DNA of 64,000 nt, from the NCBI GenBank assembly GCA_022984795.1, contig JALIHJ010000006.1, positions 124,001 through 188,000 on the forward strand. Direction: 5' to 3'. This stretch comes from Fabrea salina (taxonomy: Eukaryota > Ciliophora > Heterotrichea > Heterotrichida > Fabreidae). A program made the position numbers and the translations under genes. Below, one piece after another: positions 1 to 64,000 of the stretch (its first letter is position 1; every line of letters begins with the position of its first letter). The notes under the pieces were generated by a model, which had not been told where the DNA came from, did no database searches, and saw only the letters and a list, made by a program, of their open reading frames with translations.

Positions 1-2248
1 CACAACTAACTACTTCGTGAGCTACGTTCTTGGTAGAACTTCTTAGCATCCCTTCTAGTTGTGAAGCGGAGAACCCACGGATCACTGCTTGTTTTTGTTC
101 TTCTAGTTTTTCGTGACTGGGGAACTTAGCAATGTTTAGTTTTTTGCGGCGCTCTCTCATTTCGCAGACCCTGGACTCAAGTTTCCTCCACAGAGGAAGT
201 TTGGGGTCTTCAGAGTTTTGCCACACGTAGTGACCAGTGAACTTTTCAATGGCGCGTTTCCAAGAAGACTTAAGTGAGTCTTGGTTGATGGCTTTGATTG
301 CGTGCATTAAGCGTGAAATGTACTCCATAAGAATATCGTCTCCTGTGATAACTAGTTTCCCTTCTTTGGACTGGCTTTTGTACTTGCACGAGGTGCACAC
401 AGAGCTTCCACTTGTTATTTTGCCGCAAGTAGTGCATTTTTTGGGTTCAAAGGACTGCTCGATATCCTTTTTTTTCAGTTTGGGCTTGTTGGGTTCGACT
501 GAAGTAGTTTTGGGTCTTGAAAAGGATTCTGGGGCTTCTTCTACCTGGGGTTCTATCTGTTCAGGAAGACTAGAAAGGTCCACTGTACTCGGAAAGAGTG
601 CTTTGAAAATTGCTTTGTTGACTGTTCTTTGTGTGACAAAATACTTGTCGTACATTCTAGAGTCCTTTGTGGGGTAGATTCTTCTGAAGTTGTGTCTTCT
701 TTCGTACTCCTGAAGGGTTTCTCTGAGGATTTCTCTGAACTTAAAGCTGGAGGAAAAGTCTTTTTTGGTTTGGGGCGACTGGGGTCTTCCATACTTGGTT
801 TTTCTTTGCTTTTTGTAAGTCATTTGGTTTTGGCGGGCTTTGATTCTGTTTCTGACTTTGTTCATGCTTTCTTTCCTTCTGTCAAAAATCCTTAGCCCCA
901 TTAAGTTAAATGCGTCAGATACAAGGTTCCCCTTTATGTATAAGTCCAAAGGGGCTTCTGTTGCCATGCTCGGACTTAAGTTCACTTCTATCAACCAAGG
1001 CTTCAAGTTACTATCTATCATCACATCAAACCCAAACAAGTCAAAGCAGTTGTTTCTGTGCAAAGCAAGTTTCCTAATGCTGTCTACAACTACGTTTTCC
1101 ATGCTTAGGATAGTTTTAATAACCATGTCATAAATCCTACTCCATAGCAGGTCCATATCAACTCCTACGGAGTCTAAGTGGTTCTTAAGGGCTTTTAAAC
1201 TCCATTTGTGTCCTACGTCGTCAGCTCGCCAGTCAGTGTTTTGAACAAACTTTTCGTTCTTTTTGTTAACAGAGTAGTTCGTGAGGTGGGAGTACCTGCT
1301 GGACATTGAGGACTGAGTGTAAGGCTCTGAGGCAAATCTTGCCAAGCCCTCTTCGTAAATGTAAACTCGCAAAGGCTCGAAAGAAGTCACTAGCACATAC
1401 AGTCTTAAGTCAAACTTCAAACCATTGATTAGGAGGGGGTTTTGAATATACTCAGAAACTACACAGGGTTCATCTAGCGGAACGTCTTTGATTGAGTCAA
1501 TGATGTAAATTCCTTTTCCCTGCGAAGAGTTTGAAGGCTTGACTATCCAGTGCTTGCGTTTTCTGTGTATGAAGTGGTCGTAAAAGTCCCGGTACTCGTC
1601 AGGGAGCACAAAAGTATCAGGTATAAAGTCAAATTCTTCTCTGCCATACTTTTCTTGCATAACAAGTAGGCTCATGCAAAGTTTGTCTTTTCTAGTGATT
1701 TCGTGTGAGTTCGGAAAGTGGTTGATGCGCTGGTACTGGTTCAGTCCTTCGTACAAGTACTGCTGGGCACTTGACCCTATCCACATGATGTTCCAGTCGT
1801 GGGAGTCTGTGTGTCCAAATCCCATAGTTTCAAGTGTAGACCGAACTAGTCTGGCGTCAGTTTTGTAAACTCTGTAAAGAAGTTCTTTGTGGTTAAGGAA
1901 GTTTCCTTTCGAATAAATGTTAGAGGGAGGCGCGTCCCGCAACAATTGATGCTCCTGCACAGGAGAAAAGGTGATGAGGGGCGGCTTTGAGTCTTCGGCT
2001 TCCTGAAGTTCTTTGAGTAGTTTGTTCCAGTGCACTTGGTAAGTTCTAAGGTGCTCAGTTAAACTTTCTTTGGTGTTAAGTCCTGAACCCAGCATTCCTA
2101 CTGCTTCAACTGTCATTCCTTTCCAGTTTATTCTTTGGTCCTCTTGCAGCTGCTTCAACCTACGTAAAGTAGGGTTTTCTTTGCTTTTGGGCGCAACAGT
2201 TACTATGGTAAATTCCCCTTTACCTAATTCGCTTTTAACTGAAGTCAT
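1..2248 (-). CDS. TTLL-family tubulin glutamylase (3' end cut by window edge)
   Basis: About 749 residues are visible; the C-terminus runs off the left edge. The product should add glutamates to tubulin tails on axonemes and cortical fibres. The TTL domain lies at about residues 110-430. It holds the nucleotide-binding motif KPSNSSQGKGIYI, then DLRLYVLVTSFEPLRVYIYEEG written in one run of the fold, LTNYSVNKK, and the metal-binding LIEVNLSPS. The LTNYSVNKK block is typical of TTLL4/5-like polyglutamylases. Past the domain is a low-complexity region with a CxxC-x9-CxxC pair (about residues 604-621) that may bind zinc, unusual for the family. The ATG directly follows the TAA of the upstream bromodomain gene, with no spacer. 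No intron break was seen. Family call is firm; glutamylase versus other TTLL chemistry is inference. Confidence 0.85.
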   Translation of the reverse strand, partial: MTSVKSELGKGEFTIVTVAPKSKENPTLRRLKQLQEDQRINWKGMTVEAVGMLGSGLNTKESLTEHLRTYQVHWNKLLKELQEAEDSKPPLITFSPVQEHQLLRDAPPSNIYSKGNFLNHKELLYRVYKTDARLVRSTLETMGFGHTDSHDWNIMWIGSSAQQYLYEGLNQYQRINHFPNSHEITRKDKLCMSLLVMQEKYGREEFDFIPDTFVLPDEYRDFYDHFIHRKRKHWIVKPSNSSQGKGIYIIDSIKDVPLDEPCVVSEYIQNPLLINGLKFDLRLYVLVTSFEPLRVYIYEEGLARFASEPYTQSSMSSRYSHLTNYSVNKKNEKFVQNTDWRADDVGHKWSLKALKNHLDSVGVDMDLLWSRIYDMVIKTILSMENVVVDSIRKLALHRNNCFDLFGFDVMIDSNLKPWLIEVNLSPSMATEAPLDLYIKGNLVSDAFNLMGLRIFDRRKESMNKVRNRIKARQNQMTYKKQRKTKYGRPQSPQTKKDFSSSFKFREILRETLQEYERRHNFRRIYPTKDSRMYDKYFVTQRTVNKAIFKALFPSTVDLSSLPEQIEPQVEEAPESFSRPKTTSVEPNKPKLKKKDIEQSFEPKKCTTCGKITSGSSVCTSCKYKSQSKEGKLVITGDDILMEYISRLMHAIKAINQDSLKSSWKRAIEKFTGHYVWQNSEDPKLPLWRKLESRVCEMRERRKKLNIAKFPSHEKLEEQKQAVIRGFSASQLEGMLRSSTKNVAHEVVSC

Positions 2249-2866
2249 TTAATTATTTTTGATTTTCTTCAAAGGGTCTTCTGAAGTGTCTCCTAAATTC
2301 TGGTTCACAATTCTAAGTAAGTCTTACTGTAAGCAACTTTTAAAAGTTTGTGAGTCGATTTCTGTAACTTTCATTTGAAGTTTTTCTTGGGGAAGTTGAA
2401 CTATTGCTGCTGGGCAACTTCTACTGATTACTTCAACTACTTGTGCCACTACGTTGTGGGGAACTAGTCTTAACTTTTCAGAAAACTCTACTCTGTGGTG
2501 GAACTCCAAAGAGTCTTCCCGCGGTCTTTTGGAGGGCAAGCTTTTTAGCAAGTTGTTCATGTGGGCTTCCATAGCGTCAGCGTGCTGAGTAAAAACTGAG
2601 TCAGGAGGGTTGTAAGCTTTGCAGTTGCTCCAAACGAGTTGCAAGTCTCCTATGAATTCTTCAAAGTCTTTGTAGACTGAACTCTTTAAGTTCTTTTTGA
2701 GTGTGGAAAGGTCCATGGGCTTTTTGATGATTTCTGGGTAGTCAAGGAGGTTAAGGGCTTTGTAGTCCAGAGGTTTGAGAAAAGGCTTAGCTTCAGGTTG
2801 CTTTTCTAAGTGTCTGACTAGTTCCAGTGCTTTCTTAGTTTCGTCCTTAGGCAAGCTTTTAGACAT
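2249..2866 (-). CDS. Single-bromodomain protein with NET-like tail
   Basis: Two exons joined by a 15-nt intron (2313-2327) give 200 residues. The bromodomain (about residues 10-100) has the YPEIIKKPMDL segment and the acetyl-lysine pocket Asn in CKAYNPPDS. Residues about 125-185 resemble the extra-terminal (NET) domain of BET proteins. The order bromodomain-NET matches BET/plant GTE proteins, but the protein is very short and has only one bromodomain. It probably reads acetylated histones in the macronucleus. Without removing the intron the ORF stops early at a TAA inside it; removal adds the last 20 residues (IVNQNLGD...). The start is the ATG at 2866, only 8 bp from the ATG of the divergent exchanger gene. 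The stop TAA abuts the ATG of the TTLL gene. Confidence 0.8.
2313..2327 (-). other. 15-nt intron (bromodomain gene)
   Basis: GTAAGACTTACTTAG, phase 2; retention creates an in-frame TAA. Removal continues the NET-like tail. Confidence 0.85.
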
Positions 2867-2874
2867 TTTACACA

Positions 2875-4398
2875 ATGGAAGCAGAATTTCTGTCAGTAGA
2901 AATGCTTGTGATACTTTTGATAGTGGGAATATACCTGATTCTATCAGTGTACAGAGACAAAATAAGGGTAAACTCTACTTAGTTAAAATACATCCACGAA
3001 TCTGGAATTTCAATAATGCTTGGACTGCTAGCAGGCTTCATCATGGAAACAGTAAACTTTACTTAGATTGGGAGGAAACCTATAGGGTTTAGTCCAACTT
3101 TGCTGTTTGACTTTGTACTTCCCATCATTATACTGTCTGCAGGCTACAACATGGAAAAGAAAAGGTTCTTTGGAAACATTGGTGCTATTATACTTTTTGG
3201 GATACTAGGAACTATTATTTCAGTTGTTATGATTACGCTTTTTGCTTCTTTGCTGGAAAAAGCTAACATTTACAAAGACTTTCAAGGAGAAATAGTGGAA
3301 TTCACTTTAAGGGAAAAGCTTATACTGGGAGCAGCTCTTTCAGCTACAGACGAGGTGTGTGCCATTTCGCTTGTGCAAGAAGACAAAACCCCTTTGTTGT
3401 ACAGTCTTATTTTGGGAGAGTCCATAGTTAACGACGCCGTTTCAATTCTTATTTTCCAGTCACTCTCTAGAGTGTCTTTTTCAACTTTGTCTACACAAAA
3501 GGTTTTTGAGTATCTTGGAGGGTTCCTGTATACTTCCTTTGGAAGTGTTCTTCTAGGAATACTTTTCGGAGCACTTTCAGCCTACCTAACTAAAAAACTA
3601 CAAACTTTAAAGGGGGACGCAAGCAATGAAATAGCACTTTTGTTTTACACAGCTTGGACTGGCTACGTCCTAGCAGAGTTGTTGGGACTGTCTGGAGTGA
3701 TTTCGATTTTGCTTTGCTCAGCTATCATGGAGTACTACTCAGAGTACAACTTAGACAGCATTTCACAAGAAGCCACCACAGACACCTTTAAGTTCCTAGG
3801 AAACGCAGGAGAGGCCTTTGCATTTGCTTACCTAGGACTTTCTACTTTTAGTTACGACTTGAGCTTAATGTCCTTTTACTACATTGGAGTAATGACTCTA
3901 ATAGTTCTTGTGAGTAGGTTCATAGGGATCATTGGTTTGGCTCTTGCTTATAAGTTACTTGCTCCTAGGAGTTTTAGAGTTCCCATGAAAAAAGTTATTG
4001 TTTTGTGGTTTGGAGGCTCAGTGAGAGGTGCTATTTCTTTTGGGCTGATTGTTACAGTAGACACAAGCGAGTCAGAAAACCTAAAACTGACTGTTTTGGG
4101 CATTGTTTTTCTGACTACAGTCATTTTTGGAGGAGTGCTCCCGCTTCTCCTGAAGATATTTGGGCTGGGCAAAGACACAGGCCACCACCGTCCAGAGATT
4201 TCTCTGCCTTTGCTAGACGAGTCCCGGGTTTCCCAGGACTCAGAGTCTTTTTTCGAAAGGGCCTGGCACAACATAGACGACAGGTACTTAAAGCCTATTC
4301 TTGCAGACATGACTTCTGATAAATACATAAGGGGCACTAGGAACTCAGAATTCTTTTCAAGGGTCCAGCAACCCACTTCCAAGCCAAAGAGTGCTTAA
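2875..4398 (+). CDS. Na+/H+ exchanger (SLC9/CPA1 family)
   Basis: Three exons (2875-2967, 2983-3051, 3067-4398) give 497 residues. It should exchange Na+ (or K+) for H+ across the plasma membrane or an endomembrane. Hydrophobic helices fill residues 1-400. The transport signatures are SATDEVCAI with the unwound-helix T-D (about residues 148-149) and GESIVNDAVSI with the N-D pair (about 176-177). GGSVRGAISFGL is the conserved Arg helix. The short C-terminal tail ends near residue 497 and has no long regulatory domain, so it is smaller than animal NHEs. Two 15-nt introns 69 nt apart interrupt the first membrane helices; both carry in-frame TAG. The start ATG is 8 bp from the divergent bromodomain gene start. 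Confidence 0.88.
2968..2982 (+). other. 15-nt intron 1 (Na+/H+ exchanger)
   Basis: GTAAACTCTACTTAG, phase 0, in-frame TAG. Removal joins DKIR to LKYIHESG, restoring the conserved exchanger N-terminus. Confidence 0.85.
3052..3066 (+). other. 15-nt intron 2 (Na+/H+ exchanger)
   Basis: GTAAACTTTACTTAG, phase 0, in-frame TAG. Removal joins GFIMET to IGRKPIGFSP. It differs from intron 1 of the same gene at one base. Confidence 0.85.
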
Positions 4399-4520
4399 TG
4401 ATTTAATTAACTCAGAAAAACCACTACGTCATATCAATGATCATACTGCGATCTTCTATTCATCATAACCTCATAAAATTATTATAAGATGGCAAACCCC
4501 TGAATTGGCGGTAATTCAAA

Positions 4521-5378
4521 ATGAAAGAATCAAGTCAGTATTTAGAAATAGACGAATTGCAGGTTCCCAGTACTTGCTTGAAAGAAAACAGGTTCACAGT
4601 CCCAGAAAACAACTTGAAAAGAAAACCCCAAGAAGAAGCTCCTTTCAGGTACAGAAAGAAAGAAGACACCAAGCGCGTTTCATTTGGAGGCCGCACAGAG
4701 TTTATATTGTCTCCCGTACCTTCACTCACACACGAACCAAACGACCCCTCAGAAATCCTGGAAACTTCTGACCAACTGTTCAAAGAAATCTCAACAATCT
4801 CTGCTGACATGGAGCATAAGCTGGACTTCAACTTCCAAAGTTTCAAGGAAAACTACAACCAGGCAATTAACTATGTGCAAAAAAGCATAGGCATTTCTCC
4901 CTGCGCACCAACTGAGCAAGACGTGGAAGACCTAACCCTTGAGAATGACCAACTCCAAGCTAAGATCGAGGCTTTAGAAAATCAACTTAAAAACTCTGGA
5001 AACGAAACTGAAGAAGTTATTCAAAAGGAAGAAACTGCTGAGAAAGAACTTAAAGAAAGCCTTAAGGAAGTCCAGTCAGCTTACGAACTCCAACAAAAAA
5101 ACCTAAACAACTACAGCAACAAACTCCAACGCGAACTAGAAGTGTTTTCTGACTTACTAGGTATCACTCTAACTAAGGAACCCCAGAAATATTTATGCCA
5201 AGGAAAAAAGAAACCCCTCAAGTTCAACTTTGAAGAGTCAGGCAAGTTCTACAAGTACCAGCCTGTAGACATGGAAGTTCCTTACCCCATGCTTAAGCAC
5301 CAGATAGACGATGTTTCCAAGCCAGAGTTAAGAATGGTGTTTTCAAGAATCTTGAAGGCTTTAGCTGATACTCATTAA
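4521..5378 (+). CDS. Coiled-coil protein with small C-terminal globular domain
   Basis: 285 residues, family not recognised. The first 90 residues are polar with basic RYRKKEDTKR. A coiled coil runs at about residues 128-212 (LTLENDQLQAKIEALENQLK...). A compact C-terminal part at about 213-285 has alternating hydrophobic strands and a final helix (LRMVFSRILKALADTH). This coil-plus-small-globule layout recalls kinetochore subunits such as Spc24/Spc25 or Csm1, but I cannot support that by specific residues. Its TAA (5376-5378) overlaps the TAA of the convergent gene. The 122-bp spacer upstream is one of the larger ones in the window. Confidence 0.75.
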   Translation: MKESSQYLEIDELQVPSTCLKENRFTVPENNLKRKPQEEAPFRYRKKEDTKRVSFGGRTEFILSPVPSLTHEPNDPSEILETSDQLFKEISTISADMEHKLDFNFQSFKENYNQAINYVQKSIGISPCAPTEQDVEDLTLENDQLQAKIEALENQLKNSGNETEEVIQKEETAEKELKESLKEVQSAYELQQKNLNNYSNKLQRELEVFSDLLGITLTKEPQKYLCQGKKKPLKFNFEESGKFYKYQPVDMEVPYPMLKHQIDDVSKPELRMVFSRILKALADTH

Positions 5379-6076
5379 CCTAAGTTCCTTACAGCTTCTA
5401 TTAATTGTTTTTCTAAAGAAAGTTTTTGTTCCTCAAGTTGGGTTATTTTGGTTTCGTAGTGCCCTACAACTTCAGACCCAGAAGAGGACCTTAAGTAGTG
5501 GTCAACAGCTTCCTCATGTTGAATTCGAAAGTCCGTTAAGGCATCGCTGATTTCTTGGAAATTTTTAAGTAAATAGTTGATGTCAAAGTTGGGCTTTTTT
5601 TGCTTTAGCAAAGGAGTACTTGGTCGAGTTAAACTTTTTTTATTCGAAAACTGTTTTTCACGTCTAAGAGATTGGTTTTCTTGCATCAAGTGGTCTATTT
5701 CTACCTTTAGCATCCTATTTTCGTGGGAAAGTTCTTTAGAAAAGGCACTAGTTCGGGAGGGTTTTTTGAGGTTTGCAAAATTTTGTTTTTGAGAAATCTT
5801 AAGAGTGGATTCGTTTTCATTGATTACTTGCATGCTTCTGATGAACTCTAAGTCTTCAGTAGAGATTTCATATTTGCCACTTAGCATTTCAATTACGCCT
5901 CTTTGCTTCTCAGCTAGTCTCACTTCGTTGTTTAAGCTCTCAGCTAAACTTTGTTTTTCTTCAGTTAGTTGTTTGACTTTTTGTTTGAGTTTCCGGTTTT
6001 CTAGTTCAGTTTCTCTGCATTTAACTAGCCTGAAGGCTTGGTCTCTAACTTTTTTCCTTAACTTTTCTATTTCCAT
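5375..6076 (-). CDS. Coiled-coil protein, unknown function
   Basis: 233 residues, almost all predicted heptad coil (residues 1-75, 95-150, 200-230), rich in Lys, Glu and Gln. No catalytic or membrane features are visible. The ATG at 6076 is clear because only 11 bp separate it from the ATG of the divergent GAS2-domain gene. Its TAA at 5375-5377 shares bases with the TAA of the convergent gene. A structural cytoskeletal or ciliary role is likely from composition alone. Confidence 0.72.
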   Translation of the reverse strand: MEIEKLRKKVRDQAFRLVKCRETELENRKLKQKVKQLTEEKQSLAESLNNEVRLAEKQRGVIEMLSGKYEISTEDLEFIRSMQVINENESTLKISQKQNFANLKKPSRTSAFSKELSHENRMLKVEIDHLMQENQSLRREKQFSNKKSLTRPSTPLLKQKKPNFDINYLLKNFQEISDALTDFRIQHEEAVDHYLRSSSGSEVVGHYETKITQLEEQKLSLEKQLIEAVRNLG

Positions 6077-6087
6077 ATAAACGTTAA

Positions 6088-8238
6088 ATGGACCAACGAA
6101 AACTGTATCACTTTCTGTTAGAACTAAGGGACGTCAAAGGAGTTCCTCTTTACCAAGCCAAGTGCAAAGTCCAGATACTCGACAGGTCTGGATTTGTCGA
6201 CGTGAAAACTCCACTTCAGTTCGAACTCTACGACATTGACCCCAACGAACAAGTAACTATCGTGCTCCAAGGAAAGGACCAAGGAACTTCCAAGGTGAGT
6301 TTCGCAACCTTGTTTGGAGAGAAGTTAGAAGGCAGGGTGGAAAAGTGGCTGAGACTCAGAAGTTCCGAAGGAAAAATTCTGAAAGTTTTGATAAGTGCTA
6401 ATTTGAAAAAAGGAAACAGAGGCCAGGTGTCTTCTAGTCCTTCTAGAAGGTCCAGTAGAGCCAGGGCTTCTATAGCCTGTCCCTACCTTGAAAAAATCGC
6501 TACTGGAAAAGAAACCAACCAAGAAACTCTAAACCAAATTCTCAAGTACAGAAACTCACACCCTGAGCAAAACCAAACCATAAGGATTTCTATTGAACCC
6601 AACTCTCCTACTAAGCCAGACGCTGATTTTGAAATGCCAGGCTTGGAAGAAATCACCTTTGAAAAACTGCAAAGTTACAGAGGCATCCAACTCAAAGAGT
6701 TAGTTAGAAGAATGTGTGAAGAAGCCAACCAACTAAGCACCATTACTAGCCAACTGCCTAAGATGAGAGAAACTCTGCAAACTAAAATAACTGAACGCAG
6801 AAACCTCGAAACTCGCACTGAGGAACTCAACAATGGTCTTCAAGCCAAAGGAGCTTCTAACTTACAAACCTTTCAAAATTTAAGGTACACTCGCAACCAG
6901 CTTGAAGACAACTTAGTTTCTAAACAAGAAGAAAACAGACAACTAGAACTAGAGTTAGACACTCTTAAAGCTAACTTTTGCGACCTCAAAAGAGAAGGAG
7001 TTTCCCTTCAAATCCACTCTAGCATCCACCAAGACTTAGAAAACGAAGTCCAGAGCACCCAACAACTAGAAAGCTCACTGCAACTAAAAAAAGAACACTT
7101 AGAAAGTTCAGTCAACAAAGGCAGAGAAGACATCGAAAACCTACTTAAAAAAGCAGAAACTGAAAAAGGCCAAGCTCTTCTGGAATCAGAAAAACTCCAA
7201 AAAGAAGTTAACGACGCCAAACTCAGTTTGGAACAACTAAAACAAAAGAACTCAGAACTCAAAACTCAAAAAGAAAAACTCCACCAAGCTCTAGACTTAG
7301 AAAACAAACTACCCACTAACTTAACTGAGTCAGAAAAAGCTTTTAGAAAATTCAGTTCTAAGTACGAAGAAGCAATGAGCGAAGTAGAAAACATTCTAGA
7401 TAAAACAAAAAGCCAAGAAAAGTTTGAACAACACCAAAAACTACTAGAAAGCAGACAGTACCACTTAAAAGAACTAAACCAAAAAGAAAAAGAACTAGAA
7501 AACCAACACCAAGAAATCCACAAACTCGAAAAAGAAACCTTTAGACTAACTAACGAGCAAGTTACTCTTGAAGAAATCTGCTGTGTCAGAGCCGACTTGT
7601 CCAAGTTGATGGAAGAAATGCAAAACATACAAAGCATCCAAAAAAACTCACAAGACGCAATTCTTAGAGACTTAAGGGCTTCCTCACACTATGCCAAAAC
7701 CAAAGGAGAAGAAACCTTCATTGAAGCTCAAAGACTCGAAAAAATCATTGACTCTATTGAAGTTCATGAAGAAGAGCTAACTCACCTTAAAGACGCGATG
7801 GCTGAAATCAAAAGAAGAAACCCTCCTTACTTACCTTTAGAAACTGACCCTGTAGACAAGGCCATTGGCGAGTACATGAACTCCAGAGCCGAAGCCATTC
7901 AAATTCCTTTTGTAAGAGAAGCCCCTGGCAGGTATACTTTTGGAACACGAAAAGTGCAGATTAAGTTTTTAGAAGGAAAGTTGGTAGTTAGGATTGGAGG
8001 AGGCTACAGAGACATAGAAGAGTTCTTGGAACTTTACTTGCCTATTGAAGTAGAGAAGTTCCAAGGAAAAGACATTGCTAAAGTTATGGGTGAGCATATA
8101 TGTGACATGTCTCCTAAAAGAGCTGCTGCTGCTGCTATGTCGGCTTTCTCAACTATAGCAGCTTCTCCTACTAAGTCGCTTACTAAGTCTCCAACTAAGT
8201 CCCCCGCCAAGTCCCCTAAAAAACTTACTAGAGCTTAA
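6088..8238 (+). CDS. GAS2 (GAR)-domain microtubule-binding coiled-coil protein
   Basis: 716 residues. The N-terminal 115 residues look like a beta-sandwich, possibly C2-like. A long coiled coil spans about residues 190-590. A GAR/GAS2-related domain at about 613-665 holds the family signature in YTFGTRKVQIKF followed by LVVRIGGGYRDIEEFLE; the VRIGGG core is near invariant in this family. The last 25 residues are a basic S/T-P-K repeat (units like KSPTKSP), which often strengthens microtubule contact. In animals the GAR domain binds microtubules and is paired with a calponin-homology actin module; that module is absent here. The protein probably bundles or anchors microtubules of the cortex. 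Divergent from the preceding gene by 11 bp. Confidence 0.8.
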   Translation: MDQRKLYHFLLELRDVKGVPLYQAKCKVQILDRSGFVDVKTPLQFELYDIDPNEQVTIVLQGKDQGTSKVSFATLFGEKLEGRVEKWLRLRSSEGKILKVLISANLKKGNRGQVSSSPSRRSSRARASIACPYLEKIATGKETNQETLNQILKYRNSHPEQNQTIRISIEPNSPTKPDADFEMPGLEEITFEKLQSYRGIQLKELVRRMCEEANQLSTITSQLPKMRETLQTKITERRNLETRTEELNNGLQAKGASNLQTFQNLRYTRNQLEDNLVSKQEENRQLELELDTLKANFCDLKREGVSLQIHSSIHQDLENEVQSTQQLESSLQLKKEHLESSVNKGREDIENLLKKAETEKGQALLESEKLQKEVNDAKLSLEQLKQKNSELKTQKEKLHQALDLENKLPTNLTESEKAFRKFSSKYEEAMSEVENILDKTKSQEKFEQHQKLLESRQYHLKELNQKEKELENQHQEIHKLEKETFRLTNEQVTLEEICCVRADLSKLMEEMQNIQSIQKNSQDAILRDLRASSHYAKTKGEETFIEAQRLEKIIDSIEVHEEELTHLKDAMAEIKRRNPPYLPLETDPVDKAIGEYMNSRAEAIQIPFVREAPGRYTFGTRKVQIKFLEGKLVVRIGGGYRDIEEFLELYLPIEVEKFQGKDIAKVMGEHICDMSPKRAAAAAMSAFSTIAASPTKSLTKSPTKSPAKSPKKLTRA

Positions 8239-8258
8239 TGGTAATCTTTCAATATTTA

Positions 8259-9557
8259 TTAATGAAACTTTTCAGCTATGAGTTTGTTAACAGCATCAAC
8301 CCAGGCTTGGGAGTTGTCTAGCAGAGCTTTGAAGAAGTAGGTTCTATTAGGAGTAACTATTGTAAACTCTTTAGTTCCTTTGGCTTCAGCCTTTAGTTCT
8401 CCACAAATAGGAACGTTTCCTTTGTGAACGTTTTCTAAAGTGCTGTAGGAGATCCTAGGTTCTTTTGTAACAGTTAACTGTCTTTTTTTGTAAACCCAAC
8501 CAGCCTTTTTCTTCACTATGCCTGACATTATAATTGAATTGTTGGGTTCCACACGTTTGTTTAGTTCGTGAATTTCGTGCTCGTCGTCACTCTCTGCTCT
8601 GGTCACTTTGGGAAGCTCCTCTATAGGCACTTCGCAGTTGAAAATGTTTTCTATATCTATTCCTTCGAAAAAGGGGTGGTTTTTAAGTGCTTCCAAGTCG
8701 TTTGCACTTCCTGGGGTTCCTGAACCTAGTCTTTCTTCAGGGTTTTGTTTAAGTAAGTTCTGGATAAGACTGACACCATCTGCACACATTCCTTCAGGAA
8801 ACACCAACTGGCCTCTTCTGATTTGCTCGAAAATCAAGTAGTCGCTTTGTCCCAGAAAAGGGGGCTTCCCAGTAAGCATTTGGTAAACTATGCAGCCTAG
8901 GGCCCAAAGGTCAACAGCTAGCCCTGCTCGTTTGCCAGAAAGAACTTCTGGAGCAACGTACCTACTTAATTCTTACTGAGCAGTTCCAACAAAGGTGTCT
9001 GTTCTTTCTCTTCTAGTTGGACTGCCTGCTTCGAGTTCTTCACTGGGTTCTTCAGACATTACTTTGGCTGTTCCAAAGTCAGTTAGTTTTAGGTGGTAGT
9101 TCTCTGAAATCAAAAGGTTTTCAGGCTTCAAGTCCCTGTGAGCAATGCTTTTTTGATGCAAGGAACAAATAGTGTGGACTATCTCAGCAGTGTAGAACTT
9201 AGCTAAGTCCAGAGGAATTGCAGAGTTGTAGAAGGTAATTAGAGATAAGAAGTTTCCATGGTTGCACAACTCAATCACGAAATACAAGTACTGGGGGTCT
9301 TGGAAAGTGTAGTGGAGTTTGACAACTCCAGGTTCGTTTCTGAGTTTTGCTAAAATGTCCCTTTCAGCGTGGGCTTGTTTAATTTTGTTTTCCTTTCTAG
9401 ATGTTACTCTTTTTAATAAGTTCTTGCTCACAACCTTTACTGCAAAGGTTTCCTTGGAATCGATCTTCTGGGCTTTTACTACTCGTCCGTAAGCCCCTCT
9501 TCCTAGGATTTCCTGGAATTCAAAGTCTTCACGGGTTATTTTCTTGGGTTCAACCAT
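8259..9557 (-). CDS. PDPK1: 3-phosphoinositide-dependent protein kinase 1 (PDK1-like AGC kinase)
   Basis: Two exons joined by a 15-nt intron (8962-8976) give 427 residues. The kinase has the Gly loop GRGAYGRVV, catalytic HRDLKPEN, metal site DFGTAK and, across the intron, GTAQYVAPE, which is the PDK1 form of the P+1 region. A C-terminal PH domain (about residues 325-425) ends with AWVDAVNKLI. Kinase plus C-terminal PH is the diagnostic PDK1 layout. It should phosphorylate the activation loop of other AGC kinases at PIP3-rich membranes. A PI3-kinase that could supply PIP3 is encoded at 42305-45799. The start ATG is 29 bp from that of the divergent WDPCP-like gene. Confidence 0.92.
8962..8976 (-). 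other. 15-nt intron (PDK1)
   Basis: GTAAGAATTAAGTAG, phase 2; retention gives an immediate TAA. Removal completes the highly conserved GTAQYVAPE motif, strong proof of the splice. Confidence 0.93.
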
Positions 9558-9586
9558 TTTTTATTGCAGGAACTCTTACAGTAATT

Positions 9587-11386
9587 ATGGAGTCTTTCAT
9601 AGGTTACACCCACTTCACTCTCTCTGAAGCTGAGAACTTTCCTGAAATTTTTGAACTTGTGAGAAAGAACCAAATAGTAACTGGCATTTCCAATGATGAC
9701 GCCAGTATTTCGCTCTTACTTAGCAACGGAAAGCTCCTGAAGTACTATACTTCCAAACCAAGAGCTAAGGTTATAGTTGAAAGCCACTTGTCTAGTTTGG
9801 TACCTTCAGAAATACACTCAGGTTTGATCTCAGAAAACTTCCCTTGCTTTTTCCACTTAGGCGGCAACTCTCTTCTTTACATGAAAAGCAACAAAGACAT
9901 CCACACTGCAACTATAAGAGACATCACTACCTCCAACATTAACCTTCAGTTCCAAGTTAAGCGTCTAGTGTTCAACCTTAACAAAAAAGCCATCATTGCC
10001 CACTCTGAAAAGTACATCCAGGTGATTGTGCTTAATTCTAACTCTGACCCTGTGAGTTTTGCTCCTTTCACTTCTGCAGCTCCAGTTTTGCCCTGTGAAA
10101 ACTCAGTTTTGTTCTCAAAGAGGTACTCTAACTTGTTTTACTACTTAGACAGAGTAAAAGAAGTAACGCCTGAATGCATCCAGTTCAGTCCTGACGCCTG
10201 TGTTGGGTACGTGATTAAGAAGTGTATAGTTGACAACACAGAAATCAGCGAAAGCCGCATAAACTTAGTTAGTTTTGACACAGACATAGTCAGCATGGAT
10301 ATCAACTTGCAGGAGCAGTTTGTGTTTGTGACTCAGGATAAAAAAGTCCACACTTTGAGAGGAAACAAAATATTCACTTCAAACATTCCAACTACAGAAC
10401 CTATTAGAAAGGTGAGGTGGGATTACTCCAACCAAATAATCATTGTTCAGACTGAAAAAAACACTGTTTACTTCCTAGACTTTTGCTTGAACATCCTAGC
10501 GCCTACTCTTGAACTTCCCAGAAACGCTTTGTTTTCAGAGGTAAGCCAAGTGGAAGTGTCTTCTTCTCATGTTTTCTTCTTGACGCCTGTAAACGTAGCC
10601 TTCCTTTCTTTTTTGAACTTCCATTCAAATGTGTCTCTGGTTACACTTCACTTGTTTTCAGATAACTTTGCAAAAGCTATTCAGTGTTTAGAACTGATTC
10701 CTCAAGAAAAAGAGTTCAACCTGGGCTTTACACAGTGCTGGAACTATGTGATGAGGCACTTAGAAGTAGAACTTGTTAAGTCACTTGATAACATTTGGAC
10801 TAAGTACTGCCACTCCAAACTCAACGAGCCAATGGCCAAAAAACTCATGATAAGACTTGGTTACCAACTAATGTACTCGGGCAATTTAGAGCCCTCTTTT
10901 TTGCTTGCAAAGAAAATAAAAAGTGTGCGCCTTCTTAACGACTTAGCTTACTATGCCCACTCCAAAGGCATGAAAGGAATATCTGTACTTGCCAAACACG
11001 AAAGACAACAAGTTGACGAAAGTTACGTCCACCCCAAACAACAACTCGAAAACTTAGTAAAGGCCACTGGGAAACAACTAGACATTGAAGACTACGGAGT
11101 TCTTTTAGGAGACCTAGAAGAAGTCACTTCTATAGGTTCTCTAGCTGACGCCGTTAGAAAAGGCGGGTACATCGAAGAAAGGAACTTTTGGGAAATCGAC
11201 TTAGAAGAGTATGCGCAAGCCCTTGAGTTAGAAGGGCGTGGCAAGTACGAAGACGCCCTTGAAATCTATAAAAGAAATTCTTTAACTCAAGAAATCAACA
11301 GAATCAACCTTATGCTGGAGCATTCTAAAAAAGGTGCTTCTGCTTTTGAAACTATCCTCCACATGGAAGAGATTGAAAATAACTAG
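9587..11386 (+). CDS. WDPCP: WDPCP/Fritz-like planar polarity and ciliogenesis effector
   Basis: 599 residues. The first 380 residues are beta-rich with weak WD-type repeats. The C-terminal half is helical and contains LGYQLMYSGNLEPSFLLAKK followed by LAYYAHSKGMKGISVLAKH, which resembles the WDPCP segment where helices track a cell-state motif (LAYQLLYEG...ARDLF...LA). WDPCP (CPLANE complex) loads intraflagellar-transport proteins at basal bodies. The start is the ATG at 9587 just after the divergent PDK1 gene. It ends in TAG 3 bp before the stop of the convergent gene. An IFT-type WD/helical protein is the main alternative. Confidence 0.6.
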   Translation: MESFIGYTHFTLSEAENFPEIFELVRKNQIVTGISNDDASISLLLSNGKLLKYYTSKPRAKVIVESHLSSLVPSEIHSGLISENFPCFFHLGGNSLLYMKSNKDIHTATIRDITTSNINLQFQVKRLVFNLNKKAIIAHSEKYIQVIVLNSNSDPVSFAPFTSAAPVLPCENSVLFSKRYSNLFYYLDRVKEVTPECIQFSPDACVGYVIKKCIVDNTEISESRINLVSFDTDIVSMDINLQEQFVFVTQDKKVHTLRGNKIFTSNIPTTEPIRKVRWDYSNQIIIVQTEKNTVYFLDFCLNILAPTLELPRNALFSEVSQVEVSSSHVFFLTPVNVAFLSFLNFHSNVSLVTLHLFSDNFAKAIQCLELIPQEKEFNLGFTQCWNYVMRHLEVELVKSLDNIWTKYCHSKLNEPMAKKLMIRLGYQLMYSGNLEPSFLLAKKIKSVRLLNDLAYYAHSKGMKGISVLAKHERQQVDESYVHPKQQLENLVKATGKQLDIEDYGVLLGDLEEVTSIGSLADAVRKGGYIEERNFWEIDLEEYAQALELEGRGKYEDALEIYKRNSLTQEINRINLMLEHSKKGASAFETILHMEEIENN

Positions 11387-11389
11387 TTA

Positions 11390-12112
11390 TTAATAATTAC
11401 CTCCAGCTAACCCTCTGCAGGAATCCAGTGTTTTTTTCAAAGCACTGTATAAGACACTTGGCAAATCAAACCAAAAGCCTTTGTTAGGAATAGCTTCCAT
11501 AACTCCAAGTTGGGGCTCTTTGCGCTTGTTTGCTAAGACTCCAATGATGAAGTAGGCTATGAAACCTCCTCCAAGTAGTAAAAGTCCTGTTTTTACTTTG
11601 GAACTTGTGGAGGTTTTTGTTTTAAGTTTAGTTTTGGCTGGACAGATTTCTTTGGTGTATATGTCAAATTCATACTTGCAAATATGCCCTTCTTGGGCAA
11701 GACCTACTCTCGTGGGTTCTTGGGAACAGTGGAACTTGTAAGTAATCATTCTGTCTTGCTTGTTGTTGCATCTGTCCCCATTGAAGTAAGTCAGTTTAAT
11801 TCCTGCAGAGGGGTCAGTTGGGTCTAAGTACTCTGCCTGGGGAGCTTTGGGTCCTTGTCTTGCAAGTACAGCTACACACCGGCCGTTGTAGAGCCACTGG
11901 GTTGCAATTCCTTCTTGGTCTCCACAAGTTTTCAGAGTGTTTCCGCAAATGTTTAACCTGTAAATAAAGTCCATAGCGTCTGCTTCATAGTCAGGCATAC
12001 TGGAGTAAGTAGAGGATAAATTTACTACTTCTCCGTCAGGCATTGTGAAAACGCAGGGAAAAGTTGAACTTTGAGCTTCAAGTGCAAACAAAGCTAAGAA
12101 AACTAAAGACAT
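11390..12112 (-). CDS. MRH-domain membrane protein (mannose-6-phosphate receptor / Atg27-like)
   Basis: 240 residues, type I membrane protein. Signal peptide at residues 1-15, a lumenal domain with eight cysteines (20, 56, 63, 79, 115, 129, 145, 157), one transmembrane helix at about 174-194, then a cytosolic tail. QWLYNGRCVAV, NGDRCN and CKYEFDIYTKEIC match the MRH fold that binds mannose-6-phosphate in cation-dependent receptors and is degenerate in Atg27. The tail carries FWFDLPSVLYSALKK, which could hold aromatic/dileucine-type sorting signals. Likely role: sorting of lysosomal or phagosomal hydrolases between Golgi and endosomes. Stop lies 3 bp from that of the convergent WDPCP-like gene. 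Confidence 0.75.
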   Translation of the reverse strand: MSLVFLALFALEAQSSTFPCVFTMPDGEVVNLSSTYSSMPDYEADAMDFIYRLNICGNTLKTCGDQEGIATQWLYNGRCVAVLARQGPKAPQAEYLDPTDPSAGIKLTYFNGDRCNNKQDRMITYKFHCSQEPTRVGLAQEGHICKYEFDIYTKEICPAKTKLKTKTSTSSKVKTGLLLLGGGFIAYFIIGVLANKRKEPQLGVMEAIPNKGFWFDLPSVLYSALKKTLDSCRGLAGGNY

Positions 12113-12169
12113 TTATAGTGCATCAAGACTATAGTCTTACACAGTTCATTAGGTTTGTTTTATATATTA

Positions 12170-13210
12170 ATGGCGCAAAAACAAACTGCAGCATCAAGCA
12201 GTATCCCCAAGCGGTTTCCGATAACAGAGATTATTTGGGTGATCACTGGAAGAGGGAAGATGCAAGTGTTGTTTTTCTTGATGTTCATTCTTTTGTTTCC
12301 TTTGCTGGCAGCTTTTCTGAAACAAATCAACTACATCATGGAGTTCAGAATCCAGGGCAACCCAGATTACCCTTGGCCTCAGTACTCTGACTTCTGGGTT
12401 ACTGCTAAAACTGTTGCAGCTTTGTTTGTCGTGCAGACTTTTATGAAGTATGCTTTGTTGCCTTTCACTCAAAAAACAATTTCGGAAAAATACCAGGGAC
12501 AAGAAAGAACCGATAGGGCCAAAAGGCAACTCGACAGCATCTTCAAAGGCAGTTACTTTGTTTTTGCTATTGTCTTTGGTTATATTGTTGCAAAGGACTC
12601 CTATTTCTTCCCGGTTTTATTGGGTGGAAGAGGAGAAGCAAGACTCATGTTTAAAGACTTTCCCTACCAAAGCACTGAAGAGTTCCCTCTAATTAGGGAG
12701 TACTTGCTTGTCCAACTGGGCTACCACACCCACTCCTTCATTGTCCATGTGTTTAGCAAGCCTAGGAACGACTTCATTGAAATGCTTCTGCACCACTCAA
12801 TGACGGTTTTCCTCATCTCTCTTGCTTACCTCATGAATTACGTGTGTGGCTCTCTACTCATCTTAGTTACTCACGATGTTTCAGACTTCTGTGTTTACTT
12901 GACTCGTGTGTTTGTGGATACAAACAACACAAAAGCTACAGTTGTAAGCTACTCACTTTTGATGACGTCATGGATTTATACAAGACTGTTCATTTTCCCC
13001 TACGAGTTGATTTACTGGGGAACTTACTACAGCATAGCATTTGAAGAGATTTACGGGATTTGGTTAATGGGTGCAATGCTTCACTTTTTGCTAGTTCTGC
13101 ATATTTACTGGTTCTACCTTTTGATTAAGATGGGAATGAGGTTTGCTAAAAAAGGCACTACAAAAGACCTGCAGCACAACCTTACCAAAAAGTCCCAACA
13201 AGCTCACTAA
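12170..13210 (+). CDS. Ceramide synthase (TLC/LAG1 domain), copy A
   Basis: 346 residues with about seven membrane helices. It should join a fatty acyl-CoA to a sphingoid base in the endoplasmic reticulum. The Lag motif region holds the catalytic His pair (residues 208-209, LLHHSMT) and the acidic pair in THDVSD (236 and 239). The N-terminus (PKRFPITEIIWV) lacks a homeobox-like domain. Start is the ATG at 12170; a reading that begins 15 nt earlier would need a TTG. It is followed after 12 bp by a second copy, and a 206-bp block (12632-12837) is identical in both copies although flanking sequence has diverged. Confidence 0.88.
   Translation: MAQKQTAASSSIPKRFPITEIIWVITGRGKMQVLFFLMFILLFPLLAAFLKQINYIMEFRIQGNPDYPWPQYSDFWVTAKTVAALFVVQTFMKYALLPFTQKTISEKYQGQERTDRAKRQLDSIFKGSYFVFAIVFGYIVAKDSYFFPVLLGGRGEARLMFKDFPYQSTEEFPLIREYLLVQLGYHTHSFIVHVFSKPRNDFIEMLLHHSMTVFLISLAYLMNYVCGSLLILVTHDVSDFCVYLTRVFVDTNNTKATVVSYSLLMTSWIYTRLFIFPYELIYWGTYYSIAFEEIYGIWLMGAMLHFLLVLHIYWFYLLIKMGMRFAKKGTTKDLQHNLTKKSQQAH
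12632..12837 (+). repeat. 206-bp block identical between tandem ceramide synthases (copy A)
   Basis: Every base matches 13685-13890 (offset 1053). It covers the segment before and including the His pair. On both sides the copies differ at many synonymous and replacement sites, so the block looks like a recent gene-conversion tract. Confidence 0.9.
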
Positions 13211-13222
13211 ATACTAAAATAA

Positions 13223-14239
13223 ATGGAAGCAAAAGAAAACACTTTGCAGTCCTACATTCCTAAGCGGTTCCCAATTACAGACATTATTTGGGTGGTCACT
13301 CGGAAAAGCAGAGTGCAAGTAATGTTTTTCTTGATGTTTATCCTTTTGTTTCCTTTGCTGGCAGCTTTTCTGAAAGAAGTCAACTACATAGTAGAAATGC
13401 GTAAGCTAGGAAACCCTTTATACTCCTGGCCTCAGTACTCTGACTTCTGGCTTACCGCAAAAACCGTTTTGGTTTTGTTTGCTTTGCAAAGCACTATAAA
13501 GTTTTTGGCACTTCCTTTCACCGAATCTTCAATATCAGAAAAATATCAAGGTCGGGAAAGGCACGAAAGGGCTAAGCGGCAAGCTGACAGCATTTTTAAG
13601 GGCTGTTACTTTGTTTTTGCGTTTGTCTTTGGTTATATTGTTGCAAAGGACTCTTACTTTCTACCTACTTCTTTAGGTGGAAAGGGAGAAGCAAGACTCA
13701 TGTTTAAAGACTTTCCCTACCAAAGCACTGAAGAGTTCCCTCTAATTAGGGAGTACTTGCTTGTCCAACTGGGCTACCACACCCACTCCTTCATTGTCCA
13801 TGTGTTTAGCAAGCCTAGGAACGACTTCATTGAAATGCTTCTGCACCACTCAATGACGGTTTTCCTCATCTCTCTTGCTTACCTCATGAACTACGTAACA
13901 ACTTCTTTGTTGGTCCTCTTTTCACACGACTTATCTGACATCCTTGTGTATGGGATTCGAATGTTTGTAGACACAAACAAAAACAAAGTTACCTTTACGA
14001 TATACATTCTGCTAGTGATGAGCTGGGGCTACACAAGGTTGTTTATATTCCCAACTGAAATCATATACTGGGCAGCTTACCAAGCCAATATTGAGATTTA
14101 TGGCTTGTGGGTGATGGGAGCAATGCTTCACTTTTTGCTAGTTCTGCACATATATTGGTTTTGTCTTTTGATTAAAATGGGTGTAAAGTTCATCAAAAAG
14201 GGAAGAGCCCAAGACACCCAGCACGACTTAGGAAGTTAA
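13223..14239 (+). CDS. Ceramide synthase (TLC/LAG1 domain), copy B
   Basis: 338 residues, tandem paralogue of the preceding gene with the same membrane layout. Catalytic His pair at 208-209 and acidic pair in SHDLSD are kept. The most divergent parts are residues 50-125 and 228-275, which in other ceramide synthases help set acyl-chain choice, so the two copies may prefer different acyl-CoAs (inference). Its stop TAA directly abuts the stop of the convergent WDR54-like gene with no base between. Confidence 0.88.
   Translation: MEAKENTLQSYIPKRFPITDIIWVVTRKSRVQVMFFLMFILLFPLLAAFLKEVNYIVEMRKLGNPLYSWPQYSDFWLTAKTVLVLFALQSTIKFLALPFTESSISEKYQGRERHERAKRQADSIFKGCYFVFAFVFGYIVAKDSYFLPTSLGGKGEARLMFKDFPYQSTEEFPLIREYLLVQLGYHTHSFIVHVFSKPRNDFIEMLLHHSMTVFLISLAYLMNYVTTSLLVLFSHDLSDILVYGIRMFVDTNKNKVTFTIYILLVMSWGYTRLFIFPTEIIYWAAYQANIEIYGLWVMGAMLHFLLVLHIYWFCLLIKMGVKFIKKGRAQDTQHDLGS
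13685..13890 (+). repeat. 206-bp block identical between tandem ceramide synthases (copy B)
   Basis: Partner of 12632-12837. Shorter identical patches also occur outside it, for example CTTTTGTTTCCTTTGCTGG near both N-termini and ATGCTTCACTTTTTGCTAG near both C-termini. Confidence 0.9.
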
Positions 14240-15166
14240 TTAATTAAACTTATCCACTACCCAAACTTTCGACCGGTCATAAGCCACTGCTAAAACTTTG
14301 CCTTTCCACAGCACTACTCCTGTTAGTAAAGTATTTGCAATCTCGTTGCAAGACACAATCCCTAAGTTCCCTTGACTCACACTCCACAAGTTCAAACAAC
14401 AATCCTCCGAGCAACTTACAAACCCACACTTACTTGGATAACTGCATAGCCCAGTGACCCACCTTGAGTGACCCCACACTGTATACTCTAAGCAACTACT
14501 TCGTAAGTTGTAAACGTTTATCTGGCCATTGCCAAAACTCACAGCGGAATACTCGTTGAAAACAATAGCTGAAGTAGCGGGAGTGTTACAGGGACTAAAG
14601 CAACTTAGTAAACTCTGTGAAGCAATGTCCCACAGAACTACTACTCCACTTTCGTCTCCAGAAACTGCAAAGTTGTCCAAGCATGCAAGTGCACTAACAG
14701 CATCTGAATGCCCTGTTGAACTGTATACTCCTTCCAAAGTGTTGGTTCTTTCTTCAACTCTAGTTGCTTCTAAGGACCCTTTAGCTGTTCCAAACAAAAA
14801 CAACTCTTGTGTTTCACTTACTGCACTTGTCAAAAAGCCACTGTTTTGGCTTAGTCCTAAGTTTTCGCAATTTGTAAAGGCTATTATCTTCCTCCCGTCT
14901 TCAGTCCAAAGTTGGATACTTCCTGTAGTTCCTAGAATAAGGTACCACTTGTTTTTGAGGTTTAAGTAGTTTATGTGCAGAACTTCTTCTTTTCCTTTGT
15001 ATTTGCAAGAATCAAACCGCTGAGTTTCAGGAGTGTCAATTGCTCTTAGGTCCATTAGTTCAACTTGTGATTCTGTAGTGGTAATGTAAGCTAGGTACTT
15101 GTCTGACACTGCAAGGTTGTTGTGGACTAATGAAGGGGTATTTGACAGTCTTACACGCAATTCCAT
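14240..15166 (-). CDS. WDR54: WDR54-like WD-repeat protein
   Basis: 308 residues, single beta-propeller. Repeats are visible at GHSDAVSALACLDNFAVSGD with VVLWDI, FGNGQINVYNLR, and GHSRWVTGLCSYPSKCGFVSCSED with LNLWSV. The spacing, short length and the N-terminal NNLAV..KYLAYI segment fit WDR54 rather than a generic propeller. WDR54 is little studied and is linked to signalling and, by its distribution, cilia. The ATG is 3 bp after the stop of the upstream coiled-coil gene on the same strand. Confidence 0.62.
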   Translation of the reverse strand: MELRVRLSNTPSLVHNNLAVSDKYLAYITTTESQVELMDLRAIDTPETQRFDSCKYKGKEEVLHINYLNLKNKWYLILGTTGSIQLWTEDGRKIIAFTNCENLGLSQNSGFLTSAVSETQELFLFGTAKGSLEATRVEERTNTLEGVYSSTGHSDAVSALACLDNFAVSGDESGVVVLWDIASQSLLSCFSPCNTPATSAIVFNEYSAVSFGNGQINVYNLRSSCLEYTVWGHSRWVTGLCSYPSKCGFVSCSEDCCLNLWSVSQGNLGIVSCNEIANTLLTGVVLWKGKVLAVAYDRSKVWVVDKFN

Positions 15167-15169
15167 TTA

Positions 15170-17119
15170 TCAAGTTAAACTACGGATTCTAAGCTGAGCT
15201 AGGTCTCTTTGATGTTCAGCTGAGCGGAGTTGCTCCTTCAGCTCCCTTATTTGCAGCATGTAGGACTTTTTGGAAGTTTCAAAGGCTTCCTGGAGTTTGT
15301 TGATTTTTTTTTCGTAAGCCTGTCGCATCATTGAGAGTTCGTGCTTCATAACGTTTTCAAAAGTGTCTTCGTCGTCACTCCCTACACCCATTAGTTCGTT
15401 TTGGAGTCGCTCAATAATGGAATCTTTGTCTTTAAGGTCTTGTATAAGGTCTTGGATTTCCCAAGTGAGTTTGTCCACCTTAAGGTTTGAGTCTTCGTGT
15501 TTTTGCTTTAGGTCTTCTAACTGGTTTCTTAGGTCGGAAATTTCTTTGTTAAGGAACTCTTCAACTTGTTGGGATTCTTTTTGTTTGGAACTCTGTGCTT
15601 TGGCTTTTTCGAGTTCTTTAGTTACACTTAAATAGTTGTTTTTTAGAGTCTGAATTTGGTTGTTTAGTTGTTCTTTTTCTGTCTGCAGTGACTCACACTT
15701 GCTTAAGGTGTTTTGCTGAGAGTCCTTGAGTACTAGTTGTTCAGACTCAAAGCCTTCTATTCTTTCAGTCAGGAAAGCAACACTTTCTTTGAGTTTTTTA
15801 AGTTCTTCTTGAGAAACTAGTATTTCTTGGTCTTTAGCTGTGAGTTGTTTGTGCAGACTTATATTAGTGTCTTTTAAAGTTTTAAGTTGACTTCTGATTT
15901 TCTCTGAGTCTTCTTTTTGAAGAGTTTTTTGTAGTTCTTCAACTTGAGCTTTTAAAAAGGAATTTTGTTGTTTTTCTTGTTGGAGACTGTTTATTAAGTT
16001 GGAGTTTTGTTCCCTGAGTTCAGAGTTTTCGTTTAGGGTGGTTTTGAATTCTAAGTCTTTGGCCTCGTTTGCTTCAACTAAGTTGTTGACTCTTTTAAGT
16101 AAGTTGGAGTTTTCAGTTTCTTTTTTGTTTAGTTCTGCTTTAAGGCTTTTCAAGTCTTCTTGCGAGTCCACAACTGACTTGTTGGTTTGTTGGATGTAGT
16201 TATTTAGTTGGTCCTTTTGAGACTTAACTTCACTTGAAAGTTTATTGATTTGTTTGTTTTTGGCATTTAAGTCTTCGTTAAGTTTAGAAATAACTAGTTC
16301 TTTTTGCTGGATAGAGTTGTTTAGTTGGTCTTTTTGGGACTTAAGTTCACTTGAGAGTTTGGTAATTTGGTTGTTTTTGGACTCTAAGTTGCTGTGGAGC
16401 TGAGAAATGGTTTCTTGGAAGAGTTTTAGTTTCTTTTCAGAGTCCAAAACAATCTCTTTGCTTTTTTGGTACTCTTCTCTTTTAGACTCTAGGGCACTTA
16501 GTTGTTTTTCTTTCACACTTAAAGTAGCTTTTAGTTTGTGCAAACTCTCCTCTAAAGTTTTGATTTGGGAGTTTTCTTGGGTTTCTAGTTTGCCTTCTTG
16601 TAACAAGTCGCACACTTGGATTAAGTAGTTCAGTGTTCCTTCTTGTATGTTTTCTTTGATGTCTCTTCTGTACAAAACCACCACTAGAATTTCTCCAATC
16701 TTCTTGTTAAATATTTCTAGAAACTTAGCTTTGAGCACTACTAGTCTAAGTGCTGTTTCAAGCTGCACCCCACTGTATTCAGATCCCAAACTCGAACTAA
16801 TTAAATGGTAAAGTGGTTCTGTAAGTACTGAGTTTCTGTGCTGTTGCAGTGAGACTGAAGTTTCTCCACTCAAGGAACTTAGTTTCCTTGCAAGTGGAGT
16901 CATTGACCTCCGCGAAGTGAGTTTCCCTTGGTAAACTCCTAGTTCCTGACTTGTTATTTTGCTTTTGGAGTTTTGAATGTAGTTTTGAAGCGAAAGAATT
17001 TCAGTTTCTATAGAGTTGAAAGCCTTTGAAAGGTCTTGCAAACGACTGCCTTTACTGCAAGGACGCTTTGGGTCAGCTGGGGGGATTGGAGTTAGTCCAT
17101 GTCTAGATAAACTACTCAT
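15170..17119 (-). CDS. Long coiled-coil protein with internal 39-residue duplication
   Basis: 649 residues. The first 170 residues are Ser/Pro/Lys-rich then helical; from about residue 190 to the end it is continuous coiled coil rich in Lys, Glu, Gln and Ser. Two adjacent units sharing LKSQKDQLNN/VKSQKDQLNN repeat with a period of 117 nt (39 residues; near 16204 and 16321). No family recognised; a filament or tether role is inferred from composition. It is the only complete gene here whose first stop is TGA, and that TGA is followed at once by an in-frame TAA. Confidence 0.75.
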   Translation of the reverse strand: MSSLSRHGLTPIPPADPKRPCSKGSRLQDLSKAFNSIETEILSLQNYIQNSKSKITSQELGVYQGKLTSRRSMTPLARKLSSLSGETSVSLQQHRNSVLTEPLYHLISSSLGSEYSGVQLETALRLVVLKAKFLEIFNKKIGEILVVVLYRRDIKENIQEGTLNYLIQVCDLLQEGKLETQENSQIKTLEESLHKLKATLSVKEKQLSALESKREEYQKSKEIVLDSEKKLKLFQETISQLHSNLESKNNQITKLSSELKSQKDQLNNSIQQKELVISKLNEDLNAKNKQINKLSSEVKSQKDQLNNYIQQTNKSVVDSQEDLKSLKAELNKKETENSNLLKRVNNLVEANEAKDLEFKTTLNENSELREQNSNLINSLQQEKQQNSFLKAQVEELQKTLQKEDSEKIRSQLKTLKDTNISLHKQLTAKDQEILVSQEELKKLKESVAFLTERIEGFESEQLVLKDSQQNTLSKCESLQTEKEQLNNQIQTLKNNYLSVTKELEKAKAQSSKQKESQQVEEFLNKEISDLRNQLEDLKQKHEDSNLKVDKLTWEIQDLIQDLKDKDSIIERLQNELMGVGSDDEDTFENVMKHELSMMRQAYEKKINKLQEAFETSKKSYMLQIRELKEQLRSAEHQRDLAQLRIRSLT

Positions 17120-17138
17120 TTACTATTTAATTAGAGCA

Positions 17139-18731
17139 TTATCTATCTAGTAAAGGCGCATTAAGGTCCCTTTCGTACTCTTCTTGTAAAAATGTATACC
17201 TAAATTCTTCTCTGCTGCTGTACATTCCATTGGTTTGTTTTCTCTGTGGAACAACGTTGCAGCACATTTCAGTGATGTTTCTAAAAACACTGCCTCTTTC
17301 AACAAGGGTGTCTGAGTCTGACCTTTCAATTCTAGCCAAGTTGCGGGTGTTTCTAGTGTACCTTTCATTAGTGGTGGTGTTACTTAGTATGTTTTTAGTT
17401 TGCACATAAACCAAAACACTCAAAGGGCCTAAAAACCCAAAACACACCAAAATCCAAAAAGCCGAAACAAGAGAAGACACCTTTTCAGGCACACTAAACA
17501 AAGGAGAAAACTCCCAGTAGAAAAAAGCTTGCACCTCAAGCATTGCAGTGGAAATCATGAGTGCAAAGGTAATCCACAAGAAAACGTAAAAAAGGCCTAA
17601 GTTTTTACCCCCTACACAACAGTTAATCCAGGGACAGTGATGGTCTAGTTTCTCTACACACCTTTCGCAGATTTGGCAGTGCCGCGACCTAGGAGGTCTT
17701 AGAATTACGCACTCAGCACACACCACGTAAACTTCGTTGTTTTTGCAAAGACTTTTTAGTGAGTCGTCTTGCGACTTACGCAGGTAGCCAGGGTCTTTAT
17801 TTGTAATAGCTACTAAAAACAAGAACTCCAATCCTGAAAGTACTAAGTACCAAGCCTTTACTCCAAATACAAAAAAAACGTTTGAAAATAACCCAGCAAC
17901 TAACAAAGACACAAATAAATAAAGTAAAGCCCTTTTGTTTTTATTTGGCCTTTGAGGAGGTTTAATTCCGCAAAAAGCAAGGAAGTCAGGCTTCTCCAGA
18001 AGTTTTTTAACTGAGTCAAAGTTGTTGTCTGTAGCAATGTTCATAGGAGTTATTCCCCTGTGGTCTGAAACGTTCGGCTTTGCCCCTTTCAAAAGAAGCT
18101 TCCTAACTACTCTTTGGTTGCCTGAAATTGAAGCTAAATGCAAAGGTGTCATTCCTTGGTAGTCAGGCTGGTTGGGGTCTGAACCCCAAGAAAGCAGCAC
18201 CAGCACTGAAATCTCACACCCTAAGTAAGCTGCCCAATGCAGAGGAGTGCCTCCCTTACTGTCTAAGGCATAAGGGTCAAAGCCTTTTTCTTTGAAGAAA
18301 GAAAGCATCAAGATCTGGTCTCCCTGGGCTGCAATATGCATCACACTTAAACCCTGGAAGTTCACAGCTTTAGGATCAGCTCCTGCTTTTAGGTACATCT
18401 TGACAAGTTTCTAAGTAGTCCTTACCAAATTCCCTTTAAAAACTGCAAAGTGCAAGCAGGTAAATCCTTCGTCGTTGGTTAAACTAACCCAGTACTTTAA
18501 AATGTTTTCAGTGTGTTCGGGGTAGTTCTCGCGCACATACCTAAATAGAAACTGAGCTATGCTAGTTGAGTTGTTGATAGAAGCAATGTGCAGGGCAGAG
18601 TAACCGCGAGAATCCTTGCAAGAAAAGGGGTCGAGTTGATGTGTCCTAAGGAACTTGTAGAGGTCCAGCAAGCTTCCTTTGTATATTTGGGATATGAATA
18701 GGGACTCCTTTTCTTTCTGGTTAGATATCAT
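17139..18731 (-). CDS. Ankyrin-repeat DHHC palmitoyltransferase (ZDHHC17/HIP14-like)
   Basis: Two exons joined by a 15-nt intron (18411-18425) give 525 residues. Five or so ankyrin repeats fill residues 20-235 (for example GGTPLHWAAYLGCE, GMTPLHLASISGN). Two membrane helices, the cysteine-rich zinc domain with catalytic DHHC (about residues 358-363, in KLDHHCPWINCC) and two more helices follow. Ankyrin plus DHHC is the HIP14/Akr1 layout. It should S-acylate proteins at Golgi or vesicle membranes. Two ATGs are possible at the 5' end; the one at 18731 leaves 31 bp to the divergent small ORF, the other at 18771 would overlap it. The tail is Asp/Glu/Arg-rich and ends in LLDR. Confidence 0.9.
18411..18425 (-). 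other. 15-nt intron (ankyrin-DHHC gene)
   Basis: GTAAGGACTACTTAG, phase 0, in-frame TAG. Removal joins FKGNL to KLVKMYLKAGADP inside an ankyrin repeat. Confidence 0.92.
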
Positions 18732-18762
18732 TACAACTTTCTGTTTGGAATGGTGCCTTATA

Positions 18763-18918
18763 ATGAACAGCATACTCAGAATCGTTCTAGAGGCAGGCTT
18801 TGTTATTTTAATTATGACTCTTCTCACTCTGTTTCTGATTAGGAAACAGAACTTTAGGTGGAAGCACCTGAGAAGGAACTTTAGACAAAGAAGGGACCCT
18901 GGCTTTACCGTGCTGTAG
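18763..18918 (+). CDS. Small one-pass membrane ORF (51 aa)
   Basis: A short ORF with ATG in A/T-rich context. Residues 7-27 are hydrophobic (VLEAGFVILIMTLLTLFLI), followed by a strongly basic segment (RKQNFRWKHLRRNFRQRR), which by the positive-inside rule would face the cytosol. No family recognised. Without this and the next ORF, 468 bp would be empty, far more than any other spacer in the window. It lies between the DHHC gene and a giant IP3-receptor-like gene. It could be a regulatory micropeptide or a chance ORF. Confidence 0.5.
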   Translation: MNSILRIVLEAGFVILIMTLLTLFLIRKQNFRWKHLRRNFRQRRDPGFTVL

Positions 18919-18947
18919 TGTACTCTTGTAATCCTTATAAAAGAAAA

Positions 18948-19100
18948 ATGGAATTTTCTGAACTAGAAGTTCATTTGATCTTTGTTGTTGTTTTAGTGGT
19001 GTTGTTTGGGCTTGTTTTTACTATTAACTTCCTACACAGAAAACAGGTGAAAAGTGAGGTTCTTACTTTCCTAGAGCCTAGTTACGAGCTACTTTCGTAA
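18948..19100 (+). CDS. Small one-pass membrane ORF (50 aa)
   Basis: A second short ORF with the same plan as the preceding one: a few acidic residues, a hydrophobic helix at 9-29 (HLIFVVVLVVLFGLVFTINF), then RKQVK and a polar end. The shared RKQ after the helix hints at distant duplication but is too short to prove it. The start has the common AAAAATGG context. It sits 99 bp before the start of the IP3-receptor-like gene on the same strand. Confidence 0.5.
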   Translation: MEFSELEVHLIFVVVLVVLFGLVFTINFLHRKQVKSEVLTFLEPSYELLS

Positions 19101-19199
19101 TTCCAAGTAACTTTAAATAACTTTAAGTAAACTTGATTAAGTTTAACAGCCTTTTAGAAGTAATTATGATATAGTTTCGAATAGTAACCGTTCTTATAA

Positions 19200-22100
19200 A
19201 TGGAAAACAGCGTTTGCACAGGCGACCTTATAACTTTTTACATCGAAGGAAAAGGGTACCTAGGAATGGGCCCTGTTGAGTCTAGTTCTCCCCAAAGTAA
19301 CTTTGCTCCGAAAATGATCAACAAGCCAGACAGGATGACTTTTCCCAGCAATTTCGCTACACTGTGTGTGTTTGAAATTCTTCTGGTTTACGACCACAAA
19401 ACTAAGGGTTCAAATCGTAATTTTTAGTTAGTTTCTTACGGTGAAGCAATAGCACTCAAGCACAAAGCCTCTGGAAGGTTTTTAGGACTCTCGGACATCA
19501 CCAGCAGTTCTGCCTCTGACAAGTTCATTTGTTGTCTTTACGAGAACTTTAACAAAAACTGCCACTTAAGCATTACTCCGCGCTTTAAAATGAGAAGTGA
19601 AGGAGAGCAAATTTACTACCAGGACAAAATCATAATTTCGGACAAATCAGCCGAAGAAAACTACATTGGGTATTCTGTTAAGGACTATTCCATAGTTTCC
19701 GAAAACAATTTAGGCGAAGGCTGGAAGATTGAATGCTTCACAAAGTATGATTCTTCTCAAAAACACTTGCTGAAGGGAGGGGACTTTGTAAGGCTTTTCC
19801 ACAAAGAAATTGAGGGATTCATGGTAGCTCGGGAAAACGACTTGCACATAAGAAGTGGAAGGAACTCTTTAGCAAGGGTTCTGCAGTTTATGTATGAAGA
19901 CATGCAGCCTTTGGTGGGCGTAAGGATAACTTCTTCGTTTAAAGAGAAAAATGAAACCAACTCAGTCCTTTCTGTGTGGCAGATAGAAAACGAAGAACTT
20001 AACTCAGGAGAACCTATCGAGTGGGAAGAGCCTTTCAGACTGAAGCACTTAGTGTACAATTCTTACTTAAGAGTGACTTACACGCAGTCTTTTTTGGACA
20101 AAAATAACCTAATGTACACCCAAACTGGCGAACTCGTTACAAAGGACGGAAGTCCCCTGCCAGACCTCAACTTTGAAGTAGAGAACGCAAAGGGATTTAT
20201 TGATTTGCTGAACGCAAAGGCAAGAGGAGTAGTAGACGAAGACAACTACACTTTGAGTTTCACTAAAAACTACCAAGACCCAAATACCCTTTTCGAAGGA
20301 GTGTCTATTGCTGGACAGCAAGTGTCTGACTACGTTCCTGTGAATGGTTTGATAAGAATCAGACATAAAGAAACCAATGCTATACTTAAGTCAGAGGACT
20401 CAAGCACCTTTAAACTTCCCTCAGCCCAGAAAAATAATTCCTCTTACATGTACTGGTTTGGCGAAATCCAAAACCCTGAAAGCTTAGAAGAGGACAAAAA
20501 AGATGATTCAGATAAATCCAGCCACACTGGCTCAGGCACAGGTTCAATTGCAGGTTCGATCACCTCACAAGGGACTTACCGGTCTTTAGGTACCTTTGCC
20601 GAAAAAGAACTTAAAGAAAAGGACAAGTTCAAGAAACTCCAGCTAAGTAGGCAAGGAGCGGACCAGCACGTGTTCCTTGTAAGGCATTGCTCAAACATTA
20701 CCTACGACTACTTCCTGTATGCTTCAAGCATGGTTAAAGAAATAAAGGACTTTTTACAAGAACTCAAAGAAAAGAGTCAGAACGGAATCATTATGGGGAG
20801 TTCCAAAGAAGAAAAAGCAAAAATAAAGGATATTATTGACGTGCTGGAACTGCTCAATAGCTTTTTGAAAGGCAGCATAAGTTGGAGTCAGCACGACGAA
20901 AACAACACTGGAACTAAAAGCTGGAAAAACAAAGCTGTGGAGGAAAAGAAAAAGAAAAACGACAAACTTGCCACTCGCCCAATAAAGAGAAGACAAAAGG
21001 TTTTGAAAGAACTTTTTTTACTGGAAAATTTACTGGGGATTATTGAGTTCTTCTGGAACTCCTCTGTTTTCGGGAAGAACATCAACGAAGAGTCTTTAAA
21101 CAGCGCAAACAAGTACCCCTGGCTACTCTGCAAGAAATGTCACTCCCTTGTTAGAGAAGTAGTTATAGGCAACAAAAGTAACGTTTCAGTGCTTATTGAG
21201 CTAGGCTCCGTAGATATGATGCTTCAGCAAATTTCTACTGGGTGGAATCCTTGTGTTTCGGAAATCTTTGTAGCTGCAAGTGGTAGCAGTGTTGGGTCTC
21301 AAGGCTTGACTAAGCACGATCTTAAGCAAATTGTAGATCAAATCCACGAAGGACTTTTACAACGCGAGTATCCACACAAAATAATTGACTTTTTAGCTTC
21401 AATTTGTGCACCTGCAGGTAAAGGAGACTACTTGCTTCAAAAGTGGGTGCTTGAGTTACTTGTAGGCGGGCAGATTGGGGCTCAAGTGATTCCTTCAAGC
21501 ATGATTTTCCACACCAAAGTGGACTCAAACAAAGAAAACCCCGAAGAAACTCGTGTTTTGATTCTGCTTGACAACGAAGGGTTTATCAGGCCACCTTACA
21601 TTGCTTCTAAAAGAGAAAAAGAGATTAAAAACGAAGACTACAAAGACGAGTTCTACAATGAAGAAATGTACAAAGAGATCGAAAGAAAGTGGATTCCTTT
21701 AAATGAGTTTTTGCCTGACAACTTAGGCATCTATAAAGCTCTTGGGGGTGAGGTGTCCTACGAGTTCAGTGAACTTCCAGAAAAGAAAAGCGGACACCAA
21801 GTTGAGTTAAGGGACAAACAAGTTTTGTACTACAGAAGTATCCTTAACCTTTACAGGGCTCTGTGCACTTCCCAGAACTCAAAATGCCAAAAGATCATTT
21901 CAGGACTTGTCCCAGTAGACCACATTCTGGCAGTGCTGAACTCCAGAGAAATCTCTGATTCAGACAAGCAGCTTTACCTAGAACTTTTTAACGAACTCTA
22001 CGCCAACTCAAGTCCTTTAGGGCTTTTGCCTAAGTCTTGTTTGCCAAGCATACTTATTTGGAAGGGTTCCCAGGACTTGCTTAAAGGAGAAGCTGAAAAC

Positions 22101-25100
22101 GAAGTAAACCAAAGGATCTTTTCAGAAAACTGTCAACCCTACATAACTACTATGATTGGGGACTGGGTTACCAACTGGGAAACTGAAAAAGAAGCTGAGA
22201 TAGAAGCTATTTCCACAATAGAAAGTGTCCTTGAAACCGAAACACTTAGCATCCAAGAATACATTTTCAACCAAAGACTCAGGCTTTACAACTACATGAT
22301 AAACACCTTTGTTGGAATTCTGAAAACTTGCACTAAAGAAGGCAGTAACTTAGCTACTCATGTGTTCAAAAGCAACCCACAGCAGCATGAAAGCAAATGG
22401 CATAACGAAATTGGGTACTGGTTGTCCTTTATAAAAGTTTTTAAAACTTTACTACTTAGGAACTTTTTCGACGACGAATACAACATGGACATACAAGGAA
22501 TCAACGAGTTTCAAGAAAGAAAAGAAAAAATTCCAACTTGCAGTGAATACGAAGAACTACTGGCACCAGGAGACTCAGGAATCCGGTTTTGGGGACTTGT
22601 AGCTATAGACCCCTTGCTTGAAAGTGACGACTTAGCCTGTATCAGCAACATCATTACTAACATACTAATTCAGACCTCACCTAGAAAGCACTACAAGTAC
22701 ATTCCAAACCCCACAGTAGACCAGTACAACAAGGTCTTTTTGAACCTTGAAGAAGGAAACATAGGCCACTTGCTATGTGACATGAAAACTGAACTGCTTA
22801 AAGTGCTGAATATTGTTTACGAACTAAGACAAACAGAAAGGGTGTTTTGTTTGTGGGACGAGTACTTCAAAAAACTCTACTCAAGAAGGTTCAAGAACTT
22901 TGACTACATGAAGTTGCAAATTGAAAGTTCCAAACAAGAGATTTACGAGGTGGACCAAAAAACACTTCAGTACATGCAACAAGGATTCAGGTCCTACATG
23001 GAAAAAAACGTTGCAAAGAAGTTCCAAGTAGTTCCGAGTGAGTCAAATTCCTTTGCACTGAAAAGTTACTTCAAAGACATGCTGAGGTCATTTAAAGAAC
23101 TCTGCAGACATGATAGGTCACTTATAAACGCAGTGGGAAAGTTGTTTTATGAAAACCAAGAAGAAAAAAAGAAGCTTTCTTCAACTTTACTAGATATGAC
23201 TCTTTACCAAAGGTCAACCCTAGTAGTAGAAGCCACAAACATGCTGCACTGCCACTTCAGTCAAAGAAAAGAAATTCAAAGGATCTTTAACGAAGCTACT
23301 TTGCTTCTGGATGAAACTTACTACAAGATTTACAGACTGTTGTTGAAACACCAAAGCAGACTAATATTCTTAACGCAGAACTTCTCCAAGGTTCCTACGA
23401 AGCCAGAAGAAATGATTGAGTTTTACGAAATATTCAAAGCTGGGAACCCTTTGCTAGACCCTGAAGTTAAAACTAAGCCTGGCTTAATTGACTTGTGCTA
23501 CACAGGCTACGACTTGCGAGACACAGAATACAGTGTGTTTAGAAGAAACAAGTACCTTTACAAAGGCAAATCAGTTTCTAAAAAGAAAAAGAAAAACCTA
23601 GCTAAAATCATTGGTTTGGGACTAGGTAAAAACAAGGAACAAATCATAAGACTCAGAAAAAAACAGAAAAAAGAACAACTGCAAGAAGAAATTGAAACTT
23701 CTAAACTCAAAGACTGTGTAGAAGCTATTGACAGACTAAAAGTAAAACCAATGGTTGGCAAGCTGGACATTTGGGCAAAAAACCAAGAACTCATCAAAAC
23801 TGTAGGCCTTCACAACAAAATCCTTAAACTTATAGGCAGGATTTTTAGCCCTTCTTCCAAAATGCGGCCTTCAAAAGACCCTGACCAAAGGTACTGCCAG
23901 TTAGAAATGCTTAAGGTTTGTTATGAGTTTCTGTTTTACTTTATTTGGGACAACGGAGAAAACTACGTAGAACTTACCAAAGAAAAAGTCCTTGAAATGC
24001 TTTTCACCCAAATGGAACTAGACTCCTCTGTTGTGAAGTTGCTTACTGAAATCATGGTTGACAACGACGAAGCCAACAACATGGTAACTGAAACTATGAT
24101 TCAAAACGTGGTGAAAAAACTCAACCCCAAAACTTGGAGTATGGACAGTGTCCAAAAACCTGAAAAGGACGAGCAGCCAAACTTTTTGTCTAACATAAGG
24201 AACCTTGCTAGTCACTCCCAGCCTGAAATTAAAAACCCTCCTTACCCAGTAAGGTACATTTCTTTATTGAAAACTTTAGTTGAGAGTGACATTGGACCTA
24301 AACCTAGTAGACAAAAACAAGTAATCGAAGTACTTATGAGAATTCAAAGTGAAGACCCTGACTCTTTTGACCACTTGTTGTTAAAGAACGTTAACGGGGA
24401 CTACGACTTTGAGTTTGCTTTAAAGCTGTTTGAGGAATACAAAGAAACTGTAATGAAGGACTCCAAGAACCTAACAAAGGTACTGGACCCCAGAGAAGAA
24501 GAAACAGAGTTCAACTTCCACTTAGAGTTTTTGGACTTACTAGGGATGTGCACTAAAGGAGCCAACGTGATTACAACCAATTTTTGCAGAAGTTTGTATG
24601 CTTCTCCAGACTCAATAGTTAGACCCATTGCGTCTGAGCAAGTTCCTTTAAGTATACGTATAGTTCTGACTCGTTTTTTGCACGGAGTTTACTTTTCAGA
24701 CAAGAACCGAAAGATCTACCAAGAAGAAAAAAGCCAAAGTATCTGGCACATGTACAACTACCTAGACTTTAAAAAGATGTTTGTGAACTACGCAAATGAC
24801 TTGCTTGCACTGAAAGGTCTTTTTGACAGAAAAAGCGCCATTGAAAAAAGAGAGGAAGAAAAAGAAATCATGGAAGAGGACCAAGAGGAAGAAGAAATCG
24901 AACTTAAAAAACAAATGAAGCTTGACAAAAAGAACAAAATGAAACTTAGGCAAAGCAAAGCTCTGGAGTCAGACTTAGGCAATGGCTTAGTTGCCAACAG
25001 TGCTTTTCAAAGCATAGACAACTCAACAGAAGTAGAGGAACTAAAGGTATTTTTGGAACTTGAACAGTACTCTGACTTTGTGTTTGACGTTATGCTACCT

Positions 25101-28100
25101 TTTCTCCAGGAACTTCTTGAGCACGACTTTGAGTTTATGCCTCTCAACGTGTTTGGGGACCAACTTGTAGTTGAAAACATGCCTTGGGAAACTTACCAGT
25201 CTTCTGAGATTCCAGACTTTTCGCATGCTTACGACCTTAAGTACCTGTTTAGAGTGTTGGTCTTCCTTAGCGTAAGGTTGTCTTTAGAGGGCGAAGTGCT
25301 TCTTAAAGAAAACTGGAGAGAGGGCTTAAAAGACTTTTTAAAAGCAATCATGAACTTTATAAACCGGCACTACGACGACGAAAACTCTATTTTGGAGGAA
25401 GAAGAAGAGTCTGCAAAGCAAATGCAAATAACTATTATTTCCTTGGTCAACAAACTCGACAGTGCAGAAATGAAACTAGAAGTTGAGGGGTCTATGGAAC
25501 TCGACAAAGAACTTGTCCGGGAAAGGAAAAAGCAAATGCTCATTAAAGAAATGGTAATTCCTGAGTTCATGAAGTCTGTGAACAAACTGTCTATGTCTAA
25601 CGAGTCCTACTACATAATTCTTACCTCAGAGCTCAGAAAGAGCTTACAAGACTCAGAAGTGCAGCCTGAGTTCGCTGAGTACGTAAGTATTCTTTTGAAG
25701 AAACTAGAAAAACACATTTACTGGAAAGAAGGTATTGCTGAGTCCCAGGTTAAAAAAGGCCCCAGAGACATAGAGTCCAGAAAACAACTGGAGAAAAGAG
25801 CAATGGCAGAAATGGAAGTAGAAGTTACTTTGCAAACTAAAGAAAAAGAAGACGAAGAAGAAGAAAAAATACGACAGGAAGACATCCCTATGGAAGAAAG
25901 CAACCAAGAAGAAAAGATCCTTAGTGACTCAGATTCTCCCCATTCAGAAGACGAGCACTTCAGAAAAAAGAACCAAACTGCAACTCCTGAAGACCCCTAC
26001 AACTTCAAGCCCAAAAGAGTCAGTTTCCGGAGTTCAGGGTCTCCTTTTAAAAACAGGTCTAGTCAGAACCTTTCTGTCGTCGCTTTCAACCAAGTGGACA
26101 AAAAGGACTTTATGCGGTGGACGGGGTTCGGAGGGAAGTACTTATTCAGGCTAGTAGAGATACTTGAAGACATCACGGTAGAAGGAGAAGCTGAAGCAGA
26201 CTGTTTCCACCTCCAAGCTCTGCAGTGCTTGGTTACTGAGCTAGACCAGTCAATATCGCCCCACTCTCTAAGGAAAAGACAAATTGCTCTTAAGGAGTTA
26301 GGAATGGTAAGCATGCTTATGTCTTTGATTTCGCGTGCGAAGGAGCCCGAAAAACTTTCTAAGTACCTTGAAAAAATCCTACCTGAAGTTGTTAAGTTAG
26401 GCGCTAACTTGCTTGCTTTAGGGATTCAAGAAATTCAAGACAACTTTATAAACTTGTACTACGAAGCCTGCAGGAAACTAGACCTCAAACACTCCTTTTT
26501 AATGGGGATAAAAGCTTTGCTCAAAGAAGCCAGACTCAATATCAAGTTCCTAAACACTCCTAAAGGCGACACTTTCATCACTAGGATTCTTCCCAACTTG
26601 CTTCATTTCATTAAAAACCTGTGCGAAGGGCACCATATTGCTACTCAGGAGTTCTTAAACATCCAGCCAGAGTCCCTTATTAACATAGACTTGATTACAG
26701 AGCTCTCTTACCTGTTCCAGGCTTCGTGTGATAAGCTTTGCAAGAACTTCAGTTTCGTTGACAACGTTTACTTCGAAGAAAAAATGAGTCCTGTCTTGTT
26801 TACTGACTTAACTAAGAAAAGAAAGTTGATAGCTTGGCACAAACAAAACTGCAGAGTTCCTAATGTAAGTGACATCAAATTTTGTTCCCAAATCTTAAGA
26901 ACACTCAGTGAAACAGTTCAGGGACCCTGCGTCAGAAACCAGTTAGCTCTGACTAAAGCTAGGACTTGCAGAAGCATGCATGTTATTATGGAGTATATTG
27001 GAACTTTCTTTTACAGAAAAACTGACAACAAGGGCAATTTAAGGTGGTCCGGCCACGGAATGGAAGCTTACTACCAGTACTTGGCATCAAACCCTCCACA
27101 GGACGACATTGAAACCATCCAAATTACTCAGTTCTGCCAGCACATGCGCTCAATTGCAAACGACCCCGAGTCAGACCCCACTCGAAAGCACATTTTGATA
27201 AAGCACCAAGGGCTAGAGTACTTGAGTTTAGTAGAGGCTCTGGACAACTTTGAACAAAACTGCTTAGTGTTTTTGAACTCTTTGCTAGAAGGTTCACAAG
27301 CTTCCACAACAACTCTGTCGACAGGAGAAAAGATCAGAGACATCCAACTAATTGAGATTCCGACTTACATCCAAAACTCAGTAGATGAAGACATTTTGAT
27401 CCACAACCTCCACAACTACTGGAAAACAGCACGCTTAGACAAGTTATCCACACTCAAAGCTGAAATCAAAGAAAACGACGAAGCAAAGTGGATTTACAGA
27501 CTAAGAAGGAAAGTGTTTCTTTACTACTCGTTTTTGACTTTGCTCATCGATAAAGACGAACAGGCAAAGAACGTTATAAAACCCAAACTTTTAGAGTGGG
27601 AAAGAAAGTACAACATCAGTATTCAGAACGTAGTGGGCAGAATCGAAATACAGAACCCAAACCAAGAAATAGAGGTAGTGTACTTCCCCTTGCCAGCAAT
27701 AGTGAGTGTGTTTTGGGGAAAACAAGTAGTTAAGGAGAAAAGGGAGGACTTGCTTTACAAAGTCAACAGAGACAACCCTGAAGAAAAAGTCATGGACTTC
27801 CAAGACCGTTCCCTTGACATCATTACACTGATCTACATTCTCAAGCAAATTTACTTAATGCCTTTTAAGTACGGAGTATTTGGAAGCCTGTACAAGCAAG
27901 TGGTTGAAAAAGCCAGGCTCTGGAACTTTATTTTAGTGCTGCTCACAATAGCTTTGAATGTTTTGTTAGTGATTCTTTACGAGGAAGTGGTGGACGGGGA
28001 AATAAAGTACAGGTACGACTGGGGAGAATTTGTTTTATTTACTTTAGGCAGAGTGCATGCGTTCTTCTCAGTGATACTATTTTTGTCCTACACCTTTATG

Positions 28101-29255
28101 AACGGAATCTTAAATGTGAAAATTAAGATGGAACGTAAAAACAGCAACATAGTTAAAATTCCAAACTACGTACTGAAGATTTGGGGCACTATTGTAAAGC
28201 TGCTTACTTGCTACAAGTGTTTTTCGTGCTTGTGCCGGAGAAGAAGGAACAACTTCATCAGCAGTCTGGTAGACACTTTGTCTAAGTCAGTTACTAAGGT
28301 CCAGCTTCCTAGCTTTGTGTGGGTGCTGTGGTTTTACTTTTCGAGTTCCTCCACAATATACTACTTGCTGTTTATGATTATGTCTTTTCTAGGCGCTTTT
28401 TACGACCACTCCTACTTTGCTTTTCACTTAATCATTCTAATCAGAGGGGTTCGCTTGATTGGTTATGTGCTGAGTTCAGTCACTAGAAACATAGGGCAAG
28501 TTATGGCAACACTGGTGCTGGCACTTATTGTTTTGTTTTGGTACACAATGATAGCCTTTAACATTGACAAGTTCAGGGGCCAGTACTCCTTTGAGGACCG
28601 AATGGCTTGTGACTCCCTTTTAGACTGTTTAAGGACTCACGTTGACTACGGGTTTACAGTTAACCCTTTTTGGAATGACGGTTTAGTTCCTGCTTCAGGG
28701 ATATTCTTTAACTTCACTTACTTCATTATTATCAACCTCATTATGACAGCAATAATCAGTGGTATCATTATTGACACCTTTTCAGAAATGAGGGCCAACA
28801 GCCAAACAATCGAAGACGACATTTACGAAAGGTGCTTCATCTGCAACATAGACAGAGACGACTTCGAAAAACTAGGACTGGACTTTAACAAGCACATTAA
28901 AAAAGAGCACAACATGTGGCAGTACTTGTTTATTCGGCTGTACTTATTCAACACTGACCCTACTGAAATGACTGGTCAAGAGACTTACATCTACGAAGCC
29001 TTTAAACAAAAATCAACTCCTTTCTACCCCATAAAGAAAGCCATGGTCATAGAAGGCAGGAACAAACAGAAAAAAGACCTACCGAGTTTGTTTTTGAAAC
29101 TAGACAAACTAGACACCAAAATTGAAAAAACCCAAGAAGAACTTGAGTACGAAAGAGAAAAAACTGAAGAAGAAAGCAAAAAGCTAAACGCACAACTCGA
29201 AAAGATCATTACGAGACTTGACCAAATCTCACAGCAAATCAACTTAAGTAAGTAG
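19200..29255 (+). CDS. Giant IP3-receptor/ryanodine-receptor-like Ca2+ release channel
   Basis: Two exons (19200-19416, 19432-29255) give 3346 residues. Ligand-binding Ins145/MIR region at about 1-300, RIH-type armadillo blocks through about 600-2800, six membrane helices at about 2900-3205, then the conserved zinc linker (CFICNIDRDDF plus HIKKEHNMW, about 3208-3240) and a C-terminal coiled coil. The zinc linker matches IP3 receptors closely. Pore helix S6 ends in SGIIIDTFSEMR as in the family. The selectivity filter, GGGVGD in animal receptors, is replaced by a segment TVNPFWNDG near residue 3150. Paramecium has a varied family of such CRC channels. Expected on endoplasmic reticulum, alveoli or contractile vacuole membranes. 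It is longer than IP3 receptors (about 2700) and shorter than ryanodine receptors (about 5000). Confidence 0.9.
19417..19431 (+). other. 15-nt intron (IP3-receptor-like gene)
   Basis: GTAATTTTTAGTTAG, phase 1; retention gives an in-frame TAG. Removal joins KGSN to LSYGEAIALKHKASGRFLG, a typical MIR-domain strand pair. Confidence 0.9.
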
Positions 29256-29275
29256 TTATAATATAAGCTATACAT

Positions 29276-30274
29276 CTAATTCCTAAATTCTTGGTTAGTT
29301 TCTAAAAACCGTTTCCGTGGAGAGCCTTCGGCAGAAGTAGTTTCGTCGGAATCAGAAACCTTTCTTCGGGCCTTGAAAGGCTTTTCTTCAACCGCGTAGA
29401 GTTCTGGGCACTTGTAAATAGAAGACAAAGGGTGCAGGTTGACTTTCCCGGGAATCCCTCTGTTTTTATACTCTCTTATGAACGCTTTAGAGTCTTCGAA
29501 AGAGTAAAAAGTCAAGAGAATGCATACTTTGCCGTTTATTCTTTGCTGGGTTTCAATTCTTCTGGGCACGAGGCCTGTCTTCAGAACTAGGTTTTTGATC
29601 TTGTTTTTCGCTGGAAAGCCTCTGATGATTACTCCGTGCCACTGCACTTGCTTCTCTTTGGCCTTGTTGCGGAACCATTTCATGACGGAAGGGCCTTCTT
29701 TTCCGTTTAAAAACAAGCCTAGTGCTTCTTCGTCCATGGTTTTAAGTTGCTTGTAAGCCTTCATGGCGTCTTCTAAATAGTCAAACACAACTAAAGCTGT
29801 GTAAATCCAAGCTAACTTAAACGGCAAAGTTATCCTTTCAATCTTTTTGATGCCTTTAGACACTCCTTTGAATTTTTTAAGGAGACTTAAGTTGCTTACA
29901 GATGGGTCAACGTTCAGAAAGAAAAGGGAAAACTCAGATTTGTCTTGGAAGTGACGGTCCTAAGTAAAACTTACACTGAGAGTAATTTGAGTAGTGTCTA
30001 GAAGTTTTGAAGAAGCCAAACTAAGTGAGGGAAAGGCTTCAGTGTCTGACTCTTCTTCACTCGAACAGTCTTCTAGTAGTAGGCTGTCGGGGCCTAAGTT
30101 TCTTAGAGATTGAAGAGTACACTTGAGCGGATCTGATGTTATTGAGGAAGGAAGCAGCATTAGTGTAGGCCTATAAGAGAACTTCTGCGTAATTGAATGC
30201 AAAACGTTAGGATCGAAGTGGCATAGGTTTTGTTTACAGGTTTCTAGGGTCTCCAAAAACTGGTTCTTAATCAT
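29276..30274 (-). CDS. Putative RNA-binding protein with two RRM-like domains
   Basis: Two exons joined by a 15-nt intron (29960-29974) give 327 residues. The N-terminal 100 residues are unrecognised, with an acidic Ser patch (SSEEESDTEAF). Residues about 120-185 and 195-275 look like degenerate RRMs: WIYTALVVFDYLEDAMKAYKQL and CILLTFYSFEDSKAFIREY are RNP1-like strands followed by helices, and VIIRGFP resembles RNP2. The C-terminus is basic and Ser-rich. Function is inferred from fold only. The 247-bp upstream spacer holds two inverted repeats. Confidence 0.62.
29960..29974 (-). other. 15-nt intron (RRM-like gene)
   Basis: GTAAGTTTTACTTAG, phase 0, in-frame TAG. Removal joins ITLS to DRHFQDKSEF and an open frame that runs to the RRM region. 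Confidence 0.85.
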
Positions 30275-30521
30275 CTTTTAGGCGAAAAAATTATACAAAA
30301 TGTCACCAAGTTGATTTAAATGATATTTTGATACTGGAAACGCCTAAACTTTCTTAGGCAGAACAAGTTTGTTCTATGGTTCTTATGCTTCCACTTGTTC
30401 ACTTTGGATCACTAATTTAATTACTCTAGATAAATCAAGTTTTATTAATCAGCTTTACGGGTTTCATATTTGTTCACCAGAACTAGACTGGGGAAAGAAT
30501 TATTACAAGTATGTACATTAC
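30275..30521. promoter_or_regulatory. 247-bp spacer with two adjacent inverted repeats
   Basis: Second longest spacer in the window, upstream of the RRM-like gene. GCCTAA (30342-30347) pairs with TTAGGC (30354-30359) across a 6-nt loop. Next to it GAACAA (30361-30366) pairs with TTGTTC (30369-30374). They could be factor-binding palindromes or part of a small RNA. I see no ORF or tRNA here. Confidence 0.35.
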
Positions 30522-31130
30522 TTAAGAACATATAGTTTTTGACAGTGTTAACAGTTGCTTGGCAATGTTACTTTGAGTTTTGCGCTTGCAGAACCCAGGC
30601 ATTTTGCCACGTGGGTTGTAATCCACAAGATAAACAACCTTGCACTTACCTTCCCCTGAAGGCTTGATCTCAAACCCAGACAGGTTCATTTCAGCCTTTA
30701 CATTTTTGGTGTCGTTTTGATAGAACTCTTCGTCCTTAAGACTTTTTTCAATAATGTAGTAAGTTCCTTCTTCACTCCTTTGAGTTTTTTGAGCTATCAG
30801 CATTTCTCTGTTGGACATCCCCCAAGTGTGCTTTAGCAATATGTACAGCATTTTCATGTTTTCAATTTCCTGCTTAACCTGGACCTGCCTTACGTTGCTT
30901 GTCCAGCGTTCTCTTAAGCTAGGGTCTCTTAGTTTGTTGAAAGCTACTTCTGCACTGCAGTCAAACTCCATTTCTGACTTGGCACAGTCTAAGTTTTCTT
31001 TGTGGAGTTTGTACACCTTCATGCTTTTTTTGTGTGAGGTTTTCCATCCTTCGAGAGAAATGGTGTTTTTGAACTGCTCTAGTGCTCCTGTTAACTGATT
31101 GTTGGCTTTTTCAACCCAGTCGGATTCCAT
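30522..31130 (-). CDS. START-domain lipid-transfer protein
   Basis: 202 residues, essentially one START domain. Landmarks are FDCSAEVAFNKLRDPSLRERW early, MSNREMLIAQ in the middle and KVVYLVDYNPRGKMPGF near the C-terminal helix, all in family order. No signal or membrane segment, so it should be cytosolic and carry a lipid between membranes. Stand-alone START proteins of this size resemble StarD2/StarD7/StarD10 types. The two ceramide synthases in the window suggest, but do not show, a sphingolipid ligand. Divergent from the next gene by 39 bp. Confidence 0.82.
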   Translation of the reverse strand: MESDWVEKANNQLTGALEQFKNTISLEGWKTSHKKSMKVYKLHKENLDCAKSEMEFDCSAEVAFNKLRDPSLRERWTSNVRQVQVKQEIENMKMLYILLKHTWGMSNREMLIAQKTQRSEEGTYYIIEKSLKDEEFYQNDTKNVKAEMNLSGFEIKPSGEGKCKVVYLVDYNPRGKMPGFCKRKTQSNIAKQLLTLSKTICS

Positions 31131-31169
31131 TTTATCGTCAGATCTTCCATCTTAATTAGAAGATTGCAA

Positions 31170-33305
31170 ATGACAGAATTCAAAAAACTTACTCAGAGAG
31201 TTAAGAACTCCACACTAGAGATCCCCATTCACCCCAAACCTCTTGACTTGGAGCTTGAAAAATACGCTTCTGCCTACTACCAAAACATGATTATGTCCAA
31301 AACTGGGATTGCTTCCTTCAACCAGGAAGAAATACAAAGCTGCAAGAACCTTGAGCACTCCAAGCAAAAGGCTGAACTGGAAAAAAGAATCCAGGAAAAA
31401 CTCAAGCAAAATGAGGCGCTCAAAAGGATCGAACTAGAAAAAGCCAAGCTTAAAGAACGCGAAGAACTCAAAAAGGAACAAGAAGTTTTTGCAAAGAACA
31501 AAAAGAAACTTGAAAAACTCTACAAGGAAATTCCTCACGAAAACTACTATGAGAACTTGCCCATTCAGCCAGGGTTTGAGTTCTTCAAAGCCCTTATAGT
31601 GAAACGCAAAGAGATAGGGGACCTCGAAATAAACATTCCAGACAGTCTTTTAGTCCTAGATAGGAACTACTACGCCTGCACTTTCCAAGGAACTATAAAG
31701 GTGCTTAGGGACTACCAAGTTTCTGAGTTTTGTAAAGGTTTAAAAGATTCAAGCAGTAAAAACGCCATGAAAAAAGCAGCAGTTGCATTCCGCACTCCTG
31801 TAGGAACTTACATCAACACAACTATCATGGAAGCTAAACAGTTTTTTGAGTTTTTAAGGATAAGGGAGTCCCTTTCGCAGTGCTTGATCCAAAAGTACGT
31901 AAAGTCCCAAGGAGACTGTCCCTCGGTTACAAGGATCTTTTACTTCAACAACCAAAAAGAAAAAAAAGGAAACTATGGACTAGTGATTAGTTACTTGAAA
32001 CCTAAACTCAGTAACGAAGTAGCAGACTGCTTAGTTGACAGCAACGATCCTTGCCACTTAGAACTAGTTAAAATATCAGGCCACACTTTAAGACCCTACG
32101 AAAAGCAAGTCCAAAGCATAATTTATTTCATTGAAAAAACCTACTGCTTAAGAGTTGAACAAATAACTCTGGACTTTGTCAAGGACTCTGTGGGTAAGGT
32201 TTGGTTCTGCGGGTGCAGGGGGTTTAAAATCGACCCAGCTAGTTTAAACAAAAGGTACTACGTGCCTAGTTCTTTGCACAGAAAAAGTCCAGACTCCAAA
32301 AGTTACTGTGGACTGTGCAGTGAAGTTCTGAACAACTTAAGTAAAGTAGTGGGGGAAAGTTTATTCAACCAGTTCAAAACTCACCTTTTGAACAGAAAAG
32401 AGGTCAGCCATAAACTTTCAGAAACTTTAAACAAAAAAACAAAAGAAGTAAAACTTTGCAGAGACTGCTTAGATGTAGTCAATGCTGAAATAGAACTTAT
32501 GAAAATAGAAAGCAGGTTCAGCAAACTTCTGAACCCTTTATATAGTACCCAAAAACCAACAAACGAGTTGCCGTGGGAGTTAAAACAGTGGAGGTTCATG
32601 ATTTACTTTGAAGAAATTGAAGACAAACAAGACTTAGAACAAAACTTCTTTTTGCACCTGAACTTCAACAAGGACTTCAGTGTGTACCCTATAAAAACTG
32701 CCAAACAAAGACTCAACTTCATTAAAGTAAGTTTTGTATACACACAAAAAGGAAACACTTTAGAAGAGTTTTTGAAGCATTTTGAAGCAGAAATCAGGAT
32801 TTCTAAAGAAAACAACTGGTACAATCCAATAGCTTCAGCTAAAACAAAGCCTTTTGACGAGTTCAAAGAAGAAACTAAAGCTGTTTGCAGAAGGTCGTTT
32901 TTGTTGTTTAGGGATTCCACCCGAGCAGTTCACAGAGTTCACTGTAAAGTTGGAATCTCTTTTGACGGAGTAGTAAAGTCAAAAAACTTAAATTTGGACT
33001 TTGTAAGTTCTTTAGGAGTTTATATAGGAAAAAGTAGTTTCTTCAAGCCAGAACCCTTACCTTACGAGTGGATTAAAGGCCTGAACAAGCAGTTGCTTTT
33101 AACTCCTAACACAACCGTGAGTCAAGACCCTTTGAATTCAAACAGGGAGTCTTGCAAACACTTCGAAAGGTCCAGAAGAACTCCATCTGTCCAACTAAAC
33201 TTTGAAAAGTTATCAAGGCGAAACTCTAGCTTAGGCACCTTACAAATTTTTTCTAACCCTTCTAAACAGAATTTGCGTCCATTTAGGAAAAGAAAGTTTA
33301 ACTAA
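31170..33305 (+). CDS. Conserved-looking protist protein of unknown function
   Basis: 711 residues, not recognised. A basic-acidic coiled coil spans about residues 65-120. Residues 140-370 form a mixed alpha/beta domain that ends with VEQITLDFVKDSVGKVWFCGCRGFKI; a hydrophobic-Asp-Phe-x-Lys-Asp pattern followed by Trp-Phe resembles a domain I associate with uncharacterised ciliate and apicomplexan proteins, but I cannot name it. CGLC (near residue 386) and CRDC (near 432) could form one zinc site. Residues 480-620 form a second mixed domain; the tail is basic and Ser-rich. Start is the ATG at 31170; earlier in-frame codons are not ATG. Confidence 0.72.
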   Translation: MTEFKKLTQRVKNSTLEIPIHPKPLDLELEKYASAYYQNMIMSKTGIASFNQEEIQSCKNLEHSKQKAELEKRIQEKLKQNEALKRIELEKAKLKEREELKKEQEVFAKNKKKLEKLYKEIPHENYYENLPIQPGFEFFKALIVKRKEIGDLEINIPDSLLVLDRNYYACTFQGTIKVLRDYQVSEFCKGLKDSSSKNAMKKAAVAFRTPVGTYINTTIMEAKQFFEFLRIRESLSQCLIQKYVKSQGDCPSVTRIFYFNNQKEKKGNYGLVISYLKPKLSNEVADCLVDSNDPCHLELVKISGHTLRPYEKQVQSIIYFIEKTYCLRVEQITLDFVKDSVGKVWFCGCRGFKIDPASLNKRYYVPSSLHRKSPDSKSYCGLCSEVLNNLSKVVGESLFNQFKTHLLNRKEVSHKLSETLNKKTKEVKLCRDCLDVVNAEIELMKIESRFSKLLNPLYSTQKPTNELPWELKQWRFMIYFEEIEDKQDLEQNFFLHLNFNKDFSVYPIKTAKQRLNFIKVSFVYTQKGNTLEEFLKHFEAEIRISKENNWYNPIASAKTKPFDEFKEETKAVCRRSFLLFRDSTRAVHRVHCKVGISFDGVVKSKNLNLDFVSSLGVYIGKSSFFKPEPLPYEWIKGLNKQLLLTPNTTVSQDPLNSNRESCKHFERSRRTPSVQLNFEKLSRRNSSLGTLQIFSNPSKQNLRPFRKRKFN

Positions 33306-33317
33306 TTAATTGCCAAA

Positions 33318-34346
33318 TTAACACAGTTTAGCTACTTGCTTAAAAACAAAACCATAACTAGAAAGTTCAGCACACAGCCAAGTAGGTTGCAACAAACTCA
33401 TTAGCCTTTCCCAAGACTTTTCATTAACTGGAGCGTCACTATTAGAAGCAAGGTCAAATTTAACTTGAGGCCACTGCACTTCGACAGACAAAGCCAGGAT
33501 CCTTTCTTCGTCAAGTTCGATTTTGCAGTTAACAGCTTCCCCTGTTGACTTTTTAAGGACTTCTTTAGTGCGTTCTGAAAGAGGAGCTCCGAAGTGCTCA
33601 AACATACTGAAGGCATTTGAAAAGTTCTGGTGCTTAAGTCCATCAAAGATATAGAACCTAATACACCTTGAAGCTTTTAAGGGCGAAAAACTAAAGTGAA
33701 CAGGAATAGGGTTGTTGATTTGATAGCACCAACGGGCTAGGTTTTCCCTTTCACTTGCACTTACTAAAAACTTGGACAAGTGCCTTCTTTCCATAGGCTT
33801 TTCGACTCCGATTCCACAGTCCACTTCACTGCCTAACTTTAGGTAAAAGACTATGGTTAAGGGACTTAGGGAGACCAAGAAGTCAATTTGTTCGTTTAGA
33901 ACGCTTTCTTGGAACTTATGCACTTTAGTGATCTTGCAAATCCCTGCGAGTTGCCTGCAAAACTCACGAATTAAAGAAAACTCACGCAATCCGTCCACTT
34001 CATGGGAGATCGTTAGTGTTCTTCCGGAAGAATCCAAATTGAAGTAAGATTTAATGTCTTCGTTCATTAGAACCATCTCTTCTAATTTGGAAAATACGTG
34101 TTCCAGCCACAGTTCGGTTACCTGCATTAACTCAGAGTAGTTTACTTTGTCCCTCAGCATTACCTTGGCAGAGGACTTGATCTTGTTTGCTGTGGATATT
34201 GAGTTTTCAAACTCTTTTTTTAGTATGGCAGTTTGGAGTGAGGGATACGTTGAACTCAAGTTGGAACTGCAGTGTATTTTAGGACTTGTTTGTTGTGACA
34301 GCAGTAACTCGCTCTGGTCTTTACATAAGGAAGATTTGCAGCCCAT
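33318..34346 (-). CDS. Putative N-myristoylated protein, unknown function
   Basis: 342 residues. It begins MGCKSSLC, a good N-myristoylation context (Gly2, Ser5/6) with a Cys for palmitoylation, so membrane attachment is likely. The rest is a soluble alpha/beta protein without recognisable motifs. The first 35 residues are polar and probably flexible. Its ATG is 6 bp after the stop of the upstream gene on the same strand, and its stop is 12 bp from the convergent gene. Confidence 0.7.
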   Translation of the reverse strand: MGCKSSLCKDQSELLLSQQTSPKIHCSSNLSSTYPSLQTAILKKEFENSISTANKIKSSAKVMLRDKVNYSELMQVTELWLEHVFSKLEEMVLMNEDIKSYFNLDSSGRTLTISHEVDGLREFSLIREFCRQLAGICKITKVHKFQESVLNEQIDFLVSLSPLTIVFYLKLGSEVDCGIGVEKPMERRHLSKFLVSASERENLARWCYQINNPIPVHFSFSPLKASRCIRFYIFDGLKHQNFSNAFSMFEHFGAPLSERTKEVLKKSTGEAVNCKIELDEERILALSVEVQWPQVKFDLASNSDAPVNEKSWERLMSLLQPTWLCAELSSYGFVFKQVAKLC

Positions 34347-34352
34347 TTTTAG

Positions 34353-34871
34353 TTAACATGACATAAATCTTGGGTTGATAAACACTGTTTGGTTGTGGAG
34401 TGCGTTTGAGTACTCACTGATAGCTGTTCGCTTTAGGTTATGGCGCTTGTCGTCCTGCTCACCGACGTACTGGTGCTCGTTGTGCTCAGACTGGATGGTG
34501 GTCTTCATGAGTTGGCTTCGCCATTCAGGGTCCCTGTAGGTTTCGGGGTGGAATATGGAGTTGCTAGCTCGGCTGTCACGGTCTATGCCTTTCATTTGGT
34601 CTTTAGAAAGGATGCCTTCGGTGTTGGTATCGTAAAACACCCCTACGGTTTTTTTGTCAGGGTTGTGCAGGGCGTTGGACCTTTGGAACATCTGGGCAGT
34701 TTTCTGGAGTAGTTCTTGCTTTTTCTTTTCTTTTTCAGGAGGAAGTTTGTGCTCTGCTTGGAAAGGCTCGTTGGAAGCGTAGAAGTTCTCAAGGTTCTTT
34801 TGGAAGTCTTGGGTGGTTTCAGGGGCTTTTTCTTGTTTCCATTTCTTGTAGTAGTCCTTGTTTTTGTTCAT
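34353..34871 (-). CDS. Small charged protein, unknown function
   Basis: 172 residues, highly polar, rich in Lys, Glu, Gln, Asn and aromatic residues, with little secondary-structure pattern beyond a short N-terminal helix. No family recognised. Such extended, aromatic-dotted basic proteins are common among axonemal lining (MIP-type) proteins, but this is only an analogy. Ends in FMSC. The next gene upstream stops 6 bp from the downstream start, giving a tight same-strand run. Confidence 0.68.
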   Translation of the reverse strand: MNKNKDYYKKWKQEKAPETTQDFQKNLENFYASNEPFQAEHKLPPEKEKKKQELLQKTAQMFQRSNALHNPDKKTVGVFYDTNTEGILSKDQMKGIDRDSRASNSIFHPETYRDPEWRSQLMKTTIQSEHNEHQYVGEQDDKRHNLKRTAISEYSNALHNQTVFINPRFMSC

Positions 34872-34905
34872 TTAAATTATAAGAATTACAGGTTAAGAGC
34901 ATTAG

Positions 34906-36267
34906 TTATACCATGTTCTTGAGTTCTTCTATTTCAGGCGGCTTCATTATTGTACGTGTTTCTTTTAAAAACACTGAAGATATTGTTATAAACAACAGCA
35001 AAACGCCCAAGAAACTAACTGACAAGAAAATTCCGAACATTTCATACACCATTCCTACCACAATAGGACTTGTAGCTCCTGCCACTCTAGAAACTGCCAT
35101 CACCCACCCACTTCCCACTCCTCTGATTTCTGGAGCAAAGCTTTCTGGCACTAGTGCAGTCATTACTGTGACGTTGATCATATTTACAAAGTAAAAGGTG
35201 CAAGCACAGGCAATCTGATAAGAAACAGAGTCGTAGATAAAGAACCCAAAAAGAATACCTGCCACTAGAAGGTTGAAGATCACGTGAGTCCACTTCCTTC
35301 CTAAACGGGTACTCATTAGCTTGGTTCCCAAAAAAGTCCCTAGAATTCCGCAAATCTGCATTCCTATCATTAGTAAAAAGGAAACCTCCATGTTGGGAGT
35401 TTTGATAAATACAGGCATAAATAAAAGCACTCCGAAAAAAATGAAGGTGCTTAAAAACTGGGTGACTGACAGTGCCAGGGTTGTTTTAGCGTTGTGCTGG
35501 TTGAAGAGTTGCTTGAAGTCAGCTTTAGGTATTTCTTTTTCGGGGTTCTCTCTTTCTTCAAACAAGTTGTCCACCACTAAGTCCTGCTTCTTGTTTAACT
35601 GAGCAATTTGCTGGAGGACCACAATCAGGTCTTCAATTCTTTTTTTCTCGTAAAGAAAAACTGGACTTTCCAAAACACTCATCCTCATGTAAGAAAACAC
35701 CAAACTTAGGGTGAAGTTTATAAGAGCTACACTCCTCCACATTCCAAACCCACCTGTGCCAGTGAACCTCAGCAACAAGCCACAGGCAGCTGAAAATATA
35801 GCCCCGATTCCAAACATGACTGCTACTAAAGGAAGCAAGTTCCTTTTGAAAGTCGGGAGGTTTTCAAGCAGTACTGTAAAAGTAATTGCTATTTCACCTC
35901 CTAACCCTACTCCCAGTATAACTATACTAGGCAGCATGTAGTAAAAGTTGGGCGAAAATATCAAAAGAAGAGCGCCTATGCTTGTGAGAACTATCATCCG
36001 ACGGAAGGCATAAGCCCGTCCCAAAGTGTCCCCCATCTTACTGAACCAAATGCACCCTATCAAATTCCCTATGCATAGCATGGACCCTATTAAAGAGTTG
36101 AGGTATACTGGAATTTCTGTTAGCTCCAATAAGATGATACTGACAACTATGGGCCAAGACATTGTTAAGCCTATTCCACAGCAGCAGTTTATAAAGACTG
36201 ATTTTTGGTACCGTCCCCACCCAAGCTCGTCTATTTTGTGTTCCAGTCTCAGCTTTTGGTCCGTCAT
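34906..36267 (-). CDS. Major facilitator superfamily transporter (SVOP/SV2-like)
   Basis: 453 residues with 12 hydrophobic helices split six plus six by a charged loop at about residues 190-250. The N-terminus IDELGWGRYQ precedes helix 1, a feature of the SV2/SVOP and organic-cation groups. The loop 2-3 motif is present as FSKMGDTLGRAYAFRR. VPESFAPEIRGVGSGW in the second half matches the sugar/organic-ion transporter signature. Substrate unknown; small organic ions or metabolites are likely. Start is the ATG at 36267; a longer reading would need a TTG. The 206-bp spacer upstream shows nothing I can name. Confidence 0.82.
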   Translation of the reverse strand: MTDQKLRLEHKIDELGWGRYQKSVFINCCCGIGLTMSWPIVVSIILLELTEIPVYLNSLIGSMLCIGNLIGCIWFSKMGDTLGRAYAFRRMIVLTSIGALLLIFSPNFYYMLPSIVILGVGLGGEIAITFTVLLENLPTFKRNLLPLVAVMFGIGAIFSAACGLLLRFTGTGGFGMWRSVALINFTLSLVFSYMRMSVLESPVFLYEKKRIEDLIVVLQQIAQLNKKQDLVVDNLFEERENPEKEIPKADFKQLFNQHNAKTTLALSVTQFLSTFIFFGVLLFMPVFIKTPNMEVSFLLMIGMQICGILGTFLGTKLMSTRLGRKWTHVIFNLLVAGILFGFFIYDSVSYQIACACTFYFVNMINVTVMTALVPESFAPEIRGVGSGWVMAVSRVAGATSPIVVGMVYEMFGIFLSVSFLGVLLLFITISSVFLKETRTIMKPPEIEELKNMV

Positions 36268-36473
36268 TAATATTATCAAGCAGACGCCCAGCCAAAAATC
36301 AGCTTGTAAATATGGTCAGAACTGGTTTTTTACCGCTTATATCATTTGTAGTAAAATTTCTTAGTAGCTCCGTAAGCCCTTTAAACTCACTAAATTACTC
36401 TGAGTAGGGTTTTGAAAGGCAGTTTAGAAACTTGAGCAGTAACTTTAGTTAGGCGGTTTCATAAAACTCCTGG

Positions 36474-37718
36474 TTACTTAAAGTTTTTAATGTCCCTTTT
36501 GATCTCCCCTACAACTTTAATGGAAACATTAGGAAAGACTTTAGATATGCTAGGCTCGATTTCTTCAATTAGTTGTTGGGCTATTTTGGTCTGGTGGCTT
36601 ATTTGGGAGTGGGTTTCTTTGGCGTAAGCTCTTGAAGCCTCTTCGTTCTTTTTGAGTTCCTTGAGTTCGTTGTGGAGTCTCTCAGTTTGGCAAGACTCAA
36701 GTTTGCTAGCAATTCTTTCTAGGGCTTGGGGTTGCTCGTGCAGCAAAATAAGTTCCTGAGTGTCTTTGAAAAGCCCAATAATGGGCTTCACTGCGTTTTG
36801 GTACTGTTCTTGAGTGTCAGCAAAGCCTTCGAGTTCGACAAGCTCGTTCAAAAGAGCTGCTCTCACTTCTCGGGACTCCAAAGGCAACTCTTGGTACTGA
36901 GTTTGCTCTCCTGACTCCACTGTTTCGATAACCCAGTCTCCCTCAGGTTCCACTTGCAGTTCCTGAACTTCTTCTTCCAGAGAAACAGGAGGTGAGTACT
37001 TGTCCTTTATGGACTCTAGTTCTTGAGTTTGTTGGTAGTTCTGAAGTGACTCTATTGTAGGCAAGTAAACTGAAGACCCGTGGTTTTGCTCAGTTACTTT
37101 TTTATACAAAGCTATTAAAGACTTAAGTGACTCTTCTTTAAGAGTAAACAAAATCCTTAAGTAGATTTCAGGAAGTTCCCTAGTTTTAGCTTTGAGTTCT
37201 TGTCTGATTTTTTGGCCAGTGACTTGGTGTTTTTTGCAGTTGTCTGAAAAGAGTTTTTGTTGTTTCTGTATGCTTTCTTTTATGCTTTGTTCTCTGTAAA
37301 TAAAGTCTTTGAGTTGTTTTTCGCAACTTTTGATCTGCGACTTAAGAGCTGGAATTTCGTAACTCCCTAACTGAACTAGTTGTTTTGCACAGTCTGCTAT
37401 GTGCAGGTTGTCTTTTTTGTACAACTTAACTAACTTGTTCCAGTCGTATAGAACTTGGGAAGACCAGTTTCCCAGGATAGTTTTTCCTTTTTCAGCTTCA
37501 GAAGAGTTCAAAAGTTTGTTGTAAGTGTTTTTGGCTTGTAAGTACCCTGAAGACTCTTCTTCAAGACAATCCTTTAACTCAGAACTTTTCAAGCTCTGCA
37601 CAAGTTCTTTTTGTCGGGCGTAGATTCCCCTGAGTTGCTGGCCCCAGGTGTTTTTGAGTTTTTTCCTTTGAAGTAGCCACTCGTTGACTTGGTCAAACTT
37701 AATATCGATGAGTTCCAT
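36474..37718 (-). CDS. CDK5RAP3: CDK5RAP3 (C53/LZAP), UFM1 E3 ligase cofactor
   Basis: 414 residues. The N-terminal half tracks CDK5RAP3 closely: FDQVNEWLLQRKKLKNTWGQ, then GNWSSQVLYDWNKLVKLYKKDN, SYEIPALKSQIKSCEKQLKD and HQVTGQKIRQELK. A coiled coil fills the last 120 residues. CDK5RAP3 binds UFL1-DDRGK1 at the ER and directs UFMylation to ribosomes, and acts as an ER-phagy receptor. The acidic linker (about residues 235-275) has one tryptophan, in GDWVIE, where other C53 proteins carry several IDWG-type Atg8-binding motifs. UFL1 is encoded 2.6 kb downstream of this gene's start on the same strand. The protein is shorter than the human one (506). Confidence 0.85.
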   Translation of the reverse strand: MELIDIKFDQVNEWLLQRKKLKNTWGQQLRGIYARQKELVQSLKSSELKDCLEEESSGYLQAKNTYNKLLNSSEAEKGKTILGNWSSQVLYDWNKLVKLYKKDNLHIADCAKQLVQLGSYEIPALKSQIKSCEKQLKDFIYREQSIKESIQKQQKLFSDNCKKHQVTGQKIRQELKAKTRELPEIYLRILFTLKEESLKSLIALYKKVTEQNHGSSVYLPTIESLQNYQQTQELESIKDKYSPPVSLEEEVQELQVEPEGDWVIETVESGEQTQYQELPLESREVRAALLNELVELEGFADTQEQYQNAVKPIIGLFKDTQELILLHEQPQALERIASKLESCQTERLHNELKELKKNEEASRAYAKETHSQISHQTKIAQQLIEEIEPSISKVFPNVSIKVVGEIKRDIKNFK

Positions 37719-37723
37719 TTATT

Positions 37724-39046
37724 ATGCAAGCACTAGAAAAACGACTGGAAGCCCTTGAAACCTCTGTTAAGTCTTTACTTGAAGAGCACACTCAGTACAC
37801 TCCTTACAAAGAACTGGCTGACCACGTTCCTAACCTTTTCCGTTTGGACAGCACTTACTCTTCCACTAAAAAGAAATCCATGGGTCTTAAAGAAACCCTT
37901 AGAACAAACATTCAAAAGATAAACAACTACATTAAAGGCATCAGCAACCTCAAAGAAAAAAGCAACTCCCACTCAAAGGCTGCTATTAAAAAAAGAGACC
38001 AAACTTTAAAGTCAATTTCAAAACGCATAACTAGTTTAGAAAACTCTTTCAACCAGTTAGCAAGTGAAAGCAACGGAGGTTTTTTTGAAACTTCTATTAA
38101 AGAAGAACTAAGTTCCATCCAGGAACACCTACAAAACCAGTTCTCATCCCAAAAAGACAGCATACTTAAGAAGTTAAATAGTGACCTAAAAGAAGTTCAA
38201 AAGCACTCCGAACAAGTCCAAGAGTCCTCAGAAGCAATTACTCAGAAACTCCAGAACTATGAAACCAACAACAAACACAAAATAGAACAAAGTGAACAAG
38301 TACAACCCAGCAACGAAGAAGATGTTAAACACTGGATTGCCTCTGAAGTTTCTTCTAAAATCCATAGTGTTATAAACAACCTCAAGTCTAAGTTCGAAAC
38401 CAACTACAAGCAAACCACCACAGACTTCAGCTTAGAAATTATTCAACTGCGCGAAAATGTTTTACAACTAAGAAACTCTTACTTTGAAGAGGTTGAAAAA
38501 CCCCAAAACCCCCAAGAACTCAGTCAATTCTACCTAGAAAACGCTAACCGTTTTATCCAACAACTCTACGACTTCTACACTCCAAGCATCCAAAACTTAA
38601 TTGAGTTGTTTGAAGTCCTAGATGACCAAATAAGTAACGAAAAAACCATGACTGAAAACTTGATTCTAGAGTACAAAGACAAATTAGACAACTACCGCGA
38701 AAAGATGACTGCAATCAAGTCTAAAATGGACTCTGAGTTTTCTAAAGTAGTAGAATGCACAAACAAACTCAACTGGGAAAACACAAGCATCAGTAACCAC
38801 GAAGTCACTCAACTCAAACAAAAGCAAGAACAAACCAAACAAGAAATGATCAGCAAAAGAAAACTGCTTGAAGAAAGCTACTACTCGACTGAAAACACCC
38901 TTTCAGAACTTGCGATCCCTTATAACATCAAAATCCGAAATGACCAACCACCAGCTTTAGACTCACGCCCTGTAGTTAGAGGAGAATCCAGTTCTTCTGA
39001 CATCGATCTCAGTTCAGATTTCAGCGATGCTTCTGATAGTCTTTAA
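37724..39046 (+). CDS. Coiled-coil protein, unknown function
   Basis: 440 residues, nearly all helical coil from residue 60 to 390, with an acidic Ser-rich tail (RGESSSSDIDLSSDFSDAS) that looks like a casein-kinase target. No family recognised. The ATG at 37724 is only 5 bp from the ATG of the divergent CDK5RAP3 gene. Its stop lies 4 bp before the stop of the convergent ketosynthase gene. Confidence 0.74.
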   Translation: MQALEKRLEALETSVKSLLEEHTQYTPYKELADHVPNLFRLDSTYSSTKKKSMGLKETLRTNIQKINNYIKGISNLKEKSNSHSKAAIKKRDQTLKSISKRITSLENSFNQLASESNGGFFETSIKEELSSIQEHLQNQFSSQKDSILKKLNSDLKEVQKHSEQVQESSEAITQKLQNYETNNKHKIEQSEQVQPSNEEDVKHWIASEVSSKIHSVINNLKSKFETNYKQTTTDFSLEIIQLRENVLQLRNSYFEEVEKPQNPQELSQFYLENANRFIQQLYDFYTPSIQNLIELFEVLDDQISNEKTMTENLILEYKDKLDNYREKMTAIKSKMDSEFSKVVECTNKLNWENTSISNHEVTQLKQKQEQTKQEMISKRKLLEESYYSTENTLSELAIPYNIKIRNDQPPALDSRPVVRGESSSSDIDLSSDFSDASDSL

Positions 39047-39050
39047 CTTA

Positions 39051-40313
39051 TTAGCCTTCAAAAGCTTTCAGAACTAAACTTGCATAACCTGTTCCGTCAA
39101 AATTTATTGAGTTGCACACTACTGCTTTCAGCTTCTTTTCACGAGCCTCAGTCAAGTAGTCTAAAGACTTTCCTTGTGGCTTCAAAGGATCTTTGAGGTT
39201 AGTAATTGGGGGCAGCACTCCAGTTTTCAAAGAGTGTGCAGCCAAAGCAACATTCACTGATGAACTTGAACCCTGCATGTGGCCTAGTCCTCCTTTCAAA
39301 GCAGTTACTGAAGGTCCTTTTTCCCCAAACACTTTAAGTATGGCGTTTGCTTCTCCTTCGTCAAATTCTAGGTGGCCTGACGCATCCGCAAACACTGCGT
39401 CTACATCGCTAGGGTTCAGTTGGGCTTGGTGCAAAGCTCTTTTCATGCTTCTTTCAAGTCCTCTTCCTTGTTTAGCTGTTTCAGTTCCAGCTTCACTCAG
39501 CATACTGTAACCAGCTATTTCAGCATAAATTGGGGCACCTCTTTGTTTGGCGTGGTCTAGGTCTTCAAGAAGAATTGCACCTCCTCCAGTGGACAACACC
39601 CAGCCTTTTCTGCCGTTGTCAAAGGGCTTCACAGATTCACTAGGGTTCGAGTCTGCTTCTGTGTTGTATCCGTAATTGCCTTTTATCAAGGACTCAAACA
39701 CTGCTGGGTCTAAGTCGTGCTCTGCTGCACCGGCTATAATCACTTTAGAGTCTCCAACTCCTAAGGTCCTATAACTGTCGCCTATTGCGTTAACTCCTGT
39801 GCAGTTGCCTGCGCAAAAAGAATTCGAGAACCCGCAGATTTTTTTGGGAATTGAAATAGTTCCAATGCACATGCTTACAATAACTTTAGGCAAAACAAGC
39901 CTTTCAAGTCTTTCATAACCGTGCTCAACTACAGCTTTCTGGGCGTAAAGTGAGTCAATGGAGCTGGTTCGGTGAGAGCCAAACATCACTCCTGTTTGTG
40001 TGATTTCTTCCTCTGACTTGGGGTCCCAGTTAGCATCTTGGAGTGCCATGTTAGCAGTTGAGGCGGAGTAAACGTGGTACCCTGTTTTAAGGGTAGGAAC
40101 TATCTTCATCCACTTTCCCCTTTCAAATCCCTGAACAGCTCCTCCTGTTTTGACCTTGACCTTTTCTTGGTAAGGCATGTCATCTGGCGTGAGGATTCTT
40201 AAACCTGACTTTTTTTCCAGCAGTGACTCCCAATTGGACTCTACAGTAGACCCCAGTGGACTTACCACGCCCAGCCCCGTTACTACAACTCTTTTAGGAA
40301 GTAATCCTGCCAT
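39051..40313 (-). CDS. Beta-ketoacyl synthase homologue resembling a chain-length factor
   Basis: 420 residues, a full thiolase-fold ketosynthase opening with KRVVVTGLGVVSPLGS. In FabF and KS-alpha enzymes the nucleophile is the Cys of ACTSG. Here the region reads FCAGNCTGVNAIG; an ungapped alignment puts Asn170 at the nucleophile and Cys171 one place later. The first catalytic His (AHGTST motif) is replaced: VFADASGHLEFD, so Asp310 sits there. The second His region is kept as GGLGH (His345). The C-terminal SFGFGGTN motif is altered to SINFDGTGY. VFADASG...D..EA.AI..VFG is very like the KS-beta/chain-length factor of bacterial type II polyketide synthases. It may be a non-catalytic partner, a decarboxylase, or a modified mitochondrial ketosynthase. 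Confidence 0.85.
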   Translation of the reverse strand: MAGLLPKRVVVTGLGVVSPLGSTVESNWESLLEKKSGLRILTPDDMPYQEKVKVKTGGAVQGFERGKWMKIVPTLKTGYHVYSASTANMALQDANWDPKSEEEITQTGVMFGSHRTSSIDSLYAQKAVVEHGYERLERLVLPKVIVSMCIGTISIPKKICGFSNSFCAGNCTGVNAIGDSYRTLGVGDSKVIIAGAAEHDLDPAVFESLIKGNYGYNTEADSNPSESVKPFDNGRKGWVLSTGGGAILLEDLDHAKQRGAPIYAEIAGYSMLSEAGTETAKQGRGLERSMKRALHQAQLNPSDVDAVFADASGHLEFDEGEANAILKVFGEKGPSVTALKGGLGHMQGSSSSVNVALAAHSLKTGVLPPITNLKDPLKPQGKSLDYLTEAREKKLKAVVCNSINFDGTGYASLVLKAFEG

Positions 40314-40342
40314 TAATTATAACGGATAGCAATATACTACTA

Positions 40343-42298
40343 TTAGATATTAAGGAACTGGCAAATGTCTTCTACTTTGCTTTGCATGCTTTCAGCTAGC
40401 TCGGGTTCGTTGACTTTTGCGTTTTCAATAGCCATGCTTCCGAACTCCGTGAGCATATCTCCTCTGGTTTCATTAGCGTAAATGTCTCTAAGAATTTCAA
40501 GTCCCCATACTTCTGGTGGGAGCTCGACTGCGCTTGCAAGTGCATCAACAAGTTTCACTCTGACTCCAAAGTAAAATAACTCCACAAACTGACTTAGGTT
40601 GGCTGAGTTCCTGGCACTTTGTTTGAGTTCTTGTTTGTGTTTGTGTAAAATAGCCCTTTCAGTCTTTTTGTCAAGGGGCTTCAAGTAAACCACAGGAATG
40701 TTTTTGGTGTTCTCTATGAGTTCTTCAATAAAGGCTTCAGGTTCTTTTTTAGAGATTTTTTCTTGCAAAGAGTTAAATATTTCTTTGAGGTAGTCTGGAA
40801 GTTTGTTTATAAAGCCTTGTCGTTGGTTAGACTGAACTAATGGCAAAGGAAACCCTTGGTTGGCTACTTGCACTGCCAGTAATTCGTTGAACACCTCTGA
40901 AACTAGTGCTTTGGTAAGGTGCACTTTGATAGGTTTAACGTTTTGGTACTTTTTTTGGATGCTTGTAAGTGACTTGCACAGGACTTGCAAGTAAGTGACT
41001 TTTTGTGTTAGTTGTTCAGTGTCGATTTGGTTGGTTTGTTTTTTTTCTTTTTGTTTTTGAAGAATGAGTTGGCTTAGTTTAGGGTGAATGAGTTCAGCAA
41101 ATTCTTCGTACAAGTCTTCATTCTCGCCTAGAAACCGTTTGGCTTTTAGAACCCTAACTATTTCTTCTTGATTGATTACAGGCGCAGCTGTTTTCTTAGA
41201 CTTAGGAGTTTTGGTTTCTTCAGCTAGGTCTTCAACTCTTTTTTGGAAGTGACTCATTGCTTCTTGCAGGAACTCTTCTTTGAACACAAAGTGCCCAATG
41301 CAGTAAAGGTCTTTGTTTACAATGCTTTCAAAGTCTTCTTCTGCAATGCACATAGGAATGTCTGCATCCTCATACAAGTCAGACATGGTTTTTCCAGCAG
41401 TGGCTTCTGAAATGTCGTTCCTGACTCTTTCTATAAGAGAAGGGTGCACATAGGCAGAGTGTAGGTACTTGCCTCCTTTAAGTTCTTTTTCAATAATGGG
41501 TTCAACGCTTGAAGAAGAGGGCAAGTCCATAACTCTTCTAATGTGTTCGTACTCTATAAAAGAGTTCGACTGGTAAAAAGACTGGATTTCTTGCTTTACG
41601 TTTTGCTGGTACACTGCTGGAGTGAAGGTGTTGTTTTTAAAAGTCCCTTTGACTTGTTTGGTCTTTATTAACTCGTTTATTTGTTGTGCAGTTAAGGCAG
41701 AGTTGAAGTCCTTGAGCTGTAAGGGTTTAGTTGCTCCTCTCAAGGTTCCTCTTAGCTTGCACAACAGTCTGTCCATGTAAACGTTTGTGTAAAGAACGTT
41801 TTGGTCTTTGAACTGCCCTTGAATGATAGACCCCATTCTTCTGCTTATTTTGTCTTTGAGAAAGTCAAGACTTAAGGAGTACTTGTAAGTAAGTTCTTTC
41901 ATGGAAACTTGGCCTACTTCCTCTAAGTGCTCGTTTATTTCTTGGGCTAGTCCGTCTAGGTAGGTGTCTGAAATCAGCTGTCCAGTCACAAAGTGGATGG
42001 ACTCCTTTTCTTCAGCTACCTTCAAAGAGTACTTTTCAACAGCTTCCACACTCACGTTTAGCACTGAAGGGAGTTCTAGAAGATTCACTCTGCCTAGTTG
42101 GTTAACTTTGATTTCTATTTCTTTCTGGAGCCTTTTAGGCGTGAGGTATTCTTTGCCCGAAGCTGTGAGGACTAGTTCTAGTCCGTACTTGCTGACTAGT
42201 TTGTTAACTATTTCGACTACGTTTCTGTCAGACAACTTTTGGCCCTTAGGTTTGTTTTGGACTTGGAGTAACTTAGCACGCAAAGCACTTAGGTCCAT
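40343..42298 (-). CDS. UFL1: UFL1, E3 UFM1-protein ligase 1
   Basis: 651 residues. The N-terminus matches UFL1: LSDRNVVEIVNKLV, GKEYLTPKRLQKEI, GRVNLLELPSVLNV and GQLISDTYLDGLAQEINEHLEEVGQVSM in family order, a series of winged-helix units. A Lys/Thr-rich linker (about residues 360-385) and a helical C-terminal half follow. UFL1 with DDRGK1 and CDK5RAP3 transfers UFM1 to targets such as ribosomal protein uL24 at the ER. It has no RING or HECT domain, as expected. Somewhat shorter than human UFL1 (794). CDK5RAP3 lies on the same strand 2.6 kb away. The ATG is 6 bp after the stop of the PI3-kinase gene. Confidence 0.92.
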   Translation of the reverse strand: MDLSALRAKLLQVQNKPKGQKLSDRNVVEIVNKLVSKYGLELVLTASGKEYLTPKRLQKEIEIKVNQLGRVNLLELPSVLNVSVEAVEKYSLKVAEEKESIHFVTGQLISDTYLDGLAQEINEHLEEVGQVSMKELTYKYSLSLDFLKDKISRRMGSIIQGQFKDQNVLYTNVYMDRLLCKLRGTLRGATKPLQLKDFNSALTAQQINELIKTKQVKGTFKNNTFTPAVYQQNVKQEIQSFYQSNSFIEYEHIRRVMDLPSSSSVEPIIEKELKGGKYLHSAYVHPSLIERVRNDISEATAGKTMSDLYEDADIPMCIAEEDFESIVNKDLYCIGHFVFKEEFLQEAMSHFQKRVEDLAEETKTPKSKKTAAPVINQEEIVRVLKAKRFLGENEDLYEEFAELIHPKLSQLILQKQKEKKQTNQIDTEQLTQKVTYLQVLCKSLTSIQKKYQNVKPIKVHLTKALVSEVFNELLAVQVANQGFPLPLVQSNQRQGFINKLPDYLKEIFNSLQEKISKKEPEAFIEELIENTKNIPVVYLKPLDKKTERAILHKHKQELKQSARNSANLSQFVELFYFGVRVKLVDALASAVELPPEVWGLEILRDIYANETRGDMLTEFGSMAIENAKVNEPELAESMQSKVEDICQFLNI

Positions 42299-42304
42299 AT
42301 TAAA

Positions 42305-45300
42305 TTAATTAGCTAATATATGTATTGAAAAGTTGATTCTAGTCATGGGGTTGCGCAAACTCTTTTTTATGAGGGTTTTAAACCTTTTTTCAAGTTGTTC
42401 GTCAGAAAGGTCCACTAAGGTTTTGTCAAGGTAACCTAAGTCGTGGCGAGTGAGTTCCCTGATTCCAGAACAAAGCATCAGAGCCAACAAACTAATCAGC
42501 AATCTTTTGTTTTGGTTTAGAACTTTGTAAGCCTGCACACAGTACTCTTGGAACTGTTTGTAGCCTTCACTTTTCTTGCCCCCCATCGTGTAGCACATGT
42601 CAGGAGTGAACACAAAAGGAGCAGTTTCCCTTTTTATTCCTAGTTTGGTTTTGAAATACCCCAAAAAGTGCCCAAAGTCTATGTGGAACAGGTGTCCTGA
42701 AGTCTTGAGCATTATGTTGTCGTTGTGTCTATCAGCTATTCCTAGCACGTAAGTAGCTACACAGTAACCTGCACAACTCCTTATAAAGTTGTCTTGGCTT
42801 TCTGGTTCTTCGAATTGCTTAAGCCACTTGTAGAGTGTTTTCTCGTTAAAAACTCCAATTTGCCCGCCTCCCCACTTCTGTATTTCAGCCAAAGTAGAAG
42901 AGCTGTCCACTACTTCTAAAAGACCTACGTTGTTTCCTAAAGCAAGTGTACTGTAAAGACTCATCTTTAAGTCAAGGCCTTCGTGCAGCCAGAGACTTTC
43001 CATTACCTTTAGGATTTGCAGAGTTAGCATGTCTTGTCTTAAGTCATCCCCCACCTTGAACAGCATGTGCACGTCTGGGTCTGCAATGTCTACACTTTCA
43101 AATACTAAGTACAAAGGTCTTTTTTTAGATTTCATGAACTTGCATTCTTCACACTTGATCTTTTTTACGAGTAGTTTGGGGTTGTTGGGCAGGGTGTAAA
43201 ACTCAGGCATCTCTTGGTTCAAAACACTAAGTTCAGACTTTAAGTACTCAAGCACTTCTTCTCTTTTCACTTGGCGTTCTGATTGCACGTGCCAAGCAAT
43301 CCTTTCTAGGTTCTTCATTAGGTGGTCTTCCCACACCAAGGAGTTTCTGTGAGCTCCGCACCTTCTCAAGTACTGCTCCAACAACAAACCATACCTTTCT
43401 TTGTAGTAGGGGTCGTGCATTTCGCTTCTCAACAACCAAAAAAAGTTGTGCCCTATACTTTCAGGGAACTTGATGGCTCTTCTCAAAAGGAACTTGGCCA
43501 AGGCAGAGTCGTGGAAAGGCTCGAACTTCAAAGCTTGAATTAGCTGCAACAGAAACTGCTGGAGCTCGTTGTTTGATATTTGCTCAAGTGAAGACACTGC
43601 AAACTGCCTTACTTTGGGGTCAGCAAACTTACTATCAAGGAGTTCCATTGCAATTACTGGGCTAGGTTTACTACACAAGTCCAGTATATGGTACAAATCC
43701 CTAACTGCTAAAGGGTCACACCAGTCCACACTAAGCAAGAGCTTGGGTAAACTGTCAGGAACACTGCTTAAAAATGCCCTGTATCTCCAGACAAGTTCTT
43801 TTTCGTACTCAGTTAGTTCATACAAAGGTGACTCAAAAATAACTCTGTTGACTTCTTTTTCGTCAAGGGGATGCAGTCCTAAGTTACGTTCATTCAAAAA
43901 CTCTTCTAAGTAAAAGTTAGAGTCCCTTTCTTGTCCAAACACAACTGGCTTCACAAAGGAGTCTAGTTGAATAAACAACTGTGAAGCATCTGGGTCTAGG
44001 TTTTGCAAAGTAGCGCCAGAGGTAGAGTTTTTAGTGTAAAAGGGGAAGATCCCTAATCTGTGAGTTCCTGTTTGGAGTTTGTTTTCGTAGTCAAAAATTC
44101 TGAACTTAACCCAGCCAATCTCTCTTTCGCGAGGATCCTTGCCACTTACCCAGCCCTTCACTACAAACTTAATAGTAGCTGGCAAAGGCAACTGGGAGTA
44201 CAAGAAACTAGAGCTCATCCACTCGTACCACCTTACGTTTTCAAAGTACTCATTCCGGATGTCTTTGCCAGAGTACGAGTAAGAAGTTCTTAAAGACTGA
44301 GAGTCCAGTTTGGTGTCTCCTGAAAACAAGTAAGCTTCAACCCTGATGTTGCTGGGGCTGATTCTTTGCACTGGGTTGGAGTCTTCGTCTGCATTGTGCA
44401 TTTTAAGGTGCTCTACCCCTACAACTTTGAACCTAAAAGGCCTGTGCAGAGTTCTCGAATCTATAAATTCAAGCTTCTTTATTGAGTTAAGGTCAGCCCC
44501 AGTTTCCTTTATACTTGAAAACCGCCTTTTAATGATTGGGCGTCGGAACTTAGAGTTAGACTGGGTAAAAGGCAAAGTTTTGGGGCGTTTTTGTTCTACA
44601 GGAGGCATGTAAATGGACTTCATGTTCTCAAAAGTTTGGGCTCTTTTCATGAAATACTCAGGCTTGTCGATAACTGCAATTGACCTTCTTTTGTCAATGA
44701 TTTCTTGCAAAGTAGTTTCATCATCTAAGTTTATGTCATTTTGCGGAAAGCAGGAAACGTCTAGGTGGGTGTAAATTTTTTGAAGGACTCTAGTTACCAT
44801 GGGCACTATTATGTCGTAGTAATCGTAAGAAGGAAGGTCTCCTTGCACATACAGGTCTTCAGGTCTGAGTCTTAATTCAAGGTCAGGAATCATGTTTTTG
44901 TCAATGGCTTCTCTTATTCCTTCGATGTGGAAAAGTCTCAGTTCTTTTTCCCAAATGTACTCACTTCTTTTTTTGAACTTCAAAACTTTGTTTTCAACGT
45001 TCAGTTGTCTTCCAGTTTTGCTTTCGTACTTAACTTTTAAGTTCTCAAGAAGTTCCCGCAGAGTCATTTTGGTGTTGATCTTAATAATGGTTTTGCTTAA
45101 AATGTCTCCTTCTAAGTAAACAGCAATCAGTCCTTCTTTTTCTTTTTTCATGAAGTCTTCAGACTTATCCACGAACTGAGGGTACCTTCCAAAACTGTAG
45201 TTAACGCTTACTTCTTCAATAGTGGGGTCGTTTATGTACTTAACTCTAAAAGCTATGACTTCGTTGTTGTAAGAACACCACTCAGAACTAGCAATCAAAG

Positions 45301-45799
45301 GATCACACGCTGGCACAAGCAACCCTGGCATTCTAAAGCCTTTAGACTCACTTAGAGTTTTTTTCCTTACGGTTAAGATTGGACTTTGTGAGTAAATCCA
45401 AGGCTTTGACCAAAACCCTAACTTGTGCAAACTCCAAATCACAAAGTAACTTGGCAAAGGGTAGTTCTCCTTAAGCCACTTGCAAGCAGTAAGTATTAGT
45501 TCCAAAGACTTTCCGGTCACCAACTCTTTTTTGACTTTTTTGAGCTTCAGGAGCCTTTCCAAAACCTGTTTTGCCGTTGTTTTTTTGCCTATACGAATCA
45601 TTGTTTTGTCTGAATTAGGCAACTCAATGCACAGAAACAAGTTTTTTTCTTCAACAGCTTCAAGTTCGGTGTAGTCCACAGGACGTTCCCATCTAAAAGA
45701 TCCAGCCTTTTTAGACCTGAATTTAGACTTTTGGCAGTAGTAGGTCTCTGTCTTATAGGGATTCTGTGTGTCTATTTCCTGCATTTTGAAAATGCCCAT
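42305..45799 (-). CDS. Phosphatidylinositol 3-kinase, class I/II-like catalytic subunit
   Basis: 1164 residues. Order: an N-terminal ubiquitin-like region, a probable Ras-binding-like domain at about 215-315, a C2 domain at about 455-620, the helical PIK domain at about 660-840 and the kinase at about 890-1164. The kinase holds KVGDDLRQDML, catalytic GIADRHNDNIML and metal site HIDFGHFLG. The activation loop GIKRETAPFVFTPDM has the basic residues typical of class I and II enzymes and not of class III Vps34. It should make PIP3 or PI(3,4)P2. A PDK1 with PH domain, the expected effector, is at 8259-9557. The stop is 6 bp before UFL1. Confidence 0.9.
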   Translation of the reverse strand: MGIFKMQEIDTQNPYKTETYYCQKSKFRSKKAGSFRWERPVDYTELEAVEEKNLFLCIELPNSDKTMIRIGKKTTAKQVLERLLKLKKVKKELVTGKSLELILTACKWLKENYPLPSYFVIWSLHKLGFWSKPWIYSQSPILTVRKKTLSESKGFRMPGLLVPACDPLIASSEWCSYNNEVIAFRVKYINDPTIEEVSVNYSFGRYPQFVDKSEDFMKKEKEGLIAVYLEGDILSKTIIKINTKMTLRELLENLKVKYESKTGRQLNVENKVLKFKKRSEYIWEKELRLFHIEGIREAIDKNMIPDLELRLRPEDLYVQGDLPSYDYYDIIVPMVTRVLQKIYTHLDVSCFPQNDINLDDETTLQEIIDKRRSIAVIDKPEYFMKRAQTFENMKSIYMPPVEQKRPKTLPFTQSNSKFRRPIIKRRFSSIKETGADLNSIKKLEFIDSRTLHRPFRFKVVGVEHLKMHNADEDSNPVQRISPSNIRVEAYLFSGDTKLDSQSLRTSYSYSGKDIRNEYFENVRWYEWMSSSFLYSQLPLPATIKFVVKGWVSGKDPREREIGWVKFRIFDYENKLQTGTHRLGIFPFYTKNSTSGATLQNLDPDASQLFIQLDSFVKPVVFGQERDSNFYLEEFLNERNLGLHPLDEKEVNRVIFESPLYELTEYEKELVWRYRAFLSSVPDSLPKLLLSVDWCDPLAVRDLYHILDLCSKPSPVIAMELLDSKFADPKVRQFAVSSLEQISNNELQQFLLQLIQALKFEPFHDSALAKFLLRRAIKFPESIGHNFFWLLRSEMHDPYYKERYGLLLEQYLRRCGAHRNSLVWEDHLMKNLERIAWHVQSERQVKREEVLEYLKSELSVLNQEMPEFYTLPNNPKLLVKKIKCEECKFMKSKKRPLYLVFESVDIADPDVHMLFKVGDDLRQDMLTLQILKVMESLWLHEGLDLKMSLYSTLALGNNVGLLEVVDSSSTLAEIQKWGGGQIGVFNEKTLYKWLKQFEEPESQDNFIRSCAGYCVATYVLGIADRHNDNIMLKTSGHLFHIDFGHFLGYFKTKLGIKRETAPFVFTPDMCYTMGGKKSEGYKQFQEYCVQAYKVLNQNKRLLISLLALMLCSGIRELTRHDLGYLDKTLVDLSDEQLEKRFKTLIKKSLRNPMTRINFSIHILAN

Positions 45800-45803
45800 T
45801 TAG

Positions 45804-46916
45804 TTATAAATAATCAAGTGACTCTTGGTTAAAGCTAGGGTGCCTTTGGTGGTTTTCCTCCGAACTTTGGCTGTAACCTCCTCTATGAAAGCCCCGACTT
45901 CCTGCTCCAAGTGTGCTTCCTAGTGACCCTGACTCTAATAGTTGGTTAAATTCATTCCTGTAGAACTTCTTCATTTCCTCAGAGGGGTGGTACTTAGACA
46001 TCGAACTCCTTGCGTAAGAAGAAGAAGCTCCTCCCCACCTTTTGGACTCTTCTGAAGACTGCTTGCTGGAAGTGTACTGGTCGTTGCTTGAAGAGTACTT
46101 GGAGCTTTGGGGTTGCGACTCTTCGTACCTTAAAACATAAGCAGAGGGACTCTTTTTAACCACGTCAGAGAAGTCCTGAGCCCAGGCTTGCTTGCTGGAC
46201 TGCTTTATAGTTTCTTTTTCGTTAAACTGCTGAGTTTTTGTAACTTGGGGAGTTAGCTCCCTTAAACTCTCTTCAAAAGCAGCTTCACAAGCTTTGTCTG
46301 TTTGGTTTTGTTTATATTGAACATCCAACCAAGGAGCTGTTTCCTGGGGAATGGTTTTTTCAACTTCTTTAGGGGTTTGGTTCCAGAAGTCAACTTTTTT
46401 GGCCTTAGCAGGCTTAGGAAGTGGAGGAGGGGCTCTTTGGGTGATTTTTTGTGGGTACTTTTCATGCTTCACATCCATTTCTGCAAGCCCTAGCCACCAA
46501 GAAGGGTAAATAGACTCTTGTGGTTTCTGGGCAGGTGTGCTAACGTTGCGCAGAATAGGCTTTTCTTTGGGCAGAGAAGTCCTACCTCTTTCTTGGGAGT
46601 TGTAGCTAACCTCTGAGAGAGCGCGCATTTCCATTTGCTGTTCTAAACTTTGGAGTTCTTCTCTCATAGCTCCTAGTCTTTGCTTCATGCCTGGCAAAAT
46701 GTTGTCTGCGTTGAGCAATGCCCCCGCTTTGCGAGTTTGTTCTTGCAAGGCTTTGAGAGGAATGAACTGGCTTTGGTGAACTTTCAGGCTGTAAATTCCG
46801 TTTAGGAGTGTGTTAAGCAGCACTTCTGGCCACTCTTCTCCGGGGTACTGTGAAAGGTACTTGTTTATTTCTGAGTGACTCAGTAAGTAAGAAATTAGAT
46901 CGTTCTTTGAATTCAT
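45804..46916 (-). CDS. Protein with helical N-terminus and disordered tail, unknown function
   Basis: 370 residues. Residues 1-100 form a helical domain (KNDLISYLLSHSEINKYLSQ ...) followed by a short coil at about 70-100. Residues 110-340 are Pro/Ser/Gln/Lys-rich and probably disordered, with a proline stretch APPPLPKPAKAKK that could meet an SH3 or profilin. The motif EEMKKFYRNEFNQLLESG near residue 310 is a short helix, followed by a Gly/Ser-rich tail. No family recognised. Its stop is 4 bp before the PI3-kinase start. Confidence 0.7.
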   Translation of the reverse strand: MNSKNDLISYLLSHSEINKYLSQYPGEEWPEVLLNTLLNGIYSLKVHQSQFIPLKALQEQTRKAGALLNADNILPGMKQRLGAMREELQSLEQQMEMRALSEVSYNSQERGRTSLPKEKPILRNVSTPAQKPQESIYPSWWLGLAEMDVKHEKYPQKITQRAPPPLPKPAKAKKVDFWNQTPKEVEKTIPQETAPWLDVQYKQNQTDKACEAAFEESLRELTPQVTKTQQFNEKETIKQSSKQAWAQDFSDVVKKSPSAYVLRYEESQPQSSKYSSSNDQYTSSKQSSEESKRWGGASSSYARSSMSKYHPSEEMKKFYRNEFNQLLESGSLGSTLGAGSRGFHRGGYSQSSEENHQRHPSFNQESLDYL

Positions 46917-46986
46917 TTTAGTAATTTCAAAGAAGAGTTAGACCAATTTGGAACTATTTAAGAACTAAGTTAAAACTAAGTTAATA

Positions 46987-49311
46987 TTAAATTGCTTTCC
47001 ATTGCATGATGGTTTGGTCATAGCCTCCAGCACTAAACACGCAAGAGTCCTTGCTGTTCCACTTTACATTCATCACGTGTTCCGAGTGGCCTCTATAAGC
47101 CTTTGACTTTGCACCTTCTGAGTTGGGGTACCCAAATATCTCCACAAGTCCCCAGTCGTTTCCTATAGCGCACTTATCTCCAGACCTGCTCCTATCCACG
47201 CTGTTGATGTGGGTGTAGTCAATCACGCCACCAAAGATTCCTTGAACTGGCCACCCCAAGGGAGTAGACCAAGTTGCCCACTCTTCGTCAGCGTACCTTG
47301 TAGCTCCGTCAGTGACTTGCTGGCCGTTACTTACGTCCCAGAAAAGCAGTTCGTAAGCACCACATGTAGTGTGGATTGCTGAGCCATCTACACTCCAGTC
47401 AAGTGCAGTGATGAAAGAAGAGTGTTTGTTGAGTTTATGCAGTAATTTGTAGCCTCCAGCTATATCAAACACGTACACTGCGTTGTCGTGGGAACCCACA
47501 GCCAACTTAGACCCGTCAGGGCTGTACTGCATAGCTTCAATCCACTCTTTGGCTATTTTGAAGTTGTTCACTGTTGACTCTAAGTTGTCAATCGACTGCT
47601 TGATAATAACTTTGCCATCGTTAAGTCCAATAGCAATATGTCCATTTGAAGGGTTGATGCACACAGCACGTCCTTGTTGGTTAGGCGAGGTGCTAGCTAA
47701 AGTAGAGGCACCGTAGCCTGCCTTTCTTTCTTCTCCCTTGTTGGGGTCCAGAATTGCGCTTTTTACACACTTCCTTTGTTTGACATCCCAAACCTTAACG
47801 TAGTTGTCGTCTCCTACAGTAACTATAATGTTGTCGGACTTGTCAACTGCAAGCCCCCATACTTCTCCGTCAGCGTGGGACTGCATAAGCACTGAAGGCT
47901 GTCCTGATGCTGGGAACTCTCTAATTTGTCCGTCACGAGTTCCCACAACAACATTCTGGCCGTTCATGTCGATTGCTCTAGGGCAGGACTTAGTTGGAAT
48001 TTCCTTGATTTTTTTAAAGTTTTTGTCCAACACAGTAACTGAGTCGTTTCTGCCTCCTAGGAGAATGGTGTCTTCAACTATTGTTAAAGCGTGGACTCCA
48101 GTTCCTTTGGGAAGTACTTGTTCGGCCCTTTGCAACTCACGTCCTTTCCACTGGTACAGCATTCCGTTTGTACCTCCAGTTATGCATGTTCCGTCACTGA
48201 GCCACTGAGCAGAAGTCATGCTGCACATAGGTCCTTTGCCCATGTAAATTCCTTTGTCTTTGGTTAGACTTCCGTTTTCAATAGCCCAGAAGTAAATGTG
48301 CTTGATGCCGGCTGTCACGAACCTAGCTTCTGTTTTGCTCCAGCACAAGTCTAGAATTCTGTCTGGGCCTCCTTTGTTTTCGCCAATTTTCCTTCCAGAG
48401 TTAGTGTCCCACACTGAAACGTAGTGGTCGTTGTGCAAGTCTGCCACTGCAATTTGGTTTCCGTCGTGGCTGAACCCAGCACATGACACTGCCCTTCTAC
48501 CTCTTCCAAGTCTGAATTCTGACTTAGGGCCTGCTTCAGGGTTGCTAGCTGACCAGACACACACCTTTGGGTTAGCGCCAACTTCGCCAGTAACTACTAG
48601 GTCCTTGTTAGGATGGATGGCAAGGGCAGTAACGTCGTCACTGTGCCCATTGGCTTGTTTGGCATCTCCGGCTCCAAAGAACCTTTGGGTATTGTTCTTT
48701 TTGTCCAGAACTACTCCTAAGGCTGCAGTCATGTACACAATTTTGTTGGGGTCAGAGGTGTAAAAAACATTTTGGCGTGAGTCAAAGCATCTATAGCCAT
48801 AAACGTACTCTAGTTCTAAGGAGACTGCGGGAGGGCTATTCTTGATTTCTGGAGGGTTGGTAGGAGGCTTGATAGCTCCAATCCATGGTTTAGTGGCCAT
48901 GATTTGGTCTCCGGCTCCAGCTGACTCGACTTCGAAAAGTCCTACCATTCCTGCGTTGTCTTCAGGGCGTTTTTCATCCCTATCGTATTGGGAGACTTTG
49001 TTGCCCTTTTTGTCGTACTTGTAGCCGTTAGTTTCTCTTTCGAGGTCTTCGTCTATCATGAACTGCTCGTCCTCCCATTGGTCTTCAGCTGAACTAACAT
49101 TGATGTTTGTTTGCGCTGAAGCTTTGGGAGCACTAGAGCTCGCTCCCAGCAGCTGGTGCAGCACTTGATTTGCTTGGTTGACTAGCTTGGTTTTTAGATC
49201 CGCCACAGCCCATATTATTATTATCCATTTAAGCGATTGTAACTGTCGCCGTCCAAAATTATTACAAGTTACAAAATTGGGTTTTTTGGAGTCAAAATTA
49301 AAATCCAACAT
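46987..49311 (-). CDS. EML-type (HELP domain) WD-repeat microtubule protein
   Basis: About 770 residues in the longest open frame. A HELP motif region (LEYVYGYRCFDSRQNVFY) precedes two fused propellers of 12 or so WD repeats ending GHSEHVMNVKWNSKDSCVFSAGGYDQTIMQWKAI. This is the EML (echinoderm microtubule-associated protein-like) core, which binds soluble tubulin and microtubules. The N-terminus is uncertain. In the EML frame the first ATG is 49311, but the sequence before 49228 looks like leader. A second frame opens at ATG 49228 and 49213 with MGCGGSK, a strong myristoylation signal, and runs into the same Ser/Ala/Pro-rich composition before a TAG at the point where a +1 shift would enter the EML frame. 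See the finding. Confidence 0.85.
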   Translation of the reverse strand: MLDFNFDSKKPNFVTCNNFGRRQLQSLKWIIIIWAVADLKTKLVNQANQVLHQLLGASSSAPKASAQTNINVSSAEDQWEDEQFMIDEDLERETNGYKYDKKGNKVSQYDRDEKRPEDNAGMVGLFEVESAGAGDQIMATKPWIGAIKPPTNPPEIKNSPPAVSLELEYVYGYRCFDSRQNVFYTSDPNKIVYMTAALGVVLDKKNNTQRFFGAGDAKQANGHSDDVTALAIHPNKDLVVTGEVGANPKVCVWSASNPEAGPKSEFRLGRGRRAVSCAGFSHDGNQIAVADLHNDHYVSVWDTNSGRKIGENKGGPDRILDLCWSKTEARFVTAGIKHIYFWAIENGSLTKDKGIYMGKGPMCSMTSAQWLSDGTCITGGTNGMLYQWKGRELQRAEQVLPKGTGVHALTIVEDTILLGGRNDSVTVLDKNFKKIKEIPTKSCPRAIDMNGQNVVVGTRDGQIREFPASGQPSVLMQSHADGEVWGLAVDKSDNIIVTVGDDNYVKVWDVKQRKCVKSAILDPNKGEERKAGYGASTLASTSPNQQGRAVCINPSNGHIAIGLNDGKVIIKQSIDNLESTVNNFKIAKEWIEAMQYSPDGSKLAVGSHDNAVYVFDIAGGYKLLHKLNKHSSFITALDWSVDGSAIHTTCGAYELLFWDVSNGQQVTDGATRYADEEWATWSTPLGWPVQGIFGGVIDYTHINSVDRSRSGDKCAIGNDWGLVEIFGYPNSEGAKSKAYRGHSEHVMNVKWNSKDSCVFSAGGYDQTIMQWKAI

Positions 49312-49562
49312 CCCTAGGTTCCAGTTGAATTTTAGGGTAACAGTTAAAATTTTTACAAAACTTTCACTGAGCGTTTTGGTTTTAACACTAGCAACCTAGG
49401 CAACAGTAGTTAGTTTTTAAGGCATAAAATTGTAAAATTTGCTCCTTTGGACAAGGGCAGTTGGTTTATTAGCCTAAATGATTTTTAACCTAAGTATTAT
49501 GCATTCTTATGATTCACACAGTTATTATGTGGACAATGCTGAAGCTTATAGAAACTGTATAA
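49312..49562. other. 251-bp spacer, nothing recognised
   Basis: The longest spacer in the window, between divergent starts. A/T-rich with several TTTTA and TATAA runs, ending in CTGTATAAATGG at the next gene start. No ORF, tRNA or clear repeat seen. It presumably holds both promoters. Confidence 0.4.
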
Positions 49563-50213
49563 ATGGAACCCAGTGCAGAAAATGTCACCTATCACGTTTA
49601 CTGCCAGGAAGAAGTGGCACAGAAATTGCTTACTTCTGGGCAGATACAGTGGTTAGGTAGGCAGTTTAAAGTAAGTGTGGAGTACCAACAGGGGCGGTTC
49701 TTAATCCACAGAAACAACGTGGGGATACAGCAGCACCAACAAGCCAAGCACATGCTCATCCAGATGATTAAGCAGGTGTCCCCCACTCCTCAGAACTTCC
49801 AGTGGTTCTGGACTTCACAGAGAGGGCCACTTCCCTTTGACCCCGACTCGAATGTCAGCATCGAAAAAGCTTTTCAACAGGGGGTCCCAGGAATCGTGCT
49901 TAATATCAAAGACAAGTTATATAATATTGACCTGCAGAACTTTCAACAAGTAGGAGTTTCTGGCGGCATCCCTAGACCCATCATGCGGGTGCCTCCCTAC
50001 AACCCCAATGCACAACCTGTTTGGATTTTTACCGAAGGCAGCCGGGATAGGAACTTGCCGTCCAACCTGTCTCAAAGCATTGAAAAAGCTTTTCAGGCCG
50101 GGCAACCTACCTGCAATATTAACTTCAACAGGGAGAATTTTACCGTTGAATTTTCAAGCATGACAATGTCAAGTCAGAGAGAAAAAAAGGAGTTCTATTT
50201 GCGTAGGGCCTAA
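49563..50213 (+). CDS. Protein with two WWE domains
   Basis: 216 residues. WWE 1 at about 80-131 (FQWFWTSQRGPLPFDPDSN...NIDLQNFQQV) and WWE 2 at about 152-214 (VWIFTEGSRDRNLP...FTVEFSSMTM). Residues 8-70 form a small alpha/beta unit that could be KH-like. In PARPs, RNF146/Deltex and HUWE1-type proteins the WWE binds ADP-ribose units of poly(ADP-ribose). No catalytic ART, RING or HECT domain is present, so it would be a reader or adaptor. Start context CTGTATAAATGG is like that of other genes here. Confidence 0.82.
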   Translation: MEPSAENVTYHVYCQEEVAQKLLTSGQIQWLGRQFKVSVEYQQGRFLIHRNNVGIQQHQQAKHMLIQMIKQVSPTPQNFQWFWTSQRGPLPFDPDSNVSIEKAFQQGVPGIVLNIKDKLYNIDLQNFQQVGVSGGIPRPIMRVPPYNPNAQPVWIFTEGSRDRNLPSNLSQSIEKAFQAGQPTCNINFNRENFTVEFSSMTMSSQREKKEFYLRRA

Positions 50214-50254
50214 AAGTAAACCCCTATCTTCAATTTGTGTTACTTATGTTGTCG

Positions 50255-50272
50255 ACTAATCTTTTGATTAGT
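50255..50272. repeat. Perfect 7-bp inverted repeat with TTTT loop
   Basis: ACTAATC-TTTT-GATTAGT lies in the 92-bp spacer between two convergent genes. It could form a hairpin at the 3' end of either transcript. Confidence 0.4.
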
Positions 50273-50305
50273 GCTAACTTAAAGCCATTGAAATCCTCAA
50301 CTAGA

Positions 50306-51463
50306 TTACATTAATTGGACAAAGTTGTAAGGAAAGGATCCTACCTGCTCGTCAATTCTGCCTATCCACCAGCCTGTTTCGGTTTTTTGGAGGATTTCAA
50401 TCACGTCTCCCCTGCTAAAGCTCAGGTCGCCTTCTTGCTCTCCTTCAAAGTCGTACAAAGCAATAGCGCACTCTTGTTCGTTCGTAAAGCTAACGTCTTG
50501 GCCCCGAATTTTATTGATGATTCGTTCAGAAAGGCTTTCGCCTGGTTCTATGAAGGAACTGTGAAGGGAGTTAGTTTCTAGGTTCTTGAGGGGATTTAAG
50601 GGGTGCAGGTGTTCTTGGGTAGAACCTAAACTTGAAGGTGAGTCGTCGAAGTATTCTACTGTGTAAGATATTTGGGGGTTTTCACTTTCTTGGAAGTAGT
50701 TAAAGTTCCCTAGGTTGCTTTGGGTTTTCCAGGTTTTTGTTTGTTGAATGTAGGGTTCTAAGTTTATTCCAGTTTCTTCTTGAATGCGACTTAAACGCTC
50801 TGCTGCGAACTTTTGGAGGTTTTGGGTGTCGGAGGAATCCCCTTTAAGAATGGTGCTTACAACATCGACCATAAACCCCGAAAGGTTTTCTAAGTGGTTT
50901 TTGTGGGTTTCTAGGAGTTTTTTTGCGTTGTCAAGGTCCTGAGTTAAGTTGGTCTTTTCGGTTTGGAGGGTTTTGTGGCTGGTCTTTAAAGCCTGGAAAG
51001 ATTTTTGGATTCTTTCCATGTTAGACAGTACTTGGTTCATTTCTGAGTTTTTAGCTCTTTTGAATTCTTTGAACTCCTCTTCAATTTTAGAGTAGTTTTT
51101 TCTTTCTTTAGAAAGTTGGTTGGTTAACTTTTTTAAATTGGCCTGGAGTTTGAGGATTTCTTCTTCTTTTTCTTTGAGCAAAGTGGACTCTGGTTCTTTT
51201 TTGTTTGTGTGGAGACGAGACTTGCGCGAAGTGTCTGGAGTAAATACTCTGTCTGTTGCAGGGGCTTTTGTGGAAGTGGGTGATGGTCGAGTTCTAATTG
51301 GGGACCTTAACTGGTTGTTGGAGCGCACACTAGAAGAATTAGTTTGGGTTTTGCGTTCTTCAGCTGGAGTTCGGACAAAAGTGAGTGTGGACAACGAAGA
51401 AAACACTCCTTTTTCTAAGTTACGCGCTTTGTTGGGAGAGGGAGTTCTTGACCTGTCTGTCAT
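50306..51463 (-). CDS. Coiled-coil protein with C-terminal SH3 domain
   Basis: 385 residues. A Ser/Thr/Arg/Pro-rich head (residues 1-95), a coiled coil at about 95-200, a linker, and an SH3 domain at about 330-385. The SH3 has ALYDF, the acidic loop EGEQEGDLSF, GWWIGRI and the closing GSFPYNFVQLM, all diagnostic. The layout recalls actin- and membrane-linked adaptors. SH3 domains are rare in ciliates, and possible proline-rich partners in the window include the unknown protein at 45804-46916 (speculation). Divergent from the next gene by 35 bp. Confidence 0.84.
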   Translation of the reverse strand: MTDRSRTPSPNKARNLEKGVFSSLSTLTFVRTPAEERKTQTNSSSVRSNNQLRSPIRTRPSPTSTKAPATDRVFTPDTSRKSRLHTNKKEPESTLLKEKEEEILKLQANLKKLTNQLSKERKNYSKIEEEFKEFKRAKNSEMNQVLSNMERIQKSFQALKTSHKTLQTEKTNLTQDLDNAKKLLETHKNHLENLSGFMVDVVSTILKGDSSDTQNLQKFAAERLSRIQEETGINLEPYIQQTKTWKTQSNLGNFNYFQESENPQISYTVEYFDDSPSSLGSTQEHLHPLNPLKNLETNSLHSSFIEPGESLSERIINKIRGQDVSFTNEQECAIALYDFEGEQEGDLSFSRGDVIEILQKTETGWWIGRIDEQVGSFPYNFVQLM

Positions 51464-51498
51464 TTATATTTAAATTGGAGTTAAAGAAGTTAATAAAG

Positions 51499-52482
51499 AT
51501 GTCTTACTACTCCCCTACACTTTTCCACAGAGAACTGTCACCCAGAGCTCGTTTAGAAGCAGAAGTACTTAGTCCTAGAGGCTATGAGTTCTCTCCTGAA
51601 CAAGTAGAAGACATTGGAAGACACCACGACTCCCAAATCTCTTCTTTGTACCAACGTCTTTCGCAAAACGAAAGGTACTACAAAGAAAACATATCCGACT
51701 TAAGGACCAAAATAAGCAGTGCTCGCGAACAACTCGAGTCTTTGAAGTACAAGCACTCCAGACAACTTGAAGAAACTCGTGAAAGCATCCGCAGAGACCA
51801 CCAAAGAATAAACCAGGAAAAAGACTCTGAAATTAAAAGACTCAAACAAGAACACCAAGAACTCTCCCAACAAAGAAACGCTGAGTTTTCGGCCATTAAG
51901 TACTCCCAGTCTGAAAGTCAGCAGCAACTGGACTACGAAAAACAAAATAACTACAACCTCACTAGAGAGTTCGAGAAACTCAACCAAGAAATGAAGTTCC
52001 TCCAAGAAAAACTCAGCGTTTCCAGGTCTAAAACCATAGAAGTCAACCGAGAAGACCTTACAGTTACACGCGAAAAACTATTCCAAGAACTCGACTACTT
52101 AAAAAGAGACCAAAACATGCAACTGAAAGACTTCGAAAGACAACTAGACGAAAAAAACTCCTACATCTACAACGTCCAAACGCAACTTCAGGACCTAAGG
52201 TTCCAGTTTGACGAAAAACAAAGAGAAAACGAAGAAACCCTTTACCAACTGCAAAGCAAAATAGAAAACTCCCGAGCTTACCTAAGAGCCACTGAAGACC
52301 AAGTCAACAAACTGAACTTCCAAAAAACAGACGCCCAACAAGAAGTTAAGCAGCTCTCAGACGAGTCCGAACAACTAGAGTCGAAACTAACCCAACTCGT
52401 AAAAGAAAGAAACAACTTAAGGAAAAAACTCAAAAAACTAGAATGCACTGTGCTTAGAAAAAGTCCTAGGAAAAAGAAATAA
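51499..52482 (+). CDS. Coiled-coil protein, unknown function
   Basis: 327 residues. A 45-residue head with S/T-P sites (SPRARLE, LSPRGYEFSP) precedes an unbroken coiled coil from about residue 55 to 310, rich in Arg, Glu and Gln, ending in a basic tail (RKSPRKKK). The SP-rich head plus long coil is typical of fibrous basal-body or rootlet-type proteins, but no family-specific motif is seen. Start is the ATG at 51499 preceded by TAATAAAG. Confidence 0.74.
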   Translation: MSYYSPTLFHRELSPRARLEAEVLSPRGYEFSPEQVEDIGRHHDSQISSLYQRLSQNERYYKENISDLRTKISSAREQLESLKYKHSRQLEETRESIRRDHQRINQEKDSEIKRLKQEHQELSQQRNAEFSAIKYSQSESQQQLDYEKQNNYNLTREFEKLNQEMKFLQEKLSVSRSKTIEVNREDLTVTREKLFQELDYLKRDQNMQLKDFERQLDEKNSYIYNVQTQLQDLRFQFDEKQRENEETLYQLQSKIENSRAYLRATEDQVNKLNFQKTDAQQEVKQLSDESEQLESKLTQLVKERNNLRKKLKKLECTVLRKSPRKKK

Positions 52483-52529
52483 CTTAACCAAAAATAATTT
52501 AGAAAGGGCAAGTATTCTTTATAATATAA

Positions 52530-53786
52530 ATGAACGTTCCTCAAAAAAGAACTAAAATTACCGAAGAAGCTAGGAAAAGCGTCCAAGGGTTCTACAAGCA
52601 AGGCCCAGCAAAGGTAGGTTTAGATCAGAGCTATCCGGCGTACACCCTTCCTCAGCAACAACCCAGTAAACCAAGTACTGAAGGTCTGAAAAACTTCATC
52701 ATGCGTGCTTTTAGCAAGTGCCAAAGCGATGATGAAAGAGACACTATGGAAAAACTAATTAAGGATGTCATTCAAACCACCAAAAATTCAGGGAAGTTCT
52801 ACACACAAGACTGGGAACGCACTGAAGTTCCTTTGCTTCCTAGAGAACAAATAGTCATTCAAAATAATCCCTCTTCGTCTTTTGAAATCAACCAGGTTAT
52901 GAAGTCCCAAAAAAGGAGGAAAACTCGCTTTTCACTGTACGAGCCCAAGCAGGACTCTATTCCCAAAAAACACCCTAAACTAGCAGAGCCCGAAGAAGAA
53001 CAGGGAGGCTGGAAGATCGTTGGAGTTTGTCAGGACTTGGAAAAACCCTACTTGCGTCTTACTTCCAAACCGGACCCAGAAAAAGTCAGGCCTGAACCTG
53101 TGCTTCGGAAGGCTCTTGCTCACTTTAGGGACAAGTACAAAACCCGAACTATTAGTTATGAGTTCTTTTCAGAACAGTTGCGAAGCATCCGGCAGGACTT
53201 GCGAGTGCAAGGAATCAACAACAAGTTCACTGTGGAAGTGTACCAGGTGCATGCTCGGCTTTCCATCGAGAACCAGGACTTAGACCAGTTTAACTCCTGC
53301 ATGAGTCGTTTGTTTGAGTTGTTCAGAGAAGGCCTCCCAGGTAAGAAAACTGAGTTCTTAGCGTACCGCATTGTGTATTATACTTTTCAAAACTTATACT
53401 TGCATCTTGAAAAGTGTCTGAAGTCGTTGACTAAACTTGACAACAAAGCTCCTGAGATTCAGCACGCTCTTGCTGTGAAAAGAGCACATTTACAAGGTAA
53501 TTACCACCAGGTTTTCTTGTTGCGCGAAACAGCGCCTAACATGGGGCGCTGTGTGATTGATATATTTTTAGAAAAGTTGCGGATGTTTTCTTTATTAAAG
53601 ATTTGTAAAGCTTACATGCCTAGTGTGGAGCTCAGTTGGGTAGACCAAGAGTTGGGCTTTAACAACTACCAAGACTGTGTATCTTTCTTAGAGTCAAACG
53701 GTGCTTTCATTCAAAAAGGTGCTTTGTTATGCAAAGAGTCTTTGAAAGGACTCAACAATAGCAGAATCATCAATCCCAAGGTTTAA
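52530..53786 (+). CDS. LENG8: LENG8-like SAC3/GANP-domain protein
   Basis: 418 residues. The C-terminal SAC3/GANP domain (about residues 165-400) matches the LENG8 subgroup: YLRLTSKPDPEKVRPEPVL, RSIRQDLRVQGINNKFTVEVYQVHARL, LPGKKTEFLAYRIVYY and LAVKRAHLQGNYHQVF in order. LENG8 is the nuclear counterpart of Sac3/GANP and works with PCID2 and DSS1 in mRNA retention and export. The N-terminal 160 residues are low complexity with a basic stretch KSQKRRKTRF that may be a nuclear signal. Same strand and 11 bp from the kaptin gene. Confidence 0.86.
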   Translation: MNVPQKRTKITEEARKSVQGFYKQGPAKVGLDQSYPAYTLPQQQPSKPSTEGLKNFIMRAFSKCQSDDERDTMEKLIKDVIQTTKNSGKFYTQDWERTEVPLLPREQIVIQNNPSSSFEINQVMKSQKRRKTRFSLYEPKQDSIPKKHPKLAEPEEEQGGWKIVGVCQDLEKPYLRLTSKPDPEKVRPEPVLRKALAHFRDKYKTRTISYEFFSEQLRSIRQDLRVQGINNKFTVEVYQVHARLSIENQDLDQFNSCMSRLFELFREGLPGKKTEFLAYRIVYYTFQNLYLHLEKCLKSLTKLDNKAPEIQHALAVKRAHLQGNYHQVFLLRETAPNMGRCVIDIFLEKLRMFSLLKICKAYMPSVELSWVDQELGFNNYQDCVSFLESNGAFIQKGALLCKESLKGLNNSRIINPKV

Positions 53787-53797
53787 TAATTAATAAA

Positions 53798-54904
53798 ATG
53801 GAACTAAAGGGGTTTCTTGAACTCTCTAACTACACCAACATCTACTCACTAAGTACCTTTGACATGAAGACCAAAAGAGGCTGTGTAGTGAGCACTTGCA
53901 GGAGTGTTTACCGCGTTTGGTGCAACAAAGAAGGACAAGTAAAGTCTGTAAGACTAAACCTGGACAAGATCAACCCTGACACCGAAATTTTGGGCAACAC
54001 TGGAATTTGCTGGAGAGGTTTGCTGGTGCTAGCTTTAATTTGCAGAAATAGGAACAACACTTTTTCCCTCAATGTTTACTTGAGACTCATGGACGATGCC
54101 ACTGGGAAAAGTGAAAACTGCTTTACACAAGATCTGGACTTTGTGCCCTACAAAATCTACATAGTAAAGTTTACTTAGAAAGTGTTGGAAGAAGACTTAG
54201 TGATTATGGTTGCTAAAAGTGACGGAAAGATTCTGTTTTACAAAGCTGATTACGAAAACTTAGTCCCTTTGAGTTCACTTAGTTTGCAGTATCTTGTGGA
54301 GGACGAAGAACTTAATTCTCAGGAGTCTCCAGTAATCACTATGCACTCCCACTCCCACATTTCGTGCTTTTTAATTGCTTTGGGCTGCCAGGATGGAAGA
54401 GTCAAACTAGTTAAATACACCACTCGGTGGGAAAGACTAAGTTCCCAAGAAGTTCAGTTAGACGGACCCATTTCAAGTGTGAAACTCGGGAAAATAGAGC
54501 CTGGAGTTACTGACTTGTTGGTAACTTCAGGCGTGGGCTACGCAGTCGTTTACTCCAACGTAGCCGAAAACTTGTTTAGCAAAAAAACAGTACTCAAGCC
54601 AGACACCGAAGAAGCTATTACTTGCTGCACTTTGTGTGACGTTAACTTTGACGGACAAAAAGAAATTATTCTAGGAAGTTACTCTCAAGAAGTCTTTTGC
54701 TACAGGTACTGTGGAGAGTCTTTCCAGTGCTTGTGGAAAGTGAAGTTTTTGCACCCTGTGATGTGTGTTTGTCCTGTGGACTTGAACAGAGACGGAGTTT
54801 TTGAGCTCTTAGTAGTTACATTGTTTGGAATTTACTTATTTTCTCCTGACTTTAAATTAGCTTTGCAGAAATTAAAAGCCGTAAAGGACTCGTTACGAAA
54901 TTAA
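53798..54904 (+). CDS. KPTN: Kaptin-like protein (KICSTOR subunit)
   Basis: Two exons joined by a 15-nt intron (54164-54178) give 363 residues. It is a beta-propeller-like protein. The C-terminal third carries CDVNFDGQKEIILGSYSQEVFCYRY and PVDLNRDGVFELLVV, FG-GAP-like Asp-rich loops that match kaptin closely. Kaptin binds ITFG2, C12orf66 and SZT2 in KICSTOR, which places GATOR1 on lysosomes and restrains mTORC1; it was also described as an actin-binding protein. Shorter than human KPTN (436). Ends 2 bp before the stop of the convergent gene. Confidence 0.72.
54164..54178 (+). other. 15-nt intron (kaptin gene)
   Basis: GTAAAGTTTACTTAG, phase 0, in-frame TAG. Removal joins PYKIYI to KVLEEDLVIMVAKSDG, a continuous propeller strand pair. 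Confidence 0.88.
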
Positions 54905-54906
54905 AC

Positions 54907-56193
54907 TTAAATGACCTGAAGAGTTCTGTCAACTCTGTCCAAGTAGAGGTTTGCGTGCTTGATATCGAAAACCAAAGCTGGTTTGACAAAAACCGTGCTC
55001 CCTCTTACAGAAGTGATGATTCCGTGCTTGAGCATTTGGTTTTGGAACTTCTGGGCTAGTTTTTCGTTAGGTAAGTCATAAGAGATGTAAGTTCCCATTC
55101 CTCTGACCTGACTTAGTTTTTCTAGGGTGCCTAGGAGCGACTTTAGGTGAATTCCTGTTTTTTCGGCTCTCCAAATAAGCTTGTCGCAGTCCATGGTATG
55201 CTTGATTGACTGCCACCTCATTAACTTAAGAGGTTCCTTTTTGAAACTGAATGAAGAAGCCTGAGTTGGCTTCATGTGGGGTTTGAAAAGCGCCCCGTTG
55301 AGTTGGAGCTTTTTCCCAAAAACAATAACATCAGGGTCGGCTTGGGGTCCCCAGTGTTCGAAGCCCCAGAACTTTCCAGTGGCACCTCCTCCAGTGTTGA
55401 TTTCATTAACTATAAACAAAGCACCATACTTCTTAGCAAGTTCTTGAACTTTTAAGTAAAACCCAGGTGAAGCATACCTTCCGTCGTTTTGAATAGGCTG
55501 GACTACCACTCCTGTTACAGCAGAGCCTGACTTGAGTTGGGACTCAAGGATTTCTAAGCTTTCTGCTTCTGCTTTTTGGTTGTGGGCTTTATTGGGGTAA
55601 AAGGGGTACTTAACGTTTGGGAAGGGAGTTTGTGAGTACTCGTTGCCTGTAAGTTGCTCAAAAGCTAGGATGGAGTTTTTGGGCGATAAGGGTTGGGTTT
55701 GCTTGGACTGGGTAGAGGAGTCCAAAGCAGGTGCTGAGTGCTTTTGAGCATAAAGAGAGGCCAGGATGTAGGCGTTGTTAAGTGCGTCCTGTGGAGAAGG
55801 GGCACTGTTGAGCAAGTCTCTAACTTCTAAAGGAGCTAAAGCAAGGTAGTTCTTTTTCAAAGAAGAAGCCCATTCTTCTGGAGACATTCCGTTTTCTAAA
55901 ACTCTGTGATAGTCGGAGCCTGAAGATGCCTATGTGAACTTTACGTAAATCCAGTCTTTGTGGTTGTACCCATCTACTAGGCACCCTTCATTGCCTGCAG
56001 TGTCCAGCAATTTGTTTCCGTCTACGTCCACAAGATAGTTCCCTACAGATCTTTCGAGGTCAGGAACTATTTGGTCGCCTTTGGAGTGCTTTTTAAGGGA
56101 GTTGGGACCAGGAACTGCAGTCCTTAACTTAGGAGACCAGGGCTCTGAGGGTAAAAGTATGTTTTTGATATTCAACCTTCCAAGAGCTTTCAT
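54907..56193 (-). CDS. GABA-aminotransferase-like PLP-fold protein with altered active site
   Basis: Two exons joined by a 15-nt intron (55930-55944) give 423 residues. The N-terminus (GNYLVDVDGNKLLDT, ALAPLEVRDLLN) and VQPIQNDGRYASPGFYLKVQ plus GGGATGKFWGFEHWG follow 4-aminobutyrate aminotransferase (ABAT) closely. The Asp of DEVQTG that holds the PLP ring nitrogen is Asn258 (NEINTG). The family GSCSNENAFK phosphate loop is not visible (LNSAPSPQDALNNAY stands there), and the FHGRTMG segment is missing. The Lys that binds PLP is probably kept in FGKKL (289/290). It may be a degenerate or re-tasked enzyme. Last of four tightly packed same-strand genes. Confidence 0.8.
55930..55944 (-). other. 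15-nt intron (ABAT-like gene)
   Basis: GTAAAGTTCACATAG, phase 0, in-frame TAG. Removal joins HKDWIY to ASSGSDYHRVL. Confidence 0.85.
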
Positions 56194-56196
56194 TTA

Positions 56197-56514
56197 TTAA
56201 TGTTTAGACTTGTAAGTTAAAGTTGACTTTCCAAATGAAAGTTTTGACTGAACGTGTCTTTTCGGCCTAGTATGCCTGACTTCTTTAGTTTCTTTATGGA
56301 TGCTGGAAAGTATCTCTTCCAGAATTTCCCTTGCAACTTGTTCTGTGGTTTTTTCGGGAAGCACAAAGAACTTTTGTTTGTTCAACTCAGGAAGTCCAGC
56401 TTCTCTTCTGAGTTTTCTGTGTGCTTCTAGTTTAAACTTAAGCTGGTCAATTTCTTGGGAAAGTCTTTCTTTTTCTTCTTGAATCCACTTCTGCGGCAAG
56501 TTCTTGTTAAGCAT
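56197..56514 (-). CDS. Small helical protein, unknown function
   Basis: 105 residues: a charged helix at 1-40 (WIQEEKERLSQEIDQLKFK), a second helix at 55-75, and a basic tail (RPKRHVQSK). No family recognised. It lies 3 bp upstream of the ABAT-like start and 5 bp downstream of the FAM136A stop, all on the same strand, so a co-transcribed unit is possible. Confidence 0.65.
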   Translation of the reverse strand: MLNKNLPQKWIQEEKERLSQEIDQLKFKLEAHRKLRREAGLPELNKQKFFVLPEKTTEQVAREILEEILSSIHKETKEVRHTRPKRHVQSKLSFGKSTLTYKSKH

Positions 56515-56519
56515 TATTA

Positions 56520-56903
56520 TTACTTAGTAAGTAGCTTATTAAGGTGACTCTTAAGCTCTAGTTTGGCTTGACTAAAGTTAGAAATAGCTTCTTCGGTGCA
56601 TTCATTAACGCACTTTTGTGACTCGTTGTATTCAGTGCCTGCACAGCCTTTCATGCACTCACTAAATTTGTTCTGTATATTTGTCATTTGGGTTTGGATT
56701 TGCTCCTGTGCTTCTTGTATGTAGTAATTGCACTTATCAGCGCACTCTCCACAGTCTTCCATAGAGCCACTGCTTTTGTAGCAGTTGGACATGCACTGGA
56801 AAGCACGGGAAGTCAAAGCTTTGTTTTGGGGTTCAATTTCCTGGCCTAAAGCAACACTTTCTTTTTCTAGTTTTTGAGTGACTTCTCTGATTAGGGATTC
56901 CAT
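56520..56903 (-). CDS. FAM136A: FAM136A-like mitochondrial intermembrane-space protein
   Basis: 127 residues with the four CX3C motifs of FAM136A: CMSNC, CADKC, CMKGC and CVNEC, spaced along long amphipathic helices. Such twin CX3C proteins are imported into the mitochondrial intermembrane space and disulfide-locked by Mia40 or an equivalent. An extra Cys pair (YK..DCGEC) lies beside the second motif. Length and motif spacing fit the family well. Its function is not well known; FAM136A supports intermembrane-space proteostasis in animal cells. 5 bp from neighbours on both sides. Confidence 0.88.
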   Translation of the reverse strand: MESLIREVTQKLEKESVALGQEIEPQNKALTSRAFQCMSNCYKSSGSMEDCGECADKCNYYIQEAQEQIQTQMTNIQNKFSECMKGCAGTEYNESQKCVNECTEEAISNFSQAKLELKSHLNKLLTK

Positions 56904-56908
56904 GGTTA

Positions 56909-57523
56909 TTATTTATTCAGGTACTCCCAGCCCCTCCAAGTTTCCTTGCAATGCTTGAGAAGGAATTCTTTAACTGGCTCTATTGCTATGTAGACTGAAG
57001 GACCTGTGTGGTAGGGCAGTTCTTTTCTTCTTTGCGGAGAACAGTAGTAGTGACCTTTGTTAACTCCTATAACTTCTCCTTCAGAGTTCAGCAAAGGACC
57101 CCCTGACATGCCGTGCATCATTTCAGCAGAACTGTATAGGTAAATTCCTTGTTTGTTTTGCAAAAACCCAGTGAACCCCACCAAAGAAGTAAATGCATAC
57201 CCGTAGTGGTACAGTCTTTCACCCTTTTGAGTCTCTTCAGAGGACCCTAGTTTCAAGTAGGAGTAATTTTTGTGTCGAGGAAGTTGTAGAAGGGCTATGT
57301 CTAGGTCTTTGTCGTACGCAAGCACTTCAATATACTCTCCTCCAACAGTCGTTGTATGCTTTGCTTCTAAAACGTGCGAAGATGACAGTGCCAGTCCGTT
57401 TTTTGAGATTGCAAACCCAGTTCCTTTTGACTCCTTAGTATACTGAAGAGCCACTACACTTTCCTTAGCTTTTTCGTGGTAAGCGTAAGCACACCAAACC
57501 ACACCTGCTAAGCCTAGTCTCAT
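56909..57523 (-). CDS. Trypsin-fold serine protease (HtrA/S1C-like), no PDZ
   Basis: 204 residues. The triad is visible: His50 (LSSSHVL), Asp75 (DKDLDIALLQL) and Ser140 (GMSGGPLLNS), with the GTGFAIS strand before the His. This is the chymotrypsin fold of the DegP/HtrA group but without PDZ domains. The first 15 residues are hydrophobic (LGLAGVVWCAYAY) and may be a signal or mitochondrial presequence. As the upstream neighbour of FAM136A on the same strand at 5 bp, a mitochondrial site is tempting but unproven. Its ATG is 4 bp from an ATG of the divergent MORN gene. Confidence 0.84.
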   Translation of the reverse strand: MRLGLAGVVWCAYAYHEKAKESVVALQYTKESKGTGFAISKNGLALSSSHVLEAKHTTTVGGEYIEVLAYDKDLDIALLQLPRHKNYSYLKLGSSEETQKGERLYHYGYAFTSLVGFTGFLQNKQGIYLYSSAEMMHGMSGGPLLNSEGEVIGVNKGHYYCSPQRRKELPYHTGPSVYIAIEPVKEFLLKHCKETWRGWEYLNK

Positions 57524-57527
57524 AAAA

Positions 57528-58682
57528 ATGTCACAAAGAGCTATTTGGCGTTGTTTCCAAATGAAGGATTTGAGCGTTTACTACGGAGAAGTAGCTTTTG
57601 TGACTAGCTCGGGAGAAGTTGACAAAGGGGAAATGGCTACAGAAGAAGAAAAAGAGCAAATGAAACTAATCAGGCACGGCTACGGAGTTCAGTTATTTGG
57701 AACGAATTCCCAAGATGTGCTTTGCAAGTACCAAGGAGACTGGAAGTACGACAAACGCCACGGAACAGGCAAGTGCATTTACCCCAACGGAGATGTTTAC
57801 GAAGGCAGTCTTGAAAAAAACCAGCGTGAAGGCAAAGGAAAGTACGTTTGGCAGGATGGCAAAACTTACGAAGGCAACTGGCACAACAACATGATGGACG
57901 GAGAAGGAACTTTCACTCACCCTTCAGGACATTCTTTTTCAGGCACTTTCAGGGCTAACTACTTCATTCACAGAGGCTTGGCAGTTAACCCGCTTTTGGA
58001 CAAAGAAGAGTTTGAAGAAGACTTGCTGCTTCAAGACGAACGCAAAAAAAAGGCTGCTAAACTAGAAGAAGCTAGGCAAAAACAAGTTAAGTTGTACAGA
58101 GTTGAAGACTTAAGGGAACTCCCTGAAACTCTTGAAAAGGTCAAACAAAACGGAAGGACTGCAGTGGTGCTTTGCACTCAAGAGTGCTTGCTTGAGAAGC
58201 CAGAAATAGTAGAAGCTATGAAAAGCAGCAAAGAAGTGCTTGAAATCGACCTAAGGGGTCTTTCTAACCTTAGGAAAGAACAAGGCAAAGAAGCTGTGAA
58301 ACAAAACCTACGTGAAACCATTTCCAAAGGGGTGAGTCAAGGCAACTACATACTTTTGAACCTAGACGACTCAGAAGTTAAGTATGAAGCTCTGCACTAC
58401 CCTGACGTCCAGTACTACTTCAACCCTACTTCTTTTCCTCCCTTGCTTTTCAAACCTGCTTTGCTCGCACAAAAGCCCCAGGTCTGGGATGTTTTCAAAG
58501 CTGGAGAAGACATTCCTTTTAACCAAAGTTACCACTTTTTAATGTGGAGTAAGTCCAAACTCCCACTTGCCGACGACCAAGACTTACTTGACAAGTTCGA
58601 AAAGAAGTTTAAAAACATAGTTCCCCTAGAAAGCGTTGACTTGGTTTTGTGTCACCAAGAAGAAACCCCAGAAAGCCCTTAA
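57528..58682 (+). CDS. MORN-repeat protein
   Basis: 384 residues (374 if the second ATG at 57561 is used). Three MORN repeats lie at about residues 65-140 (YQGDWKYDKRHGTGKCIYPNG, DVYEGSLEKNQREGKGKY, TYEGNWHNNMMDGEGTF). A basic coil follows (about 160-190), then an alpha/beta domain (AVVLCTQECLLEKPEIVEAM ... NYILLNLDDSEVKYEAL) that looks Rossmann-like but has no P-loop. MORN proteins anchor structures at membranes, cilia and the cell cortex in protists. The first ATG leaves just 4 bp to the divergent protease gene; the second leaves 37 bp. Confidence 0.82.
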   Translation: MSQRAIWRCFQMKDLSVYYGEVAFVTSSGEVDKGEMATEEEKEQMKLIRHGYGVQLFGTNSQDVLCKYQGDWKYDKRHGTGKCIYPNGDVYEGSLEKNQREGKGKYVWQDGKTYEGNWHNNMMDGEGTFTHPSGHSFSGTFRANYFIHRGLAVNPLLDKEEFEEDLLLQDERKKKAAKLEEARQKQVKLYRVEDLRELPETLEKVKQNGRTAVVLCTQECLLEKPEIVEAMKSSKEVLEIDLRGLSNLRKEQGKEAVKQNLRETISKGVSQGNYILLNLDDSEVKYEALHYPDVQYYFNPTSFPPLLFKPALLAQKPQVWDVFKAGEDIPFNQSYHFLMWSKSKLPLADDQDLLDKFEKKFKNIVPLESVDLVLCHQEETPESP

Positions 58683-58722
58683 TGTTAATTTGAGTAATAT
58701 TTTAGCCCCCAATAATATTTAA

Positions 58723-59391
58723 ATGCAGAGAAGCAACACGCCAAACAAGTCTGCACCAAAAACACAACCTGTGCATTCTTTTGTCTTGAAAAAACAGTCA
58801 CACTTCTTGCTGTCAGCAAAAGCCATCATTTCAGAAATCCATCAATTCTACTGCAACATAATCGCTAACAAAAACAAGCAGCTCCGTTCAAAAGGGCTTA
58901 CTTTTGAAAAAACTGAAGCTGCTTCTTTCAAAAAGTTTGAGTTTGAAAAAGACAAACAACTCAGGGATGCCTACATAACTCTAAACAATGCAATTAAGTC
59001 CATCTTCAAGGAACAAAGCTACTGGAAGGATTTGTACAAAAAGTTACTTGAAGACTACGAAGAAATTCACAGACAAAATGAAAACTTAAAAAACAAAACT
59101 GAGGAGTGTAGTACTGAAGAAAGCATGGCCAGAGTGAGTTTTTCTAGTTTAGAGTACTCTGAAGACCAAATTACTCCTCCAAGGTCCCCCAAGCCCAGCA
59201 CCTTCAGCACTCCTCAGTTCAAAGGCATAGACACTCCAGAAGCAGTTGCAGCTAGACTAAGTGCTTGGAAAGAAAACGATAGGAAACAGGCACTCCTTGT
59301 GCGGAGGGCTAACTCTTCCTGTGAATTTGCTAGAAAGTGTTTATTTGGCAAATTCAACGACCAAGCTAGGTCTTCCCAAGGTTGTTTATAA
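58723..59391 (+). CDS. Protein of unknown function with central coil
   Basis: 222 residues. A Ser/Thr/Lys-rich head, a helical domain at about residues 25-125 (SHFLLSAKAIISEIHQFY ... DYEEIHRQNENLKNK) with short coil, then a Ser/Pro-rich acidic segment and a final helix (ARLSAWKENDRKQALLVRRA). No family recognised. It precedes a DYRK kinase on the same strand by 36 bp. Confidence 0.68.
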   Translation: MQRSNTPNKSAPKTQPVHSFVLKKQSHFLLSAKAIISEIHQFYCNIIANKNKQLRSKGLTFEKTEAASFKKFEFEKDKQLRDAYITLNNAIKSIFKEQSYWKDLYKKLLEDYEEIHRQNENLKNKTEECSTEESMARVSFSSLEYSEDQITPPRSPKPSTFSTPQFKGIDTPEAVAARLSAWKENDRKQALLVRRANSSCEFARKCLFGKFNDQARSSQGCL

Positions 59392-59427
59392 TTTAAGGTA
59401 ATTTCTAAGAATAAGCAAATTAATATT

Positions 59428-60930
59428 ATGAGGAAAAACATAAAGAACATCCTAGATTCAGTAAATAAGAGGTTTACTCAGGAGTCTCCTGAAAAGCAAA
59501 TAGGCCACTTTCCAGGTGCCAACTTAGAAACAATCTCAGAAGACAACGAATCAGAAAAAGTTATTCCTTCGGCCAGTCCTTTCAAATTAGCTCCTAAGAA
59601 TTACCTCAATTTGTTCAACAACGGCTCCAACTCCACATCCCCAAATTCAGGAGAAGGCTCTACTAATAGCATTTGCAATTACCTTCGAAAATCAGTGGAA
59701 TCTCCTAGAATAGACTTTAAAAAGTTCCGGGAAATTTCCCCTTCCAGAAGATTAGTTGAACGCACTTCTAGTTTTTCTCCTTCCAGAAGGTCCCAAAACA
59801 ATTCTGATACGGAAGACAGCTTCCCAATTACTTCACAACAAGCACTGCACGTTTACGGAAAGCTTTTAAGCGACCCTGACAAAAGGGAGTTAAAAGCTGT
59901 AAACCAAGTATACTACTTAGGCAACTTCCAAAAAAGAAGGGACTTTTGTGACGACAAAGGCTTTTACAAACCTGTTAAAGGGGACCACTTAATATTTAGG
60001 TTCGAAATAGAAGAAGTCTTAGGAAAGGGTTCGTTTGGAATAGTTCTGAAATGCAAAGACCACAAAAGGAAAGAAAAAGTGGCAGTTAAAGTGCTCAGGA
60101 AAAAACTAAGCATAAAAAGACAGGGAGAAGAGGAAGTAAGAATCCTCCAAGAAATTTATGGCGACGAAAAAGACGACGGAAAGTGCATAGTAGACTTAAG
60201 GCTTTGCTTTGAAGCTAGAGGCCACCTGTGCATGGTTTACGAACTTCTGTCCCTGGACCTGTACTCTTTTTTGAAAGAAAGCAGCTCTGAAGGAATGGAC
60301 TTGGGACTCATCAAAAGGATCGCCACTCAAATCCTGATAGGCATGAAACATATTCACACCAAGGGCTTCATACACTGTGACCTTAAACCTGAAAACATAC
60401 TTCTTAAGTCCAAACGCAAAACTAGCATTAAAATCATTGACTTTGGGACTTCAACAAGAGTCTCAGGAAGAGTTTTTTCGTACATTCAAAGCAGGTACTA
60501 TAGGGCTCCAGAAGTAATTCTGGGTCTGAAGTATGGAACTGAAATAGACATTTGGTCCTTTGGCTGTATTTTAGTAGAACTCTACCGAGGGTACCCTATT
60601 TTTCCAGGAGAAACCGAAAAAGACCAGATCTGCCGGATAATTGCTGTTCTGGGAAACCCTCCTGTGGACCAAATTGAGTCCTCGCCAAGAGCTGACTTGT
60701 TTTTTGAAGAAGACTTTTCGCCTAAAATCACCAAAAGCAGAAGGGGAATAAAGCAGTACCCTAACTCTAGGCCCCTTTCAATAGTTCTAGAAGAAGCACC
60801 TAGCGAGTTTTTAGACCTAGTAATCAAGTGTCTGGAGTGGAACCCTGCACAACGCATTACTGCAGAGGAAGCCCTCAAGCACCCCTGGATTAAAGGCCGT
60901 CCTTGTAAGAACAGAGGCCGTGCTAGGTAG
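59428..60930 (+). CDS. DYRK-family dual-specificity kinase (class II)
   Basis: 500 residues. A Ser-rich head, then the DYRK homology box (DDKGFYKPVKGDHLIFRFEI) directly before the kinase at about 190-487. Kinase motifs: GKGSFGIV, VAVKVLRKK, HCDLKPENILL (Cys for Arg in the HRD position), DFGTS, and the activation loop YIQSRYYRAPEV, where the first Tyr is autophosphorylated during folding. The NAPA-type region (HVYGKLLSDPDKRELKAVNQVYYLG) marks the DYRK2/3/4 class. Such kinases act on Ser/Thr-Pro sites in cell-cycle and cytoskeletal control. The HCD form is common in DYRKs. Confidence 0.92.
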   Translation: MRKNIKNILDSVNKRFTQESPEKQIGHFPGANLETISEDNESEKVIPSASPFKLAPKNYLNLFNNGSNSTSPNSGEGSTNSICNYLRKSVESPRIDFKKFREISPSRRLVERTSSFSPSRRSQNNSDTEDSFPITSQQALHVYGKLLSDPDKRELKAVNQVYYLGNFQKRRDFCDDKGFYKPVKGDHLIFRFEIEEVLGKGSFGIVLKCKDHKRKEKVAVKVLRKKLSIKRQGEEEVRILQEIYGDEKDDGKCIVDLRLCFEARGHLCMVYELLSLDLYSFLKESSSEGMDLGLIKRIATQILIGMKHIHTKGFIHCDLKPENILLKSKRKTSIKIIDFGTSTRVSGRVFSYIQSRYYRAPEVILGLKYGTEIDIWSFGCILVELYRGYPIFPGETEKDQICRIIAVLGNPPVDQIESSPRADLFFEEDFSPKITKSRRGIKQYPNSRPLSIVLEEAPSEFLDLVIKCLEWNPAQRITAEEALKHPWIKGRPCKNRGRAR

Positions 60931-60953
60931 TCTGATTCTAATGTAAAGCTAAG

Positions 60954-61973
60954 ATGGAACGGTACCCCGCACATATCCAGCACCTAGTTTCTGAACTAGA
61001 AGCAGAAGAGGACACTTCTAATGTGCTGAAAAGGTACATTCCTTGCCTCAGAAGTGACCAGTCCTTATATTGTGTTTTTTTAGTGCTAGGGTACATGCCA
61101 GAGTGTGGGGATTTCAAAATCAAACCTTCACGGGAACAAGCACTTGAACTCATAAGTAACGAGTACAAAAACGCCTACGTAGGAGAACTAGAAATGCTTT
61201 CGAGTCCCAAAGGACTGTCTCCTCTAGCCTGGGACCTCAACAAAGGGGTTAAGGACGAGTTTTTAAAAACTTACTACGACAACAACATTTCGGAGTTTTC
61301 GGCGGCTTACGACTTGGGGTTAGACGAGATTCCGCCTTTGTTTTTTGAGGAGAACTCGTTACAGGACATGTGGGAAACCAAAGAAAAGAAACACAAACCA
61401 AACATTAAAGGCCTCAAGTCTTTAAGTCTTAGAGTGAAAAACATTATTTGTGAGCAAGGAATGATTTCTTACAAAGAACTTTCAGACCAACTCCTTGAAG
61501 AGTGCAACCTCGGACCCAACTCCCACAAAGAAGAAAAAAACGTTTTGAGAAGAGTTTACGATGCACTTAACGTACTCATTGCAGCTGGAGTTGTTGTTAA
61601 GGTAGGCAAAAAGTACGCCTGGCGTCCAGACTCCCCTGAAAAGTCCCCTTTAGAAGAAAAACGTGCTGAACTTAAAGACCTCTGCAAGCGTTTTTATGCA
61701 ATTAAAGCTTTGATCCACAGAAACAGAAACAAAGGATGCCTAGGAGAGGTGCTTGCTTTTCCTTTCATCGTAGTAAAAAGTCAGTCTGAACCTAAGGTAC
61801 TTTTTAAGTAGATTAACATGACTTGCTCTCAAAGCACTGAGCTGCAATTAAAGTTCAACAGCAGCTTTAAACTTTTGGGAGAAGTAGAAGTTCTGCTAAA
61901 CTTAGGTCTTCATAAACAGGGTTTCGAAACGTTCAGTTTGCCTCCTAAGCTTTCTTCTCTCTTGCGTATGTAA
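60954..61973 (+). CDS. TFDP: DP transcription factor (E2F dimerisation partner)
   Basis: Two exons joined by a 15-nt intron (61797-61811) give 334 residues. The winged-helix DNA-binding domain (about residues 160-225) holds LRVKNIICEQGMISYKELSDQLL and NVLRRVYDALNVLIAAGVV, the RRVYDALNVL motif being diagnostic of E2F/DP; its DP-type spacing and LKDLCKRFYAIKALIHRNR after it favour DP. The C-terminal part FPFIVVKSQSEPK|INMTCSQS... with FKLLGEVEVLLNLGL matches the DP dimerisation domain and is only completed by the intron. It should pair with an E2F and control S-phase genes. The first 150 residues are an unrecognised N-terminal extension. Confidence 0.9.
61797..61811 (+). other. 15-nt intron (DP gene)
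   Basis: GTACTTTTTAAGTAG, phase 0, in-frame TAG. Removal extends the protein by 53 residues that match the DP dimerisation region. Confidence 0.88.
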
Positions 61974-62019
61974 TATAATCCATGTTTGTGTCTAGAGAAC
62001 TTTATATTTATTCTCTTAA

Positions 62020-63024
62020 ATGGAGTCAAAAAACACCACCAAAAAGCCCAAAAAATCAAAGAACCAGAAACCACAAAAAACCCCTCAAACAAGAACTCCA
62101 AGCTCGCCTTTATCCCCAGACAGAACTTCGTCCACAAAACTTTCTCGCACGCGTCCATCTTTTTTGGACTTGTCGAACCTTTCTAACGCAAGGATCTTAC
62201 AAACTACCCTGGTTTACATTATCAACATTTCCCCTTCTGTTGCCGATGAGAACCTGCTTAAGTCCTACGAGTACTTCGGACAGTACGGAAACATCCAAAA
62301 ATGCGTTGTCAACAAAAACACTGTATATACCAACTCCAAAGAAGGCCCTGCTTACAGTGCACACCTTACTTACGAAACTGAAGAGCAGGCTGCACTAGCT
62401 ATCAAAGCTTGCGAGGGGTTCATACTAGGAGGCCGTTCTTTAAAACCTAGTTTTGGAACGACAAAATACTGTCACTACTTCCTTAAAGACAATGCTTGTC
62501 CCAAGCAAGACTGTCTGTTCCTGCACCACTTCGCCCCCGAAAACCGAGTTTATAATCGCGACACAGTGTCCAAAACCAACAACATTACAATTGGGCAAGC
62601 AATACTAGATAGTATGAAGGTTGTAGTGGAGGAACCTAACGGCACTGTGCTTCCAAGGGCACACATAGTGAGGAAAAGGGTTTACTCAGAACAGATAAAC
62701 TTACTCCCCAAGCAAGTTACCAGAGACAGACTCTACTCTAGAGATCTGTATCCTTTTTCGAGCCGATTTGGCTTTGACGAACCAACAGAAGAAGAAGAAC
62801 CAGAAGTTTCCCCTACTCTTCGGAAGCTGAGTTTAACTATTTCGCCCTGCAAAGACAAAGCTGCAGTTCCCAAAGAGTTGATTGACGAAATTATGAGTCC
62901 TACTAGCCCCGACAAATGCTGGGTGGAAGACGTACTCGAAATTGGCAGTGACCAGGACCCTTGTGACTCTAACTACGTTTTAGTTTCTGAAAAAAAGAGC
63001 CCAGTCCTTCCAGTTAATGACTAA
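62020..63024 (+). CDS. NOT4/CNOT4-like RRM-CCCH protein lacking the RING domain
   Basis: 334 residues. The RRM (about 63-147) and CCCH finger (Cys151, Cys160, Cys165, His169) match CNOT4 almost residue for residue: EYFGQYGNIQKCVVNKN, GRSLKPSFGTTKYCHYFLKDNACPKQDC. CNOT4 is the E3 subunit linked to CCR4-NOT that ubiquitinates stalled ribosomes. The RING finger that precedes the RRM in all NOT4 proteins I know is absent; here only 60 basic Lys/Pro/Ser/Thr residues come first, and the upstream gene ends 46 bp away. The last 150 residues are disordered. Either RING and RRM parts are separate genes, or the protein has lost ligase activity. Confidence 0.83.
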   Translation: MESKNTTKKPKKSKNQKPQKTPQTRTPSSPLSPDRTSSTKLSRTRPSFLDLSNLSNARILQTTLVYIINISPSVADENLLKSYEYFGQYGNIQKCVVNKNTVYTNSKEGPAYSAHLTYETEEQAALAIKACEGFILGGRSLKPSFGTTKYCHYFLKDNACPKQDCLFLHHFAPENRVYNRDTVSKTNNITIGQAILDSMKVVVEEPNGTVLPRAHIVRKRVYSEQINLLPKQVTRDRLYSRDLYPFSSRFGFDEPTEEEEPEVSPTLRKLSLTISPCKDKAAVPKELIDEIMSPTSPDKCWVEDVLEIGSDQDPCDSNYVLVSEKKSPVLPVND

Positions 63025-63043
63025 GCCTTTGGCAGTAATTAAT

Positions 63044-63535
63044 ATGGTCACGACCAGAGGTCAGTCAGGTTCTTCCAAAAAGCAACCCAGACCCAAAGAA
63101 GCTAAAAAGGATGTTAAGCCCAAAACCAAAGCCGTCCCAAAAACCAAAAAGTCCCAAAACACCTCTGCTAAGGCACCAGCCCCTAAAAAGACCCAAAAAG
63201 GAAGCAGTTATAAAGGGTACACTTCTGAAGAATACAAAAAGTTGTTAAACTTAAGACCTGAACTAGATCAACTCACAGCAGCTAAACTAAAAGAAGAATG
63301 CAGGCTCAACGACCAAAAGGTAACAGGAACCAAAAAGGAACTGATAGAAAGAGTTGCTGACGGAAGAATCAAAGGAGCCATTCCCAAATGCGAAAACTGT
63401 GGAGGAGGAAGGCCCAGGTTCGACCCTAAAACGGGCAACTACAAGTGCCCGGGCTACATGGAAGACGATGACTTTGTGAACTGCAATAAGGTGTACAAGT
63501 CACTGGAAAGAACTAAGTGGCAATTAACAGTGTAG
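63044..63535 (+). CDS. SAP plus PADR1 zinc-ribbon protein (PARP1-like module without catalytic domain)
   Basis: 163 residues. A Lys/Pro/Ala-rich basic tail (1-55), a SAP-like helix pair (about 76-107, LTAAKLKEECRLNDQKVTGTKKEL) and a PADR1 zinc ribbon with Cys116, Cys119, Cys135 and Cys147 (IPKCENCGG ... YKCPGYMED ... NCNKVYKSLERTKW). PADR1 is otherwise found in PARP1, where it links DNA binding to activity. No ADP-ribosyltransferase follows. Probably a small DNA-binding chromatin protein. An in-frame ATG at 63017 overlaps the previous stop; the ATG at 63044 has better context. Confidence 0.82.
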   Translation: MVTTRGQSGSSKKQPRPKEAKKDVKPKTKAVPKTKKSQNTSAKAPAPKKTQKGSSYKGYTSEEYKKLLNLRPELDQLTAAKLKEECRLNDQKVTGTKKELIERVADGRIKGAIPKCENCGGGRPRFDPKTGNYKCPGYMEDDDFVNCNKVYKSLERTKWQLTV

Positions 63536-63547
63536 GTTAAATAAAAA

Positions 63548-63931
63548 ATGGCCAAAGGAATAAGAAGCAAACAGAGACAACGTTGGAGCAAACTTAAAAG
63601 AGAAGTAATTCGCAACACAAGAGGCGTCGAACACCTTAAAAGTTTAGGCACCAAGCATTACACTCCTAAAAACGCTTTTTTGAACCCAGATGATCCAGGG
63701 GCTGTGTTTCCTCAGCACAAGGTTCCGGTTAGAATGGACTTTAGGTCGGATGCAATTATGGGATACGAGTGTCCCGTTAAGAGTGATAAGATTATGAAAC
63801 AAAGGCTGCCTCCCGGAGTTAGGAAAATACTTAAGGGAAGAGGTCTTGAATTGCCCGACTTCTTTATGGGAGACCTGGCCCACACCCTCAAAAGCATTGA
63901 AGCTGCCAACAGCGGCATGAACATTGAGTAA
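63548..63931 (+). CDS. LLPH: LLPH-like small basic nucleolar protein
   Basis: 127 residues. The N-terminus MAKGIRSKQRQRWSKLKRE matches the LLPH/DUF2423 signature (MAKSIRSK...), a small basic nucleolar family linked to ribosome assembly. The remainder (40-127) is less conserved and not recognised, so the protein is of usual size but divergent. Start 12 bp after the preceding stop, context AAAAAATGG. Moderate certainty because only the N-terminal 20 residues are diagnostic. Confidence 0.62.
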   Translation: MAKGIRSKQRQRWSKLKREVIRNTRGVEHLKSLGTKHYTPKNAFLNPDDPGAVFPQHKVPVRMDFRSDAIMGYECPVKSDKIMKQRLPPGVRKILKGRGLELPDFFMGDLAHTLKSIEAANSGMNIE

Positions 63932-63968
63932 TAACACAATTTAATATTGGCCAATTCTTAATAATAAA

Positions 63969-64000
63969 ATGCACTCAGACATTACTTTCAAAAACGAGCA
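63969..64000 (+). CDS. Start of a further gene (partial, first 10 codons)
   Basis: An ATG in the context TAATAATAAAATG, like other starts here, opens MHSDITFKNE and runs off the window. The 37-bp distance from the previous stop is normal for this genome. No function can be given. Confidence 0.35.
   Translation, partial: MHSDITFKNE

Follow-up and report, generated by a model that had tools for sequence, protein, structure and literature searches.

A stand-alone KAS-type ketosynthase with an altered active site in the ciliate Fabrea salina: a possible non-catalytic partner of intact paralogues

Results

The KS1 gene and its genomic environment

The window, a stretch of 64,000 nucleotides from contig JALIHJ010000006.1 of Fabrea salina, contains on its minus strand a gene for a stand-alone ketosynthase of the KAS type, here designated KS1. 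Its open frame extends from an ATG to a TAA over 420 codons with 0 internal stops. Two Pfam profiles, ketoacyl-synt (83 bits) and Ketoacyl-synt_C (74.7 bits), matched the protein well above their cut-offs, and the structure predicted for the single chain had a pLDDT of 91.9. The matches to both halves and the predicted structure agree with the sequence-only reading, according to which the ketosynthase fold is kept. By sequence, the top solved-structure relative was the Arabidopsis mitochondrial KAS (mtKAS) 1w0i. The features of the locus are:

39051..40313, minus strand: KS1, stand-alone KAS-type ketosynthase with altered active site, single open frame, 420 aa
40314..40342, no strand: gap of 29 bp between the KS1 ATG and the stop codon of UFL1, which lies upstream
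39804..39806, minus strand: codon of Asn170, site of the nucleophilic Cys (Cys in 56/56 FabFs)
39801-39803, minus strand: codon of Cys171, next to Asn170
39384..39386, minus strand: codon of Asp310, site of the first catalytic His, in VFADASG (His in 56/56 FabFs, Asp in 4/4 KS-betas)
39294..39296, minus strand: codon of Lys340, conserved active-site Lys, retained according to the alignment
39279..39281, minus strand: codon of His345, second catalytic His, retained (Arg in 4/4 KS-betas)
39099..39101, minus strand: codon of Phe405, gate Phe according to the alignment, within the altered loop NFDGTG (GFGGTN in FabF)

The genes around KS1 encode UFL1, a PI3K, a coiled-coil protein, CDK5RAP3 and an MFS protein, and no KS partner, ACP, ketoreductase or cyclase was found among the neighbours of KS1 in the window. 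The convergent gene downstream ends 4 bp beyond KS1. KS1 has no presequence, and since only 29 bp separate it from UFL1, an exon encoding one for mitochondrial targeting cannot fit upstream. Import into mitochondria without a presequence is possible. The codon usage of KS1 resembles that of the neighbouring genes, and the gene is located on a 339-kb contig amid eukaryotic genes. Another gene of the genome, encoding a malonyltransferase, contains a 15-nt intron that includes an in-frame TAG. For these reasons, a recent bacterial transfer or a contamination was rejected as the origin of KS1.

Some further observations concern the window itself. CDK5RAP3 (36474-37718, minus strand) and UFL1 (40343-42298, minus strand) lie on the same strand less than 6 kb apart, with KS1 and the coiled-coil gene between them; the proteins they encode are both subunits of the UFM1 E3 ligase complex. 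An open frame of 3221 codons (19590-29255, plus strand) resembles, as judged by eye, channels of the IP3-receptor/ryanodine type. GTA..YAG words of 15 nt occurred 64 times on both strands of the window, compared to 44-58 at lengths 11-14 and 16-20, which is no clear excess.

Active-site residues of KS1

The residues of KS1 were read against mtKAS 1w0i and FabF and then in an alignment of 43 rows. As a reference we used 56 aligned FabF proteins drawn from 80 FabF loci; at the catalytic columns of KS1 all 56 carry Cys, His, Lys and His, and 55/56 have the gate Phe. The sequence-only reading had noted Asn-Cys in place of the nucleophilic Cys, and in both alignments this site was indeed occupied by Asn170 followed by Cys171. 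The replacement of the first catalytic His by Asp within VFADASG was confirmed by alignment (Asp310), and the C-terminal GFGGTN motif, which had been described as changed, reads NFDGTG. This loop retains neither the GFGG gate, whose role is treated in PMC7138838, nor the flanking Asn of mtKAS and FabF. Beyond these earlier observations, Lys340, His345 and the gate Phe405 were all found to be retained in KS1.

Shifting the alignment by one residue, so that Cys171 would fall on the nucleophile site, was considered and dismissed for two reasons. The nearest paralogue, KS2 (see below), reads AGNASG with no Cys at position +1. Furthermore, in KAS enzymes the nucleophile starts a helix equivalent to residues 169-185 of KS1, and in the predicted structure Asn170 is the second residue of this helix. 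Because the residue forming the acyl-enzyme is lost, KS1 alone can probably not condense chains.

Six KAS-type ketosynthases in the F. salina genome

Searches of the genome (18,328,466 bases in 103 contigs) with KS1 and with PF00109 revealed six KAS-type ketosynthases. Three further PF00109 matches were thiolase-like by eye, and no additional KAS-type or type I ketosynthase was found in the profile search of the genome with PF00109. The six-frame search is blind to introns, so that the gene counts are lower bounds. All six are stand-alone open frames, each on its own contig. Besides KS1, the residues at the positions of the nucleophile, the first His, Lys and the second His are:

KS2, contig 37: N/D/K/H, as in KS1
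KS3, contig 57: C/H/K/H, intact
KS4, contig 25: C/H/K/H, intact
KS5, contig 53 (L005:1504-2661): no Cys, Glu for the first His, then K and H
KS6, contig 47 (L006:1498-2556): gap at the nucleophile, Asn for the first His, then K and H

Based on these residues, two members of the family are intact and four are altered. The second ketosynthase with an intact Cys-His-His set, for which the sequence-only reading had proposed a genome search, was thus found twice, as KS3 and KS4. KS1 and KS2 are 39% identical and have in common Asn, Asp and an altered GFGG loop. Among the paralogues, KS5 and KS6 have diverged most and differ in the residues at both lost catalytic sites, the exact residue at their nucleophile site varying with the alignment. 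Both carry deletions (alignment columns 139-158 in KS5; 139-155 plus four columns at the nucleophile turn in KS6). The N-termini of KS1, KS2, KS4 and KS6 coincide with the start of the fold; in KS3 and KS5 it is preceded by no more than about 11 and 9 residues, respectively. An S-x-G is found in KS1-KS4 (KS2-KS4 are loci L002-L004) at a site occupied by GEG in both mtKAS, in KS5 and KS6 and in most FabF rows; this is a weak shared mark, since a few FabF rows also read SEG, GDG or SDG. A search for close relatives in viral contigs gave no confirmed match.

The residue set common to KS1 and KS2 despite their 39% identity, together with the GFGG loop altered in both, might suggest that Asn-Asp-Lys-His forms a new active site or a pocket for acyl groups or other ligands. 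No enzyme with these four residues is known to us, and KAS folds devoid of the Cys are mostly partners or starters; a new activity or binding role is considered decidedly unlikely.

The six ketosynthases form one clade next to mitochondrial KAS

The ancestry of the six proteins was analyzed with a maximum-likelihood tree of 43 rows, comprising the 6 sequences of this genome, 2 mtKAS, 4 KS-alpha, 4 KS-beta and 27 FabF. The KS-alpha and KS-beta rows were taken from Streptomyces plasmids and the FabF rows from the 80 loci (25) and from plasmids (2). The six ketosynthases formed a single clade (100/99), whose sister were the mtKAS (100/96; only two mtKAS rows are present in the tree, and these cohere weakly, 86/9). 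Within the clade, KS1 grouped with KS2 (100/99) and KS3 with KS4 (99/86), whereas KS-alpha and KS-beta grouped elsewhere in the tree (95/94). When KS1 was the sole genome row in a quick tree, it joined the two mtKAS rows (SH-aLRT 95). KS3 and KS4 as the sole genome rows were placed with mtKAS and alphaproteobacterial FabF, with no starred link to mtKAS alone. The result that the sequence-only reading had set against its own proposal, an ordinary mitochondrial KAS with an intact triad, was thus obtained by half: KS1 is placed beside mitochondrial KAS, but its triad is not intact after alignment.

Forcing KS1 together with KS-beta cost 47.8 log units (p-AU 0.0025), and forcing KS1 plus KS2 together with KS-beta cost 36.1 log units (p-AU 0.0039). 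The placement in the tree and the two AU tests led us to reject descent of KS1 from KS-beta, and the likening of KS1 to KS-beta is therefore an analogy. The end branch of KS1 (0.97) was the shortest of the six, those of the intact copies being 1.14 and 1.27. The inner branch leading to KS1 and KS2 is long (0.69), indicating that this lineage changed fast at some time; long branches weaken the detail inside the clade of the six. Grouping the four altered copies as one clade was not rejected (p=0.361), nor was a clade of KS1-4 (p 0.339), and the topology tests are compatible with one as well as with several independent losses of the Cys.

The shortest end branch and the residues in common with the 39% identical KS2 argue for a long-kept function of the altered site of KS1. 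The loss of catalytic residues could also be the mark of a decaying gene. This is very unlikely, as the frame of 420 codons is intact, the end branch is the shortest of the six, the codon usage is neighbour-like, the altered residues are common to KS2 and the surroundings are very compact.

Compared to the mtKAS of Arabidopsis (1w0i) and human (OXSM, 2iwy/9n50), KS1 has the same full-length fold and is likewise stand-alone. Its identity in the structural alignment was 28% to the human and 34% to the Arabidopsis protein. Lys, the second His and the gate Phe of mtKAS are retained in KS1, while Cys is changed to Asn, the first His to Asp, GFGGTN to NFDGTG and GEG to STG; unlike mtKAS, KS1 lacks a presequence. 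The top prokaryote matches of KS1 were FabF proteins, mostly alphaproteobacterial, with the same fold and 30-35% identity (80 loci kept). The four catalytic positions read Cys/His/Lys/His in 56/56 aligned FabFs, compared to Asn/Asp/Lys/His in KS1.

Local similarity of KS1 to KS-beta

According to the sequence-only reading, VFADASG and the residues following it are strikingly like KS-beta. Over residues 304-329 (VFADAS/EANAI) this likeness is real, but it does not extend to the whole protein. Among all 26-residue windows of KS1, this one is the most KS-beta-like, with a mean identity of 55% to the four KS-betas versus 29% to the 27 FabFs and two mtKAS. Over the full length, identity to KS-beta (28.4%) was lower than that to FabF (32.9%) and mtKAS (32.3%). 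Part of the likeness is also present in the intact paralogues, where the same stretch was 46% (KS3) and 42% (KS4) identical to KS-beta versus 36% and 29%, respectively, to FabF/mtKAS. A mosaic gene is consequently not required as its source, and this idea was dropped as superfluous.

KS-beta, also termed chain-length factor (actinorhodin CLF, 1tqy_B, and the four Streptomyces plasmid proteins), has the KAS fold, as has KS1. At the nucleophile position, all four KS-beta rows have Gln and KS1 has Asn, both carboxamides and neither of them Cys. Asp at the first His (VFAD) is found in 4/4 KS-betas and likewise in KS1 (Asp310). The second His, in contrast, is Arg in 4/4 KS-betas, whereas KS1 has kept His345. 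KS-beta is encoded beside KS-alpha and ACP; KS1 adjoins no KS or ACP, and its sibling ketosynthases are on other contigs. Intact KS relatives within one genome are common to KS-beta systems and KS1. Finally, KS-beta is bacterial and KS1 eukaryotic, and KS1 lies on a separate branch (AU p=0.0025).

Acquisition of a true bacterial KS-beta by gene transfer could account for the 55% identity over residues 304-329 and for the Asp at the first His. We consider it extremely unlikely: the tree and the AU tests (p=0.0025 and 0.0039, rejected under the model used) speak against it, as do the retained second His, a full-length identity to KS-beta below that to FabF, and the neighbour-like codon usage.

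Carrier proteins and other pathway genes

Further components of fatty acid or polyketide pathways were sought in the genome by profile searches. No type III PKS (control positive in 4/14) and no FabH-type starter ketosynthase (PF08545; control positive in 10/14) was detected. The TcmI-type cyclase profile PF04673 had 0 matches in the genome, and its control likewise matched nowhere. Polyketide_cyc2 (PF10604) gave three matches, two above and one below the cut-off. The sub-threshold match is to a START-domain protein (30522-31130, minus strand; 68.2 bits) encoded about 8 kb from KS1. With respect to ketoreductase-like SDRs, 17 of 28 candidates were scored and 0 exceeded the cut-off. One phosphopantetheinyl transferase and one malonyl-CoA:ACP transacylase were found. 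The gene of the latter (L023:1501-2373) contains the 15-nt intron GTAATTGCCATCTAG, which keeps the frame and has an in-frame TAG; its product starts at the fold, like KS1, KS2, KS4 and KS6.

Seven ACP-like genes were identified, and a second model gave the same seven places. The DSL serine motif is present in 4/7 of the proteins. It is absent from L020, L021 and L022, two of which read GLSD; by analogy to the acyl carrier protein contained in Tetrahymena complex IV (PMC10227065), these three are perhaps structural ACPs. All seven have an Arg/Lys-rich N-terminus with 4-5 basic and 0-1 acidic amino acids within the first 18-20 residues, leaders which look mitochondrial. As the ACPs have a basic leader and the ketosynthases start at or near the fold, the two may differ in compartment. 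Either the ketosynthases are imported without a presequence, or a different carrier was missed.

Since no FabH-type enzyme was found, acetyl-ACP must have another source. KS1 and KS2 could provide it as malonyl-ACP decarboxylases, i.e., as chain starters of the KSQ kind, and the carboxamide at the nucleophile position of both would favour decarboxylation. The KSQ starter domains of modular PKS, which are parts of type I proteins, have Gln at the nucleophile position and both His kept. KS1 also has a carboxamide for Cys (Asn170), but its first His is replaced by Asp310, so that the set of Gln plus both His is not present. Furthermore, a Cys-bearing KS can self-start: the actinorhodin KS/CLF uses its KS cysteine for the decarboxylation of malonate (PMC12664062). 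A starter role of this kind is distinctly improbable.

Discussion

KS1 as possible inactive half of a heterodimeric ketosynthase

Our best explanation, put forward tentatively, traces the six genes to duplications of a mitochondrial-type KAS within a heterotrich-like ciliate lineage; KS1, as a non-catalytic subunit derived from mtKAS, would most likely pair with KS3 or KS4. KS3 or KS4 would supply the Cys-His-His set to the heterodimer. KS1 would supply the other half, where it would shape the acyl pocket or make it longer, and perhaps also shape the docking site for ACP. KS2 carries Asn and Asp at these sites as well and would serve as an alternative or specialised partner. Eukaryotic multi-domain PUFA synthases contain chain-length-factor domains as well, but these are type I. 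The role of KS1 would parallel that of KS-beta toward KS-alpha. In bacterial type II PKS, the active KS is obligatorily paired with an inactive one, the CLF, and the growing chain extends into a channel located where the two subunits of the dimer meet (PMC12664062). In F. salina such an arrangement would have evolved anew in a eukaryote rather than being inherited, and the chain served could be a mitochondrial fatty acid or a polyketide, e.g., a pigment precursor.

The sequence-only reading had already considered a pair resembling KS-alpha and KS-beta. Two Cys-His-His paralogues and the Asp and carboxamide of KS1 speak for such a pair, whereas the ancestry, the second His and the neighbours of KS1 do not fit the bacterial model. 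By analogy, two intact plus four altered discrete ketosynthases would be the expected look of a system of this type that arose from mtKAS. Against the pairing, the candidate partners KS3 and KS4 are encoded on contigs other than that of KS1, which could also be a homodimer with another job.

One such job would be structural: KS1 might be a catalytically dead, moonlighting KAS homodimer within a large complex, e.g., a mitochondrial one, outside chain building. Respiratory complexes of several organisms have recruited enzyme homologues as scaffolds, and Tetrahymena complex IV contains an ACP (PMC10227065). The lost segments of KS5 and KS6 and the gap at the nucleophile turn of KS6 could reflect structural reuse. 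However, among solved structures, the best 60 matches for KS1 (of 125), KS2 (of 112), KS5 (of 119) and KS6 (of 135) included no entry named after a respiratory complex (the entries give no organisms), and the terms 'ketoacyl' and 'oxoacyl' are absent from the main text of two Tetrahymena respirasome papers, one of them PMC10227065. Moreover, KS1 has neither a presequence nor room for one, and it retains Lys, the second His, the gate Phe and nearly the whole fold. A structural role is therefore regarded as unlikely.

Relation to heterotrich pigments

Blepharisma, Stentor and Maristentor contain hypericin-type compounds, and a polyketide origin has been ascribed to some metabolites of ciliates (PMC7356801). 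Haptorian ciliates are reported to have expanded PKS genes, and F. salina served as outgroup in an expression comparison (PMC11077807). Heterotrichs might have evolved from their own mtKAS a nuclear-encoded type II PKS, in which heterodimers of KS3/KS4 and KS1/KS2 build the skeleton of hypericin-type pigments. It would be convergent with the actinobacterial type II PKS, even in having Asp for the first His and a carboxamide for the nucleophile. This more specific proposal is distinctly unlikely. Among the matches listed in a search of mostly open-access literature, there was no report on KS-beta-like ciliate proteins or on heterotrich pigment genes, and no paper on 'fabrein' appeared in the literature searched.

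Apart from the six ketosynthases, the genome searches found no condensing enzyme of the KAS, type I or type III classes. If F. salina makes such a pigment by a polyketide route, they are the only condensing-enzyme candidates found, and they provide a short candidate list for the enzymes that make hypericin-type pigments in heterotrichs. The annotation 'beta-ketoacyl synthase' is probably wrong with respect to activity in the case of the four altered copies. Bacterial type II PKS are known to pair an inactive with an active discrete KS; a 2025 review on these systems (PMC12664062) contains the string 'eukaryot-' nowhere in its main text. If the F. salina proteins represent a second, independent origin from mtKAS, an inactive KS half would be a repeatable way to widen the products of KAS dimers.
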